This document shows, one piece after another, positions 1-64,000 of a stretch of 64,000 nt of DNA. The notes beneath the pieces were generated by a model. That model searched no databases and was not told the DNA's origin. It was given only the letters and a program-made list of their open reading frames with translations. The stretch is from an uncultured Eubacteriales bacterium. GTDB lineage: Bacteria; Bacillota; Clostridia; Christensenellales; Borkfalkiaceae. The stretch is taken from the NCBI GenBank assembly GCA_949747905.1, contig CATKEF010000040.1:1-64000 (forward strand). Direction: 5' to 3'. A program made the position numbers and the translations under genes. The number at the start of each line of letters is the position of its first letter. The first letter of the stretch is position 1.

Positions 1-90
1 AATGACTTGGGTTGACGGAATAGGTCGGAATGACTGACATACAGGATGACGGTAGCGTTCGGCATTACAGTGTGAAGGTCGTTCTAAAAC
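1..90. repeat. Degenerate copies of dispersed 'gtcattccgagc/ctcagggtgacg' repeat
   Basis: gaatgactgacatacaggatgacggtagc...; resembles copies elsewhere in the window. Confidence 0.5.
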
Positions 91-145
91 AAAATACGGT
101 TACAAACACAAATAAAACCACTGTTAATAAAAGAGGTGTTCTGTT

Positions 146-3100
146 ATGAATAATTATACGCTTAAAAAGTTCAGGCTCACTGCCATTTTTACTTTGCTTG
201 TGAGTTTTTTGTGCTGTTTTATAATAGCGTTGACAGGGCTTAATTTTTCCGCGAACGCGACCTCCGTGGGCGGCACGCAGCTCAATCTGGGCACGACGGG
301 CTTAACCCGCGACAATGCGTCTGACGTTACGACGCTTATGCGCCGTATTGCGAATAACAATACCGTTGCTACATATGAACAGTTGAGCTCCGCAATGGGC
401 ACTACTACTCGTAAGGCGGCATATTTCGCTTCGGGCGCAAATCAAACGAATATCTCGCTCGGAGGACTTACCTGGAATATCGCGTACGTATCCCGCGACA
501 GAAACAACGATATCATCGTAACTCTCTGGCTTGCGGATACTATAACGACCGACGGACAGAATTCGGTCAAGTGGAGTGTGTGGTCTTCCGGTCAAAATAC
601 GTCTGCGGCATATCCTTCCAATATGTATTCTTCGAGCTATGTGAGAAGTCAGCTTATGGGCACTCCTTACAGCGCAGAGGAGAACTGCACCTCTCTTACT
701 TTCGGCGCAGCCGCGCCCGTATGGGACACGTTGCGCGAAAATTACGGAAATTATATTGTAACTCCCGCAGACGTCGCTTATCAGGAGACGGAATCGGGTG
801 TAACATATTCAGGCTTTGGATATCCTTCTCCAAATGAATGCTACGGGACGCCTTCCGAAGGCAATGTCCCCCGAGACTACGATTATCTTAACGGTAACGC
901 AAAAGAGGGATATACCGACTGGAAGTACGACCAGTTGTGGATACCTTCGGCTTCCGAAGTGGGCGGAGTAAACTCTCAAGAGGGTATATGGGGAGCAACG
1001 GTGGGAATGCGTAAGGGGACCACGCATTCCTGGACGAGAACGGGCAGAACGGTAACTACCTCGGGAATGCATTTTTGCGACGGTTCCACGGGTGTGACCG
1101 ACGTCGGCGGCGGTGTAGACTATGTAAGCAGTTTGCGCGCGGTCCGTCCCGCGTTCCACCTCAATTTAAGGAGCGTATACAATACCGTCAACACTCTCGG
1201 CGAAATCGTCGACCATGATACCAAAGAAGTCAACGAAACTGCATTAAACGCGCTATATTCCGCGGTCAACGCAGGTACGGCGGGCAATTCGTACGAAGCG
1301 TTGAAAGAAACTTTGAATAATACCGAAGGCGGAGCTCTTACTTCTGCCGACATCCGCGCGAATAACGGCGGAAACAACCCGACAGTGTCCCTGGGCGGGC
1401 TTGTATGGAACGTTACCTATATATCGAAAGACAAGACGGGCAATCTTATTGCCACGCTCTGGCTTTCGGGCGTTACCGGTGCGTACAATCAGACTTCTGT
1501 TCAGTGGAATAAATGGACTGCGAACAATACGGACTTCACTTATCCGTCCAATATGTATTCTTCGAGCTACATAAGAAGCGTTATCGCCGGTTCGGACTAT
1601 GCGGCGACTCAGGAGGCGACTTTCCTTACGAGCGGTTCACCCGCATATATATGGCGTCAACTGAGCACCGACTACGGTAATTTCTTCGTCGCGCCAGCAG
1701 ACGTCGCATGGCAGGAAACGCAAAGCGCTCCGGCTTTGGGAGTGTTCAGCAATTTGGGCGTAAATGACGCGTGGGGCGTTCCCGCCGAAGGCAACTATCC
1801 TTCAAACAATTTCGACTATCTCGTTGCGAACCCCAAGAAAGGATATGCCGACTGGAAATACGATAAAATATGGCTTCCGAGCGTAGCCGAAGTCGGATAT
1901 AACACTCCCGAAAAAATCGGACTTTGGGAACTCGACGCGGCTACCAGAACGAGTACGGTTAATTACTGGGCAAGAACGGGACGCGGCATAGATGCGGGTC
2001 AATCGTTTCTTTGGAATCCCACATCTGCCTCTGCGGTCGCAACGCCTGTGGACGGTTCGTACGCGGTCCGTCCCGCAGTGCACTTCAACCTGACGAGAGC
2101 GGAGGGCGAGAAACCCGAGCTCGATTTGGCGGAACTCTGGAATTCCACCGTTCAGCAAAGTATAGATAACGGCGGGGCGACTCCCGTGGAGTTCATTCTC
2201 CCCGAAAACTGGTTTGCTCAGCCGCACGAAACTTTGGGTACTTCTTTCGGTGAGGGCGTAGGTTTCGACAACGGCAGACTTCTCGTCCCCGAAAAAGCAA
2301 ACATCATTTTAAGATTAAACGGCCGCAATATAGACCGTAATTTAACCGCGCCCCAATCTTACGGCAACGTCATTGTAATCGACGGCGGAAAGTTGGAAAT
2401 CGTCGACAAAACGTCGGCGGGAGCAGGCTGTATAACGGGCGGTTACAATAAGGGTGCGGGCGGCGGCGTCCGAGTAGAAAGAGGGGGCGAACTCGTCCTT
2501 TCGGGCGGCAGAATTACGGGAAATATCGCGGTAGACAGTCAGCATGACAGCACGATAAACTATTCCGGCGGCGGCGGCATTTTCGTAACCGGTCAGCGTT
2601 CTTTCGATACTGTCGTTAAATCCGACACAATTGAGGCGACGCCTCCCGGGGAAGCGCTCTCTTCGAAACTTACGATAAACGGAGGCTATATTTCCGATAA
2701 CCAATCTACCGTAAGAGGAGGCGGAATAAATGCGCTTTACAACTCCGTGATTACGATAAACGGAGGTAAAATATCAAACAACCGTCTTAATTTCAACAAA
2801 AATCTCGAACAACATTACGGTGGCGGACTGTATGTAATAGGCGTGCAAATAAATATGTATTCGGGCTCGGTTACGGGCGGATATGCTTACAGCGGCGGCG
2901 GTATTTATGTAAATACCGGTACGACTTTCAATTTCTACGGCGGAGAATTTGCGGGAAACGAGGCGATAAGTTCGGGCGGCGGCGTATATATATGGCAAGC
3001 CGATTTCAATTTTTACGGCGGGTCCGTTATAGAGAACACTTCCGATTTACAGGGTGGCGGTATTTATATGAGCGGCGGGTCCGCCATATCTACGACCACT

Positions 3101-6100
3101 TCCACAAGCGGAGCGAGCTTTTACATGGGAGGCGGTATTATTTCCCGCAATTATGCCGCACAGAATGGCGCCGGTCTGTATTTTTATAACCTTGCGGGTA
3201 TAAACAATGGCGTCGCAAACGGAGACGGCAAAGCCGAATTAGCGGGCGGTGTTATAAGCAATAACGAGAGCGGAGTGCGCGGCGGCGGCATTTACAGCAG
3301 TACGTATTCCAAATTGGAAATCAACGACGTCGAGATGACGGGCAACGTTGCGGCTACGAACGGTGCAGGCATTTACATTTATCATGGCGAACTTACGATA
3401 AACGGCGGTAAATTCAACAATAACGAAGCGGGTACAAGCGGCGGCGCAATGTACATAAACAACGGCTTGGTTGAAATTAACGGCGGTGAATTCGGCAACA
3501 ATACTGCAGGCGTAACCGGCGGTGCTTTATACGCTATTTTCGCCACAGTCGAAAATATGTACAGAAACGACTGCAAAGTCAAAATCAACGATGGTAAAAT
3601 TCACGGCAATTCGGCGGGCGCGTACGGCGGTGCTATACATATTTACAATACTGTTGAATTATCTGTCAACGGTGGAGAAATTTCAGGCAATACCGCGGTC
3701 AATGGCGGCGGCGGTATATCCGTTTCGAACAACGGCACGTTTGAAATGCGCGGAGGTAAAATCAGCGGAAACTCTTCGGGCAACGGCGGCGCTATATTTG
3801 TAAAGGACTCCACCGCTACAATGTGGAACGGAACTATAAGCAATAACAGCGTTTCCGGATATGTGGATGGCGCAGCGATGGAGTTCGGTCTCGGCGGAGG
3901 CGTATACGTAGGTTCCAATGCTTTGTTCACTTTTAACGGCGGTCTGATTACGGGCAACAAAACGGATAACGCAGGCGCCGGCATAAACATTGACAAAGGC
4001 GGAAATTGCGTTATGAACGGCGGTACGGTTACCGGCAACACCGCAAAAAGATGGGCGGGCGGAGTAAATAACACCGGTGATTTTACGATGAACGGCGGCA
4101 CGATTTCCGATAACGTCGCTACCGACCACGGCGGCGCCGGAGTAAACGTCGACGGTACTTTCACAATGTACAACGGCAGAATCATAGAGAATAAATCCGG
4201 CGCCTCAAACGGCGCGGGTTTGCGCGTTGCCAATGCAGGAACGTTCAATCTTGCGGGCGGAATAATCGCGCGCAACACCACGCTCAACGGCGTGGCAAAC
4301 AACGTCTACTTGGGATTCCCCATTAATATAATCGGGAAGCTTAGGGGAGACGGTTTTACTTCCTATATCGGTATCTCTTATATGGCCGGTTGGGTATTAC
4401 CGAGAGTACTGACTTCGGACTACAAAACTCATAATCCCAACGTGGACCCCATGACTTACTTCTTCTCGGACGCGCCCGAATACAGAATAGGGCAGAACGC
4501 TTCGGGAGAAATGGTCATCGAGTCTGCGGGAAGCGTGGAGCGCAGGTCGCTTGTCTGGGAATACTCCTCGGATAACGGCGCAACCTGGCACGACATAGAT
4601 ACAACTTATTTCGGAGTTTATTTCACGGGTTCCAATTACACCGTACGCGCTACTTACAACGGCACCACGGTTATAAGCGCGCCCACTTCTTCGAGCGTAA
4701 GCGACGCGGCAAGCCTTCCTTCGGCTTTCTCTGCCGTGGGCAGTTACGGATATACGGTAAACAACCCTGCGGGCAGCACGGCGATATACGTCAACCCCAC
4801 GCTCATATTCGAAATTATGCGCGTTTCCGTGGAATGGCAGTATTCGAACGACAACGGCGCAACCTGGCACGGCGTGACGGAAAATACAATATATTACACG
4901 GGCAAAGATTATAAATTCCGTGCATGGAACTCCGTTTCCGGCGCGGCGTTGGCGCTTAAAGAGGATATTACCGCAAAGGCGGTCGGCGAATACGAAATTA
5001 CTCTCGCCGATTCGGTTATCGCGGATTACGACAACACGACGCTTACTTTCGTCATAAAAACGAGAACACTTTCCTTCGTGTGGGATTATAGCGGTTCGGC
5101 GGGCTCGAAAGACGGCGCGTACTACTGGGAGTATGACGGCGTAAGCCATTCTCCCGTATTCGTAGTAAACGGAATCGACGACAACGAACTCATCGGAAAC
5201 ATAGGTCTGGAAGCGTATTATACCGTTGCGGGCACACAGCAGATACTTGCGGGTGCTCCCGTAAATGCGGGAAGATACACCGTGCGCGTGAGATTTACGG
5301 ACGACAGTCCTTTCGCGGGCGACAGCGGAATCGTTTTCGTGAACGGCGAGCAGACATATCTCGTCAACCCCATTAAAATAACCGCGGGCTGGCGCGACGA
5401 GGCAGACGCACCCTGCGAAGAAGCCAACTATGTGTTCAACGGCGAAAACCGCTCGGTCAATGCAAGACTTTACGGTCTGCGTGCTGGAGATACGGTCGAA
5501 CCCGTCGTAGAATATCTCCTTGCGGGCAAGAAAATCAACGGCGAACCCGTGAACGTGGGCGTTTACACTGCGCGCGTTTCTCTTCCTGCGGACTGCGTGA
5601 ATTACGTGCTCGGCGACAACTATGCTTGTCAGCTTGCAATCACGCCTATGGGCGTTCAGCCCGTATTCGCGGGCAACGCGGACAATAACAATCAGTTCAT
5701 ATGGGTTTACAACGGTCAGTCCCAGGCGCCTACGGTAACTTTGAAGGGCGCGGGCGGCGTGGAGATTCCGTTCACATTCAAGTATGCGACGGTTGCGGCA
5801 AACGGCACTTTCGGCGCATGGACGGATACCGTACCCAAGGATGCGGACAGCTACGTGCTGCGCATTTCCATTACCGATACAAACTACACGCTTACGGGTT
5901 ACGACAGGCAGTTTAAAATTTCTCCTATGGGCGTTAACGTAAGTTGGAGCGGAAGAACGGACGGCGTGACGGGAGTTACGGGCGTGCGTGACGAGAGCGG
6001 CAGAATCGTTTGGACTTACGACGGACTCGGACACTATCTCACCGCTACCGCAAGACCGGTAACGCAGATTATCATCGGGGGAAGCGTTGTTTCTCTCGAC

Positions 6101-9100
6101 CTCAACGTTGCGGGCGGTTCCGTTACGGACGCTTCGTTCAAGTCGGCGACGGCTTCCTTAAAAGCGGAGAACGCGCAAAATTATTACTTCGTTGACGAGA
6201 AACAGTGCAGTCAGATTTTCGGAGTCAACAGATTCACGATTACGTCTGTAAGATGGTCGAGAACGGCGGACGGCAACACCGTAGTCAACAATCCCAACGA
6301 TAAACCTCATTATGTTTACGGCACTATTAAGGGTGTGAACGGTCCCGGCTACACCGCCGAGGCGACGGGCATAAACGGAACTGTTATAAATCTCGGCGAG
6401 GTATATTATTCCGTTCAGTACGACGGCGAGACTTTATGGGCGGCTGACACGGTCAAAGGATACGAGGCATATGCGGATCTGCCTGCCGAGTACTCCAAGA
6501 ACTATCAGTTCTCGGATACCATTTCCAAGGAGAACAACACCTCTCAGACGTACTTCGTGTTCTTCATCGACCCCATCTCGGGCGACAAGACTGCGGTCAC
6601 TCCTACCTGGATAATTTACAACGACGACAGTCACACGAGTTATACGACCCTTGCCGACTTCACCGCGGCTTCGGGCGGAGATAAATTCACATTCACCTAT
6701 GACGGAACGGTGCACGGAATTTACGCCGTATACATCAACGAGGGGGCTATCGTCGAAGAACTTCAGATAGTCACCGACGGCGACGGCGTGAACGCGGGCG
6801 TTTATACCGCAAGACTTCTGCCTTCGGATAAGTACGATTACAGCGGAAGAAGAGAATGCTCGTTCGAAGTATTCAAACGCGGGCTAGTTCTTACCTGGGC
6901 TGAGGACGCCGACGGATATTTCTACGATAAAACGGAAAAGAAGCCCGAAGTTACGGTACATTACGACACCGAAACGGGCGAAACGGTTTCCTCGTCGGTT
7001 GTAGGACTCTCGGTACAGGGCGCTATAAACGCGGGACCGCACACAGCGATTGCGACGGTCGGCTCCAACTACGAAATTCTTGCGGGCGACACTTACAACT
7101 TCAATATAGGCAGAGTAAGTTTCAGCGCGCACGACATCGTGTGGTACGACGCGGACGGCAACGAATGGGACGAAAACAACGGCAAGAAGATTTCTTTCGT
7201 ATACGACGGTAAAATGCACGCGCCGCGCGCTACGTTCACTTCGGCATACAACGACAAGCTCGAGCTGGTCGTTATCGGCGCTTCGGCGGTCGGCACCCAT
7301 TGGGCTATTGCGGCGCTCGACAGCTCCGACCTTATGCACAATAACTACTATATATCCAACCCCGACGACGCGACCTGCTCATTCCTAATAACGCGCGTCA
7401 CCGTTACCGACGTCAAGTGGGCGATTTCGGACGGCGGAGACGATATTTCGGATAACAACCCTGCGGTTTATACCTATAACGGCAACGTTCAGGGACCCGT
7501 CGCATACTTCACCGACGGTGACGGCGTGAAGCATGCGTTGGAAGTCAGCGGCAGAATGACGAATGCGGGCAGCTATGTGGTTTACGTTATCGCCGATTAT
7601 GATTTCGGCGGAGCGGCTCCTTCGATGTCGTATGTAATCAATCCGAGACAGCTTTCCGTGGTATGGGGCAACACCGAGGTAAATTACAACGGTGAAGCTC
7701 AGTCGCCTACGGTTGCTTTCAACGACGTTATTACGGGCGACCCCGTAACGGACGATTTCAAGGGCAAATACACGCTTACGAACTATACCAACGCGGGAAC
7801 TTATTCCGCTCAGCTGTATCTTACGGACGGAAACTACACGTTTGTGGAGGACGGCAAAGTCAAAGGCAATACGCTTTTCAAGAATTTCGTAATAAATAAA
7901 CTCGTTGTTTCGGCGAATTCCGGTCTCGGCTGGAGCACGCAGACCGAATGGGTTTACGACGGCGCCGTACATAATCCCACGCTTGCAATGCGCGAAGGCT
8001 ATTCGTTCACTCTCGGCGAACACGATGTTGTATTCACGTTCGGTTACACGGGCGCAACGTCGCACGCAGGCAGCCATACCGTCAGGGCGCACATAGCTTC
8101 CGCGGTCTGGAACGGCAAAGACATTTCCGAAAACTTCACCCTTACAGACGCGATAGCGTCGCTCGCATATACCATTACCGCTCGTTCCGTTACGGTTGAT
8201 TGGGACTGGACGGGTGCGGAGACGGAGGGTACCTTGCATTTCTGGTACTATAACGGAAAGGAACAGGGACCTGCGGCTTATATGCTCGACGAAGACGGCA
8301 ACCGCATTAAGGACGGCGAAAAGGACTTCGCGCTTACCGTATTCGGCAAGGGCGTCAACGTAATCGCGGGTAACTATGTGGTCACTGTAACCGCTCCCGA
8401 GAATTATGTGTTCACGGTTGACGGCGGACAGACGACTACGGCTACGGCGGAATACGCAATCAGAAAGGCGAATATAAACATCGTCTGGGATGCGGACGGC
8501 GTAGAGGGCGAAGATTACACGATAGAGAACGGCGTGTTCGTTTGGTTGTACGACGGAAACGAGCATGCGCCCAAAGCATATATCTACGACGATACACAGC
8601 CCGACAACAAGGGCGCGCAGCTTATGGTTACGGGCGGCGCGGTCAACGCGCAGGCTTCGGCTTACACCGCATACGCGGCGCAGAACAACGGCAACTATAC
8701 GATAATAGGCAACGGAAGCCAGGAATTCATCATTCGTAAACTTCCCGTATACATACTCTGGTACGGCGTAAACGGAACGGATAAATTCGACTGGGAGTAC
8801 GACGCGAGCAATACCGCGGGCTTCAAGCCCGACGCATATCTCGCCGTCAAGGACGCGAACGGCGAACTGGTTCGTCTCAAAGTCGACGGACAGTACGTCA
8901 AAGTAACGGTTACGGGCGCGATGAGTCAGGTTTGCCAGGGCAATGAAACTTATACGGCAACCGCTTCCGACACCATACCCAACTACACGTTCGCGGCGGA
9001 CGCGCAGATTGAGCAGGAATTCAGGGTAGTTCCCAAGGTTCTTTCGGGCGACTTCGCGTTCTCATGGAACGCCAACGGCGGCACGGAAGAACAAGTTGAC

Positions 9101-11971
9101 GATGTATGGGTATATACATACACATATAACGGCGGAGTTCAGGCTCCCGTACCGCAGACGTCGCCTTATCCGATGAATTTCGTAACCACGATACGCGAAC
9201 TCGGTACGGACGGCACTGTCGGCGATATTATTCCGGCGATAACAGAAGCGGGTACTTACCTTATGGAAACCATGCCCGCGGACGGCAACTACGCCGTTCC
9301 CGAGGGACTGGAATCTGTCAAGGTAGTTATATCTCCCTGCGAAGTACAGGTTAAGTGGAGCAAGGAAGCGCTTGTCTACGACGGCACGCCCAAGGCGCCT
9401 ACGGCTTATTACGAGGACGTAAAGGGCGAAAAAATCGCGCTCGAAGTAACCGTAGACGGCGCGCACACCGACGCGGGTGAGAAGTACGAAGCCAAGGCGG
9501 CGTTCGTCGAAGACGACGTTGTCAACTACGTTCTTACTTCTGAAAAGCATACCTTTGCAATCGCAAAACGCGAAATTTCGGTAAACTGGACCTGGGGTTC
9601 GGAGTGGACGGACAAAGCGACGGTATACGACGGCAACGAGCATGCGCCCGTTCCCGTTCCCGCGCTCAATAACGCCAACGCGGACGACGTTGCTGGCGGC
9701 AATCTTACAATAACTTACGGAATAACCTCGAACGGCACCGCCGTTTCTGGACTCACCGTTAAGAATGCGGGCACTTACACCGTGACCAACGTGCTCGGCG
9801 GCAAAAAAGCGGGCAACTATACGCTCAAAGGCGGCGTCGAAACGTTCACAATCACGCGTAAACCGCTGACCGTTACTTCGGATGCAAAAACAATACCTTA
9901 CGGTTCGCCCGTACCCGTTTACACGGCTACATTCACGGGCTTTGTGGACGGCGAGGAAGAAATATTCAACCTCAACGACCCTGCCGTATCGGCAAACTGG
10001 ATAAGCTGCGTATATACGAGCCGCAGCGTACCCGGCACCTATCCCATAAAACTCAATAAACAGTGGCTCGAGAAAACTCTCTCCAACTACTCGCTCACCC
10101 TCAACGAAGTTCTTCTTACGGTAACGGCGGCTGACCGTGTGGTTGTATGGCAGGGCAAACTCGACGACTTCGGCGCTGAATACGACGGCGCGGCGTATAT
10201 CCCCACTGCGTTCTATTACAACGGCACAAGCTCCGTTCCCATTCCGCTCACGGTCGTATATGCGACTTACGATGCGGCGACGGATACTTACACACGTATA
10301 ACGGATACGAGTTACGCGGCAATCGACGCGGGCACGTATTACGCAATGGCAATCGACCCCAACGGCACCGTAAATCTTCAAAACTCCGGTACCAGCTTCG
10401 TTATTCATAAGCGCTCGATGACCGTAAACATCAGTTCGGTCAAGAAAGATGTGTTCGGCGACGTTTACACTATGACGGACGCCAACGGCGACCCGATGAC
10501 GATAAGCAAGCACCTTGTATGGAACTATGTTGACAAACAGCCTGCTTTAAGACACGATTTGGGCATTGAACTCACCTGCGAATTCACGTTCGACGATTAC
10601 GGTTTCGCGGTTGTGGGCGAATACTCTATAAGCGGAAGCTGGAATTCGGATGAGTACGGACATAACTATGAAGTCACGTTTGTCGGCGAAGCCGAGGACG
10701 ACGACGGCAACAAGACTCTCGGAATATACGAAATCGTTGCCGCGGAGATTTCCATTCTGAAGCGCGACGACATAATGACCGAGGACGAATTCAAGTACCA
10801 CGTGGGTCACGTAGGCGGCGGTCAGCCTTGGGTAATTCGTCTTGGCGACAAAACCACGGTTGACGGTCAGGAACGCTATTCCTTCATCGGTCACAAGGGC
10901 TATCTCGGCGCGGATATTGTAAGCATCTATTACAGCGACTTTATATATAACCTCAATATCGAGACTGCACCCGACCCCGAGGACGAAGAGGCAAACGGCT
11001 ATCAGCCGATAGCCCGTCCCATACGTACGGTAGGCAAGTACGCAATCAACTTCAAGGTTGAAATACCCAATCACAAGACGTTGTACGGTACATGGCGCGT
11101 GCTCATACTTCCCGAAAATCAGGTTGCGCGTATTATCTTCGAAAAGGACTTCGAAATCGAGTACGGTTCCAAAGTTCCCGATAATCTCGCGAAACTTCTG
11201 TATGACGGCGGCTATATAAAACTCGACAACATCGACGTTCCCACTTACACCAACTATGCAACCGCGTATGTTTCCAACGGTACGGGCGGCAGAGTGGGCG
11301 CAATGACGAGGGTAGGCAAGTACACAATCGAATTCGAACTCAATCTTCCCGAGGGAAGCATGACCGAATACCACATTGCGTACCACGCCGCAAACGAACT
11401 GCACGACACCAACGTCGGCAGATACGTAATAACTCCCAAGAAACTTGCGATAGCCTGGGGCATCGAGTCCAGCTACGACTACGTCGAGGGCAAAATCAAT
11501 ATGCCTTCGCCTACGGTAAGCGGTTGGCTTACGGCTGACCCGCTGAATATCTACGGCGAGCAGATAAAGACCCGTCCTTCGGGCAGCGAATACGAGTATT
11601 CGGCGTTCCGCGTGGTGGATAACGGACAGGAAGTCACCATTCTCATCGCGGCAAGCGGCAACTTTACGGATGCGGGCGGACATACGCTGAGAATGTACGT
11701 TGAGAACTCCAACTACTCTATCGAAGCGGGCAACGACGTTGCGACTGTTTCCATTATAAATAAGAACCCGACGCCGCCCCAAGTCGGGGAAAAAGAAGTA
11801 CTTCCCGAATGGGTATTGTATGCGGGCATAAGCGCGGGCGCACTGCTTCTGTTGCTGGTGATAATAATTATCATAGTAGCTTCCCGTCGTAAGACGGTAG
11901 TAGGAGGCGGCGGCTTCGACGACGGCGGCTTCTTCGACGATTATAACGACGACGATTTCGGCGAGGAATAA
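146..11971 (+). CDS. Giant cell-surface protein (3941 aa): signal peptide, two DUF6273-like modules, beta-helix region, long MBG-like repeat array, C-terminal TM and acidic Gly/Asp tail
   Basis: Single uninterrupted ORF with RBS-like aagaggtg upstream. Hydrophobic N-terminus; repeated 'LGGLxWNxxYxS...TLWL...YPSNMYSSSYxRS...LWxPSxxEVG...AVRPAxHxNL'; many 'NGGxIxxN..GGGIY' rungs; tens of 'YDG/YNGxxxxPxA...AGxYxA' units; C-term 'LPEWVLYAGISAGALLLLLVIIIIIVASRRK...DDGGFFDDYNDDDFGEE'. Confidence 0.95.
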   Translation: MNNYTLKKFRLTAIFTLLVSFLCCFIIALTGLNFSANATSVGGTQLNLGTTGLTRDNASDVTTLMRRIANNNTVATYEQLSSAMGTTTRKAAYFASGANQTNISLGGLTWNIAYVSRDRNNDIIVTLWLADTITTDGQNSVKWSVWSSGQNTSAAYPSNMYSSSYVRSQLMGTPYSAEENCTSLTFGAAAPVWDTLRENYGNYIVTPADVAYQETESGVTYSGFGYPSPNECYGTPSEGNVPRDYDYLNGNAKEGYTDWKYDQLWIPSASEVGGVNSQEGIWGATVGMRKGTTHSWTRTGRTVTTSGMHFCDGSTGVTDVGGGVDYVSSLRAVRPAFHLNLRSVYNTVNTLGEIVDHDTKEVNETALNALYSAVNAGTAGNSYEALKETLNNTEGGALTSADIRANNGGNNPTVSLGGLVWNVTYISKDKTGNLIATLWLSGVTGAYNQTSVQWNKWTANNTDFTYPSNMYSSSYIRSVIAGSDYAATQEATFLTSGSPAYIWRQLSTDYGNFFVAPADVAWQETQSAPALGVFSNLGVNDAWGVPAEGNYPSNNFDYLVANPKKGYADWKYDKIWLPSVAEVGYNTPEKIGLWELDAATRTSTVNYWARTGRGIDAGQSFLWNPTSASAVATPVDGSYAVRPAVHFNLTRAEGEKPELDLAELWNSTVQQSIDNGGATPVEFILPENWFAQPHETLGTSFGEGVGFDNGRLLVPEKANIILRLNGRNIDRNLTAPQSYGNVIVIDGGKLEIVDKTSAGAGCITGGYNKGAGGGVRVERGGELVLSGGRITGNIAVDSQHDSTINYSGGGGIFVTGQRSFDTVVKSDTIEATPPGEALSSKLTINGGYISDNQSTVRGGGINALYNSVITINGGKISNNRLNFNKNLEQHYGGGLYVIGVQINMYSGSVTGGYAYSGGGIYVNTGTTFNFYGGEFAGNEAISSGGGVYIWQADFNFYGGSVIENTSDLQGGGIYMSGGSAISTTTSTSGASFYMGGGIISRNYAAQNGAGLYFYNLAGINNGVANGDGKAELAGGVISNNESGVRGGGIYSSTYSKLEINDVEMTGNVAATNGAGIYIYHGELTINGGKFNNNEAGTSGGAMYINNGLVEINGGEFGNNTAGVTGGALYAIFATVENMYRNDCKVKINDGKIHGNSAGAYGGAIHIYNTVELSVNGGEISGNTAVNGGGGISVSNNGTFEMRGGKISGNSSGNGGAIFVKDSTATMWNGTISNNSVSGYVDGAAMEFGLGGGVYVGSNALFTFNGGLITGNKTDNAGAGINIDKGGNCVMNGGTVTGNTAKRWAGGVNNTGDFTMNGGTISDNVATDHGGAGVNVDGTFTMYNGRIIENKSGASNGAGLRVANAGTFNLAGGIIARNTTLNGVANNVYLGFPINIIGKLRGDGFTSYIGISYMAGWVLPRVLTSDYKTHNPNVDPMTYFFSDAPEYRIGQNASGEMVIESAGSVERRSLVWEYSSDNGATWHDIDTTYFGVYFTGSNYTVRATYNGTTVISAPTSSSVSDAASLPSAFSAVGSYGYTVNNPAGSTAIYVNPTLIFEIMRVSVEWQYSNDNGATWHGVTENTIYYTGKDYKFRAWNSVSGAALALKEDITAKAVGEYEITLADSVIADYDNTTLTFVIKTRTLSFVWDYSGSAGSKDGAYYWEYDGVSHSPVFVVNGIDDNELIGNIGLEAYYTVAGTQQILAGAPVNAGRYTVRVRFTDDSPFAGDSGIVFVNGEQTYLVNPIKITAGWRDEADAPCEEANYVFNGENRSVNARLYGLRAGDTVEPVVEYLLAGKKINGEPVNVGVYTARVSLPADCVNYVLGDNYACQLAITPMGVQPVFAGNADNNNQFIWVYNGQSQAPTVTLKGAGGVEIPFTFKYATVAANGTFGAWTDTVPKDADSYVLRISITDTNYTLTGYDRQFKISPMGVNVSWSGRTDGVTGVTGVRDESGRIVWTYDGLGHYLTATARPVTQIIIGGSVVSLDLNVAGGSVTDASFKSATASLKAENAQNYYFVDEKQCSQIFGVNRFTITSVRWSRTADGNTVVNNPNDKPHYVYGTIKGVNGPGYTAEATGINGTVINLGEVYYSVQYDGETLWAADTVKGYEAYADLPAEYSKNYQFSDTISKENNTSQTYFVFFIDPISGDKTAVTPTWIIYNDDSHTSYTTLADFTAASGGDKFTFTYDGTVHGIYAVYINEGAIVEELQIVTDGDGVNAGVYTARLLPSDKYDYSGRRECSFEVFKRGLVLTWAEDADGYFYDKTEKKPEVTVHYDTETGETVSSSVVGLSVQGAINAGPHTAIATVGSNYEILAGDTYNFNIGRVSFSAHDIVWYDADGNEWDENNGKKISFVYDGKMHAPRATFTSAYNDKLELVVIGASAVGTHWAIAALDSSDLMHNNYYISNPDDATCSFLITRVTVTDVKWAISDGGDDISDNNPAVYTYNGNVQGPVAYFTDGDGVKHALEVSGRMTNAGSYVVYVIADYDFGGAAPSMSYVINPRQLSVVWGNTEVNYNGEAQSPTVAFNDVITGDPVTDDFKGKYTLTNYTNAGTYSAQLYLTDGNYTFVEDGKVKGNTLFKNFVINKLVVSANSGLGWSTQTEWVYDGAVHNPTLAMREGYSFTLGEHDVVFTFGYTGATSHAGSHTVRAHIASAVWNGKDISENFTLTDAIASLAYTITARSVTVDWDWTGAETEGTLHFWYYNGKEQGPAAYMLDEDGNRIKDGEKDFALTVFGKGVNVIAGNYVVTVTAPENYVFTVDGGQTTTATAEYAIRKANINIVWDADGVEGEDYTIENGVFVWLYDGNEHAPKAYIYDDTQPDNKGAQLMVTGGAVNAQASAYTAYAAQNNGNYTIIGNGSQEFIIRKLPVYILWYGVNGTDKFDWEYDASNTAGFKPDAYLAVKDANGELVRLKVDGQYVKVTVTGAMSQVCQGNETYTATASDTIPNYTFAADAQIEQEFRVVPKVLSGDFAFSWNANGGTEEQVDDVWVYTYTYNGGVQAPVPQTSPYPMNFVTTIRELGTDGTVGDIIPAITEAGTYLMETMPADGNYAVPEGLESVKVVISPCEVQVKWSKEALVYDGTPKAPTAYYEDVKGEKIALEVTVDGAHTDAGEKYEAKAAFVEDDVVNYVLTSEKHTFAIAKREISVNWTWGSEWTDKATVYDGNEHAPVPVPALNNANADDVAGGNLTITYGITSNGTAVSGLTVKNAGTYTVTNVLGGKKAGNYTLKGGVETFTITRKPLTVTSDAKTIPYGSPVPVYTATFTGFVDGEEEIFNLNDPAVSANWISCVYTSRSVPGTYPIKLNKQWLEKTLSNYSLTLNEVLLTVTAADRVVVWQGKLDDFGAEYDGAAYIPTAFYYNGTSSVPIPLTVVYATYDAATDTYTRITDTSYAAIDAGTYYAMAIDPNGTVNLQNSGTSFVIHKRSMTVNISSVKKDVFGDVYTMTDANGDPMTISKHLVWNYVDKQPALRHDLGIELTCEFTFDDYGFAVVGEYSISGSWNSDEYGHNYEVTFVGEAEDDDGNKTLGIYEIVAAEISILKRDDIMTEDEFKYHVGHVGGGQPWVIRLGDKTTVDGQERYSFIGHKGYLGADIVSIYYSDFIYNLNIETAPDPEDEEANGYQPIARPIRTVGKYAINFKVEIPNHKTLYGTWRVLILPENQVARIIFEKDFEIEYGSKVPDNLAKLLYDGGYIKLDNIDVPTYTNYATAYVSNGTGGRVGAMTRVGKYTIEFELNLPEGSMTEYHIAYHAANELHDTNVGRYVITPKKLAIAWGIESSYDYVEGKINMPSPTVSGWLTADPLNIYGEQIKTRPSGSEYEYSAFRVVDNGQEVTILIAASGNFTDAGGHTLRMYVENSNYSIEAGNDVATVSIINKNPTPPQVGEKEVLPEWVLYAGISAGALLLLLVIIIIIVASRRKTVVGGGGFDDGGFFDDYNDDDFGEE
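440..2100 (+). other. Two tandem DUF6273-like modules in giant protein 1 (~440-1180 and ~1380-2100)
   Basis: Repeated blocks 'ISLGGLTWNIAYVSRDRNNDIIVTLWLAD...AVRPAFHLNL' and 'VSLGGLVWNVTYISKDKTGNLIATLWLSG...AVRPAVHFNL'. The family name is a by-eye assignment. Confidence 0.7.
2390..4290 (+). other. Parallel beta-helix (Pmp-like GGGI/NGGxI repeat) region of giant protein 1
   Basis: Dozens of short rungs such as 'NGGKISNN...GGGLYV', 'NGGEFGNNTAGVTGGALY'. Confidence 0.75.
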
Positions 11972-12222
11972 GCCCCTCGCTGCGCTCGGGGTGACAAACC
12001 TTGTCATCCCGACGCGCCCAACGTCGTTGTGAAGCGACTTAAAGTCATTTCGACCCGTTATGTCATTCCGACCCGTTATGTCATCCCGAGCAACGCGAGG
12101 GACCCTTCGGCAAGCCTCAGGGTGACGGAATGCGCTCAGGGTGACGGAATGCGCTCAACATGACACCAATGTCATTCCGAGCAACGCGAGGAACCATTCG
12201 GCAAGCCTCAGGGTGACAATTA
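11972..12222. repeat. Dispersed intergenic repeat cluster
   Basis: 'gtcatcccgagcaacgcgagggacccttcggcaagcctcagggtgac' and 'gtcattccgagcaacgcgaggaaccattcggcaagcctcagggtgac' near-duplicate copies. Confidence 0.85.
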
Positions 12223-12268
12223 GTAATAAAAATAACAAACCACATTTGTAAAAAGTGAGGTAAAAATT

Positions 12269-15200
12269 ATGAAACAAACAAGAACGAAAATCGTAAACAA
12301 CGTGAGACTCAGCTTTATTCTGGCGCTTTGTCTCGCTTTTGTGAGCTGTCTCAGCGTTGCGTTTACGGGTTTATTCGGTTTAAATTCCGGAAACGATATG
12401 GCTAACGCCGAGAAATACGGACATTACATTGACCTCGACACCGAAAACGGCGGTATAAGTCTTAAAGAATACGGGAAAATGTTGAGTCTTGTCTATGGAG
12501 GCAACACCACGAGATACGACGACCTCAAAGAAGCCGTCACGTATTCCCGCGGCGAACAATATCTTAATATGACCGTAAAGCTCGGCGGACTTGAATGGCA
12601 GGCGGTTTCGCTTATACCCATTTCGTCCGGTGACTCGCAGGGTGATATTGCTTTGACGTTGTGGCTTGCGGACGCCATAGAGACGGACGGACAGAACGCC
12701 GTTCAGTTCAACAAGTGGTCGGCTAACAACACGTCTTACGCCTACCCTTCGAATATGTACTCTTCGAGCTATTTGAGAAGTCAGCTTGTCGGCACGCCTT
12801 ACGTCGCTACCGCGGGTGCGACCTCACTCACCCCCGGCACGGCGGCTCCCGTATGGAGTGATTTTTTAAACGGTTACGGCAAATATATCGAAACTCCCGA
12901 GTGTTTTGAATATCAGAGCAACCAATCTGCTGTTGATTATCTTGCTTACTCTTATCTCAGTCCCAACGAAGCATACGGAACACCTAAGAAAGGTACGTGG
13001 TATTCTTCGGGCGATATAAACATGGACTATTCCTCAAAGACCGGATACACCGACTGGAAGAGCGATAAACTCTGGATACCGAGCTCTACCGAAGCGGGCA
13101 GAAACGAAGATTACCGCGGCTACTGGACGACGTTGTCCCGCGTTCGCGGTTCGGCTTCGGGTGCGGATACCTGGTACCGTTCGGGCGCGAACGGCGCTTC
13201 TGGTACAAATTACACTGCGAGCACGGCATATTATGCCCGTGCCAACGGCGAACTGAACGGAAGGGCGGTTACCAATTCGAACGCAGTCCGTCCCGCTTTC
13301 CATCTCAACCTCAAAAAGGTGTGGGACGCAGCCGAAGCTCAGACAATCGAGCTCGGCGATAACGGTAAATTCGACGAGGAAGGTCTCAAAGCTCTGTATA
13401 CAGCGATAGGCGGTCAGGGCGTGACTTCATATTCCGATTTATCGAGAATTATCGGTAAAATCGGAGCAGTGAATTCTTCCGTCATCGGTACGAAAGTAGT
13501 TTTGAACGGACTGGAATGGAACGTAGTTTACGGTTCCAAAACCAAGGACGGCAGGGTGATTGCAACTCTCTGGCTTGACGAGGTATGTTATACGGACGGA
13601 CAGAACTCCGTTCAGTTTAACAAATGGATGGCAAACAACTCTTCTTACAGCTATCCCTCCAATATGTATTCCTCCAGTTATCTGAGAAGTCAGTTAATGG
13701 GCACGTCCTACGTCGCCACCATGGGAGCTACCACTCTCACGGCGGGAGCGGCGGCGCCCGTATGGAAAAATTTGCGCGACAACTACGGCAGTTATATGGT
13801 CACGCCGTCGAACGTAGCCTGGCAGCAGGATATGGGTGAAAGGGAAGTAAGCGAGTCGGGATATTATTTCCCCAACAACATTTACGGCACTTCCTCCGGC
13901 GAAGGTACATGGTACTCTTCGGGCAGTATAAACATGAATTATACCAGCAAGGCGGGATATACAAGCTGGCAGAACGATACCCTCTGGATACCGTCCATTA
14001 TAGAAGCCGGAATGACAAATTCTGTTACTTTATGGAATACGAATAAAACTCAGAAAAAACTTTCAAGCGATATATGTACCTGGACGCGTGCGGGTAAAAC
14101 CGTTCGTGCCGATTGTGCTTACAATATCACGTCGGACGGCAGATTCGACGCCGATAACGAAACCGCACAGAATGTAACCAACTCTTATGCGGTCCGTCCT
14201 GCCTTCCACCTCGATTTGGCGGCGGCTTCGGGCGAGGTCGGTATAAATACCGGCAACGGCAATTTGGGCGAAATTTACAACGACGCGCAAGACGCTCCCA
14301 ATGCGGCAACGTTAAACGCGTTTTACTCCGCGGTGACGGCAAACGGCAGTTCTTATGCCGACCTTTACGAGTATCTGAGGAGCAACGGCGCGGTATCTTC
14401 CAAAAACATCCGCGACAACAACGGCGGCGCAAACGTATTTTTAAACCTCGGCGGAAAGGAATGGAACGTTACCTATCTTTCCAGAACCCGTTCGGGCGAG
14501 GTAATTGCTACCCTCTGGGCGGACGAGGTCGCTCACCGCGACAGTTTCGGTGCGTTTTCCTCCAGCTCAACGACTATGCCTTATCCCGGCAGTATGTATT
14601 CCACCAGTAAACTGCGCGCCTATCTGAACGGCACGCCCTATATCGGCGCCGTCGACGCAACTTCGCTTACGGACGGCGCGGACCTTCAGCTTGCCGATTG
14701 GAAAACGCTTATTGAAAAATACTCCGAATATATGGTCGCGCCTGTAAACGTCGGGTGGCAGGCAACCGAGAGCGCTGTGGAGGAGTACAATTTCCCGTAC
14801 AACTTCACTAACGACGCATACGGCACTCCCTCCAAGGGCGGGTATTTCAAGGGCGATAGAAGCATAGACCTCGATTACACGTTCAAGAATGGTTATAACG
14901 ACTGGGCGAACGACCTTTTGTGGGTGCCTTCCATTACCGAAACGGGCATTGGTACGGAAGCGACTTCCGGTATCTGGCACACCAACGTTCAGCAGCGCTC
15001 GTTCGAGGCTCCCGACGGTGAACTGATAATGTCGCGTTCCGCAAGACTGTGGAACGGAAACGGTATGTTCGTTATTTCCAATACGGGAGATTTGAACGTA
15101 TCCAATACCGACCTTGTTTACTATTATCGTCCCGCAATGCACCTTAATATCACAAAACTCGCGCAGGCGGCAAACGACGAATACTTTACAAACACCAATA

Positions 15201-18200
15201 AAGAGCTCATAGACAAATGGAACAACGCCGTTCAGCAGAGCCTTACAAACCGCGGCGCGGAAGTGACTTTCAAGCTCACGCGCGACTGGCTTGCCCTGCC
15301 CGACGAAACTTATACGACTTCTTTCGGCTCGGGCGCGGGCTTCTACTTTGGTTCGCTCCTCGTTCCCAAGGGCGCGAATATAAAGCTCGATTTGAACGGA
15401 TACCGCATAGACCGCGACCTTTTCAACGTTGAAGGCGGAATTCCCGAAGGTCGTTGTATAACCGTATACGGCAATCTCACTATGGAGGACAGCTTCGGCG
15501 GCGGCGCGGTTACGGGCGGACACGCGTCAGCAGAAGTGGTTGATGGATATCTGGACACTTCTCGTCACGGAGGCGGAGTATTTATTGCGGGCGGCGCGAA
15601 GTTCACAATGAACGGCGGCGCAATAGCCAACAACAAGTCGTTCAACGGGGCGGTATTCGCAAACGGCGGCGCGTTTATAATGAACGGCGGCACGTTGGCA
15701 AACAACGAATGCTATCAGAACGGTTCCGCGTTTTTCGCAAACAAAGGCGGATACGGCGAAATTAACGGCGGCGAAATTGCGTTCAATATAGCGGACGACT
15801 CGTCTGCCGTGATTGCTTATACGAATTCAAGTATTGTAATGAACGACGGTGCGGTTTCCTATAACGTAAGCCTCATGGGCGGATACGGCAGCGGCGTGCG
15901 TGCCGATAATTATTCATACTTTACAATGAACGGCGGCGAGATTTCCTATAACAACGGTGTCAAAGGCGGAGGATTGATGACAGACCGTTCTTATGCAATA
16001 ATCAACGGCGGACGTATCTATCATAATTCAGCCACGGGTCATGGCGGCGGCGTATATGGTACACAGTCAAGCTCGCTTACAATGAACGGCGGTTCGATTG
16101 AGAATAATATCGCGCAAGGTGAAGGCGGCGGCATTTACTATGTTAGTGCATCGGTAATTTTAAACGGCGGTACTATTTCAAACAACAGTTCAAAAACATA
16201 CGGCGGCGGAATTTCGGCTCATGGCGGTACGTTAACTATCGACGGCGCTGAAATTTCCGGCAACAAAGGTACAACCTCCGGCGGTATTTACGGCTATAAA
16301 GTAGATTTAACTTTGAATAGCGGTTTAATTTCCTCCAACGTCGGTGAATCGCATGTCGGCGGAGTGTATGTTTACCAAGGCACGTTCACAATGAACGGCG
16401 GTTCTATCGAGGGTAACACAAGTGCCGGAAATGCCGGCGGCGTTGCCGTCAATACCGGCACGTTCAATATGAACGGCGGTATAATTACCAATAATACATG
16501 CACAACGCTTTACGGCGGAGGAGTTCACGGCGCAGAGGGAATAGTATTAAATATCAACGGCGGCGTAATTATCCGCAACTACCGCGTTTACACCCCTTCG
16601 GGCGGCAGTAAGACTACGGAAAATAACGATGTCTATCTTAACTCCAACGGAAAAATCACTATTTCCAGGGTGCTGCCCGCGTCCACGAGAGTGGGCATCG
16701 GCGCGGCTAACGGACAGGTGGTTACCACGGGATATGCCGGCAAACATACTTTCGAGGAAGTTAATAAATACTTCACCTGTAACTACGGTTCGTTCGTAAA
16801 GGATACAACGGGCGAAATTAAGATTAGCGGCAGCACGAACCCTACAAGAGGACGTCTTACCTGGACGATAAACGACGGAACGAAGGACCACTTCTTCGAA
16901 ACCGCCTATGCTTCTTTCACGCATGCGGAGGGACAGAGTTTTAAAGTTATCTCTTCCGCCGGCGTTGTTGAAAAAATCGTCGATTCGACGGGCAGACCGG
17001 TAACGGAAATCAGCAAAGTGGGCAAGTACTACATCTCGGCAGTAAACGCGCATAATTACTGCAACGGCGATTTCGTACTGGAAATCTTGCCGGAGGATAT
17101 AGAGAACGCAAAAATAGACGTTTCGGAAACTATTTACAACGGCACGGCTCAGATACCGGGCGTGACGGTTACAATAGGCGGAGCGACTCTGACGGAGGGC
17201 AAAGATTACACGCTTTCCGCGACCAACAACGTGAACGCGGGCACCGCCAAATTATACGTTTACGGTATCGGCAATTACACGGGCGTTGCGTTCGGCGAAT
17301 TCGTTATAACGACGAGAAATCTCAACGTGCGCTGGGGCGACCTTGCGGTTGAGTTCAACGGCGACGCTCAGGGAGTAATAGTGCTTCCCGAAGGACTTCT
17401 CGGCAGCGACAGAGTAGAGGTTATTCTTACCTACACCGACGCGGACGACAACTACGTTGCCGCACCCGTCAACGCGGGAGTTTACAACGTTTACGTAACA
17501 CTTGCGGGCAATATGAACTATCAGCTTGCAACGGGCAGCGGCGTAATCGCTTCCGAACAGTTCACAATTCTTCCCAAGACGGTTGACGCGTATCTTAACG
17601 CGACTTCGGGCGTGTTCGACGGCGAAGCGCACACGCTTACGACCTACTACAACGACGTGAACGGCGACAAACAGTCGGTTGTTTACACTATTTCTTCAAC
17701 AGGGCTTGTGGACGGAAACGTCGTCAAACCCGGAATTTATCATCTTTCCGTTTCGGAATTGTCCGAGGACGGCAATTACCGCATTTCGGCGGCGACGCGC
17801 ACTCTTACTTATACCGTAAACCGTGCGGCTGCCGCATGGGATTGGGATGCGAATTCGCTCACCGCTATTTACGACGGAACGGACAAAGCGCCCGTTCTCA
17901 ACGTTACGGGAGCGGACGGAAACGTAGTATTCACCTATTATAAGGGTGACGAGCGCGTAACGAGCGTGAGAAACGCGGGTGTTTATACCGTTTACGCGCG
18001 TCTCAACAGTACCAACTACATTCTGGACGGCGCGGACGAAGAGGGACGCGTAAGCGCGACTTTCACCGTCGACAAAGCGGTTTTAAGCGTAACGGTCGAG
18101 CCTTCGCTTGTCTATAACGGCGAGGCGAGATCGCCCGTCACAACTACGCTTGCGCCCAACTTTACCGTAACTTTCGCGGCGGTTACGGGCGGAGCTTCGA

Positions 18201-21200
18201 GAGATTATTCGGCTACGATACCCGTCAATGCGGGCAACTACGCGGTTAAAATCGTGGACACCGACGGCAACTACGATGAGTTCAACGCAACGTTCACCAT
18301 CGAACGCGCCTCCGTAAGAGCGGTATGGAGCGGCGATGAAAACTCTATGGAAGCGGACGGCGAATTCATATGGCTGTACGACGGCAAGCCTCACGCACCG
18401 TCGGCAGTCGTTATGGGGCTCAACCGTGCCGAACTCGAAGTAATAATAACGGGCGAGCAGACCGCCAACAGCGGCGCGAACTTCTACACGGCGCGCGCGG
18501 TTGTGGCAGACCCCAACTACGTTCTTTCCAACGATACTCAGAATTTCAGAATATGGCAGAGCCGCGTCAAGGAAATCGCATGGTTTGAATACGACGGAAC
18601 TCCCGTCGAGGGCGAGCCGAGCTATCAGTATATATCCGTATACGGCGCGGATGGTCCCAAACTTTCGGCTTACGGCGTACTCGAATCGAGAAACACAGCC
18701 AACGTATGGACGGGCAGCGAAAGGGTGCTTATAGCGCTCAACGTGGGATATTCCACGGCAAGCGGCACAATTCCCTCCTCCGGATACTGGGATTACAGCG
18801 AGGAAGGCGTTCAATACAAAGCCACGGCAAGTCTTCGTTCGGCGGATAAGGCGAATACCAACTGTATTTTCGCAAACGCTCTCACGGGCGACGCGGTGAC
18901 CCTCAACTTCAAGGTCACGGGGCTTGTAATTGTCAACGATACAGCCACCGTCTACTGGGTAACCGAGAATGCGGACGGCACGCACACGATACACAACGGC
19001 GAAACGGCTGTTCCCGTCAGCTTTGTGTACAACGGCGAAGTTCAGGCGCCTATGGCGATAATACCCGGTAAAGATTACGACCCGACCAATCCCGTTGCGG
19101 GCACCTATACCGTGCTCAACGTCAGCGGCGGAAGAGTGGACGTGGGTGTTTACAGCGCGTTCATCACCTCGACCGAATACAATATAGCGCAGAGCGACGG
19201 TTCGTTCTCTTACGCTATTACCGCGCTCGAGCTTGACAGTATCGAATGGACGGGCAACACGGCGGACGGAAAATTTGCCTGGGAATACAACGGCACTATG
19301 CAGGGACCCTCGGCGGCGGGCGTTTCAGCGGACGGAAAGAAGTGGAATCTCGCCGTTTCGGGCGCGATAAACGCGGGCACTTACACGGCTACCGCGTTTG
19401 CGGATAAAAACTTCACTTTCGGCTCGGGCTGCGAAAAGACGCAGGCTTACACCATAAATAAACTGGATATAAGCGACGACGTCGTTTGGGCGGCTAACGG
19501 CGCTACCGTAAAGACGGACGGCGACGGCAACACTTATTACGAATATACAATTTCCGAGAGCAACCCCAACGCCAAATTCGGACCTTCGGCAAGTTTCTCG
19601 GTTACCGTGAACGGCGAAGTCGTGAGCGGAGACATGACCGTGCTCGGCAAGGCCTCGCAGGAGGGCACGTACCGCGCTTATGCGTTTATGCCCACCGATT
19701 TCGAATTTGCAAACTTCTCGGTCAAAGACGTTTACGCGGTATTCAAAATCGTGCGTAGCGAACTTCCCGAAGTATTCTGGGCGACAAGCGAAAACGGCGA
19801 AGCGGAGACGGGAGAACTCGTTTACGCTTACACCGGCGACGTTTTCTGTCCCGTTGCATACTTCTTTAACGAGGACGGAGAAAAGGTTCTTCTGAACGTT
19901 CTCGGAAAGGGTCAGAACGCAGGCGTTTACGAGGCGGTTATCAGCGACGACGAACATCAGTTCGCAAACGGTACGGTAAGAAAATTCACCGTTCAGCCCC
20001 GCAAGGTAAGCGTTGCGCTCGATGAAAAAGTAACTCTTACGTACGACGGCGAACTCAAAGTTCCCACCGTCGTGTTCACGGCGACGGCAGGCGGCGAGCT
20101 TGTTCCCGTAGCGGGCGACTATGCGGTTTCGGGAGCTATATTCGCGGGCACGCATACGGCTACCGTAAAAATTCTCAATAACAACTTCGTGCTTGTCGGC
20201 GCGGATACCCTGGAATTCGTAATCGAAAAACAGGAGATAGTGATAACCTGGTCTACGGACGCAAGCTGGACTTACGACGAAGACCCTCACGTTCCCGCGA
20301 TTACCAGAGCGACGCTTGACGGCGCGACAATAGTTCTCGCCGATTACGGCATTACCGTGACGGGCGCCGAGACGGGCGTCGGCAAATACACCGCGCACGC
20401 GGTAATAGCGAATTCCAACTATAAGCTCACGGGCGCGGATAAGGAATTCGAAATAAAGAAATACGAAATAACCGTTGACTGGACGGGCAACGCGGACAGA
20501 GACGGCGCGTTCGAATGGAGTTATGACGGCGTGACCGCGTTCAAACCTTCGGCAACCTTTACCGACTGGAACAATGAAAAACGCGACCTCCTCGTCGTCG
20601 GCGGAGCAATCGACGCGGGCACTTACACGGCTACCGCCATAGCGCCCGAAAATTGCGTGTTCAAATTCACTTCGGGCGAAAACGCGGGAACGCACTCGTT
20701 CAGCGTCGTTCAGAGCGAAATTAGCGAAATCGAGTGGGAAATCAACGGATACGTTTCCGAAGAGAACGGCGTTTACACGTTCGAGTACAGCGGCGAAGTG
20801 CCTGTAATCAAGGCTTACGCCGTCAGCGGCGAGGGCGAGAACAAAGTGCGCATTTCCGAACTTTCCGTAACCGGAGTGGGCAGCGAAGCGGGCACGTATA
20901 CCGCTACTGCGGCGCCTGTAAATGCGGCTAACAGCGCGTTTGCTCCCGATGTCGTTCCCACTGTCTCCGTAGTTATAAGCCCGCTTGACGTAACCGTAGA
21001 GTGGACGGCGGACGACGGAAAGGTTCCCGTCGGAATGACGTATACCTGGGATTACGACGGCAAAGCGCATAGTCTTACCGCGAAATTCACGGGAATTAAC
21101 GGAGTTGTGTTCGAAGTTCCCGTCAACGGCGGAACGGTAACAGCGGTAAGCGACGCGGCTTACACCGTTACCGCGGAGGACGTATTCAACAACTATAATT

Positions 21201-21832
21201 TCACGAGTTCGAGATATATCGTAATCAAACCCGCAAGCCTTACAATCGAATGGACGGGTGGCACGGTCAATGCCGACGGCGCGTACGAGTTCGAGTATAA
21301 CGGCAAGGCTCAGATGCCGGTTGCGAGCGTAGAGGCGGGAGTTATGTTCTCGTATGCTATTACCGATAAGGACGGCAAACCCGTCAACGCTATCATCGGC
21401 GTGGGCGAATATACCGTTACGGCAACGCTTATAAGAAACAACAATTATACCGTGGTCGAGGAAAGCGCAACCGTGAAGGTTGTTGTGGTTCCCAAAAAAG
21501 TAACTTTGCAGTGGGGCGCGACCGAGCTTGAATATACGGGGTCGGCGCAGGCTCCTGCGGCATGGTTTGTGGACGCGGCTTTACAGGCGGTCACGCTGAC
21601 CGTGGAGGGCGCGGAGACCGAGGTCGGACAGAATTACACGGCTACGGTAACTTTGACGGACGAAAACTATGTGTTCGCCGACGGTGCCAAGAGCGGTTCT
21701 GTTACGTATTCGATTGTAAAGACCACCACGGATGAAGTGGAATGGAACTTCGGCGAAAACGAGTGGCAGGCAGTCGTACCGCCTGCTCCGCCCTCGGAGG
21801 GTGAAGACGAAACTCCCGAAACCACCGAGTGA
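12269..21832 (+). CDS. Giant secreted protein (3187 aa), tandem paralog of the preceding gene: three DUF6273-like modules, beta-helix, MBG-like repeats, no C-terminal TM
   Basis: RBS gtgagg upstream; same module order as 146..11971; ends 'EWNFGENEWQAVVPPAPPSEGEDETPETTE' with no hydrophobic segment. Confidence 0.95.
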   Translation: MKQTRTKIVNNVRLSFILALCLAFVSCLSVAFTGLFGLNSGNDMANAEKYGHYIDLDTENGGISLKEYGKMLSLVYGGNTTRYDDLKEAVTYSRGEQYLNMTVKLGGLEWQAVSLIPISSGDSQGDIALTLWLADAIETDGQNAVQFNKWSANNTSYAYPSNMYSSSYLRSQLVGTPYVATAGATSLTPGTAAPVWSDFLNGYGKYIETPECFEYQSNQSAVDYLAYSYLSPNEAYGTPKKGTWYSSGDINMDYSSKTGYTDWKSDKLWIPSSTEAGRNEDYRGYWTTLSRVRGSASGADTWYRSGANGASGTNYTASTAYYARANGELNGRAVTNSNAVRPAFHLNLKKVWDAAEAQTIELGDNGKFDEEGLKALYTAIGGQGVTSYSDLSRIIGKIGAVNSSVIGTKVVLNGLEWNVVYGSKTKDGRVIATLWLDEVCYTDGQNSVQFNKWMANNSSYSYPSNMYSSSYLRSQLMGTSYVATMGATTLTAGAAAPVWKNLRDNYGSYMVTPSNVAWQQDMGEREVSESGYYFPNNIYGTSSGEGTWYSSGSINMNYTSKAGYTSWQNDTLWIPSIIEAGMTNSVTLWNTNKTQKKLSSDICTWTRAGKTVRADCAYNITSDGRFDADNETAQNVTNSYAVRPAFHLDLAAASGEVGINTGNGNLGEIYNDAQDAPNAATLNAFYSAVTANGSSYADLYEYLRSNGAVSSKNIRDNNGGANVFLNLGGKEWNVTYLSRTRSGEVIATLWADEVAHRDSFGAFSSSSTTMPYPGSMYSTSKLRAYLNGTPYIGAVDATSLTDGADLQLADWKTLIEKYSEYMVAPVNVGWQATESAVEEYNFPYNFTNDAYGTPSKGGYFKGDRSIDLDYTFKNGYNDWANDLLWVPSITETGIGTEATSGIWHTNVQQRSFEAPDGELIMSRSARLWNGNGMFVISNTGDLNVSNTDLVYYYRPAMHLNITKLAQAANDEYFTNTNKELIDKWNNAVQQSLTNRGAEVTFKLTRDWLALPDETYTTSFGSGAGFYFGSLLVPKGANIKLDLNGYRIDRDLFNVEGGIPEGRCITVYGNLTMEDSFGGGAVTGGHASAEVVDGYLDTSRHGGGVFIAGGAKFTMNGGAIANNKSFNGAVFANGGAFIMNGGTLANNECYQNGSAFFANKGGYGEINGGEIAFNIADDSSAVIAYTNSSIVMNDGAVSYNVSLMGGYGSGVRADNYSYFTMNGGEISYNNGVKGGGLMTDRSYAIINGGRIYHNSATGHGGGVYGTQSSSLTMNGGSIENNIAQGEGGGIYYVSASVILNGGTISNNSSKTYGGGISAHGGTLTIDGAEISGNKGTTSGGIYGYKVDLTLNSGLISSNVGESHVGGVYVYQGTFTMNGGSIEGNTSAGNAGGVAVNTGTFNMNGGIITNNTCTTLYGGGVHGAEGIVLNINGGVIIRNYRVYTPSGGSKTTENNDVYLNSNGKITISRVLPASTRVGIGAANGQVVTTGYAGKHTFEEVNKYFTCNYGSFVKDTTGEIKISGSTNPTRGRLTWTINDGTKDHFFETAYASFTHAEGQSFKVISSAGVVEKIVDSTGRPVTEISKVGKYYISAVNAHNYCNGDFVLEILPEDIENAKIDVSETIYNGTAQIPGVTVTIGGATLTEGKDYTLSATNNVNAGTAKLYVYGIGNYTGVAFGEFVITTRNLNVRWGDLAVEFNGDAQGVIVLPEGLLGSDRVEVILTYTDADDNYVAAPVNAGVYNVYVTLAGNMNYQLATGSGVIASEQFTILPKTVDAYLNATSGVFDGEAHTLTTYYNDVNGDKQSVVYTISSTGLVDGNVVKPGIYHLSVSELSEDGNYRISAATRTLTYTVNRAAAAWDWDANSLTAIYDGTDKAPVLNVTGADGNVVFTYYKGDERVTSVRNAGVYTVYARLNSTNYILDGADEEGRVSATFTVDKAVLSVTVEPSLVYNGEARSPVTTTLAPNFTVTFAAVTGGASRDYSATIPVNAGNYAVKIVDTDGNYDEFNATFTIERASVRAVWSGDENSMEADGEFIWLYDGKPHAPSAVVMGLNRAELEVIITGEQTANSGANFYTARAVVADPNYVLSNDTQNFRIWQSRVKEIAWFEYDGTPVEGEPSYQYISVYGADGPKLSAYGVLESRNTANVWTGSERVLIALNVGYSTASGTIPSSGYWDYSEEGVQYKATASLRSADKANTNCIFANALTGDAVTLNFKVTGLVIVNDTATVYWVTENADGTHTIHNGETAVPVSFVYNGEVQAPMAIIPGKDYDPTNPVAGTYTVLNVSGGRVDVGVYSAFITSTEYNIAQSDGSFSYAITALELDSIEWTGNTADGKFAWEYNGTMQGPSAAGVSADGKKWNLAVSGAINAGTYTATAFADKNFTFGSGCEKTQAYTINKLDISDDVVWAANGATVKTDGDGNTYYEYTISESNPNAKFGPSASFSVTVNGEVVSGDMTVLGKASQEGTYRAYAFMPTDFEFANFSVKDVYAVFKIVRSELPEVFWATSENGEAETGELVYAYTGDVFCPVAYFFNEDGEKVLLNVLGKGQNAGVYEAVISDDEHQFANGTVRKFTVQPRKVSVALDEKVTLTYDGELKVPTVVFTATAGGELVPVAGDYAVSGAIFAGTHTATVKILNNNFVLVGADTLEFVIEKQEIVITWSTDASWTYDEDPHVPAITRATLDGATIVLADYGITVTGAETGVGKYTAHAVIANSNYKLTGADKEFEIKKYEITVDWTGNADRDGAFEWSYDGVTAFKPSATFTDWNNEKRDLLVVGGAIDAGTYTATAIAPENCVFKFTSGENAGTHSFSVVQSEISEIEWEINGYVSEENGVYTFEYSGEVPVIKAYAVSGEGENKVRISELSVTGVGSEAGTYTATAAPVNAANSAFAPDVVPTVSVVISPLDVTVEWTADDGKVPVGMTYTWDYDGKAHSLTAKFTGINGVVFEVPVNGGTVTAVSDAAYTVTAEDVFNNYNFTSSRYIVIKPASLTIEWTGGTVNADGAYEFEYNGKAQMPVASVEAGVMFSYAITDKDGKPVNAIIGVGEYTVTATLIRNNNYTVVEESATVKVVVVPKKVTLQWGATELEYTGSAQAPAAWFVDAALQAVTLTVEGAETEVGQNYTATVTLTDENYVFADGAKSGSVTYSIVKTTTDEVEWNFGENEWQAVVPPAPPSEGEDETPETTE
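12570..15160 (+). other. Three tandem DUF6273-like modules in giant protein 2
   Basis: Three blocks with 'YPSNMYSSSYLRSQL'/'YPGSMYSTSKLRAYL' and 'LWIPS.../LWVPS...AVRPAFHLNL/YRPAMHLNI'. Confidence 0.7.
15480..16600 (+). other. Parallel beta-helix region of giant protein 2
   Basis: Repeated 'MNGGxIxxN...GGGVY' rungs. Confidence 0.75.
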
Positions 21833-21835
21833 GTT

Positions 21836-22060
21836 TCTTCGGCTACGCCTCGGAATGACATAAGTGTCATATTTAGCCTTTCGCTCGTCATGTTGAGCGT
21901 AAGCGAAACATCTGTTCCTTTACTTCGTTGAGGATGACAGGGGTTGTTGAGGATGACGGGAGTCGTTCGGGATGACGTCAAACATTCGCACTGAGAAAAC
22001 CCCTCTGTCGCCCCCCCCGAGGGACTACATTTGTCTCCCCGAGCGGGAGCGAGGGGCATA
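21836..22060. repeat. Dispersed intergenic repeat cluster (same family)
   Basis: 'ttcttcggctacgcctcggaatgacataagtgtcat...atgttgagcgtaagcgaaacatctg...gaggatgacaggg'. Confidence 0.75.
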
Positions 22061-22076
22061 AAACAAATAATAAAAA

Positions 22077-22106
22077 AACGCCGGAACGTTTAAACGTTCC
22101 GGCGTT
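22077..22106. terminator. Perfect 30-bp palindrome, likely bidirectional terminator
   Basis: AACGCCGGAACGTTTAAACGTTCCGGCGTT, preceded by A7 and followed by TT; lies between giant gene 2 (+) and the CPBP protease (-). Confidence 0.7.
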
Positions 22107-22163
22107 TTGCCGTGTCGAGCGCTGTTCTTAGTTATGTTGAGCGGAGCGAAACATCTGGTCCCT

Positions 22164-22315
22164 CGCTGCGCTCGGGATGACAGACTACGCTTGGAATGAC
22201 AGGCTGCGCTCGGGATGACAGACTACGCTTGGAATGACAGACTACGCTTGGAATGACAGGCTGCGCTCGGGATGACAGACTACGCTCGGGATGACGGAGT
22301 AAGCTCGGAAAGACA
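22164..22315. repeat. Tandem array of eight 19-bp units
   Basis: Alternating variants GACTACGCTTGGAATGACA / GGCTGCGCTCGGGATGACA with exact 19-bp period, read directly. Confidence 0.85.
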
Positions 22316-22347
22316 AAAGGACGCTGGATGGCGAGAGAATATAACGG

Positions 22348-23130
22348 TTATTTGTTTTTAAGCAAATATCCCGCTATGTGTCCGAGACAAACCGTTCCGG
22401 CAATTGCCGTCAGTATCCAGAAACATGCGTCCTGAAATATGCCGGAGCCCAGTTCGGGGATAAGCAGTCCGCCGAAATTGAAAGCGGCGTGTAAAATTAC
22501 GCATAGCCAGATATTGCCCGTTTTTATCATAACGGCGGCGAGCATCGCGCCTATGAGAAAAGTATATCCCACTTGCATAAGCGTTGCGCCTACTCCCGCT
22601 CCCGAAAAAAGGTTGAAAAGATGAATGACTGCGAAAATCGCCGAGGAAACGGCAACCGCAATAAGTTTGCCGTAATTTTTCCCTTCGGTGTAATTTTTTA
22701 TGATTTCCAGTATCATACCTCTGAAAGTCAGTTCCTCGAAAAGCGCCGTGGCGACGCACTCGAAAACAAACAGCCAGATAAGGTCCGCCCGCTCGATTTT
22801 TGCAACGCCCGTGATTATCGCATAATACGGGAAGTTGGCGAGAACCACCAAAAGACACGGCGCGCACCAGATTAAGTTTCTAATCGTGCCGCCTTTTCTC
22901 GGTTTCAAAAAATCTCTGCATTGCGCTATGAAAGCAAACATGACGACCGCCAACGCCGCAAAAAGGCGGGTCAGCGTGCCTTTTGAAAGTATATTAAACG
23001 TTTCGTCGGCGGTAAAGGCAAAGTTACCGATTTCCAGAACCAGTACGACTGTCACCGCGACTAAAAGCACGGGGACGGGGAATGGGAAGGACGCGAACAA
23101 CGATTTTATGCCGTTATCTTCTTTTTTCAT
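22348..23130 (-). CDS. CPBP-family intramembrane (CAAX-like) metalloprotease
   Basis: Multi-TM; EExxxR motif 'EELTFRGMI', 'FAVIHLFN', 'ILHAAFNF'. Start trimmed to MKKEDNG. Confidence 0.85.
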   Translation of the reverse strand: MKKEDNGIKSLFASFPFPVPVLLVAVTVVLVLEIGNFAFTADETFNILSKGTLTRLFAALAVVMFAFIAQCRDFLKPRKGGTIRNLIWCAPCLLVVLANFPYYAIITGVAKIERADLIWLFVFECVATALFEELTFRGMILEIIKNYTEGKNYGKLIAVAVSSAIFAVIHLFNLFSGAGVGATLMQVGYTFLIGAMLAAVMIKTGNIWLCVILHAAFNFGGLLIPELGSGIFQDACFWILTAIAGTVCLGHIAGYLLKNK

Positions 23131-23277
23131 GTATATTTTCCTTATAAACAATATATCATACGGCAAAGACAAAGTCAATTTACGCCTGCAATTTTGTACG
23201 TATGTCTGATTAAATACAATGTTTTAAAAAACACATTGCCGATTACGCAAGAAAAACAACAGTTTGTGCAAAATCTC

Positions 23278-23306
23278 TTTACATTTGTGAAAAAATTTAT
23301 TATAAT
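23278..23306 (+). promoter_or_regulatory. Sigma-A-type promoter of GH3 cluster
   Basis: TTTACA - 17 nt - TATAAT. Confidence 0.65.
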
Positions 23307-23391
23307 TTGTTAGATAATAAAATTGATAAAAAATTATTTATTTACGGGCGTTTGCGCGTTATTTGCCCCCGCGTCCGAATAAAGGTGGATA

Positions 23392-25797
23392 ATGGATATT
23401 AAAAAAACTATTTCAGAGTTGACCTTGCGCCAGAAAGCCGAGCTTTTGACGGGTAAAGACTTCTGGCAGACGAAGGACATACCCGAACTCGGGATTCCCT
23501 CTCTGTTCCTCGCGGACGGACCTCACGGACTGCGTAAACAGGTTGCGGCGGCGGACCACCTCGGTCTCAACGCGAGTTTAAACGCCACTTGCTTTCCCAC
23601 CGCGGCGGCGATGGCGAACAGCTGGAACGAAGAACTGGGTGAAAAAATGGGCGAAGCCCTCGGAACGGAAGCTGCTTCCATGAGCGTAAACGTTCTGCTC
23701 GGTCCGGGAACATGTATGAAGCGTAACCCCCGTTGCGGAAGAAACTTCGAGTATTTCTCGGAGGACCCCTATCTTGCGGGTAAAATGGCGGCAGCGTACA
23801 TAAGAGGTATACAGACGGCGGGCACGTCCGCCTGCGTAAAACATTTTGCGGGCAACAACCAGGAAGAACGCCGTATGGCTAACGATTCCGTTATGGATGA
23901 AAGAACGCTGCGCGAAATTTACCTCACCGCATTCGAAATTGCCGTTAAAGAGGGAAAGACCCAGTGCGTTATGTCCTCTTATAATAAGGTGAACGGCGTT
24001 TACGCAAACGAAAATATGCATCTTATGCGCGAAATTCTGCGCGACGAATGGGGCTTCGAGGGCGTAGTTGTAACCGACTGGGCAGGCTGTAACGAGCGCG
24101 TTGCGGGCGTAATTGCGGGCAACGAACTTGAAATGCCTTCCTGCAAGTACGGCATTGACGACGTTGTGAAAGCCGTTGAGGACGGCACGCTTGACATAGC
24201 GTATGTCGACGAATGTCTCGAAAGACTTTTTAAACTTATAGAGCAGACCACCGCGGGCGAGAAAAACAAACCGTTCGATAAAGAGGCTCACCATGCGCTT
24301 GCAAAGACCTGCGCGGACGAAAGCGTAGTTCTTCTCAGAAACGACGGAATTCTTCCTCTCGCAGAAAAAACCAAAGTGGCGGTTATAGGATGTTTTGCGG
24401 AAGAACCCCGCTATCAGGGCGCGGGCTCTTCGGTGGTTAATCCCACAAAGCTCGACACCGTCATGGGCAACATAAACGATTACGGATACGAAGTTGCGGG
24501 CTATGCTCCAGGTTTCCACCGTTACGGTAAAAAGAAGAACGGACTTGTCAAAAAAGCCGTCAAACTTGCGGAAAAGGCGGACGTTGCGCTTCTTTTTCTC
24601 GGACTCGACGAAGTCAGCGAAGCCGAAGGACTGGACAGAGAACATATAGAAATTCCCGCAAATCAGATTGCGCTTTACAAGGCGGTAAAGGCGACGGGCA
24701 AAAAAATCGTTCTCGTGCTCTCCTGCGGCAGCTCGGTTATTACCGACTGGGCGGACGACAGCAACGCGTTTGTTTATGCCTGTCTCACGGGACAGGCGGG
24801 CGCTCGCTCCGTTCTGGACGTAATAAGCGGAAAAGTCAACCCTTCGGGCAAACTTGCGGAAACTTTCCCCGTAAAATACGGCGACTGCTCCTCTGCGAAA
24901 TGGTTCCCCGGAAAGAAACTTACCGTTGAATACCGCGAGGGACTTTACATAGGTTACCGCTATTTCGATACGGCTGGAGTCCCCGTTTCGTATCCTTTCG
25001 GCTTCGGACTTTCTTACACGACTTTCGATTATTCCGATATTTCGGCGGACGAAAACGGAGTTAAATTCAATATTAAAAATACCGGCAAAAAGGACGGCGC
25101 GGAAATTGCGCAGCTTTATGTCGGCAAAAAGGACGGAAAAGTGTTCCGTCCCGCCAAAGAGCTCAAAGGTTTTGCGAAAGTTTATCTCAAAGCGGGCGAA
25201 AGCTCGGAAGTTACTATTCCGTTCGACGACAAGACTTTCCGTTATTTCAACGTCAAGACGAACAAATGGGAAGTCGAAGGCGGCGAGTACGAGCTTTACA
25301 TAGGCGCGAGCTCGGCGGATATCCGTTTAAGCGTGAGCGTGGAGAGAGAGGGCACGACCGAAGAAATGCCCTACGAGCCCGCTAAGTTGCCTTCTTATTA
25401 CAGCGGAAAGGTCGCGGACGTAAGCGACGAGGAATTCAGGGAAATTCTCGGCAGAGATATTCCTCAGTCCGATTATCCTTTCTATAAAAAGAAGAGAATG
25501 GTTATCGACGAAAACTGTACGGTGGACGATTTGCGCTATTCAAGGCGTTGGGTCGGCAGAGCGTTCTCGGGTGCGATTCGTTTCGTAATCGCGTTCTGTA
25601 AGGCGTTCGGAATGAAAACTATGGCTAATACGCTCGTTATGGGCGTTAAACATCAGCCCGTCCGCGGACTTGCGAAGTTCGGCGGAATGAGCCGCAGACA
25701 GATGGAGGGAATGCTCCTTATGTTCAACGGTCATTTCTTCAAGGGCGTAGGCAGATTTTTTAGCAAAGAAAAGAAAAATAAAAAGGCGGTAAAGTAA
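23392..25797 (+). CDS. Glycoside hydrolase family 3 (beta-glucosidase type), canonical domain order
   Basis: 'LFLADGPHGLRKQ', 'KHFAGNNQEERR', nucleophile motif 'WGFEGVVVTDW', then GH3_C 'SVVLLRNDGILPL' and FnIII-like C-terminus. Confidence 0.93.
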   Translation: MDIKKTISELTLRQKAELLTGKDFWQTKDIPELGIPSLFLADGPHGLRKQVAAADHLGLNASLNATCFPTAAAMANSWNEELGEKMGEALGTEAASMSVNVLLGPGTCMKRNPRCGRNFEYFSEDPYLAGKMAAAYIRGIQTAGTSACVKHFAGNNQEERRMANDSVMDERTLREIYLTAFEIAVKEGKTQCVMSSYNKVNGVYANENMHLMREILRDEWGFEGVVVTDWAGCNERVAGVIAGNELEMPSCKYGIDDVVKAVEDGTLDIAYVDECLERLFKLIEQTTAGEKNKPFDKEAHHALAKTCADESVVLLRNDGILPLAEKTKVAVIGCFAEEPRYQGAGSSVVNPTKLDTVMGNINDYGYEVAGYAPGFHRYGKKKNGLVKKAVKLAEKADVALLFLGLDEVSEAEGLDREHIEIPANQIALYKAVKATGKKIVLVLSCGSSVITDWADDSNAFVYACLTGQAGARSVLDVISGKVNPSGKLAETFPVKYGDCSSAKWFPGKKLTVEYREGLYIGYRYFDTAGVPVSYPFGFGLSYTTFDYSDISADENGVKFNIKNTGKKDGAEIAQLYVGKKDGKVFRPAKELKGFAKVYLKAGESSEVTIPFDDKTFRYFNVKTNKWEVEGGEYELYIGASSADIRLSVSVEREGTTEEMPYEPAKLPSYYSGKVADVSDEEFREILGRDIPQSDYPFYKKKRMVIDENCTVDDLRYSRRWVGRAFSGAIRFVIAFCKAFGMKTMANTLVMGVKHQPVRGLAKFGGMSRRQMEGMLLMFNGHFFKGVGRFFSKEKKNKKAVK

Positions 25798-25798
25798 A

Positions 25799-26923
25799 AT
25801 GAGCAGTGAAGCAGCTTCGGAAGAAGTACAGGCAATTGCGGCAAAGGAATACACGGCAGACGATATTCAGCGTCAGTTAAAGCCGTTGTCCGAAAACGCA
25901 TTTTTGAGATTTTTCCAGAATATCTGGCGTTGGTGGCTGGGCGTCTGGTACGGTTTCAGCGCGAAACATCCAAAAGCGTCGGGAATAATTTATAAAGTTT
26001 TCTTCTTTATAATTTTCTCGGAAGGCGTAACCATTCTTCAGTTCCTTATTATGACTTTCCTTCCCTTTGCTTTCGAGAGTATCTGGGATATGCCTTTCGT
26101 CTGGCCGGCGGTTGCGCTCGGACTTAAAGACGCTGGCGGCAACGTGCTCAACTACGCTATTTTCAACGAGCCCGTTAAATTCCTCGTTATGATAGACGGA
26201 AAAGAGCAGGCGGTTCTCGCTTCTACGACGGAGCAGGTTAAAGCGTATATGGCTTTGTACGGCAGAGACGCTTTACAGGCTTCCGGTCTCGGTAACTTCA
26301 TTGCATTCGAAATCGCGGTATTTATCGCTCAGTGCATCAACTTCCCGCTTCAGAGAAACATAACATACCGTTCGCACGGTAACCCTTGGTTCCAGGCGAT
26401 GTGGTATTTCATCGGTTGGGTACTCGTATCCATAGCCACTAACGCGCTTTGGGGTATTTGCAACCCGCTTATGATGAGCTGGAACTGGAACGAAGTTGTT
26501 ATAGGTCTTATCAAAACCGTAATAACCGGCGGTATTTCTATGGCGGTATTCTTCTTCATCTTCATGGTTATATTCCCCGACAACAACGCAGCTGCCAAGA
26601 GAGCCAAGGCAAAATACGACAAGATGAAGGAAAGCGGTGCGAACAAAGAAGCTCTTGCAAAGGTAGAAGCCAAAATGCAGGCTGCGGAAAAAGCTGCCGC
26701 TCTTACCAACGCGGAAAAAGATTACGTTCAGGCAAGCTCGATTGTAAATTCCAAAGCTATGGCGTATTTTGCGGCTGTCAAAGCTAAGGAAACTCCCAAA
26801 AAGGACGAGGACGTCTCCGTTCTCGAAGAGAGAGTATCCAAGAGCTTTACCGAAGCAATAGAGGCAATCAAGACCAAAGAAGAAAAAGAAGCTGCATTCG
26901 AGGCTGTAAAAGCCGCGGCGTAA
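25799..26923 (+). CDS. Multi-pass membrane protein, possibly GtrA-like, with Lys/Ala/Glu-rich C-terminal tail
   Basis: Several TM segments; 'NFIAFEIAVFIAQCINFPLQRNITYRSHGNPW' resembles GtrA-like cores; charged helical tail after ~aa 265. Confidence 0.6.
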   Translation: MSSEAASEEVQAIAAKEYTADDIQRQLKPLSENAFLRFFQNIWRWWLGVWYGFSAKHPKASGIIYKVFFFIIFSEGVTILQFLIMTFLPFAFESIWDMPFVWPAVALGLKDAGGNVLNYAIFNEPVKFLVMIDGKEQAVLASTTEQVKAYMALYGRDALQASGLGNFIAFEIAVFIAQCINFPLQRNITYRSHGNPWFQAMWYFIGWVLVSIATNALWGICNPLMMSWNWNEVVIGLIKTVITGGISMAVFFFIFMVIFPDNNAAAKRAKAKYDKMKESGANKEALAKVEAKMQAAEKAAALTNAEKDYVQASSIVNSKAMAYFAAVKAKETPKKDEDVSVLEERVSKSFTEAIEAIKTKEEKEAAFEAVKAAA

Positions 26924-26954
26924 TTGTCGAAAAAAACTTTTCCTACGGTAAAGT

Positions 26955-26986
26955 TGGCAACCGAGTAGCGGTATACTCGGTTGCCA
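26955..26986 (+). terminator. Intercistronic hairpin without strong U-tract (processing or partial terminator)
   Basis: TGGCAACCGAGT...ACTCGGTTGCCA. Confidence 0.5.
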
Positions 26987-27008
26987 TTCTCCGTATACTG
27001 AGAATAAT

Positions 27009-28034
27009 ATGAAATTTATCAGTTTTACTGTGCCCTGCTATAATTCGCAGGCATACATGAGAAAGTGTGTGGACAGCATACTTTCAGGCGGCGACGACGT
27101 AGAGATTATTATTGTTAACGACGGCTCTAAGGACGACACTATAAAAATCGCTAACGAGTACGCGGAAAAATATCCGGATATAGTCAAAGTTGTGGATAAA
27201 GAGAACGGCGGTCACGGCTCGGGCGTGAATGCGGGCGTGAAACTCGCGACCGGTCTTTATTTCAAGGTGGTCGATTCCGACGACTGGGTCGACGGCGAAG
27301 AGCTGAAAAAGCTGATAGCCAAAGTCAAGGAACACGTTGCCGCGGGTACGGAGCCCGACCTCTATATAACCAATTTTATCTATGACCACGTCGAAGACAA
27401 CACGCAGCATGTAAGCTCCTATGAAAAGAAGATGCCGGAGGGTGTAATTTTCGGCTGGGATAAAGTCAAGGCGTTCAGATATTCGCATATGATGCTTATG
27501 CACGCTCTTATGTACAAGCGTCAGGTTCTTTTGGACAGCGGTACCGTTCTTCCCGAACATACTTTTTACGTTGACAATATTTATGCGTACAAACCCTTGC
27601 CCTTCACGCACAAACTCTGTTATCTCAATCTCGATTTATATCATTATTTTATAGGCAGAGCCGACCAGTCGGTCAATATGACGAATTTCGTAAAGCGTTA
27701 CGAACAACAGCTCAGGGTTATGACCTGTATGGTGGACGCTTATAAATGGTCGGAGATTAAAAAGTTACCGAAGGGACTTAAAAAATATATGTGGCATAGT
27801 CTGCAGGCGCTGATGGTGACTACGCTGTTGTTTACATGCGCCGAAAAATCGGACGAAAGAAAAAAAGCGCTCAAAGCGTTCTGGAAACATCTGAAAGAAA
27901 GCGACAGGGCACTGTACAGAAGATTGCGTTCGCACTCATACAGCACGGCGGTCAATTATCTTCCCTGGAAGTTGCGCGGAAAAATTCTCGTATTCGGTTA
28001 TAAAGTTCTGTGTAAAAACGTAAAGCTGGGTTAA
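27009..28034 (+). CDS. Family 2 glycosyltransferase
   Basis: 'FTVPCYNSQAYMRKCVDSIL...EIIIVNDGSKDDT...KVVDSDDWVD'. Confidence 0.92.
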   Translation: MKFISFTVPCYNSQAYMRKCVDSILSGGDDVEIIIVNDGSKDDTIKIANEYAEKYPDIVKVVDKENGGHGSGVNAGVKLATGLYFKVVDSDDWVDGEELKKLIAKVKEHVAAGTEPDLYITNFIYDHVEDNTQHVSSYEKKMPEGVIFGWDKVKAFRYSHMMLMHALMYKRQVLLDSGTVLPEHTFYVDNIYAYKPLPFTHKLCYLNLDLYHYFIGRADQSVNMTNFVKRYEQQLRVMTCMVDAYKWSEIKKLPKGLKKYMWHSLQALMVTTLLFTCAEKSDERKKALKAFWKHLKESDRALYRRLRSHSYSTAVNYLPWKLRGKILVFGYKVLCKNVKLG

Positions 28035-28035
28035 T

Positions 28036-28998
28036 ATGGAAAATTTAAAGAATTTCGTTAAGAAATTTATCGGAGTGGACATAGGCGGAATGACTATTAA
28101 GGGTGTGATTATAAACCACCTCGGCGAAGTTCTCAGCCGCAACGACATTGTTACCGGTGCCGAAAACGGCGGCGACGCAATGTGCTCCAATATAGTAACT
28201 CTGATTAACGGCATGCTATCGGAAACGGGCGTACTCAAATCGGAAATCGCGGGCGTCGGTATAGGCTGTCCCGGACTGATAGACAGTAAAAACGGCACGG
28301 TCGTGTTTGCGGGCAATCTCGGTCTCGATTATTATCCTCTTGCCCAAAAAGTTTCCGATAAAGTCGGGTTGCCCGTAAAATTAACAAACGACGCAAACGC
28401 CGCGGCGCTCGGTGAGGCGAAGTTCGGCGCAGGGAAAAAGTATACGGACAGCATCCTCGTCACTCTCGGAACGGGAGTGGGCGGCGGCATAGTAATAGAC
28501 GGCAACCTTTTCGAAGGCGGAAATTCCGCCGGCACCGAAATAGGTCATACGGTCATCGTGGCGGACGGCGTGCAGTGCACGTGCGGCAGAAAGGGTTGTT
28601 TCGAGTGTTATTCGTCGGCGAGCGCGCTCATGCGTAAGACGCGCGAGGAAATGAAAAACAACGCTTCGTCGGCGATGTGGAATACATATACTCCCGAAAC
28701 AGTTTCGGGAAAAACACCTTTCGAATATGCCGAAACGGATGAAACGGCGCGAGGGATAGTGGATTGGTATGTCAAATACCTTGCCTGCGGAATAACCAAT
28801 CTCGTAAACGTATTTCGTCCTCAGGTCGTAATGCTGGGCGGCGGCGTAAGCGAACAGGGCGAAAAACTCACGGAGCCTGTACAAAAACTGGTAGCCCGTG
28901 AAATATTTGCGGGAATGAGTTTTGCGCCCGTAAAGGTTGTAAAAGCTACGCTCGGCAGTAAAGCGGGTGCGTTCGGCGCGGCTGCGCTGTTTATGTAA
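28036..28998 (+). CDS. ROK-family sugar kinase (glucokinase-like)
   Basis: 'VDIGGMTIKG', 'NDANAAALGE', 'GTGVGGGIVIDG', ROK zinc motif 'CTCGRKGCFE'. Confidence 0.92.
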   Translation: MENLKNFVKKFIGVDIGGMTIKGVIINHLGEVLSRNDIVTGAENGGDAMCSNIVTLINGMLSETGVLKSEIAGVGIGCPGLIDSKNGTVVFAGNLGLDYYPLAQKVSDKVGLPVKLTNDANAAALGEAKFGAGKKYTDSILVTLGTGVGGGIVIDGNLFEGGNSAGTEIGHTVIVADGVQCTCGRKGCFECYSSASALMRKTREEMKNNASSAMWNTYTPETVSGKTPFEYAETDETARGIVDWYVKYLACGITNLVNVFRPQVVMLGGGVSEQGEKLTEPVQKLVAREIFAGMSFAPVKVVKATLGSKAGAFGAAALFM

Positions 28999-29047
28999 AC
29001 GTGCGCGATTTCAATTTGGAATACACGGTACTTCTATACTCCTTTAT

Positions 29048-29096
29048 CGGTGCCCCCTTCCGTTTCAGAAGGGGGCACCGCCTTTTTATTTTTTTG
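29048..29096 (+). terminator. Rho-independent terminator after ROK gene
   Basis: CGGTGCCCCCTTC-cgtttca-GAAGGGGGCACCG followed by cctttttattttttt. Confidence 0.85.
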
Positions 29097-29117
29097 TAAA
29101 AGGTTTTGAAAAGAATC

Positions 29118-29320
29118 CTCTCTGCGCTCGGAGTGTAATGTCATTCCGGGGCAAAGCCGAGGAATCCGACCGCCCTTCGCTGTCGCTCAGGGAAACAAAG
29201 GGTCTCTCAGGTTGACAAAGAGGTATCAGGGCGATAAAGTAGCGGCTCAGTGTGATGAACGGGGCTGCTTTCGGGGTGACAAAGAAAGTCGTTCTGGCGA
29301 CGTTTTATGTCATTCAGAAC
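29118..29320. repeat. Dispersed intergenic repeat cluster (same family)
   Basis: 'gtcattccggggcaaagccgaggaatccgaccgcccttcgctgtcgctcaggg...'. Confidence 0.7.
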
Positions 29321-29533
29321 TAAATGAAGAACCGTAGTATACCTTAAAAGGCGCATTAAATCGCATGGTCGCGCGGCTTTTATCGGGCGGTAATTTGACG
29401 CAAAAAGTCGAACATCGGCGCCGCTTTTTATTATGTCCGTAAAGTATATATTAAAAGCCGAATTGTCTATGGACTAAACCCCTATGCAAGTCTATAATGT
29501 ATCTGTAAAATTATAGCAATATAATGCCAAAAA

Positions 29534-29568
29534 CATTGCAAATTTGTTTTTTCATTGCAAATTTGTTT
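29534..29568 (+). promoter_or_regulatory. Tandem 16-bp operator-like repeats upstream of eda
   Basis: CATTGCAAATTTGTTT at 29534-29549 and 29553-29568 (19-bp period), each with palindromic CAAATTTG. Confidence 0.5.
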
Positions 29569-29590
29569 GTGATAAGACCGGGAGGTTTTT

Positions 29591-30574
29591 ATGAATATCC
29601 GTGATAAAATAAAATCGCTTGCGGACGAGTTGGAAAATGTCGGTATAGTCCCGGTCATCAAGCTGGAAAATGTGGACGATGCGGAAAATCTCGCAAAAGC
29701 TCTGCGCGACGGCGGCATCAATTGCGCGGAAGTAACTTTCCGTGCCAAGGGCGCGGACGAGGTGATAAGACGCATGACCAAAGCCTGCCCCGACATGCTT
29801 GTCGGCGCGGGGACGGTTTTAACCTGCGAACAGGCGGATGCGGCAATTGCCGCGGGCGCGAAATTCTGCGTGGCTCCCGGGCTGAATGCAAAGGTAGTAA
29901 AGCATTGTCTTGATAAAGGCGTGCCTTTTGCACCGGGACTTTCTTCGGCAAGCGAAATAGAACAGGCATTGGAACTCGGGCTTGATTTCGTCAAGTTTTT
30001 TCCTGCGGAGCAGGCGGGCGGTTTGTCTTACATTAAAGCCGTGTGCGGTCCTTATACTACGATGCGCTTCATGCCTACGGGCGGTATTTCCGAGGAAAAC
30101 CTCAATTCATACCTGTCTTTTAATAAAGTCGTCTGTTGCGGCGGCAGCTGGCTTGTTCCGTCGGCTATGCTCAAAGCGGGAGACTGGGCGGGCATAACGC
30201 GGCTTTGTCGCGCGGCGGTCGATAAAATGCTCGGGTACGAACTGGTACATGTGGGTATTAACGGTTCGGACGCCGATGAGGCGGAGTCGGTTGCGGACAA
30301 GTTCGAAAGCGCTTTCGGTTTCGGAAAGAAGGTCGGAAACAGTTCGGTATTTGCCGCGTCGTACGTTGAAATTATGAAAAAGCCTTTCCGCGGCACTCAC
30401 GGGCATATAGCAGTGGCTACCAATTCGGTGAAACGCGCGGCATATCATCTTGAAAAGCGCGGGTTCAAAATCGACCCTTCGTCGGTTAAATACAATACGG
30501 ACGGCGTAATGAACGTTGCGTATCTTTCGGACGAGTTCGGCGGGTTTGCCGTTTATCTCGTTCTGAAAAAATAA
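29591..30574 (+). CDS. eda: KDPG/KHG aldolase fused to C-terminal VOC/glyoxalase-like domain
   Basis: N-half 'VPVIKLENVDDAENLAKALRDGGINCAEVTFR...VGAGTVLTCEQADAAIAAGAKFCVAPG...FMPTGGI'; C-half 'LVHVGINGSDADEAESVADKFESAFGF...HIAVATNSVKRAAYHLEKRGF'. Confidence 0.88.
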   Translation: MNIRDKIKSLADELENVGIVPVIKLENVDDAENLAKALRDGGINCAEVTFRAKGADEVIRRMTKACPDMLVGAGTVLTCEQADAAIAAGAKFCVAPGLNAKVVKHCLDKGVPFAPGLSSASEIEQALELGLDFVKFFPAEQAGGLSYIKAVCGPYTTMRFMPTGGISEENLNSYLSFNKVVCCGGSWLVPSAMLKAGDWAGITRLCRAAVDKMLGYELVHVGINGSDADEAESVADKFESAFGFGKKVGNSSVFAASYVEIMKKPFRGTHGHIAVATNSVKRAAYHLEKRGFKIDPSSVKYNTDGVMNVAYLSDEFGGFAVYLVLKK

Positions 30575-30773
30575 AATTTTAAAAAGTTTTTGTGCCGAAG
30601 GGGCGGACGGTTTCTTCGCTTTATTCGGAATGATAAAAACGTGCCGAATGATAATATTCGTTCGCACTGAACACCCTTTATGTCACGCCGACGGTTTTTT
30701 TGTCGCGTAACTTTACAAAAGAAATCAGTCCTTTTAAGGAACAAATACATTAAACAATTCAAGGAGTACCGAA

Positions 30774-31805
30774 ATGAAAAAGATTGTAACAATGGGCGAA
30801 ATTATGTTGCGTCTGTCAACGCCGAACAACGAAAAGTTCATTCAAGCCGACGAATTCGATATAAATTACGGCGGCGGCGAAGCCAACGTGGCGGTATCTT
30901 GCGCCAACTACGGACATAAAGCGGAGTTTGTAACTGCGGTTCCCGAAAACGAACTGGGAGAATGCGCGGTTGCCGCCCTTCGCAAGTACGGCGTGGAAAC
31001 CGACCATATCGCAAGATGCGGCGAAAGACTGGGTATTTACTATCTCGAGACCGGCGCGGCGATGAGACCCTCGAAGGTCGTTTACGACAGGGCTCATTCT
31101 TCCATAACTACGGCGACTGCGAAAGATTTCGATTTCGACGCTATTTTCAAGGACGCGGACTGGTTCCATTTCACAGGCATAACTCCCGCAGTTTCCGACA
31201 GTGCTGCCGTACTTACGGAAGAGGCGCTCAAAGTTGCTAAAAAACACGGCGTTACCGTATCGTGCGACCTCAATTTCCGCAAAAAATTGTGGACAAGCGA
31301 AAAAGCGCAGAAAGTTATGACCGGACTTATGAAATACGTCGACGTATGTATCGGCAACGAAGAGGACGCGGAGCTCGTGCTCGGTTTCAAACCCGGCAAT
31401 ACCAACGTAACGAGCGGCGAACTCGAACTTGCCGGCTATAAATCTATTTTCGAACAGATGGTTGCAAAGTTCGGTTTCAAATACGCAATCAGCTCGCTTC
31501 GCGTGAGCCATTCGGCTTCCGACAACGGTTGGTCGGCTTGCATTTACGACGGAGCCACGAAAGAATTCTATCATTCGAGAACATACAGAATTTCTCCCAT
31601 AGTCGACCGCGTCGGCGGCGGCGATTCGTTTGCCGGAGGCGTTATTACGGGATTCCTTGACGGAAAAGATTTCAAGTCCGCTTTGGAATTCGGCGTTGCG
31701 GCGTCCGCGTTGAAGCATACGATTCCCGGCGATTTCAACCTTGTTTCGAGAAAGGAAGTCGAAGCCCTTGCGGGCGGCGACGGTTCGGGCCGCGTACAGC
31801 GTTAA
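30774..31805 (+). CDS. kdgK: PfkB-family sugar kinase, likely 2-keto-3-deoxygluconate kinase
   Basis: 'MGEIMLRLSTPNNEKF...YGGGEANVAVSCANYG', 'VGGGDSFAGGVITGFL'; neighbours eda and uxaC. Confidence 0.85.
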   Translation: MKKIVTMGEIMLRLSTPNNEKFIQADEFDINYGGGEANVAVSCANYGHKAEFVTAVPENELGECAVAALRKYGVETDHIARCGERLGIYYLETGAAMRPSKVVYDRAHSSITTATAKDFDFDAIFKDADWFHFTGITPAVSDSAAVLTEEALKVAKKHGVTVSCDLNFRKKLWTSEKAQKVMTGLMKYVDVCIGNEEDAELVLGFKPGNTNVTSGELELAGYKSIFEQMVAKFGFKYAISSLRVSHSASDNGWSACIYDGATKEFYHSRTYRISPIVDRVGGGDSFAGGVITGFLDGKDFKSALEFGVAASALKHTIPGDFNLVSRKEVEALAGGDGSGRVQR

Positions 31806-31981
31806 TGAACCGTATGTTCTTAATACTTTTTTAATCATTGACTGCGGCGCGAAAGTATTTTGACTTTAAGCCCATTTAAAAAGTTGCGGTTCGCGGCAGA
31901 AACGTACCGCGGATAACTTACGAAATACAAAATAATTATACAAAAGTCAATAGCGATATTTAATACGGGAGTTGCGATTTA

Positions 31982-33400
31982 ATGAAACCCTTTATGGACG
32001 AAGATTTTCTTCTCGAGACGGAAACGGCAAAGAAACTGTATCATGAACACGCAGAGCATATGCCGATAATAGACTATCACTGCCATTTGCAGCCGAAAGA
32101 GATATATGAGGATAAAAAGTTCCGCAATCTTTCGGAAGTATGGCTTGGAGCGGGAGACAGATACGGTGACCACTATAAATGGAGAGCTTTGCGCGCTCGC
32201 GGATATGAAGAGGACAGTATATCGGGTCCCGACGACGACTATAAAAAATTTACGCAGTTTGCGGAGAGTATGCCTTACTTCGTCGGCAATCCGCTCTATC
32301 ACTGGTCGCACCTCGAGATGCGCAGATATTTCGGCATAGACGAAATTATAAATGCCGAAAACGCGCCCGTCATATGGGAAAAGGCAAATAAAGTTTTAGA
32401 AACTCTCACGACGCGCGAAATGATGTATAAAATGAACGTAAAGACGGTTTGTACTACGGACGACCCCGTCGACTCGCTCGAATGGCATAAAAAGATGAGC
32501 GAAGACGCGACGTTGAAAGTCAAAGTACTCCCCGCGTTCCGTCCCGATAAGGCTATCAACGTCGAACTCTCGTGGTTTGCCGATTGGGTGAAAAGTCTTG
32601 CGGAAGTCGTCGGCAGACCTATAAACAGTCTGAACGACCTTTGCACGGCTCTTGCCGAAAGAATAAAATTCTTTGACGAAATGGGCAGTAAACTCGCCGA
32701 CCATGCGCTTGACGTCGTGCATTACGCACCCGCAAGCTACGGCGAGGCAAACGCCGTTTTCTTAAAAGGTATGACGGGAGACAGCATATCCGACGAAGAA
32801 CAGGACAAATATAAGGGATATATCCTCGTATTCCTTGCGAGAGAGTATTCGAAATACGGATGGACTCAGCAGTACCATATAGGGGCTATGCGCAACAATT
32901 CAAAAGCGATGCTCGGAAAAATCGGTCCGGATACGGGGTTCGACGCCATAGAGGATTCCACTTATATGGAAAAACTTTCGGGACTGCTCGGCGAAATCGA
33001 TATGGACGGAAATCTTCCCAAAACTATTTTGTACTGTCTTAATCCCGGAGATAACTACGCACTCACCGTGCTTGCGGGATGTTTCCAGAAAGAGGGCGTG
33101 AAAAACAGAGTACAGGTCGGTACTGCATGGTGGTTCCTCGACCAGCAGGACGGTATGCGTCAGAATATGGAGACTCTTATGCAGGTCGGGCTTATAGCCC
33201 AGTCGGTTGGTATGCTTACGGACAGTCGTTCGTTCCTTGCATATCCCCGTCACGAATATTACAGAAGAATACTTTGCAATATGCTCGGCAATCTCGTTGA
33301 GAGCGGACAGTATCCCCTGGAGGAGCTGCCTCGTCTCGGTAAAATCGTGGAGGACATCTGCTATAATAATGCCGCCGAATATTTCGGTTTCGGCGACTGA
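31982..33400 (+). CDS. uxaC: Glucuronate (uronate) isomerase
   Basis: 'MPIIDYHCHLQPKEIYEDKKFRNLSEVWLGAGDRYGDHYKWRALRARG...'; 472 aa. Confidence 0.95.
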   Translation: MKPFMDEDFLLETETAKKLYHEHAEHMPIIDYHCHLQPKEIYEDKKFRNLSEVWLGAGDRYGDHYKWRALRARGYEEDSISGPDDDYKKFTQFAESMPYFVGNPLYHWSHLEMRRYFGIDEIINAENAPVIWEKANKVLETLTTREMMYKMNVKTVCTTDDPVDSLEWHKKMSEDATLKVKVLPAFRPDKAINVELSWFADWVKSLAEVVGRPINSLNDLCTALAERIKFFDEMGSKLADHALDVVHYAPASYGEANAVFLKGMTGDSISDEEQDKYKGYILVFLAREYSKYGWTQQYHIGAMRNNSKAMLGKIGPDTGFDAIEDSTYMEKLSGLLGEIDMDGNLPKTILYCLNPGDNYALTVLAGCFQKEGVKNRVQVGTAWWFLDQQDGMRQNMETLMQVGLIAQSVGMLTDSRSFLAYPRHEYYRRILCNMLGNLVESGQYPLEELPRLGKIVEDICYNNAAEYFGFGD

Positions 33401-33405
33401 CAAAA

Positions 33406-33438
33406 ACGGCGCGGACGAAGGGTCCGCGCCGTTTTTAT
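33406..33438 (+). terminator. Rho-independent terminator after uxaC
   Basis: AACGGCGCGGACgaaggGTCCGCGCCGTTTTT. Confidence 0.85.
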
Positions 33439-33547
33439 AACTGAATAAGAATTGCAATGTCAGTGTAGCGTTTTTGCAATTTACTTTTGCGATTTTGAAT
33501 GTTAAAATTAAGATAAGTTAAAAACGCACATAAAATGTGTGTTGTAA

Positions 33548-33589
33548 AACAAGGGGCGCCCCTTGTTTCCGTTCATTATGAACGGAAAC
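33548..33589 (+). promoter_or_regulatory. Two overlapping palindromes in leader of the permuted GH3 gene
   Basis: AACAAGGGGCGCCCCTTGTT (33548-33567) sharing bases with GTTTCCGTTCAttaTGAACGGAAAC (33565-33589). Confidence 0.6.
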
Positions 33590-33663
33590 AAAAAAATATT
33601 AACGGTTTGCGGGCGGAAAAAGGTCGTAACCCGAAAGGGAAAAATATAAAAAGGAGAAAAGAC

Positions 33664-36600
33664 ATGTTTAAAAAAACACTTTGGCAAGGTCTGACATACG
33701 TATGTGCGTTGCTTCTTGCCATATCAATCATTGCATCGAACGTGCTTGAAGCCAACCGCAGCGCGGTAGACGGCTTTTTCGGTTCGGTGAGTGAAGAACT
33801 GGTATCCGAAGAAGGGGAAACCTATTCCACATTCAAGCCGGATAACAAGTATCTCAATGCGGACGGCACGGGCAATGCCAGGGCGCTTATCAGGGACGCC
33901 ATAGATTTGGGACGCAGACACGAGACTGAGGGCGCAGTATTGCTCAAAAATAACGGTGCGCTTCCCCTTGCAAAGGGTAGCAACGTTACTCTTCTCGGCG
34001 CGCGCAGTCATAGAACTATAATTAATTCCGGTATGGGACAGAAGTCGCAGGGTAACTACATAACGCTCGAACAGGCGTTATCCGCAACGAAAACGGATTT
34101 TGCGAATACCAAACTTGATAAGAAAGAAGCTGTATCCGATTTTGACTTTTCCGACCTGAAATTGAACGGCGACGGCGTGGCGGCAGGCTCGGGATATAAT
34201 CTTAACCCTACGGCTATTGCGGCTTATGAGACTGTTTCAGGCGAAATGGCTCTTCAACCCAGAGCTGCCGCTAACTATAAAGTCGACGAACCCTCGGTGG
34301 CGCAACTCACGGAAGCCGAAAACGGCTTTACGGGCAGCTTCGCTCAATATAAGGACGCCGCTATAGTGGTTGTCGGCAGAGGCGCGGGTGAAAGCAACGA
34401 TTACATAGAGGGCGGACTCGATGCGAGCGAAAAGACGGATACTATCACCGAGCCTTTACAGCTTACTCCAAACGAGCTAGAAATAATCAATCTTGCGAAA
34501 GCTAATTTCAATAAAGTAATAGTTCTTGTGAACACAAACTCCGCGATAGAAATAGGCGACCTTAAAAACGACGAAAAAATCAGCGCGATTTTGTGGATAG
34601 GACATCCGGGCAACTACGGACTCTTGGGAGTCGCGGATATACTTTGCGGAAACGTAAGTCCTTCGGGCGGCTTGTACGATATTTATGCGACAAGAAACCT
34701 TTCCGCTCCCGCAATGATGAATATGGGCAACTTCGTATGGAGCAACGTCGACGAAATCACAAGAGGTAAATCAAAGAATTATTTAATGGAAGCCGAAGGA
34801 CTCTATACGGGTTACCGCTATTACGAGACGAGATATTTCGACGCAGTTTACAATCAGGGGAATGCAAAGTCCGTCAAGGGAACTTATGCTTCGTCCAACG
34901 GTTGGAATTATTCCGAAGAAGTAACTTACGGCTTCGGATACGGACTTTCGTATTCACAGTTCGATTATGAGATTGTGGGCGCGCCTTCGATAACCGCCGG
35001 TGCGCACGAGATGTACGCCGAGGTTACGGTTAAAGTGACAAACAGAGGAAGCGTCGACGCAAAGACGAGCGTTCAGCTTTATATGCAGGCGCCTTATACC
35101 GAGTATGACAAGCAGCACAAAGTGGAAAAATCGGCAATACAGCTTGTAGGCTTCGACAAAACAGGTTTGCTTGCCAAAAACGGCGGTACCGAAACCGTTA
35201 CGGTCAAAGTCGACTTGCAGAACGTTGCAAGCTACGATTCAAGCTGGGTAAACGAGGACGGAACCAAGGGTACTTATATCCTTGAAAACGGAAACTATTA
35301 TTTTGCGGTCGGCAACGGCGCTCACGATGCGTTGAACAATGTTCTTGCACTTCAGGGCAAAGGCGTTTCCGACGGAATGGACTATGCGGGCAAAGCCGCT
35401 CTTGCAAAGAGATGGAATTATTCTTATGCCGGCAAAGGAGAAATAGACTTTACCACGTTCGGCGTATCCAAAAACAATCAGAAAATCAGCAATCAGATAG
35501 ATTATATCGACTGGAACAATTTCGGCGGAGACAAAATCACATATCTTTCGAGAAGCGATTGGGACGGTACATATCCGATAAAATACGCGGGCGACAATAA
35601 TCTTTCGGCTCCTGCGGATATGATTCCTTTGCTTAACGGAAAGATTGCGGCGTCTTCCGACGGAAAGACTTATTATACCATTAAAACGGACGACGATACG
35701 TCGGCGATAAAATGGGACAGCAAAGAAACCGAATACAAATTCTATGAAATGGTATTGTCGGACTGGGACGATTACCGCTGGAACGACCTTTTGAATCAGA
35801 TAAATCTTGCCGAAGCTACGGTGTTTGCTTCGAACGCGGGACCTACATTCAACGTTCTCAGCGCAATAGATTTCATAGCGCTTACCGGCGCTACGGACAA
35901 CGCCGGAAACGGAATAGTTTTCGACCTTAAAGCGACTAAAGATAAGAATGCCCCCTGGTCTATCTTGGAGGGCGAGGATTCAAACTGGAACGGTCAGGTG
36001 TTCGGTTGCGCTCCCCTCGTTGCAGCTTCCTTCAACGACGAATTCATGTATGAGATTGGTAACTTCGTAGGCAACGAAGCTCTGTTCGTCGGACTTCCCA
36101 TAGTTTGGGGTGTAGGACTCAATACTCACCGTCACGCATACAACGGCAGAAACGGCGAATATTACTCGGAAGACCCCGTTCTTTCAGGCGTTTGCGCGAT
36201 GGAATTTGCCGTAGCGGCGCGTAGAAAGGGTTTGATTTCGGCTCCCAAACACTTTGTATTCAACGACCAGGAAACCAACCGTAACGGCGTAGCACCCTTT
36301 ATGACCGAACAGCGTGCAAGAGAAATAGAACTTCGCGCATATCAGATAGGTATAGAAGCCGTTAAATACGACGGCGAAGGAATGATAGGACTCATGACCT
36401 CGTTCTCCAAAGTGGGACCCGTAGAGGTTACCAACAGCTGGGGGATGATGACAGGCATATTGCAGAAGGAGTGGGGCTTCCACGGATATTCCGTTACCGA
36501 TATAAGCGACGATAAAGACTTGTATACCGGTATGGTTTATGCGGGATGCACGGGTTATGACCTGCGTTTCGGATATCCCACGGGAACGGAAGATTTTGCT

Positions 36601-36885
36601 TCGAAAATAGGCAATCAGGCTGACGGAATAGTACTTTCACCCGATATGTTCGCTAAAGACGCGACAATGCAGAACATAATCAAGACTTCGGTAAAGAGAA
36701 CGCTTTGGTCGTTCGGGCAATCGAACCTTATGAACCGCTACAATGCGTCAACGCATAAGGAATGGCGTATGACGCCTTGGAGAGCGATGTACATAAGCGC
36801 GATAACCGTTACCGCGGTGCTTTCCGCAGGTTGCGTTGCGATGTATGTTTTGTCTGTCATAAAAGGCAGGAAGGAGGAAGTATAA
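33664..36885 (+). CDS. Membrane-anchored GH3 enzyme with apparently permuted domain order (GH3_C/FnIII first, TIM barrel last)
   Basis: N-terminal TM; 'EGAVLLKNNGALPLAKGSNVTLLGARS' near the N-terminus; 'NGRNGEYYSEDPVLSG...APKHFVFNDQETNRNG...WGFHGYSVTDISDD' near the C-terminus; C-terminal TM 'ISAITVTAVLSAGCVAMYVLSVI'. Start trimmed to MFKKTLW with an AGGAG RBS. Confidence 0.88.
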   Translation: MFKKTLWQGLTYVCALLLAISIIASNVLEANRSAVDGFFGSVSEELVSEEGETYSTFKPDNKYLNADGTGNARALIRDAIDLGRRHETEGAVLLKNNGALPLAKGSNVTLLGARSHRTIINSGMGQKSQGNYITLEQALSATKTDFANTKLDKKEAVSDFDFSDLKLNGDGVAAGSGYNLNPTAIAAYETVSGEMALQPRAAANYKVDEPSVAQLTEAENGFTGSFAQYKDAAIVVVGRGAGESNDYIEGGLDASEKTDTITEPLQLTPNELEIINLAKANFNKVIVLVNTNSAIEIGDLKNDEKISAILWIGHPGNYGLLGVADILCGNVSPSGGLYDIYATRNLSAPAMMNMGNFVWSNVDEITRGKSKNYLMEAEGLYTGYRYYETRYFDAVYNQGNAKSVKGTYASSNGWNYSEEVTYGFGYGLSYSQFDYEIVGAPSITAGAHEMYAEVTVKVTNRGSVDAKTSVQLYMQAPYTEYDKQHKVEKSAIQLVGFDKTGLLAKNGGTETVTVKVDLQNVASYDSSWVNEDGTKGTYILENGNYYFAVGNGAHDALNNVLALQGKGVSDGMDYAGKAALAKRWNYSYAGKGEIDFTTFGVSKNNQKISNQIDYIDWNNFGGDKITYLSRSDWDGTYPIKYAGDNNLSAPADMIPLLNGKIAASSDGKTYYTIKTDDDTSAIKWDSKETEYKFYEMVLSDWDDYRWNDLLNQINLAEATVFASNAGPTFNVLSAIDFIALTGATDNAGNGIVFDLKATKDKNAPWSILEGEDSNWNGQVFGCAPLVAASFNDEFMYEIGNFVGNEALFVGLPIVWGVGLNTHRHAYNGRNGEYYSEDPVLSGVCAMEFAVAARRKGLISAPKHFVFNDQETNRNGVAPFMTEQRAREIELRAYQIGIEAVKYDGEGMIGLMTSFSKVGPVEVTNSWGMMTGILQKEWGFHGYSVTDISDDKDLYTGMVYAGCTGYDLRFGYPTGTEDFASKIGNQADGIVLSPDMFAKDATMQNIIKTSVKRTLWSFGQSNLMNRYNASTHKEWRMTPWRAMYISAITVTAVLSAGCVAMYVLSVIKGRKEEV

Positions 36886-37325
36886 TGAAAGATTTTATTA
36901 AAAAAGCCGGTCTTGCTTTCTGGCTGAGCATTGCGGCGGGGATGTTCGCCTTAATAGGCGCAATCATTATGATTGTTACAAATCTGACGGCCGGATATGC
37001 CATAATTAACGGTACTACGGGAATTGCTATGGCGTTAATCGCAGTGGCGCTGATTGCCGCAGGCTGTTACGCAACCTACAAATTAGGGGCAGAGAATTAT
37101 ATTACGGCGGCGGTAAAACTTGTGGCGCTCGTGCTTCTTATGGTGGCATTCGGAGTTTTGCTCGGTGACAGAGTGGGACTTGCGGCAGACCTTCTCACCT
37201 GGGACAGTCACAATGCGCTCGGTTGGAGTGTATTCTATACATCGGTTGCGGCAATGGTGTTCATTTTGCTGTCGGCACTCGTTCTGGTGGTGTGCGCGTT
37301 CTTTAAAGGTAACAAACCCGAGTAA
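36885..37325 (+). CDS. Small multi-TM membrane protein coupled to the permuted GH3
   Basis: TAATG overlap with GH3 stop, AAGGAGG RBS, four hydrophobic stretches in 146 aa. Confidence 0.75.
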   Translation: MKDFIKKAGLAFWLSIAAGMFALIGAIIMIVTNLTAGYAIINGTTGIAMALIAVALIAAGCYATYKLGAENYITAAVKLVALVLLMVAFGVLLGDRVGLAADLLTWDSHNALGWSVFYTSVAAMVFILLSALVLVVCAFFKGNKPE

Positions 37326-37364
37326 AATCGAACATAGATTATACTTATTCATCCTTATACAGAC

Positions 37365-37393
37365 GAGGGGGTGCGCCGTCGGCGCACCCCCTC
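37365..37393 (+). terminator. Rho-independent-type hairpin
   Basis: GAGGGGGTGCGCC...GGCGCACCCCCTC. Confidence 0.7.
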
Positions 37394-37484
37394 AACTATT
37401 TTATTCGGGTAAAAACCACGGCATTGCGGGTATGTCGTTCCGATATTATTTGACATTCCACACGTTTTTGTTGTTCGGTTATCA

Positions 37485-37700
37485 TCGTCATTCCGAGCGT
37501 ATGTTTTTATGTTTGAAATTATATGTCATTCCGAGCGGAGCGAGGAATCGGATGTTTCGCTGTCGCTCAACATGATGCAAAATGATATTAAAGTCGCTAA
37601 ACATAATGGAGAATGTTTTATAAGAGTCGCTCAAATGATGGTGTATATTTTATCCGAAAATTTATCATACCGAGCGCAGCTAAGGACAATTCGGTGACAT
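37485..37700. repeat. Dispersed intergenic repeat cluster (same family)
   Basis: 'gtcattccgagcggagcgaggaatcggatgtttcgctgtcgctcaacatga'. Confidence 0.75.
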
Positions 37701-37796
37701 TTTTTGTCATTGTCAGGTAAAAAATTCCATAAAATGGAACAGCTTTAACATTTATAATAATAATTCATAAAAATGTATGATTATGCAATAATATGC

Positions 37797-37825
37797 TTGA
37801 CGTAGCGCAAATATCCGAATATAAT
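37797..37825 (+). promoter_or_regulatory. Sigma-A-type promoter of M28 peptidase
   Basis: TTGACG - 17 nt - TATAAT. Confidence 0.7.
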
Positions 37826-37857
37826 GTGAATATCAATTTTAAGGAAGGACTAATAAA

Positions 37858-39003
37858 ATGAAATTTCGCAAAAATTCGGTGTTGGCTGTCGTGCTGGCGG
37901 CGGCAATGTCTTTGGGTATTGTTTTCGGTCTGGCGGGATGTGCGGACGAAGATGCTGCCGCTGTAAGCTACGGTGAGGAATGTTATGAAAAGTTGGAGTA
38001 CATAGATAAAAATCTGCGCGACAGAGATTGCAGAAACGGTGAAAATTTCAAACTCGCGCAGCGCTGGATAGCTTGGGAGCTTATAAAATGCGGATATGAA
38101 GAAAAGGAAATTTTAAATCAGCCAGTTACTTTCAATGCGTATCTTGTAAAAGGCAGCGAAAACGTCGCGGCGAACGGGTTCGAATCGGACGGCAAAACAT
38201 ATAACAAGAGCGGTCGCAAATATGTCGAGGCGGAGGGTGATACGGGAGAATATGTATACGGCACGGTGACCTCGTATAATCTCGTGCTGAAAAAACAGGG
38301 TAAAAGCGCAAAACAGATAATCGTCGGCGCGCACTATGACGGCACGGGCACGGGAGACAACGGTTCGGGATTTGCGCTTGCGCTCACCACGGCTCAGAAA
38401 CTTATTAATGTCGAAACGGAGTACACGGTAGTTTTCGTTTTCTTTACCGCCGAGGAAATAGGATGTTACGGTTCTTCACAATATGCCGAGACCATGACGG
38501 ACGAAGAAGTTGCGGACACTCTCTATATGATTAACCTCGATTCGCTTGTGTGCGGCGATTATACATATCTTTACGGCGGGGTGCAGGATAACGAGAATAA
38601 AGTCGTAACAAAGACCGAGGCTTACGACAATGCGATTGAAATAGCGGGAAAACTCGGTCTCGAATTCAAGAGCAATCCATGGAGTTGGGATAACCTTTCG
38701 CCCGATGACAAAAAAAGCGGTGCCGAAAATCCGTCTTATGCCGCGCCGTCGACCGGCGATTGGAGCGACCATAGGGGTTTCAAAAAGAGAGGTATAACTT
38801 ACCTGTATATGGAAGCGACGAACTGGGAAATACCCGATTATACGGGCTATGGCGAAACTTATCTTATCGGTATGCTTATGAATACGGAGAACGATTACCT
38901 GGAATACATAGAAAAATATTTTCCCGGTCGTCCTCTCGAACACCTGACTAAATATTCCGCGCTCTTGTATGCGCTTGTGACGCAATCCGGCTATAACGCC
39001 TGA
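37858..39003 (+). CDS. M28-family zinc aminopeptidase, predicted lipoprotein
   Basis: Lipobox 'VFGLAGC'; 'IIVGAHYDGTGTGDNGSG', 'VFFTAEEIGCYGS', 'DHRGFKKRGI'. Confidence 0.88.
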   Translation: MKFRKNSVLAVVLAAAMSLGIVFGLAGCADEDAAAVSYGEECYEKLEYIDKNLRDRDCRNGENFKLAQRWIAWELIKCGYEEKEILNQPVTFNAYLVKGSENVAANGFESDGKTYNKSGRKYVEAEGDTGEYVYGTVTSYNLVLKKQGKSAKQIIVGAHYDGTGTGDNGSGFALALTTAQKLINVETEYTVVFVFFTAEEIGCYGSSQYAETMTDEEVADTLYMINLDSLVCGDYTYLYGGVQDNENKVVTKTEAYDNAIEIAGKLGLEFKSNPWSWDNLSPDDKKSGAENPSYAAPSTGDWSDHRGFKKRGITYLYMEATNWEIPDYTGYGETYLIGMLMNTENDYLEYIEKYFPGRPLEHLTKYSALLYALVTQSGYNA

Positions 39004-39011
39004 ATTTATAA

Positions 39012-39038
39012 GCCCCGTCCGCAAAATGCGGACGGGGC
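39012..39038 (+). terminator. Rho-independent terminator
   Basis: GCCCCGTCCGCAaaaTGCGGACGGGGC followed by gtttgaaattttt. Confidence 0.75.
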
Positions 39039-39081
39039 GTTTGAAATTTTTAAATTTTTAAAAAAAAGTTGAGATATGCGC

Positions 39082-39112
39082 TTGCTTGTTACGTTGCGTA
39101 ATGCTATATAAT
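39082..39112 (+). promoter_or_regulatory. MerR-type promoter/operator
   Basis: TTGCTT - 19 nt - TATAAT, with TTACGttgCGTAA (39089-39101) inside the spacer. Confidence 0.55.
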
Positions 39113-39133
39113 AGTTGTCGTAATGAGGTAAGT

Positions 39134-39853
39134 ATGTCATATACAACGGGCGAAATCGCGAAACTTTGCGGAGTATCCGTGCGCACGGTGCAATTTTACG
39201 ACGGCAAAGGACTGTTAAAACCCGAAAGTTTATCCGAGGGCGGCAGAAGATTGTACGACGAAAACGGACTTAAAACTTTACAGACGATTTACATGTACAA
39301 AAATCTCGGGCTTAGTCTTACGGAAATCGGTAATCTTCTGTCCGACGGCTTAGACGCCGACGGGTCGCTTCTGAACGTTCTTTCCGTAAAAGAGATTGCA
39401 TTGAAAAACGAACTGGAAGAAAATAAGGTTCGGCTCGACGGTATTCGTGCCCTGAAAAAACATATTTCCGAAGGAAGAGCGATTCCTGCCGAAAAATTTT
39501 ACGACATACGTACGGTTATGGAAAAGAACAGAAAACTAAGGTTATTGTATGCGATTATGGGCGCTATTGCGGTGGTTTCCGTAATTGCGGAAATCTCGTT
39601 TATCGTGTTGTGGGCGGTACTCGGAATATGGCTGCCGTTTGCAATAGGTATGCCTTGTGTCTGCGTTTCGATGGCGGTGCTTACGGCGATGTATTACAAA
39701 AACGTTTCGTTCGTTTGTCGTGAATGCGGAAAAGAATTCAAACCGAGTTTAGCTAAGGTCTTTTTTGCTCCGCACACGCCGAGAACCCGTCGTTTCAGGT
39801 GCCCGCATTGCGGCTGTAAACGTTACCATTACGAAACTTTCGGCGACATATGA
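39134..39853 (+). CDS. MerR-family regulator with C-terminal TM helices and zinc-ribbon-like tail
   Basis: 'YTTGEIAKLCGVSVRTVQFYDGKGLLKPESLSEGGRRLYDE'; hydrophobic 'LLYAIMGAIAVVSVIAEISFIVLWAVLGIWLPFAIGMP'; 'CRECGKEF...CPHCGC'. Confidence 0.88.
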   Translation: MSYTTGEIAKLCGVSVRTVQFYDGKGLLKPESLSEGGRRLYDENGLKTLQTIYMYKNLGLSLTEIGNLLSDGLDADGSLLNVLSVKEIALKNELEENKVRLDGIRALKKHISEGRAIPAEKFYDIRTVMEKNRKLRLLYAIMGAIAVVSVIAEISFIVLWAVLGIWLPFAIGMPCVCVSMAVLTAMYYKNVSFVCRECGKEFKPSLAKVFFAPHTPRTRRFRCPHCGCKRYHYETFGDI

Positions 39854-39858
39854 AAAAA

Positions 39859-39890
39859 AGCCCGTCCGACTTTCAGTCGGACGGGCTCTT
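39859..39890. terminator. Bidirectional terminator between convergent genes
   Basis: AGCCCGTCCGACtttcaGTCGGACGGGCT with A-run upstream and T-rich downstream. Confidence 0.75.
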
Positions 39891-39897
39891 TGAATTA

Positions 39898-41070
39898 TTA
39901 TTTTTGCCAAAGTGTGGTTTTTATTTCATTCAGAGTATAGATTGAAGTTCCCAGATTATAGGGTACGGGCATTTCCATACGCACCATAGTCGCCCTGCCG
40001 CGGTTGTTGCGCTCGTTTTCCACGGCGGTAAACCAATATGCTTGCGAAAGTCCGTTGACGTTAAGCGAGCCGTGGTATACCGCGGTTACCGCAACGGTGG
40101 ATAAATCGGAATAGCTTCCGTCTTCATTTTGTTTCGGCAGGAACAGGTTGTTTTTCGTAAGTTGGGAAATCGTATGCGATTTTGCCTGCTTATCTTCGTC
40201 CGTCGTCGAAGGGAGAGGCAGTACGCCGCCGCTGAGAGTGCAATTGCCCACGCCGCCCGAGGGGGTAAATACGCTCACCGTCTGAGAAAACGATGTTTCG
40301 CTAAGATTGAGCGCGCGTGCGAGAATATTGTATTCAGCGACGTCGAACAGAGAATTCTGAGCCCCGTCGAGACCGGCGGTCACCGTCACGGTTTTCTTTG
40401 CGTCCGCCGAAAGTTTGTCGGTTTTTTCGCATTTTACGGAAGTCCCGTTGTAATCGTAATAACAGGTGTATTCGTAATGCACGAGTTCGTAAGCCGATTC
40501 CACCGTGGCGGCCTGTAAGTTTGCGGGCGACGCGCTCTTTATTTCCTGTCTCGAATAAAGCGGTCTGAGCTGATTTTCAACCGAAAGGAACCAACATTCC
40601 GTAACGGTGAAATCGTCTTTGAATTCCTCTTCTTTGCCGTTACAGCTGAATTTTACCGTGGGGATATTGAGTTCGGTTTTGTAATAATAGGCGATAACGG
40701 GGCGGTCTTTGGCGGCGTCTTCGTAGCTTTTTCTGAATTCGTCGCAGACATAATTTACGCCCTCTTCTTTTTTGGAATAGTCGAATTCCGCGGCGTAAAA
40801 CAAAGTAGTGTAATTGCCGTCGGCATAATCTACGGTATATGTGAAATTTCCGCCCTGATTTTTTTTGAATTTTACGTCGTAGGATATTTCTTCGGCGGCA
40901 AAGGGCGTGTTATTCTGAGTAAAAGTGGGTTGAATACTCTTGAAATTGGTGTTTGAATACCAATTGGAGCTGAGCGTGGCGACGTTTCTCGACGGCGCCC
41001 CGCAGCCCGTTGCTCCGATTGTGCAGCCCGCGGCGACAACCGCGGCAAAAATATATAAAGATTTTTTCAT
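39898..41070 (-). CDS. Uncharacterised lipoprotein
   Basis: 'MKKSLYIFAAVVAAGCTIGATGCGAPSRN' signal with lipobox; no recognised domain. Confidence 0.8.
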   Translation of the reverse strand: MKKSLYIFAAVVAAGCTIGATGCGAPSRNVATLSSNWYSNTNFKSIQPTFTQNNTPFAAEEISYDVKFKKNQGGNFTYTVDYADGNYTTLFYAAEFDYSKKEEGVNYVCDEFRKSYEDAAKDRPVIAYYYKTELNIPTVKFSCNGKEEEFKDDFTVTECWFLSVENQLRPLYSRQEIKSASPANLQAATVESAYELVHYEYTCYYDYNGTSVKCEKTDKLSADAKKTVTVTAGLDGAQNSLFDVAEYNILARALNLSETSFSQTVSVFTPSGGVGNCTLSGGVLPLPSTTDEDKQAKSHTISQLTKNNLFLPKQNEDGSYSDLSTVAVTAVYHGSLNVNGLSQAYWFTAVENERNNRGRATMVRMEMPVPYNLGTSIYTLNEIKTTLWQK

Positions 41071-41339
41071 AATTACCGTTTTTGGGAGTTTATTTTATGA
41101 CGACGGTTGATTTTAAACCGTTTTGATTTCATTAACCGAACCGAAAAAATGGTTTTGGAAAATTTTTCGGCACCGTATCGCAATTTATATGAGTTTTTAA
41201 TACCCGGAAAAATAAGTGACGCGATAAATCTACGTTCCAGCAGCGTTGCTATGTAATTATAACATATAAATTTACAATTGTAAAAACTTTTATGCGGTAA
41301 AATCTTTAAAAATGCTCGCGGTTGTGGTAAAATGGAGCT

Positions 41340-44300
41340 ATGATTAAGGCTTATAATTGCGCAATGTTGTCCGCGGCGCTCGGACAGCTTAAATCGATAA
41401 TAAAAGCAAACGAGGAGCGCGGAGTAAAAACCGTCGTTTTTTGCGAGGACAGGCTGTCGCTTGCCGCGGAACGTACCGTTTGTTCGGCTGTCGAGGGTAC
41501 TTTTTTAACGTCGGTATACACTTTTTCGCGTTTTCTCGCTTGCGAGAGGGGAAAGGCGAAAAACGTGCTGTCGGCGCAGGGCTCGGCAATGGCGATAAGA
41601 AAGATAATCGAAGAGAACCGTGAGCGCCTCACCCTCTTTAAAAAATTATCGGCGGCTACCGCCGCGCAGACCGTTTACGATACAATCGCGCTCTTGTATT
41701 CCTCTCGAATATCCGCGGAAGACGTAGCTAAGGCCGCTGTTTCTGGCGGGCTTCTGGGCGGTAAATTGCACGATTTGGCTATTATCTACGGCGAGTATAC
41801 CGAAATGCTCGAAAAAAGCGGCAGGCAGGACAGAAACGGCTATTTAAGACAGCTTGGTGAGGTCATAGAGAACAGTTCGGGGATTCGCGGCAGTTCGATT
41901 GTATTTCTCGGTTTTCAGGCGTTCACGCGCACGACGGAGGAGTGCGTACGCGCGGCGTTCGGTATTGCGGAGAGCGTTTACGGGCTGTTCATAGGCGGCG
42001 CGGAGCCGTTGTATGTTAACGAGGCGTTGCCGTCTTTCTGCGCCGTTGCGGAATGTTTCGGCGGCGCGGAAATATCGACCGTTCCGGGGGGACGGCTTGC
42101 CGAGGCGGAAATACTGCGGCGCAGTATTTTCGAGCCGGACAGCTTCTATTCGGAACCGCAAAAAACCGCCCGGGTACATATATTCGAGGCGGCGGACGAA
42201 GAGGAAGAACTGGAATTTATTGCCGCAAGCATAAAAAAACACGTTCTCGACGGCGGGAAAAGGTATGCCGAAATATCCGTTATGTTGCCCGATTTGGAGA
42301 ACGGCGAGCGAGCGTTGGCGCGCGTGTTTTCGCGTTACAGAATTCCGTATTACGCCGACAGACAAATGTCGCTCGCCGAACATCCGATTTGTTCTTTCAT
42401 TCTCGGCTGGCTTTCCTGCGTTAATTACGGCTGTCGTCCGCAGGACGTAGACGGCGTCGTTTCTTCGCCCTTCTTTACGTCGCCGCGTGCGGACAAGGAT
42501 ATTTTCCGGAATTATCTTTTAAGACTCGGCAATTTCCGCGGAGGGGTTAAAAGGGAGCCGAACGCGGAAATACTCGAGCATATGTCCTTTGATTTTGCGG
42601 CGGTCACCAAAGTCCGCGACAGATTCATGCAGGGATATAATATTTTGTCGGGCGCGGTTAAAACGGGCATATGCGGGGGGATACGCCGCCTTTTGGAATG
42701 TTTCGGCGCGGAAAAGAAGCTGAGGGAGCTTGCGGAAAATTTCTGCGACGAAAAACCCGCGGCGGCTCAGTTCTGCGCGCGCGCGGCGGACGGCGTTTTC
42801 GGAGTTCTGGACGAAGCGGAGAGTCTTGCGGACGATGGGATGTCGACGGGCGACTTCGTAAAAATATTGAAAAGCGGTTTTTCGGCTATGAAAATCTCGC
42901 TGATACCGCCCAAAGCGGACGCGGTGTTCGTAGGTGATTTGTCGCTCACCGCAAATACGGGCAGCGACGTTGTTTTCGCCGCTCGGCTTACGGGCGAGGT
43001 GCCTTCCGCGGGGGCGGATACGGCGCTGCTTACGGATACGGAAATTGCCGCGCTAGAAGGTGTTAACCTCAATATATCCCCCAAGTTAAGACAGGTAAAC
43101 GCGAGAAGAAGGGAGTTTTGTGCGCTTAATATCTGCGCTTTCAGGGAGCATTTGTATCTGACGTATCCAGTGCAGTCTGAGGGCGGCGAAACGGGGGCGA
43201 GCGAAATTATAGACTATGCCTCGGCGGTTTTTGCGGCGCCCTCGGGCGGCAGGCTCAGACCCGTCGATTTGAAAAGAATAGAAAAATCGGGGAGAGCGAT
43301 TCCCTACTATTGCAGCGAGAAGCTGCCCGCGATAAGATTTATTCAGAAGAACGCGGGGAATTTTGCGGCGGAATCCGTCCGCGAGGTTTTATACCGCAAA
43401 GGTTTTGCAGACGAAGCCGACCGCGCGCTTTCCTCGCCGTCGGGGCGCAAACTTACGTGCGGCAGACGGCTGTATCTGAGTTATAACAGCATTACGCCCA
43501 CCGCGCTGGAAAGCTATTTTTCCTGTCCCTATCTCGGGTTTTTAAGGCAGGGGCTCAGGGTGCGGGAACGCGAGGAAGGCGCGGTCCGCGCGATAGATAC
43601 GGGAAATTTCATTCATGCCGTTTTACAGGACCTCGCGCCGGAAGTCAACGGCATAGACGGAGAAGAAGCCCTCAAATCGAGAGCGAAGGAGCTTGCCGAA
43701 AGCAAACTTTCCCGCCCGCCCTATTCGTCGCTTTCCGATTCCGAAAGCGGGAAATACACTGCCGAAGCGTTGGTCGCGGAGGCGGTCAAGGTTTCGGAAG
43801 GAATGTATGCTCAGCTTAAAAATTCCTCTTTTACGGTGGTCGCCGCCGAGAGCAAGTGCGAAATCAGGCTCTCGGAAGGAGTTAAACTGTTCGGGCGCAT
43901 AGACCGCGTGGACGAGAGCGGCGATATGGTGAGGATAATCGATTATAAGACGGGGACGATAGACTGTTCCGCCGCCAAATATTATTCGGGTACAAAGTTG
44001 CAGCTGCCGCTGTATCTTCTTTGCGTTTCCGACGGGAAGCGCGCGGTGGGCGCTTATTATTTCCCCGCCGCGGTGGAATACAAAGAAAAAGCTGACGGAG
44101 TGTTCCGTCTCCGCGGCTTTATGGACGGCAGCGACGAAGTCGTTTCGGCTTCGGATAACGGCGTTCTGCCTAAAAAGAAGAGCGAGTATGTGGACGCTTA
44201 TCTTTCTGGCAGGAAGATAGACGGCGCGATGACGAGAGAAGAATTCGCCGATTTTTTGGACTATGCCGGGATGGTTGCGGGCGGCGGAGTAAGAGAAATG

Positions 44301-44474
44301 CTTGAAGGAAACGTTGCGCCGTCGCCATCGGAAGGTGTGTGCAAATATTGCAAAGCGGGCGGAAGCTGCGGCTTTGCCGCTGGACGGGACGGCGCCGAGA
44401 GAAAGGTCGCCTCGATAAAATGCACTGATATCGCGGCTCTCGTTAAAAAGATTAAGGAGGGAGGCAATGGCTGA
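41340..44474 (+). CDS. addB: AddB-like subunit of helicase-nuclease AddAB
   Basis: Nuclease motif 'GRIDRVDESGDMVRIIDYKTG'; Fe-S-type cysteines 'YFSCPYLGF' and 'CKYCKAGGSC'; overlaps addA. Confidence 0.85.
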   Translation: MIKAYNCAMLSAALGQLKSIIKANEERGVKTVVFCEDRLSLAAERTVCSAVEGTFLTSVYTFSRFLACERGKAKNVLSAQGSAMAIRKIIEENRERLTLFKKLSAATAAQTVYDTIALLYSSRISAEDVAKAAVSGGLLGGKLHDLAIIYGEYTEMLEKSGRQDRNGYLRQLGEVIENSSGIRGSSIVFLGFQAFTRTTEECVRAAFGIAESVYGLFIGGAEPLYVNEALPSFCAVAECFGGAEISTVPGGRLAEAEILRRSIFEPDSFYSEPQKTARVHIFEAADEEEELEFIAASIKKHVLDGGKRYAEISVMLPDLENGERALARVFSRYRIPYYADRQMSLAEHPICSFILGWLSCVNYGCRPQDVDGVVSSPFFTSPRADKDIFRNYLLRLGNFRGGVKREPNAEILEHMSFDFAAVTKVRDRFMQGYNILSGAVKTGICGGIRRLLECFGAEKKLRELAENFCDEKPAAAQFCARAADGVFGVLDEAESLADDGMSTGDFVKILKSGFSAMKISLIPPKADAVFVGDLSLTANTGSDVVFAARLTGEVPSAGADTALLTDTEIAALEGVNLNISPKLRQVNARRREFCALNICAFREHLYLTYPVQSEGGETGASEIIDYASAVFAAPSGGRLRPVDLKRIEKSGRAIPYYCSEKLPAIRFIQKNAGNFAAESVREVLYRKGFADEADRALSSPSGRKLTCGRRLYLSYNSITPTALESYFSCPYLGFLRQGLRVREREEGAVRAIDTGNFIHAVLQDLAPEVNGIDGEEALKSRAKELAESKLSRPPYSSLSDSESGKYTAEALVAEAVKVSEGMYAQLKNSSFTVVAAESKCEIRLSEGVKLFGRIDRVDESGDMVRIIDYKTGTIDCSAAKYYSGTKLQLPLYLLCVSDGKRAVGAYYFPAAVEYKEKADGVFRLRGFMDGSDEVVSASDNGVLPKKKSEYVDAYLSGRKIDGAMTREEFADFLDYAGMVAGGGVREMLEGNVAPSPSEGVCKYCKAGGSCGFAAGRDGAERKVASIKCTDIAALVKKIKEGGNG

Positions 44475-47400
44475 ACTGACAAAAGAACAGCGCGCGGCGG
44501 TTGAAAGCCGAGGCAAGGTCATTGTATCGGCTTCGGCGGGAAGCGGAAAGACCTTCGTAATGATACAAAAACTTGTGAACGCGATTGCGGACGGAGCCGA
44601 TTTGGACGATGTTCTCGCGGTGACTTTCACGAAAAAAGCGGCGGCGCAGATGAAGGAAAAACTGCGTTCCGCTCTTGTAAAGAGACTGGAAGGAGCGGAC
44701 GCCGTATTGAGCGCGAGGATAAAAACTCAGCTTGCGAAAGTTCCGTCTGCGAATATCTCGACTATTCACTCTTTCTGCTCCCGACTTTTGAGAACGTATT
44801 TTTATCTTCTGGATATTGACGGCGGATTCGAAATAATTTCGTCCGACGACGCCGTCGCCCGCGACCTCAAATCGAAAGCAATCGACGGGCTTTTCGAAAA
44901 GCTGTATAAAGAGGATTCCGCCGACTTGAAAATTTTGCTCGGTTGCTATATGAAAAAGCGGAGCGATTTTTCGCTTAAAAGACTTCTGGACGGCGCTTAT
45001 TCGGAGGTGCGTTCCACCGCTTATTACGGGGAGATACTTCGAAACTGCGAAAAACTTTATTGTAAAGAAGGCTTTTCGGCTGTCTGCGACGAATATGCAA
45101 AATTTGTCCGCAAGGACTTTGATTCGCTGATATGTGCGGTGCAATCGTTCGAAAACTTATTCGAAACGACCGCGAATACGGAGACTTATAAAAAACTTTT
45201 CGATGAAATGAAGTCTGCGCTTAAAGAGAGGGCGGATGGTGGTATTTTTGTCGGGAAGAAGTCTTTGACGGTCACGAGGAAGCCTTCCGACCCGGAGGAG
45301 GACAGGGAGGCGGGAGAGGCTTTCAAGGCCTTCAAAGATTCCGTGACAAAGAGATATAACGCTTTATGCGGAGACTTCGCCGACGAGGAGACGGAACTTG
45401 CCTCATATCTTAACAGCGGCGAAACCGCGTGCGCGTTTTCACGGGTGCTTCTCGCGTTCGACGAGGCATATAGCGCGGTTAAACGCGAGGAAAACAAGCT
45501 CGATTACAACGATTTGGAACATCTTTCCCTGCGGCTTCTGGCGGGCAAGGCGGAAAATGCCGACATTGCCGCCGTCAGGGAGGAAATAGGAAATAAATAC
45601 AAATACGTTTTCGTCGACGAATACCAAGACGTAAACCCCGTACAGGAAGAAATAATTTCCGCGCTCCGCGGCGAAGTTTTTTTGGTGGGCGACGTAAAAC
45701 AGGCTATTTACGGATTCCGCGGAAGCCGTTCGCTGTTTTTTGCCGAAAAGTATGCGAGCTTTATGGGCGGGGGCGGGACGGCGCTGAGGTTGTCTAACAA
45801 TTTCAGAAGTTCGGACGGCGTTCTCGATTTTGCAAACAGACTTTTTTCCGAAGTGATGCGTAGCGAAGTCTGTGGCTACGATTATTCGGATAATTCCGTT
45901 ATGCTCCGCGGCGGCGGTTATCCTAAGGATTACGGCACGGCGAAGATTTGCGTGTTCGGGAAAGACGAGAAAGAGAAGCGCGAACCGGGCGTTTATTCCG
46001 TCACGGGCGATAGCGGAAAAATGAAGCATACCCGCGAAGGGCTTGCGGCGCTTGCATTGGTGGAAAAAATTCTTTCGGAAAAACATTACGATTTGAATAC
46101 CGGTAAATTTATAGACACGTTGCCGTCGGATATTTGTATTTTAACTCGTAAAAACCGCGGAGGGTCGGCGGAGGGTATTGTCCGCGCACTCAGAGACGGC
46201 GGTTACGCCGTGTCCGGCGCGGGGGAGGGCAATATCTGTGTATTGCCTGAAGTAAAGCAGTTTTTGGATATTCTGTCGTATATAGACAATGAGGAACAGG
46301 ATATTCCCCTCGTTACCGCGCTTTTGTCTCCTTTGGGCGGTATGAGCGAGGACGAGCTCGCGCTTATAAGAATAGCGGCAAAGGAAAACCGTCTTTCCGT
46401 TGAGAACAAAACGGCGGCTTTCCGCGATTGCTGTAAGGCGTATGCGGCTGTCGTACGTGACGGCATTTCCTTAAAACTTGTGCGTTTTTACGAAAAACTC
46501 GGAAAAATACGCGACCTGTCCGAGATATTGAATACGGGGGCGCTCGCGGACGAGCTGCTTGAACGCTACGGATTGGAGGCGGTATACGGAGCGGGGGGCG
46601 GAGAAAAACTCAAAAATGTTTTAAGGCTTGTTTCCGAAGGTTCCGCGTTGCCGCTTGCGGCTTTTCTCGGGAAGGTGAAAGCGGGCGGTTACGACATATC
46701 CGCTCCCGCTTCCGCGCCGTCCGAAAGCATAAAGATAATGACGATGCACGCGGCGAAAGGTCTCGAATTCCCCGTAGTCATTCTTGCCGACATAAACAGA
46801 ACTTTCAAAGGCTCGGAATACTCGGAAATGCCCTTTGACGAGGAATTCGGTTTTACGCCTAAGTGTTTCGATAAAGAGAATATGATTACGCGCGGCACGG
46901 TGCTCAGAAAACTGCGCAAAATGCGCGCCGACTCCGAAGAACTCAAAAACGAACTCAATCTTTTTTATGTGGCGTGCACGCGCGCGATGTGCGATTTGTA
47001 TGTTCTTACCGAGGAAATTCCCGAATTCGATTGTACGGCGGTGAGCGAAGCCAAAAGCTATGCCGATACGTTCGATATGCAAAAATTTGCGCCGGAAGAG
47101 ATATTCCCTGCTGCTGAGTTCGAGGCGGAATGTACTGACGGCGAAAACGAAGGATATTCTGCGGAGCTCGCGGACGAAACCGAAAAGCGGTTCATGCGCC
47201 CGTACGAATATGCCGACAGTATCGATTTACCCGTAAAAAGTTCGGCTTCCGCCATTATTAAAAACCGGGGCGAGGAGACGTATTTTGCGGAACATCGGTT
47301 ATTTGAAGGAGAGGGCGAAACGGGAACGGAACGCGGAACGGCTTATCATAGATTTCTGGAGCTTTGCGATTTTGCATTGAGAGAACGCGAAGAGATAGAG

Positions 47401-47820
47401 CGCGAGCTCGATAAATTTCTGCAAAACGGAAGTATTACCGAGGAACAGTTTAAACTTCTGGATGCGGCTGAATTGGAACAGATTTTGTCTATGTCTGTTT
47501 TCGACGGTTTGTCAAAGTCTAAACTTTACAGGGAACGCGAATTTTTATGCCGACTGCCCGCAAACGAAATTTTCGACGGGATATCTTCGACGGTCCCCGT
47601 ACTCATTCAGGGCGCAATTGACCTTTTTGCCGAGGGTGATTTCGGGGTGAAAATCATAGATTATAAATATTCAGCCAAATCGGATGAGGAGCTCGTTTTA
47701 AAATATTCTCGTCAGTTGGAACTTTACAGAAAAGCTGCGGTTAAAATTACAGGCATAGAGTCGGAAAATATCGGCGCGGTCATTGTCAATATTTACAGAA
47801 AGAATCTTATTGTTTTATAG
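44467..47820 (+). CDS. addA: AddA: UvrD-like helicase with C-terminal nuclease domain
   Basis: Walker A 'SASAGSGKTF', 'VDEYQDVNPVQ', 'TMHAAKGLEFPVV', C-terminal 'VKIIDYKYS'. Confidence 0.92.
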   Translation: MAELTKEQRAAVESRGKVIVSASAGSGKTFVMIQKLVNAIADGADLDDVLAVTFTKKAAAQMKEKLRSALVKRLEGADAVLSARIKTQLAKVPSANISTIHSFCSRLLRTYFYLLDIDGGFEIISSDDAVARDLKSKAIDGLFEKLYKEDSADLKILLGCYMKKRSDFSLKRLLDGAYSEVRSTAYYGEILRNCEKLYCKEGFSAVCDEYAKFVRKDFDSLICAVQSFENLFETTANTETYKKLFDEMKSALKERADGGIFVGKKSLTVTRKPSDPEEDREAGEAFKAFKDSVTKRYNALCGDFADEETELASYLNSGETACAFSRVLLAFDEAYSAVKREENKLDYNDLEHLSLRLLAGKAENADIAAVREEIGNKYKYVFVDEYQDVNPVQEEIISALRGEVFLVGDVKQAIYGFRGSRSLFFAEKYASFMGGGGTALRLSNNFRSSDGVLDFANRLFSEVMRSEVCGYDYSDNSVMLRGGGYPKDYGTAKICVFGKDEKEKREPGVYSVTGDSGKMKHTREGLAALALVEKILSEKHYDLNTGKFIDTLPSDICILTRKNRGGSAEGIVRALRDGGYAVSGAGEGNICVLPEVKQFLDILSYIDNEEQDIPLVTALLSPLGGMSEDELALIRIAAKENRLSVENKTAAFRDCCKAYAAVVRDGISLKLVRFYEKLGKIRDLSEILNTGALADELLERYGLEAVYGAGGGEKLKNVLRLVSEGSALPLAAFLGKVKAGGYDISAPASAPSESIKIMTMHAAKGLEFPVVILADINRTFKGSEYSEMPFDEEFGFTPKCFDKENMITRGTVLRKLRKMRADSEELKNELNLFYVACTRAMCDLYVLTEEIPEFDCTAVSEAKSYADTFDMQKFAPEEIFPAAEFEAECTDGENEGYSAELADETEKRFMRPYEYADSIDLPVKSSASAIIKNRGEETYFAEHRLFEGEGETGTERGTAYHRFLELCDFALREREEIERELDKFLQNGSITEEQFKLLDAAELEQILSMSVFDGLSKSKLYREREFLCRLPANEIFDGISSTVPVLIQGAIDLFAEGDFGVKIIDYKYSAKSDEELVLKYSRQLELYRKAAVKITGIESENIGAVIVNIYRKNLIVL

Positions 47821-47888
47821 ACATAAAAAGTCAAAATTCGACAATATAGTCGTACGTTTGCGGCGGCAAGGCGGCTATAATCAATTCG

Positions 47889-48497
47889 ATGTTTACTTCT
47901 TTGACCGAAAAACTTTATAATTTCGTTGCGGGAATACCGTTTGACGCGCTTGTCTGGACGGTATGGGGCTCTTATCTTGCGATATTCGTTTTTTGCGCAA
48001 TATCCTGCGCGTTGTCCGTAAAAGTCAGGCGCTCATCCAAAAAACCGTTTATGAGCCTTACAAACGCTTATGCGGCTTTGACTCTGGCGCTGTTTTTAAT
48101 GCAGTGCGAACTTGCGCAGTCCGTTCTTGTGGCGGCGCTTTTCTGGGTCGTCGGATATTTTCTCTACGGTCTGTTATGCGCCGTGACGCCCAAAGGCGAG
48201 ATTGTTCCTCAGCAGCCTAAACAGGTTGTGCTTTCGGCTATGCCGCAGACTCCGCCGAAAAGCGTGAGAGCGGAAGTGCCCGCGGCTAAAAATACCGTAA
48301 GATTGGAGCACGCGGTTTCAGTCACGGATAAACTGCTCGGAAAAAATTTGGGTAAAACCGACAGGCAGGAGCTCGAAAAACTGAAAAATACGCTTGCCGT
48401 GTTGCAGTTAAAAGGTTCGCTGTCGCCAGCCGAGGCGGATATCCTCAACGAGAATTTCAATATGCTTTTGAAACTTATGGCTAAATACAATATATAA
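47889..48497 (+). CDS. Small uncharacterised membrane protein (TM segments plus cytosolic helical tail)
   Basis: N-terminal hydrophobic segments, C-terminal ~80 aa charged; followed by terminator. Confidence 0.65.
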   Translation: MFTSLTEKLYNFVAGIPFDALVWTVWGSYLAIFVFCAISCALSVKVRRSSKKPFMSLTNAYAALTLALFLMQCELAQSVLVAALFWVVGYFLYGLLCAVTPKGEIVPQQPKQVVLSAMPQTPPKSVRAEVPAAKNTVRLEHAVSVTDKLLGKNLGKTDRQELEKLKNTLAVLQLKGSLSPAEADILNENFNMLLKLMAKYNI

Positions 48498-48501
48498 TTC
48501 C

Positions 48502-48531
48502 AAAGCCCGCAGCATAAAGCTGCGGGCTTTT
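48502..48531 (+). terminator. Rho-independent terminator
   Basis: AAAGCCCGCAGCataaaGCTGCGGGCTTTT. Confidence 0.85.
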
Positions 48532-48665
48532 GTGTTATAAAGTGATTTTTCTTTTTTGCGTCTGTTGAAACCGCGCTTTTGTTTTTTGAGTAAGTCGCTT
48601 TTGTCATGTTGACCGATACTCCAATGTCATGTTAAGCGTAAGCGAAACATCCGTTTTTGCGGTTT

Positions 48666-49154
48666 TTATTTTTTACAATCGCAGTTGTTCAGGCTGAGTT
48701 TTTCGTATACGAAGCAGTCGAGTTCGGAATTATAACCGTCGGTCTTTGTGTAACCGCAGGCGGTGAAAAACTCCTCGGCTCTTTCGTCGGGCAAACAATA
48801 GCTTTTCTCCGTTCCTTTTTCTTTAAGTTTCATTTCTGCGGTGTAGAGCAGAAATTTTCCCAATCCGCGGCGGCGGAGGGAGGGGGTAACGTAAATTTCG
48901 CGGATGTTGCCCCAACCTTCTTTGAAATTCCAGTCGTTATTTATATCGTCCGTTTGATAAATGACGAATCCCGCAAACGTCTCGTCGTGTTTCAGCATGT
49001 CTATGCTCAAAAGTCCGGTTAAAAGGTCGGGAAGAATATATTCTTCTACGAGATGAGGTACGTTTTCGTCACACCCGAGCTCATTGTAATAGTCGGCGAA
49101 CAATTCGATGAATTTATCGAGTGTTCCGTCGCAAAGCGGTGAAACAGTCAGCAT
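48666..49154 (-). CDS. GNAT-family N-acetyltransferase
   Basis: 'IREIYVTPSLRRRGLGKFLLYTAEMKLKEKG'. Confidence 0.85.
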   Translation of the reverse strand: MLTVSPLCDGTLDKFIELFADYYNELGCDENVPHLVEEYILPDLLTGLLSIDMLKHDETFAGFVIYQTDDINNDWNFKEGWGNIREIYVTPSLRRRGLGKFLLYTAEMKLKEKGTEKSYCLPDERAEEFFTACGYTKTDGYNSELDCFVYEKLSLNNCDCKK

Positions 49155-49175
49155 ATTTTCTCCTTTAAAAACATA

Positions 49176-49198
49176 AAAGCGAGAGGAACTCTCGCTTT
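49176..49198 (-). terminator. Terminator downstream of rpmA
   Basis: AAAGCGAGAGgaaCTCTCGCTTT with flanking A/T runs. Confidence 0.7.
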
Positions 49199-49204
49199 TT
49201 TTAC

Positions 49205-49489
49205 TTATTTCGCTTCGGCAACGGGATAAACGGAAACCTGTTTTCCGTCTCTGCCCACTCTTTCGAATCTGACGGTGCCGTCCGAAAGCGCGAACAGCGT
49301 ATCGTCTTTACCCATACCGACGTTGTTGCCCGCTTTGAACTTGGAACCGCGCTGTCTTACCAGAATATTTCCCGCAAGCACGAATTGTCCGTCGGAGCGC
49401 TTCACTCCGAGTCTTTTCGCTTCGCTGTCTCTGCCGTTGTGCGAGGAGCCGGTACCTTTTTTATGGGCGAATAAACTTATAAAAAACAT
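49205..49489 (-). CDS. rpmA: 50S ribosomal protein L27 with N-terminal cleavable-type extension
   Basis: '[48 protein letters not shown]'. Confidence 0.96.
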
Positions 49490-49509
49490 TTTCTTTATTC
49501 CTCCTTGAA

Positions 49510-49911
49510 TTATTCGGCAACTTCTGCCGCAACTTCCTGCTTCTCGGCAGCTTTTTTTGTTGCGGGTTTCTTTGCCGCGGTCTTTTTGGCGGCGGGTTTT
49601 TTCTCTTCCGCACCTATGCCTGTAACCTTAATCTGGGTATAAGGTTGTCTGTGACCCTGTTTCTTTCTCTCGTTCTTTTTGGCTTTGTACTTGAAAACGA
49701 TAATTTTCTTGTCTTTGCCGTGGGAAACGACTTCCGCCTGAACCTTTACGTTTTCAACCTCGGCTCCGAGCTGAATTCCCTTCTCGTCCGCCGTCATGAT
49801 AACGCCGAACTCCACCTTTGAACCGACCTCCGCGCCGAGTTTCTCGACTTTTACAAGGTCGCCGACGCAAGCCTTATACTGCTTGCCGCCGTTTTCGAAA
49901 ATTGCATACAT
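49510..49911 (-). CDS. rplU: 50S ribosomal protein L21 with Lys/Ala-rich C-terminal tail
   Basis: '[25 protein letters not shown]...[22 protein letters not shown]' then '[23 protein letters not shown]'. Confidence 0.95.
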
Positions 49912-49916
49912 AAATT

Positions 49917-50025
49917 TTACCTCCTCTAACCAGTCTCGCCGGACGATTTTGATTTTCGGGCGGTGCGTTTCCGCACGCTTAAAAAGCCCGCTCCGAGCGG
50001 CTCGGTATTTAATTTAACACAATAC
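49917..50025 (-). promoter_or_regulatory. Possible L21 leader RNA
   Basis: Minus-strand leader with hairpins (GTGCGgaaaCGCAC; GAGCCGCTCGGAGCGGGC) and CGGCGAGACTGGTTAGAGGAGG before rplU; not covariance-tested. Confidence 0.35.
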
Positions 50026-50104
50026 TGTGGTTTAGTCAAGCAATTTTCGGAGCGTTACGCATATTTTAAAGATATTTAAAGAAAATAAGGTTAAGGAGAT
50101 TTTT

Positions 50105-50545
50105 ATGGAAGAATTTAAAAAAGACAGTGAAATACTTGCCGAAATTTATCGCAACGCACAACTTGCGCTCACTTCGATTTCCGATATTTTGCCCGAAATC
50201 GACGACGAGAGCATAAAGGAAGAAATTCTGCGCGAACACGAGGAGTACGAAAAAATTTGTTCGCAGGCGGCGTCTCTCGCTCACAAATACAACCTCGAAC
50301 TCAAAGAACCCAGTCCCGTTAAAAAGGCGATGATGTGGAGCGCGATAAAGATGAACACCGCGAGCGACAATTCCGCGCAGAATATCGCGCAGATGATGAT
50401 TAAAGGAACGGTCAACGGTATAACTTCGCTTAAAACTTCGCTGTCCGACGGCGAAAAAGTAATGGACGAAGAAGTTAAAAAACTTCTTACCGAGCTTATA
50501 AGTCTCGAAGAAAATTTCGAGGAGAAATTGAAAACTTATCTGTAA
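50105..50545 (+). CDS. Uncharacterised all-helical protein
   Basis: RBS aaggag; 146 aa with heptad-like charged helices. Confidence 0.7.
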   Translation: MEEFKKDSEILAEIYRNAQLALTSISDILPEIDDESIKEEILREHEEYEKICSQAASLAHKYNLELKEPSPVKKAMMWSAIKMNTASDNSAQNIAQMMIKGTVNGITSLKTSLSDGEKVMDEEVKKLLTELISLEENFEEKLKTYL

Positions 50546-50584
50546 GCCGTATTTTGCTTTGCGATTTAAAAATAAATAACATAA

Positions 50585-50616
50585 GCGCCCGCGCAATTTC
50601 GCGCGGGCGCTTTATA
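50585..50616. terminator. Bidirectional terminator between convergent genes
   Basis: AGCGCCCGCGCaatttcGCGCGGGCGCT. Confidence 0.75.
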
Positions 50617-50628
50617 TAATATTTCGAA

Positions 50629-51069
50629 TCAGTTGAGGGTATCGTTGGAATTGACGGCAAAAGCGAAAGTGTCTTTGTCTTCGGGGAATATGGGCCCGCT
50701 TATTACGGGCAGATTGAGGGGCGCAATGTATGCGCTCGCCGTGAGATTGGTAACGCATGCGCGGAGGTAGGGGTAAAGAAGTTTCGTCGCTTCGATGACG
50801 AATTTTCTCTCTTCGTTTTCGTTTCTTACGTCGGAAACTTCGAATACGCCGACGAGGGTTACGTTAATGTCGAACGGCTTGGGCTCTTTTTCCGTGCTTT
50901 CTATTTTTACGGACAGTGCCACGAAATTGAGTTTTTCGTTTGCATTGACCTTGCGCACCTGTCTCGAAAACTGAGGTTTTATGTCGAGTTTATCTTCCGG
51001 GTTGAGTTTTACTCTGTTTAATTTAAAAGAAATCTCCTCGCCCGTTATTCCTTTAAAATCGAATTTCAT
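50629..51069 (-). CDS. SecB-like protein-export chaperone
   Basis: 'GVFEV...EATKLLYPYLRACVTNLTASAYIAPLNLPVISGPIF' matches the SecB core pattern ([31 protein letters not shown]) by eye. Confidence 0.7.
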   Translation of the reverse strand: MKFDFKGITGEEISFKLNRVKLNPEDKLDIKPQFSRQVRKVNANEKLNFVALSVKIESTEKEPKPFDINVTLVGVFEVSDVRNENEERKFVIEATKLLYPYLRACVTNLTASAYIAPLNLPVISGPIFPEDKDTFAFAVNSNDTLN

Positions 51070-51244
51070 AATCCGAACTCCTTTTTGATTTTTATAAATT
51101 ATAGCCTATTTTTGTACAAATGTCAACAAACCGTGTAATTTTCCCGCATTTTTTATTGATAAATCTACGATGATATATTATAATTTCGGTGTTGCCCGCA
51201 GGTTTTTCGGACAGGGCGACGAAAATTCGGTTTTATGGTGCGAT

Positions 51245-52747
51245 ATGTCTAAAAAAACGCTGTATTTCGACGGTTATTGCGGTTATTACGTTTCCGCGAT
51301 TTTAGAGGACGGAAAACTCAGCGAGTTCTCTTTCGAGAAGATTTCCGGCTCCGATATTACGGGTAACGTGTATAAGGGAAAAGTCGAAAGCGTGCTTCCG
51401 GGCATGAGGGCGGCGTTCGTAAACTGCGGACTTGATAAAAACTGTTATCTGTCCACCGAGGGGGTTATTCCCGAAGGTGTGCGTTGCACGGGAGAAGGAG
51501 ACTCCGTTGCGTCGGTGCCCGAGCTTAAAGAGGGGGACGAGATACTCGTTCAGGTCGTGAAACCTCCCGTCGGGACAAAGGGTGCAAAAGTAGTCATGCA
51601 TCCGTCGTTTGTCGGTAAATGCCTCATATATATGCCCGAAACTCCGTTTATCGGAGTGTCGGGTAAAATTTCTGACGCGGAACTGAGGCGAAATCTCGCA
51701 TATTCCGCAAAGCGCCTTGTCGGGGAAAACGAGGGTATCGTGCTGCGTTCTGCGGCGCCTTACGTCAATCGCGGGCAGCTCGAAAGAGAATGCGCGTATC
51801 TCAAAAATCTTTACCGTGAAATCAAAAAAGCGTTCGTAACTGCGAAAACGGGCGAGTTGCTTTATACCGATTTCGCTCTTCCCATAAGAGTGCTGCGCGA
51901 TATCCTTTCAAAGGATATAAACGGCGTCGTCGTCGGTTCGTCGCGGCTCAAAGAACAAATCGAAGATATGATAAAAAAGCTGTATCCTCCGCAGAGTCGC
52001 CGCGCCGTCGCGTTGTACGATAAGGGCGGGGATATGTTCAAAGAATTGGGGATTTCGGCGCAGATTGCCGACCTTGCATCTCCGCGCGTAATGCTTGACA
52101 ACGGCGCCGAAATAGTAATCGAAAAGACCGAAGCAATGACGGTAGTGGACGTCAATACGGGGAAATTTACGGGCGACGACAGCCTTGAACAGACGGTTTA
52201 TTATACGAATATTCTGGCGGCGCGGGAAATAGCGAGACAGGTGCGTTTGAGAAACATAGGCGGATTGGTTGTCGTCGATTTTATAGATATGAAAAACGCC
52301 GCGCATAGGACGGCGCTTGAAGAAGAACTCAAACGCGCGCTTGCGGACGACAAGGCGAAATGCGCGGTTTCGGGTATATCCCGTTTCGGGCTGATAGAGT
52401 TTACGAGAAAGCGCAGCGGAACGGACCCTCTCGCAAAACTTGTAAAGCCGTGCAGGCATTGCGGAGGAAAAGGTCGTGCATTTACGCGGGAATATCTTCT
52501 TTTCGGGTTCAGAGCGCGGATACTTGCGGCGCTTTTAGACGGAATTCGTACCGTTCGTGCGGATATTAATTCGGGTGTGCTTGAAAAATTGTCGGGCTGG
52601 CGCGAGTTTTGCGAAGATTTGAAAGCGCGCGCCTACGGTGCGGAAATTTTCTTCGTGCCTCATAAGGCTTACAGGGAAGAGCAGTTTTCCGTAAGCGGGG
52701 ATTGTTCCCGTCTTCCCGAAAATGCGGTTAATCTTAATTCGATTTAA
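51245..52747 (+). CDS. rng: RNase E/G-family ribonuclease
   Basis: S1-like 'GNVYKGKVESVLPGMRAAFVNCGLDKNCYL', 'TVVDVNTGKFTG', 'GGLVVVDFIDM', zinc link 'CRHCGGKG'. Start trimmed to MSKKTLYF. Confidence 0.9.
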   Translation: MSKKTLYFDGYCGYYVSAILEDGKLSEFSFEKISGSDITGNVYKGKVESVLPGMRAAFVNCGLDKNCYLSTEGVIPEGVRCTGEGDSVASVPELKEGDEILVQVVKPPVGTKGAKVVMHPSFVGKCLIYMPETPFIGVSGKISDAELRRNLAYSAKRLVGENEGIVLRSAAPYVNRGQLERECAYLKNLYREIKKAFVTAKTGELLYTDFALPIRVLRDILSKDINGVVVGSSRLKEQIEDMIKKLYPPQSRRAVALYDKGGDMFKELGISAQIADLASPRVMLDNGAEIVIEKTEAMTVVDVNTGKFTGDDSLEQTVYYTNILAAREIARQVRLRNIGGLVVVDFIDMKNAAHRTALEEELKRALADDKAKCAVSGISRFGLIEFTRKRSGTDPLAKLVKPCRHCGGKGRAFTREYLLFGFRARILAALLDGIRTVRADINSGVLEKLSGWREFCEDLKARAYGAEIFFVPHKAYREEQFSVSGDCSRLPENAVNLNSI

Positions 52748-52799
52748 AAAAGCGGAGATATTATTCCGAAGACTTGTGCTATCGGTCCGTAGTAATTTT

Positions 52800-52975
52800 C
52801 GTCATCCCGAACGCGACCTAATTCCGAATGCATTGTGTCATTCCGAACATCACCTATTGTCATCCGGAGAACCGTCTATTGTCATCCCGAGCAATAGCGA
52901 GGGACCCTTCGCTTGCGCTCAGGGTGACAAGATAAGGCAGGCAACTCGGAGTAACATGGAAAGCGGCAGGAAACT
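52800..52975. repeat. Dispersed intergenic repeat cluster (same family)
   Basis: 'gtcatcccgagcaatagcgagggacccttcgcttgcgctcagggtgaca'. Confidence 0.8.
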
Positions 52976-53122
52976 CGGGGTGCCAATGAAGGCTATAAAA
53001 AGACGGAAACCCGGGAAGTGTTCGTGAGACAAAAAATGTGGGGATACAGCACTTTGTCTTTCCTGACTTTTATTTTGAACGAAATCATTATATGAAAATT
53101 GCATCCGATGTGAAATTTATAT

Positions 53123-53156
53123 AAAAACCTCCGCCCGCGACCGCGGGCGGAGGGTT
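53123..53156. terminator. Terminator
   Basis: AAAACCTCCGCCCGCgacCGCGGGCGGAGGGTTTT. Confidence 0.8.
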
Positions 53157-53666
53157 TTATATTGTTTTTAAATTTGTCTGTACGTATTCTCCCGCGAGCT
53201 CGGCTTCGGTTAGAACTTCGCGCGTGACGGCGGTGCCTTTGCCGAAAAGAACTTTTCCGTCTTTTACAACGTCGTATTTGAGTTTTTTTACCTTTTTCAC
53301 TATTATCACGTCGCCGTAAGTCAGTGTTTCCGCGGAATAGGTTTTGGCTCCTATCTTCGCTTTTAAAAGTTTGTCGCCTTTGAAAGTTATTTCCTCCACG
53401 TTTCCGAGGTATCGTCCGCTTTCGTCGAAGCCCGCGCAGCCCAACCGCACGGAATAAGAGTTCTTGATTGCGTCGTCTCTGTCTTCGTAAACTATTTTAT
53501 CCCCTATTTTAATTATGTTTTTAACGTCAACGGCAAATTCTTTTTCGTTTTCGTCCGCGCAGATTAAGCATTTCAGTTTGTCTGCGGCGGCGCGCACCGA
53601 TATCACGTAGCCTTTTTTGCCCGCAGTGCTTTCTATCGGTTTTCCGTAAAAAATAGAAACGTTCAT
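53157..53666 (-). CDS. PRC-barrel-like domain protein
   Basis: 'GKPIESTAGKKGYVISV...LGCAGFDESGRYLGNVEEITFKGDKLLKAKI' pattern. Confidence 0.6.
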   Translation of the reverse strand: MNVSIFYGKPIESTAGKKGYVISVRAAADKLKCLICADENEKEFAVDVKNIIKIGDKIVYEDRDDAIKNSYSVRLGCAGFDESGRYLGNVEEITFKGDKLLKAKIGAKTYSAETLTYGDVIIVKKVKKLKYDVVKDGKVLFGKGTAVTREVLTEAELAGEYVQTNLKTI

Positions 53667-53800
53667 AACGCCCTCCTTGGCTGAGTCCTACGGTTTTATA
53701 TTATTTTCTTTGCGACAGAGGTAACACATATAAAAAAACGTTTTTTTGTCGAAACCGAACAATGAGTGCTATTTTGGAAAAAATTACCTATTGGTTTTTA

Positions 53801-53856
53801 AAAACTTTACATATGACTTGACAGGTGTAAAGTTTTGGTGTAAACTTGCGTATAAT
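53801..53856 (+). promoter_or_regulatory. nadB promoter region with palindrome, candidate NiaR operator
   Basis: AAAACTTTACA-14 nt-TGTAAAGTTTT perfect inverted repeat around TTGACA; second GGTGTAAA copy; TATAAT at 53851. Confidence 0.55.
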
Positions 53857-53893
53857 AAATTCGGTTGACCGAACGTCAAAGGCGTAAGACAGA

Positions 53894-55213
53894 ATGGAAA
53901 ACAGATATGACGTTATAATTGCGGGTGCCGGCGTGGCGGGATTGAACTGCGCGTTGCATCTGCCCGCCGACAAAAGAATATTATTAATCTGCAAAGGCGT
54001 TCCCGAGCATAGCGACAGTTATCTCGCGCAGGGCGGTATTTGCCGTATGCAGGGAGAAGAGGATTACGAAGGTTATTTCGAAGACACGATGCGTGCGGGT
54101 CATTACGAGAACGACCCGGAGACCGTGGAGTGTATGATACGCTCGTCGCCCGGGGTTATCGAAGGACTGGTTTCGCTCGGAGTTGATTTTGCTAAAAGAG
54201 AGGACGGTTCTTTCGACGTAACGCGCGAGGGCGGTCATTCCCGCAAGCGCATATGTTTTCACGAGGACTGCACGGGAAAAGAAATCACTTCCGTTCTTAT
54301 GAAGCGCGTGTCCGCTCTCGATAACGTTGAAATCGTTCCCGAGACGACCATGCTCGATATTATAACGGACGGAGAAAGCTGTTACGGAATAGTCGCTCTG
54401 GATAATGCGAGCGGTAAAGTCAAGGAAATTCTTTCAGATTATACCGTGCTTGCCTGCGGCGGGATAGGCGGAATTTTCGAGCATTCCACTAATTTTCGTC
54501 TTCTTACGGGGGACGGCGTCGCCATATGTCTCAAACACGGAGTTGCGGTTGACAACGTAGATTATATTCAGATTCATCCGACTACTCTCTATTCCTCAAA
54601 GGTCGAAGGCAGGAGCTTTCTCATTTCCGAATCCGTTCGGGGCGAAGGCGCGGTGCTTTTAGATAAAAATTTCAAAAGATTTACCGACGAACTTCAACCG
54701 AGAGACAGGGTGACCGCCGATATCCTCGCAAAGATGAAGGAGGACGACACTCCTTTCGTGTGGCTGGATATGCGCGCAGTCCCCGAAAACGAGCTTAAAT
54801 CTCATTTTCCGTCTATCGTCGCTCAGTGCCGTGAAGAGGGGTACGACGTTTTCGGCGAATGTATTCCCGTCGTTCCCGCGCAACATTACTTTATGGGCGG
54901 CGTACGCAGCGATATCGACGGTAAAACCACTATGCGGAGACTGTATGCTGTCGGCGAGACATGTTGCAACGGGGTGCACGGCGCGAACAGGCTTGCTTCC
55001 AATTCGCTTCTGGAAAGTCTGCTGTTCGCAGAGCGCGCTGCGGAGGATATGAAAAACAATTATTCGGCGGCAGATACGGGAAAACAGAAAGCCGCGCTTG
55101 AATTACTGCGCGCGGAGGACTACTCGAACCCTGCGGCGCTTTTGGAAAGTTATAAAAAAATATTGCACGACGCAATCGGGGAGGCAAGGAAAAATGGATG
55201 TAATAACGCTTAA
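53894..55213 (+). CDS. nadB: L-aspartate oxidase
   Basis: 'DVIIAGAGVAGLNCALHLP...YLAQGGICR', 'HPTTLYSS', 'RDRVTADIL', 'GVHGANRLASNSLLE'. Confidence 0.95.
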   Translation: MENRYDVIIAGAGVAGLNCALHLPADKRILLICKGVPEHSDSYLAQGGICRMQGEEDYEGYFEDTMRAGHYENDPETVECMIRSSPGVIEGLVSLGVDFAKREDGSFDVTREGGHSRKRICFHEDCTGKEITSVLMKRVSALDNVEIVPETTMLDIITDGESCYGIVALDNASGKVKEILSDYTVLACGGIGGIFEHSTNFRLLTGDGVAICLKHGVAVDNVDYIQIHPTTLYSSKVEGRSFLISESVRGEGAVLLDKNFKRFTDELQPRDRVTADILAKMKEDDTPFVWLDMRAVPENELKSHFPSIVAQCREEGYDVFGECIPVVPAQHYFMGGVRSDIDGKTTMRRLYAVGETCCNGVHGANRLASNSLLESLLFAERAAEDMKNNYSAADTGKQKAALELLRAEDYSNPAALLESYKKILHDAIGEARKNGCNNA

Positions 55214-56051
55214 ACTCAATGCGGATAAACTTATAAAATCGGCGTTGGAGGAGGACATACCCAACGAAGATATAAGCACAAACGCCGTTATAAGCGGCTA
55301 CGTAAAGGGGAAAGTCGAGCTTATTTGCAAGCAGGACGGAATAATATGCGGACTGAGCGTGTTTGCAAGGACGTTCGAGCTTTTGGACGGAACTTTCGCC
55401 TGCGAATTTTTTGCAAAGGACGGAGACGAAGTTAAAAAGGGTCAGCTTATTGCGGTTCTGACCGGTGATATCCGCGCGCTTTTATCGGGAGAGAGGACGG
55501 CTCTCAACTTTTTGCAGAGAATGAGCGGAATAGCGACGTATACTCGTCGGCTCGCCGAGCTTTTGAAGGGGAGCCGTACGCGGCTTCTCGACACGAGAAA
55601 GACCACGCCGAACATGCGAATTTTCGAAAAATACGCCGTAAAAACGGGAGGAGGCGGCAATCACCGTTTTAATCTTTCGGACGGAGTAATGCTCAAAGAC
55701 AATCATATCGGCGCGGCGGGCGGAATAAAGCAGGCGGTTGCGGCGGCAAAGGAGTATTCGTCTTTCGTGAGAAAAATCGAAGTCGAGGTTGAAAATCTCG
55801 AAATGTGCCGCGAAGCGCTCGAAGCGGGCGCGGATATAATAATGCTCGATAATATGAGCGTGTCGGATATGAAAGCCGCGGTTGAGATGATAGGCGGTCG
55901 TGCGTTGACCGAGTGCAGCGGCAACGTCACCTGCGAAAATATAAAAAACATCATAGAAACGGGAGTCGACTTTGTTTCCAGCGGCGCGCTCACGCACTCC
56001 GCTCCCATACTCGATTTGTCGCTTAAAAACCTGCGACCCGCGGAGGGGTGA
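55194..56051 (+). CDS. nadC: Nicotinate-nucleotide diphosphorylase (carboxylating)
   Basis: 'EEDIPNEDISTNAV', 'ALNFLQRMSGIAT', 'RLLDTRKTTPNMR', 'KTGGGGNHRFNLSDGVMLKDNH'. Confidence 0.96.
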   Translation: MDVITLKLNADKLIKSALEEDIPNEDISTNAVISGYVKGKVELICKQDGIICGLSVFARTFELLDGTFACEFFAKDGDEVKKGQLIAVLTGDIRALLSGERTALNFLQRMSGIATYTRRLAELLKGSRTRLLDTRKTTPNMRIFEKYAVKTGGGGNHRFNLSDGVMLKDNHIGAAGGIKQAVAAAKEYSSFVRKIEVEVENLEMCREALEAGADIIMLDNMSVSDMKAAVEMIGGRALTECSGNVTCENIKNIIETGVDFVSSGALTHSAPILDLSLKNLRPAEG

Positions 56052-56560
56052 TGAGAGCCGAAAAACGGAGAGAGGAAATTTTAAGCCTTATAGGGAATAC
56101 CGACAACCCCATTCCCGCAAACGTCTTAAAGGAGAGGTTCGGGGTTTCGCGACAGGTGATAGTTCAGGATATTGCCATTCTGCGCGCAAACGGCTACGAC
56201 GTGACCGCTACAAGCCGCGGGTATTTTCTCAATGTGAAAAAACAGGCTACGCGCGTTTTCAAATGCCGTCATACTTTCGACGAAATGCTCGAAGAGGGTA
56301 TGCTCGTAATAGATACGGGCGGGAGAATAGAGGATATATTCGTAAATCACAGGACGTACGGACGAATAACCGCGAGACTCGATTTGTCGAACAGAACGCA
56401 CGTCGAGGAATTGCACCGCTCGCTTTTTTCGGGGGCTTCTAAGCCGTTGATGAGCGTTACCGACGGTTATCATTACCATACCGTTTCCGCGGATGGCGAG
56501 GAAATCTTAGACGAGATAGAGCAAAAACTGAGGACGCGCGGTTTTCTTATCGAAATATAA
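56051..56560 (+). CDS. niaR: NiaR-type niacin-responsive repressor (HTH + 3H domain)
   Basis: 'RREEILSLIGNTDNPIPANVLKERFGVSRQVIVQDIAILRANGYDV', 3H 'KCRHTF...VNHRTYG...DGYHYHTV'; TGATG overlap with nadC. Confidence 0.93.
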   Translation: MRAEKRREEILSLIGNTDNPIPANVLKERFGVSRQVIVQDIAILRANGYDVTATSRGYFLNVKKQATRVFKCRHTFDEMLEEGMLVIDTGGRIEDIFVNHRTYGRITARLDLSNRTHVEELHRSLFSGASKPLMSVTDGYHYHTVSADGEEILDEIEQKLRTRGFLIEI

Positions 56561-56578
56561 TTTTATATTAAAAATAAC

Positions 56579-56608
56579 GGAAAGGGCGGCATATATGCCG
56601 CCCTTTCC
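56579..56608. terminator. Perfect 30-bp palindrome, bidirectional terminator
   Basis: GGAAAGGGCGGCATATATGCCGCCCTTTCC. Confidence 0.7.
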
Positions 56609-56624
56609 GACTTATTGCGTTCAA

Positions 56625-56777
56625 TCAGTCTTTAATTTCGTTGTACATTTCGTGAAATTTTTTTACTTCTTCAGGGTCTAATGCGACCTTCTGGAAAAGC
56701 CCCGTGCATTCGTTTGCGCTGACGCATTTTTCGAAAATGTCGTCAATCATTTTGTTGTATTTTTTATCAGTGCTCAT
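56625..56777 (-). CDS. Small uncharacterised protein (~50 aa)
   Basis: 'MSTDKKYNKMIDDIFEKCVSANECTGLFQKVALDPEEVKKFHEMYNEIKD'; start inferred. Confidence 0.5.
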   Translation of the reverse strand: MSTDKKYNKMIDDIFEKCVSANECTGLFQKVALDPEEVKKFHEMYNEIKD

Positions 56778-56855
56778 ACAAAAAGTTTGCGCCCGATTGA
56801 AAATATTATGCACGGCAGGAAAAATTTTCCGTAATCCCCGGCGCAGGCGTAAACC

Positions 56856-57284
56856 TTATAAAAATTTTCCGAGCAGGCTTAAATCGAGTTTCCATTCGGG
56901 TACGAGGTTTCGGCGGCGGTGCGCGGCGTTGGCTTCGCCGAGAGCTTTGCGGTATTCGGAATAGCTGCATCCGTTAACTTTCATAAAATGCTCGCTCGCC
57001 CGTTCCTCACCACCGTAGAGGGACGTTCTGCCTATGTGTATCGTTTCGTGGCAGTTTTTGCACACCGCTATTATATCGGAAAGTTTCTGGACGGAGTTTT
57101 CTTCGTCGTATTCCCAACGTTCGTGGGCCTCTAACCTTGCGGTTTTTATTCCGCAAATCATACATTTTCCGTCTGCGCGGGCATAGGCTTTTTTCCTGAT
57201 TGCGTCCCATCCCGCAGGAGGGAGCAGGCTTCTTAAATTGCTGTACCAGCAGGAATCGGGAACAAGTTCGAATTCGAGTTTCAT
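56856..57284 (-). CDS. HNH-like zinc-binding protein
   Basis: 'CMICG...LEAHERWEYDEE...AVCKNCHETIHIG' arrangement. Confidence 0.65.
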   Translation of the reverse strand: MKLEFELVPDSCWYSNLRSLLPPAGWDAIRKKAYARADGKCMICGIKTARLEAHERWEYDEENSVQKLSDIIAVCKNCHETIHIGRTSLYGGEERASEHFMKVNGCSYSEYRKALGEANAAHRRRNLVPEWKLDLSLLGKFL

Positions 57285-57439
57285 AATTCCAATTATATAT
57301 TTTTATCGGCGCATGTCAACCGAAAAGCCTAAATGAGCGTCCGCGGCGGTTTTTTACAACGTTTGTCACAATTAACATATCCGCAAGCCGTTATTCGACG
57401 CGTTATGCGCATTTTCCCGAAAATGTAACAAATTATAAC

Positions 57440-57488
57440 ACACAATATTTAGTTATGTCGTTAAAAATTATCATACAAGATATTGTGT
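57440..57488 (+). promoter_or_regulatory. NrdR-like box pair A/B
   Basis: ACACAATATTTAGTTA (57440) and ATACAAGATATTGTGT (57473), starts 33 nt apart; 13/16 and 14/16 to recalled consensus ACACWATATATWGTGT. Confidence 0.65.
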
Positions 57489-57496
57489 TCCAAGGC

Positions 57497-57525
57497 TTGA
57501 CATAGTCGTTTTTTAGTATTATACT
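57497..57525 (+). promoter_or_regulatory. Promoter P1 of nrdD operon
   Basis: TTGACA - 17 nt - TATACT. Confidence 0.6.
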
Positions 57526-57580
57526 TGACCTTGCTACTTTTCGGAACGGCTGTTGACGTGCTATTTCGGAGAAAATTTAA

Positions 57581-57628
57581 ATACAATATGTTGTGTGGAT
57601 ACTATTGACGGCATACAAAATATGTGCT
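57581..57628 (+). promoter_or_regulatory. NrdR-like box pair C/D
   Basis: ATACAATATGTTGTGT (57581; 14/16) and weaker ATACAAAATATGTGCT (57613; 10/16), starts 32 nt apart; D lies in the P2 spacer. Confidence 0.55.
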
Positions 57629-57633
57629 ATAAT
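57605..57633 (+). promoter_or_regulatory. Promoter P2 of nrdD operon
   Basis: TTGACG - 17 nt - TATAAT. Confidence 0.75.
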
Positions 57634-57665
57634 GTCTTTGTATTTACCGTTTGGAGGAATGAGAG

Positions 57666-59792
57666 ATGAAGGTTATAAAACGTGACGGAAGCACGTGCGA
57701 TTTCGACAGGAATAAAATAGCGGTTGCAATCTCGAAAGCGAACGGCGCGGTCGACCCCGAGGACAGAGTTACCGAAGAGCAGATTGCTTTTATCGCGGAC
57801 GACATTGCGTCCAGGCATAGAAGAAGAGTGCTCGTGGAAGATATTCAGGATATGGTAGAGGAAAAGCTGATGGAAATGCAGAAATATCAGCTTATGAAGG
57901 CGTATATTCTCTACCGTTACGAGCGTGCGCTTATCCGTAAGGCGAACACTACGGACGACAGCATACTTTCGCTTATCAGAAACTCCAATAAAGACGTTAT
58001 GGAGGAGAACTCCAATAAAAACGCGCGTACGGCTTCCACTCAGCGCGACTTGATTGCGGGCGAGGTTTCCAAAGATTTGACGCGCCGCATTCTTTTGCCC
58101 GAGCATATATCCAAAGCTCACGACGAAGGCGCTATTCACTTCCACGACGCCGATTACTTTTTACAGCCGATTTTTAACTGCTGTCTTATAAATATTAAGG
58201 ATATGCTTCAGAACGGCACCGTAATGAACGGCAAGATGATAGAAAGTCCCAAATCTTTCCAGACGGCTTGCACAATCACCACGCAGATTATAGCTTCGGT
58301 CGCTTCTTCCCAGTACGGCGGACAGTCCGTGAACATAGCGCATCTCGGAAGATATCTCCGTCGCACGAAGGACAAATACGTCGAACAGTGCGAGAAGGAA
58401 TTCGGCGATACTCTCGACGCCGAAACAAAGAAGCATTTCGTGGAAATGCGCGTGAAAGAAGCGCTCAAAGCCGGCGTTCAGACAATTCAGTATCAGATTA
58501 ACACGCTTATGACCACAAACGGTCAGTCGCCGTTCGTTACGCTCTTCCTTTATCTCGACGAAAATGACGAGTATATCGAAGAGAACGCGATGATAATCGA
58601 AGAAATTTTAAAGCAACGTTACGAGGGTATCAAGAACGAAAAGGGAGTCTATGTAACTCCCGCGTTCCCCAAACTCATATATGTTCTGGACGAGAACAAC
58701 TGCTTAAAAGGCGGCAAATACGATTATCTTACAAAACTTGCCGTCAAGTGTTCGTCCAAACGTCTTTATCCAGACTATATTTCCGCAAAGAAAATGCGCG
58801 AAAATTACGAGGGCAACGTTTTCTCGCCCATGGGATGCCGTTCGTTCCTTTCTCCCTGGAAGGATGAAAACGGGAACTATAAGTTCGAGGGAAGATTCAA
58901 TCAGGGTGTTGTTTCCGTTAATCTTCCTCAGTGCGGAATACTTGCTAAGGGCGACGAGAAGAAATTTTGGGAAATTCTCGAAGAGAGACTCGGTCTTTGC
59001 TACGAAGCGCTCATGTGCCGCCACAACGCTCTTATGGGCGTTACGAGCGACGTTTCGCCCGTTCACTGGCAGTACGGAGCTATTGCCCGTCTTCAAAGCG
59101 GCGAGAAAATCGACAAATACCTTTTGGACGGATATTCCACGATATCTTTGGGATATATCGGTCTGTACGAGGTTACGAAACTTGTCAAAGGCGTTTCGCA
59201 TACCACCCCCGAAGGTCAGGAATTCGCGCTTGAAGTAATGAAGAGTCTGCGCGAACACTGCGAGAAGTGGAAAAAGGAGACGGGGCTCGGTTTCGGTCTT
59301 TACGGAACGCCCGCAGAGTCGCTTTGCTACCGCTTCGCAAGAATAGACAGAGAACGCTTCGGCACCATAAAGGACGTCACGGACAAGGGTTATTACACCA
59401 ACAGCTACCACGTGGACGTGCGTGAAAATATAGACGCTTTCAGCAAATTCTCATTCGAAAGCAAGTTCCAGCAGATTTCTTCGGGCGGAGCCATCTCTTA
59501 CGTGGAAATTCCGAATATGCGCCATAACTTAACGGCTATGGAAGACGTCGTTCGTTTCATTTACGACAATATTCAGTATGCGGAATTCAACACAAAGAGC
59601 GACTATTGCCACGTTTGCGGCTTCGACGGCGAAATTACAATAAACGACGACAATGAGTGGGAGTGCCCCGTTTGCCACAACAAAGACCAGAGAAAAATGA
59701 ACGTTACCCGCCGTACGTGCGGTTATCTCGGCGAGAATTTCTGGAATGTGGGCAAGACAAAGGAAATCAAAGCCCGCGTTCTGCATCTGTAA
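57666..59792 (+). CDS. nrdD: Anaerobic ribonucleoside-triphosphate reductase with ATP-cone
   Basis: N-terminal ATP-cone 'MKVIKRDGSTCDFDRNKIAVAISKA'; 'CHVCGFDG...CPVCHN', glycyl-radical 'RRTCGYLG'. Confidence 0.97.
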   Translation: MKVIKRDGSTCDFDRNKIAVAISKANGAVDPEDRVTEEQIAFIADDIASRHRRRVLVEDIQDMVEEKLMEMQKYQLMKAYILYRYERALIRKANTTDDSILSLIRNSNKDVMEENSNKNARTASTQRDLIAGEVSKDLTRRILLPEHISKAHDEGAIHFHDADYFLQPIFNCCLINIKDMLQNGTVMNGKMIESPKSFQTACTITTQIIASVASSQYGGQSVNIAHLGRYLRRTKDKYVEQCEKEFGDTLDAETKKHFVEMRVKEALKAGVQTIQYQINTLMTTNGQSPFVTLFLYLDENDEYIEENAMIIEEILKQRYEGIKNEKGVYVTPAFPKLIYVLDENNCLKGGKYDYLTKLAVKCSSKRLYPDYISAKKMRENYEGNVFSPMGCRSFLSPWKDENGNYKFEGRFNQGVVSVNLPQCGILAKGDEKKFWEILEERLGLCYEALMCRHNALMGVTSDVSPVHWQYGAIARLQSGEKIDKYLLDGYSTISLGYIGLYEVTKLVKGVSHTTPEGQEFALEVMKSLREHCEKWKKETGLGFGLYGTPAESLCYRFARIDRERFGTIKDVTDKGYYTNSYHVDVRENIDAFSKFSFESKFQQISSGGAISYVEIPNMRHNLTAMEDVVRFIYDNIQYAEFNTKSDYCHVCGFDGEITINDDNEWECPVCHNKDQRKMNVTRRTCGYLGENFWNVGKTKEIKARVLHL

Positions 59793-59907
59793 ACACGCGA
59801 ATTTAAGCGGCACTGCCGTTTTTTTGCGCAATATTTATTTAATATCGGCGCATGTTGTGACTGCCTGTCCGGAATCGCAGTTTCGGTCGGCAACGGGATT
59901 TGATTTT

Positions 59908-60441
59908 ATGAATTACGCTAAAATAAAATGGTATGACGTATCCAACGGTCCGGGGGTGAGGATTTCGCTGTATGTGAGCGGCTGCCGCAATCATTGCAAA
60001 AACTGTTTCAACCCCGAAACATGGGACTTCGGGTACGGGAAACCTTTTACCGAAGAAGTAGAGAATTCCATACTGGAAGGGCTTAAACCGGACTATATTA
60101 AGGGGCTTACGCTTTTGGGGGGAGACCCTTTCGAGCCCGAAAATGCCGAGGTGCTTGCTCCGTTTATGGAAAAGCTGAGGGCGGTGTATCCCGAAAAATC
60201 ATTTTGGTGTTTTACTGGATATGATTTCGAAGCCGACCTGCTCACTGGCAAAAAGGCAAAAATCGGGACGGTTATGCGAATTTTAAATAGTCTAGATGTG
60301 CTTGTGGACGGCAGGTTCGTGGAAGAATTGAAAGACTTGAATTTGCTGTTTCGCGGTTCGTCAAATCAGAGAATAATTCTCGTCAAGCCGTCGCTCGAAA
60401 GCGACAAAGTGGTTGTCTGGGATGAAAAAACTCCAGTTTAA
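59908..60441 (+). CDS. nrdG: Anaerobic RNR-activating radical SAM protein
   Basis: 'MNYAKIKWYDVSNGPGVRISLYVSGCRNHCKNCFNPETWDF', 'LTLLGGDPFEPEN'. Confidence 0.95.
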   Translation: MNYAKIKWYDVSNGPGVRISLYVSGCRNHCKNCFNPETWDFGYGKPFTEEVENSILEGLKPDYIKGLTLLGGDPFEPENAEVLAPFMEKLRAVYPEKSFWCFTGYDFEADLLTGKKAKIGTVMRILNSLDVLVDGRFVEELKDLNLLFRGSSNQRIILVKPSLESDKVVVWDEKTPV

Positions 60442-60485
60442 CCCCGCAATATACGCCGAACACCGAATATACAAAGGAAAAAATT

Positions 60486-60965
60486 ATGAGTAAAACATAC
60501 AATGTGTCGTCATCGAAACAAAAGAATATGAACGTCGCAATTAAAAAGCTGAACGAGAAAGCGACCGTTCCTTCATACGGCAGCGAGTTCGCCGCAGGCG
60601 CCGACCTCTATGCTTGTATCGAAAGTGATGTTGAAGTAAAGCCGCATCAGACCATTCTTATTCCCACAGGTATAGCCGTCGAACTTCCCATAGGTTATGC
60701 GGGGCTTATTTATGCGCGCAGCGGGCTTGCTACAAAGAAAGGTCTTGCTCCCGCAAATAAAGTCGGGGTGGTTGACTGCGACTATCGCGGCGAAGTAAAA
60801 GTTGCTTTGCACAATCATTCCGAAGTAGTTCAGACGGTTTCCGTCGGAGAGCGCGTGGCGCAGCTTGTTATTACGCCCTATCTCCATGCCGAGTTTATTG
60901 TATCCGACGAGCTTTCCGAGACGGAGAGAGGGGCGGGCGGTTTCGGTTCCACCGGTTCCAAATAA
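60486..60965 (+). CDS. dut: dUTP diphosphatase
   Basis: 'GAGADLYA...PTGIAVELPIGYAGLIYARSGLATKKG...NKVGVVDCDYRGE...RGAGGFGSTG' (first motif reads 'AAGADLYA'). Confidence 0.95.
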   Translation: MSKTYNVSSSKQKNMNVAIKKLNEKATVPSYGSEFAAGADLYACIESDVEVKPHQTILIPTGIAVELPIGYAGLIYARSGLATKKGLAPANKVGVVDCDYRGEVKVALHNHSEVVQTVSVGERVAQLVITPYLHAEFIVSDELSETERGAGGFGSTGSK

Positions 60966-60990
60966 CGGGTTAAATATAATTCACAAATTA

Positions 60991-61018
60991 AAACTACGCG
61001 TGCTACGCGTAGTTTTTT
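60991..61018 (+). terminator. Terminator after dut
   Basis: AAACTACGCGtgctaCGCGTAGTTTTTTT. Confidence 0.85.
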
Positions 61019-61044
61019 TGTGCGTTGTTTTTAGTCGGCGTGGT

Positions 61045-61530
61045 GCAGCCCCTTCGATTCGCTCAGGGTGACAAAGAAACAAATACTCAGGGAGATAAAG
61101 AAACAAGTGTTTTGAGTGACGAAATTAACAAAACCTCAGGTTACAAAAACAATGGCTCAGGACGACAAGGAAATAAACGTTAAGAGGGGGATAAAAACAG
61201 GGACTCAGGGTGACATAAAGTCTCTCGGGGTGACAAAGAAACAAAAGCTCGGGGGCAAAAGTCTTTCGGGATGATAAGTTTAGGGGCGATAACGGGCGTT
61301 TATGGCGACAAGAAATCACTCGGGCGAACAATTAAACAAGTGCATATGGTGACGAAGTGAACACGACCTCAGGCTTACAAAAACAAGTGCTCAGGGTGAC
61401 AAAAAGCGCTCGGAATGATTAAAATGCCGCTTGGGGGGGGCTATTTAAACGTCATCCCGAAGGTTTGCTTGTCATCCCGGGCGACGTGAGGAATCAGATG
61501 TTTCGCTGACGCTCAACATGACAATCTTAG
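61045..61530. repeat. Dispersed repeat cluster with decayed tandem array
   Basis: Many imperfect 'ctcagggtgacaaagaaacaa' units, ending in 'gtcatcccgggcgacgtgaggaatcagatgtttcgctgacgctcaacatgac'. Confidence 0.75.
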
Positions 61531-61752
61531 TTAGCTCAGCATAATAAATTTTGGTCGACACGACACGACGGTTATCGCTTTGTACAACAAGCGCTTTTTT
61601 GTCGGCTCGGCATGATGCTTTTTTCAGTTAAACATGATATTATCGGTTAGCTAAAAAGACGCTTTTGAGTTCAATATGATAATTTTGTCGTCCGGCATAA
61701 AAATATGCTAACGCCGTGAACGTCATTCCGAGCGCGGCGGGGAATCTGTTCC

Positions 61753-61787
61753 AAAAAAATACCCTGCGCCAATACGTCGGCGCAGGG
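61753..61787 (-). terminator. Intrinsic terminator of the ncRNA candidate
   Basis: Minus strand CCCTGCGCCgacgtattGGCGCAGGG followed by TATTTTTTTGG. Confidence 0.85.
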
Positions 61788-62090
61788 CTCTTTCTATTAA
61801 ATTTTAATTCGGAATCGCCTCCTTAACGGTTGCCGTTCAGGCTGACGGACCCACCAGTCCATGCGGCTGTCGCCGCAGCTTTATAACCGTACAGCGGAAT
61901 TAAATTCCATTCGTAAACTTGTACATCGGAGTTTACCTTCCTTTTTCTTCTATCGTGGCGGACCAAAGCAATCTCATAGGCTTTACCTCCAAACGATTTT
62001 CCCTTTTCATACAGAAGCGGCTTTAAGAAAGCCGAACCTACGCAAAAATGTCGACGTCAAACATTTTTTGTAAGTTTCTATCCTTTTGTA
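61753..62090 (-). ncRNA. Candidate stand-alone structured non-coding RNA (~330 nt)
   Basis: Minus strand: TTGACA-16-TATAAT promoter upstream, CCCTGCGCC...GGCGCAGGG terminator plus U-tract downstream, and a chain of strong hairpins between them, without a convincing ORF. Confidence 0.7.
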
Positions 62091-62095
62091 CTTTT

Positions 62096-62123
62096 ATTAT
62101 AGCACGGAAATGTAATTTGTCAA
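62096..62123 (-). promoter_or_regulatory. Promoter of the ncRNA candidate
   Basis: Minus strand TTGACA (62118-62123), 16-nt spacer, TATAAT (62096-62101). Confidence 0.8.
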
Positions 62124-62260
62124 TACCCGCGCCGAAAATTTTTTTAAAAATTTTGTGAAAATTTTGTTTGCCGCAATCATTGACAGGTGCTTTGCGAAAT
62201 CGCTTAACTTACTTAGACGCATATTATATAATTTGAACGTAGTTTTACGAGGAAGAAATT

Positions 62261-63652
62261 ATGTTTGACGGAAATTCTGCGCTCGGCTTTTGCATGGTGC
62301 TTGCATTTATTTTATTTTCCACAAAACTTCTGGGACTTTTGTTCAGGCATATAGGTTTGCCGCAGGTTCTGGGTTATATAATAGCGGGTATATTTATAGG
62401 TCCCGCCGTTTTCGGCGATTTACTCGGGTTTTCGCTTATTGGATTTTCGGGAGAAGGATACGCAGCATTGCTTTGCCTGCCCGCAAAAGACAACGCGCTC
62501 GATATTTTTTCAAAAATCGGAGTGCTGCTCATAATGTTCTCTACGGGCCTGGAAACCAACCTCAAAGAACTCAAAAACACCGGATTAGTGGCGGTGCTTG
62601 TTGCGCTTCTCGGAGTGGTCGTACCGCTTCTCCTCGGTTTTTTGATTTCTTTGCCTTTCGGAAACATCGGTCTGGGTTACGAGAGCGCAGAGGGAATTTA
62701 CCGCAGTATTTTCATAGGCACCATATTAACCGCAACGAGCGTCGCCATTACCGTTTCTGTTCTCAAAGAACTCGGAAAAATAAACACGAAACTCGGTACT
62801 ACCATAGTTTCGGCGGCGATTATAGACGACGTTATCGGCATCGTGCTTCTTTCGGTGGTTACGGGAGTCGCGAAATCGGGCGCGGTCGAGACGGATAATC
62901 CGTTTATCGCTTTCAAATCAACAATTTACGGTACGGTAATTATGATTGTATGCTTTTTCATCTTTGCCGTTGCCGCAGGGTTTCTGCTTTCCAAATGTTT
63001 TAAATGGCTTGATAAAAGATGGCCGACGACCCATAGAATTCCTATATTTTCCCTCGCCGTGTGTTTTGCTTACAGCTGGCTTGCGGAGGAAATTTTCGGC
63101 GTAGCCGATATAACGGGCGCTTTTCTTGCGGGAGTCGTACTTTCCACGGACCATCGTGCAAGCGTGTATACCGATACGAAAGTAGAGGTAAATACTTATA
63201 CGGTTTTCGCTCCAGTGTTCTTTGCGAATATAGGTATTTCGAGTATTTCTTTCGCAGGGCTTGACCCCAAAATACTTTTATTTGCTTTCCTTGCGGTGCT
63301 TATGGGACTGATAGGCAAAATTATCGGTTGCGGCGCTATTTTCAAAGCGTTTAAATACAGCTGGCGCGAAAGCGCCATAGGCGGCGTGGGAATGTTTGCG
63401 CGCGGAGAGGTTGCGCTCATCGTTACCGCGGCGGTTACGAATTCAGAGGTTCTCGGTGCATATGCGCTCGGCGGCGAGTTTATGATAATGACCGTGCTTC
63501 TGATACTTATATCGTCGGTTTTGACGCCTGTTTTGCTGAAAGTGCTTTACTCGAAAGAAAAAATCCCGCCGTCGGACGGCGGGGGAGAGCCTTTGAAAGA
63601 GAATGCGGCGGCAAACGGGGAATCCGTTAAAACGGAAGATATTGTAAGTTAA
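62261..63652 (+). CDS. CPA2-type cation:proton antiporter (Kef/Nha-like membrane domain, no TrkA-N/RCK domain)
   Basis: ~12 TM; 'VLGYIIAGIFIGPAVFG', 'LLIMFSTGLETNLKELK', 'AAIIDDVIGIVLL', 'GMFARGEVALIV'. Confidence 0.9.
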   Translation: MFDGNSALGFCMVLAFILFSTKLLGLLFRHIGLPQVLGYIIAGIFIGPAVFGDLLGFSLIGFSGEGYAALLCLPAKDNALDIFSKIGVLLIMFSTGLETNLKELKNTGLVAVLVALLGVVVPLLLGFLISLPFGNIGLGYESAEGIYRSIFIGTILTATSVAITVSVLKELGKINTKLGTTIVSAAIIDDVIGIVLLSVVTGVAKSGAVETDNPFIAFKSTIYGTVIMIVCFFIFAVAAGFLLSKCFKWLDKRWPTTHRIPIFSLAVCFAYSWLAEEIFGVADITGAFLAGVVLSTDHRASVYTDTKVEVNTYTVFAPVFFANIGISSISFAGLDPKILLFAFLAVLMGLIGKIIGCGAIFKAFKYSWRESAIGGVGMFARGEVALIVTAAVTNSEVLGAYALGGEFMIMTVLLILISSVLTPVLLKVLYSKEKIPPSDGGGEPLKENAAANGESVKTEDIVS

Positions 63653-63655
63653 AAT

Positions 63656-63687
63656 AAAAACGGTTGCGGAACACGCAACCGTTTTTT
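63656..63687. terminator. Bidirectional terminator
   Basis: AAAAACGGTTGCggaacacGCAACCGTTTTT. Confidence 0.8.
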
Positions 63688-63917
63688 TACCTTGAAAGCA
63701 GCCAGCTTTTGATGTCCTCTCTCGATATAGGCATTACGTTCTCGACGGGATATTTTGAATTTTTTCCGCCGAAAGTGTAAACAAAGTACTTGCCGTCGCC
63801 CGTAACGTATAAAGTCTCTTCGAAGCCGCCCGGGTCGCCGGGCACGCCGTAAGTAAATTTTTTGTCTATCGTGGATGAGGAAGTGTCGTAAACGACTCCG
63901 TCTATTTCAGCCCGCAT
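63687..63917 (-). CDS. Small uncharacterised protein (76 aa)
   Basis: 'MRAEIDGVVYDTSSSTIDKKFTYGVPGDPGGFEETLYVTGDGKYFVYTFGG'; preceded by RBS-like ggaggtgc on the minus strand. Confidence 0.65.
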   Translation of the reverse strand: MRAEIDGVVYDTSSSTIDKKFTYGVPGDPGGFEETLYVTGDGKYFVYTFGGKNSKYPVENVMPISREDIKSWLLSR

Positions 63918-64000
63918 TCTGCACCTCCAAACCGTTTTTAAAACGATATTACGATTTTAACACACGCATTTTTTCAAGTCAATTCAAAACCTTTTTTACC

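Follow-up and report, generated by a model that had tools for sequence, protein, structure and literature searches.

A stand-alone structured RNA of uncultured gut Clostridia with a palindromic loop and mini-ORFs that overlap its own helices

The window, the whole 64-kb stretch of DNA that was analysed, contains on its minus strand an RNA gene (about 62092-61754, ~330-335 nt) with a consensus promoter at one end and an intrinsic terminator at the other. As judged by comparison with its relatives, the gene has a conserved fold with a palindromic loop, and a fixed layout of mini-ORFs that overlap the helices of that fold. The reading that we favour, tentatively and with a confidence somewhat below even, is that it represents a new family of stand-alone, trans-acting, homodimerising RNAs, the fold of which would be gated by ribosomes on the mini-ORFs.

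The RNA gene

The promoter (62096-62123, minus strand) consists of a −35 element TTGACA, a spacer of 16 nt and an extended −10 element TG-C-TATAAT, and matches the consensus at 12 of 12 positions. TTGACA and most of the −10 element are invariant across 30 aligned relatives. Exact copies of TTGACA-N15-18-TATAAT occur three times in the window against 0.04 expected; the other two (51098-51126 and 57292-57319, both minus strand) possibly serve further strong stand-alone transcripts. The predicted transcript of ~335 nt (61754-62092, minus strand), for which homologues are known, takes its start from the position of the −10 element and its end from the T-run. The terminator (61754-61788, minus strand) is formed by a 12-pair stem (61788-61761) and the T-run, giving U7. 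The 340 nt from promoter to terminator fold at −107.9 kcal/mol (z −3.24), better than 100 of 100 dinucleotide shuffles. An earlier note, made from the sequence alone, had described a structured RNA of ~330 nt with a strong TTGACA-N16-TATAAT promoter on the minus strand and its own terminator; these features, together with the conservation of the relatives, bear it out.

The gene is single-copy in its genome. Elsewhere in that genome there are short matches only, and since the two best of these look on inspection like chance similarity in other sequence a multicopy element was rejected. The next gene in the window encodes a dUTPase; it is convergent and lies ~790 bp from the RNA. Degenerate copies of short repeats of the types ctcagggtgacaaagaaacaa and gtcatcccgagcg lie between this gene and the RNA terminator, at 61020-61740, and look like a dispersed intergenic repeat array.

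The 5' domain and its palindromic loop

The 5' domain (62035-62076, minus strand), defined by the fold and the alignment of relatives, consists of an outer stem, AACUUAC/GUAGGUU, around a kissing-type hairpin. In relatives the 3' strand of the outer stem usually overlaps the Shine-Dalgarno sequence of a mini-ORF, ORF A, that the window's copy lacks. Support for this stem is weaker than for the other parts of the predicted structure.

The enclosed hairpin, AAUGUU-U-GACGUC-GACAUU (62047-62065, minus strand), carries the palindrome GACGUC in its loop at 62058-62053. Its general form is AAUGUU-N-(6 nt)-AACAUU, the six bases being palindromic in the window's genus. The stem AAAAATGT/ACATTTTT had been recognized earlier, and is supported by the comparative data, but the palindrome in its loop had been overlooked. 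Nine different palindromes occupy the one loop position (GGUACC, GACGUC in the window, GCGCGC, GGCGCC, GCUAGC, GUGCAC, ACGCGU, CGCGCG and CGUACG), and a related group carries AGCGCU, shifted by one base. Under a strict automatic rule, with distant palindrome-free genera included in the count, a palindrome is found in 27 of 46 hairpins, against 6 at most for neighbouring offsets. When the palindrome is scored as self-pairs, 97% are paired and each of the three pairs shows double changes; for the hairpin as a whole, none of 500 shuffles attains the observed covariation score. A kissing loop is recognized by self-complementarity that is kept through compensatory change, and this is the pattern found here. 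The comparison thus points to selection on the palindromic loop, and pairing of the loops of two copies would give a homodimer. The palindrome is absent from three genera (g3, g9 and g5), so that dimerisation may not be family-wide or may use another contact there.

It was also considered that the palindrome might be a DNA operator. This was rejected, since the offset of 1 nt between stem and palindrome breaks the dyad symmetry of the DNA and fits an RNA loop of 7 nt. A pairing of GUAC at the 5' end with the start of ORF D was rejected as well, the 5' end being variable in relatives and ORF D constant. The hairpin GGCUUUCUUAAAGCC (62019-62033, minus strand), taken from the sequence and proposed earlier as GGCTTTcttAAAGCC, is found in the window's copy only, or nearly so, and is not conserved in the alignment.

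Mini-ORFs and the pairing of ribosome sites

The 53 transcripts compared (24,956 nt) contain 146 Shine-Dalgarno-AUG pairs, about nine-fold more than dinucleotide shuffles (15.9, maximum 27). The statement in the earlier note that the region is without a convincing ORF was wrong, for two mini-ORFs with Shine-Dalgarno sequences, C and D, are conserved in position across genera. The window's copy, like some others, has these two sites only. Many relatives also have ORF A (for example MKYK or MHK followed by a stop; 2-4 codons in many of them) and hairpins between A and C. In one relative (L011, genome G073) an ORF A module of ~95 nt, made up of a Shine-Dalgarno sequence, the ORF MTYT with its stop and a GCCGCGAAAGCGG hairpin, is repeated in tandem in the stretch ~90-430 nt from the start of the transcript. 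Other genera (e.g. L014, L023, L024, L026, L027, L030) have a third mini-ORF with a KG(D/E)TPT-like C-terminal ending; it is encoded by a copy of the start motif of ORF A and ORF D that reads GGAG-N-CUCC-RACG, with ACG in place of AUG.

ORF C (61933-61977, minus strand) reads MRLLWSATIEEKGR followed by a stop, and is assigned from its positional conservation and a moderate coding signal. An ORF of 10-20 codons with a Shine-Dalgarno sequence is present at the same place in 52 of 53 relatives, 49 of them with AGGAG or GGAGG. In the window the Shine-Dalgarno sequence is GGAGG (61986-61990, minus strand), and it is predicted to be paired with codons of ORF C itself. The hairpin that sequesters it is formed from GGAGGUAAAGC and GCUUUGGUCCGCC (61952-61997, minus strand), the Shine-Dalgarno stretch GAGGUAAAG pairing with the codons CUUUACUUU (Leu-Tyr-Phe). 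Relatives show altered yet matching versions (GUAAAU/AUUUAC, GUAAGA/UCUUAC, AGGAGGUAAA/UUUACUUCCU). In a partner-swap test each copy's own 3' arm pairs better than the arms of relatives, re-pairings as good being found 0 times in 2000 within the genus and 21 times in 2000 elsewhere. Of the composite stem proposed earlier for 61952-61997, it is the inner part, which pairs the ORF C ribosome site, that the comparative data support.

ORF D (61900-61926, minus strand) encodes MYKFTNGI and then stops. Its Shine-Dalgarno sequence GGAAGG (61936-61941, minus strand) overlaps the end of ORF C, and across the 53 relatives its start takes the form of a conserved Shine-Dalgarno sequence followed by CC-R-AUG. 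ORF D is mostly 8-11 codons long, and the position of its stop is conserved: it falls at codon 7-11 in 51 of 53 relatives, whereas a stop there is seen in 3 and 10 of the 53 when the two remaining frames are read, a control that is suggestive rather than clean and not fully independent of selection, as ORF D was picked partly for its shortness. A stem GTAAAC/GTTTAC at the start of ORF D, proposed earlier, is not supported: some of the relatives lack it, and it shows no compensatory change.

The 3' multibranch domain and tail

The 3' multibranch domain (61811-61908, minus strand) was defined by covariation in an alignment of 33 sequences from the window's genus, which begins where ORF D starts and runs as far as the tail. 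The helix that closes the domain pairs GGAAUU (61908-61903), contributed by the last codons of ORF D, with GAUUCC (61816-61811). Double changes are found in 16 of the 21 predicted pairs. Paired cells make up 94.0% of the total against 80.9% in shuffled alignments, doubly changed cells number 116 against 38.2, and the covariation score is 0.501 compared with 0.265; in 500 shuffles the observed pairing, double changes and score were never reached. Sliding the partner strand by one column lowers the pairing to 43-46%. Compensatory changes, proposed earlier as a check on the fold, are thus present in the 3' domain as they are in the 5' hairpin.

Within the domain the stems GCGGC/GCCGC (61863-61876) and GGAC/GTCC of the earlier description are supported by the comparative data. 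Two local hairpins are not supported, and each competes with a longer-range helix that covaries: GGAATTtaATTCC with GGAATT/GATTCC (61908-61903 and 61816-61811), and AACGG/CCGTT with a helix of ACGG and CCGT.

In other genera, too, the end of ORF D is paired with the bases immediately 5' of the tail, in changed sequence (AAGGCGUUGU/GCAACGCCUU, GGGCGUUA/UAACGCCC, AGGAACG/CGUUCCU and GAGCGUU/AACGCUC). The covariance model of the domain (R2) is weak outside the genus, and what is said of the domain across genera rests on these pairings between the ORF D end and the pre-tail segment, for which the tails in three loci were not located automatically. The tail itself (61795-61805, minus strand) is a conserved single-stranded segment in the alignment, AAAAUUUAAUA in the window (consensus AAAACUNAAUA), with ACAACUNAAUA in other genera.

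A proposed mechanism and its alternatives

From this layout we infer transcription, dimerisation, translation, a cascade from ORF C to ORF D and a purpose for the RNA; a ribosome-gated, trans-acting role would be the most economical reading of the overlaps. The loop of the 5' hairpin would pair with its counterpart in another copy of the RNA to give the homodimer. A ribosome starting on ORF C would melt the hairpin formed by its own Shine-Dalgarno sequence and its own codons, and would stop over or beside the ORF D site. The final codons of ORF D provide one strand of the helix that closes the 3' domain, and its stop codon is located at that helix, so that a ribosome translating ORF D would next melt it. 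The 3' domain would be closed when initiation is scarce and open once ribosomes load, and the RNA may in this way act as a read-out of, or a buffer for, initiating ribosomes. If so, it would be an RNA family without a known relative, in which ribosomes drive the changes in conformation of a stand-alone RNA.

The codons of ORFs C and D are themselves strands of the RNA's own helices, and on this basis a further step can be contemplated: a new class of RNA machine, a homodimer with domains that are opened successively by ribosomes on mini-ORFs, the act of translation and not the peptide being the signal. We lean somewhat against going so far. No stand-alone RNA of gated mini-ORFs was found in Rfam or in a limited literature search; the single ingredients (kissing loop, paired ribosome site, dual-function RNA) are already known.

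The RNA might instead be a polycistronic mRNA for bioactive micropeptides, signals or inhibitors for example, with the structure only tuning translation and the ORF C product 'M..LYFA[KR]T...KGR' as the active peptide. The ribosome sites are strong throughout, the third codon position of ORF C is the most variable (1590/1893/2382), and the amino-acid similarity of ORF C exceeds that of 291 of 300 column permutations. However, of the two out-of-frame controls one does as well as the correct frame. The 'LYF' codons, moreover, form the strand that pairs the ORF C ribosome site, so the amino-acid conservation can be a by-product of pairing, explicable without a peptide, which weakens the case for one. 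The ends of ORF D track the helix and not a peptide, and in many relatives ORF A is no longer than 2-4 codons. We regard micropeptides as an unlikely but credible explanation.

Ribosome gating also has to be set against simple titration, in which an abundant RNA serves as a decoy for the anti-Shine-Dalgarno sequence, binding 30S subunits or storing ribosomes, and the mini-ORFs are a mere consequence. The excess of Shine-Dalgarno-AUG pairs, the consensus promoter and the extra modules of some species, such as the repeated ORF A module of L011, would all suit a decoy. It would need neither exact stops 8-11 codons on nor helices that overlap the ends of ORF D, and some copies, including the window's, have two sites only; this explanation appears quite unlikely.

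The paired sites of ORFs C and D could also reflect an RNA that is merely untranslated, structured in the manner of raiA or OLE, with its GGAGG-AUG motifs serving as protein- or RNA-binding elements. In one genus the third copy of GGAG-N-CUCC-RAUG reads RACG, so the motif can lack a start codon. Stops that keep a constant distance, and do so in frame 0 alone, are nevertheless hard to explain without ribosomes, as is the full Shine-Dalgarno spacing, and we judge the proposal decidedly improbable.

That the RNA is the leader or attenuator of a downstream gene, either lost or beyond the terminator, is very improbable indeed: paired ribosome sites and short ORFs ahead of a terminator are the parts of a leader-peptide attenuator, but across 53 loci the downstream genes vary in identity and orientation, are often convergent (as is the dUTPase gene of the window) and so give no cis target in common, as the earlier note had supposed from the neighbours of the window's copy.

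Comparison with known RNAs

Nowhere in the window does a match to an Rfam family attain the gathering score, the relaxed matches in the RNA region lie far below threshold, and 20 homologous loci gave no convincing match at the RNA. The earlier note had recognized no signatures of RNase P, tmRNA, 6S or SRP RNA, and this holds: each of these families is found elsewhere in the same genome (6S on contig C32, tmRNA on C57, RNase P on C46 and SRP on C33). The raiA family (RF03072), earlier suggested as the first to try, shares with the RNA its character as a stand-alone structured RNA of Clostridia, but was rejected, as its covariance model has no match in the window, in the 20 homologous loci, in the window's genome or in the listed genomes of the same family (f1). 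Within the order it occurs in other families, 113 of the 397 genomes having it. A sponge for CsrA of the CsrB/RsmZ type was likewise rejected, CsrA (PF02599) being present in none of 21 related genomes while the controls were positive.

OLE, ROOL and GOLLD are large stand-alone bacterial RNAs with their own structure and with functions that are unknown, in which kissing loops join chains (PMC12286853). The present RNA resembles them as a large stand-alone structured RNA with a predicted kissing-loop contact; it differs in its conserved mini-ORFs and in having no match to the Rfam models of these three, or in phage records. In HIV-1, RNA dimerisation begins at a palindrome of six nucleotides carried by an apical loop (PMC7357161). 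The loop described here is likewise a self-complementary apical hexanucleotide, with an adjoining purine in most copies, and some relatives carry GUGCAC or GCGCGC. The analogy is structural only, the RNA being bacterial and chromosomal, its loop 7 nt long (9 nt in two relatives) and its dimer predicted. If it holds, this would be a bacterial case of an HIV-1-type palindromic loop kept by selection.

Like the dual-function sRNA VcdRP of Vibrio cholerae (PMC8672173), which joins a regulatory RNA with a small ORF, the present RNA contains short ORFs, but its several ORFs (2-20 codons) supply strands of its own helices and their peptides are not clearly conserved. Supposedly non-coding RNAs can thus hide conserved mini-ORFs of this size, which gene finders skip. 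Leader-peptide attenuators share with it a short ORF, a sequestered ribosome site, an intrinsic terminator and, on the reading favoured here, a structure changed by the ribosome, but not the absence of a regulated downstream gene, there being no conserved target here.

Distribution and genomic neighbourhood

The sequence matches place the relatives of the RNA in a single family of uncultured gut Clostridia, where several genera have it. Matches by blastn occur in 55 of 151 genomes of the family, in 7 of its 18 genera. An 84-nt model of the promoter and 5' end (A1) was searched against 397 genomes of the order; many weak matches to the promoter were obtained, and with a cut-off of 30 bits the matches listed, all of at least that score, fall only in the same family. 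An origin from phages or plasmids was rejected, as neither collection gave a blastn match to the RNA and viral contigs contain no exact copy of the core motif. From promoter to terminator the transcripts of relatives range from 330 to about 840 nt. They have in common the promoter, the 5' segment, the pair of ORFs C and D, the 3' domain, the ACUNAAUA tail and the terminator.

A protein search with the adjacent antiporter led to further named MAGs, mostly of uncultured Clostridia and Candidatus Coproplasma species, and in most of the close ones the RNA lies divergently upstream of the antiporter gene. In L014, ~130-160 nt beyond the RNA terminator, a segment CCUAUAUGAUAAGGGGGAAAAUG is similar to the conserved UAUGAUAAGGGAAAA motif within the RNA of the window's genus, and sits before another very short ORF. 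In the window, an ORF of 76 aa (MRAEIDGVVYDTSSSTIDKKFTYGVPGDPG...) is found at 63687-63917 on the minus strand. A clear relative of it lies directly 3' of the RNA in L052 and L071, and it would so appear to be a conserved small protein of the lineage that travels near the RNA locus.
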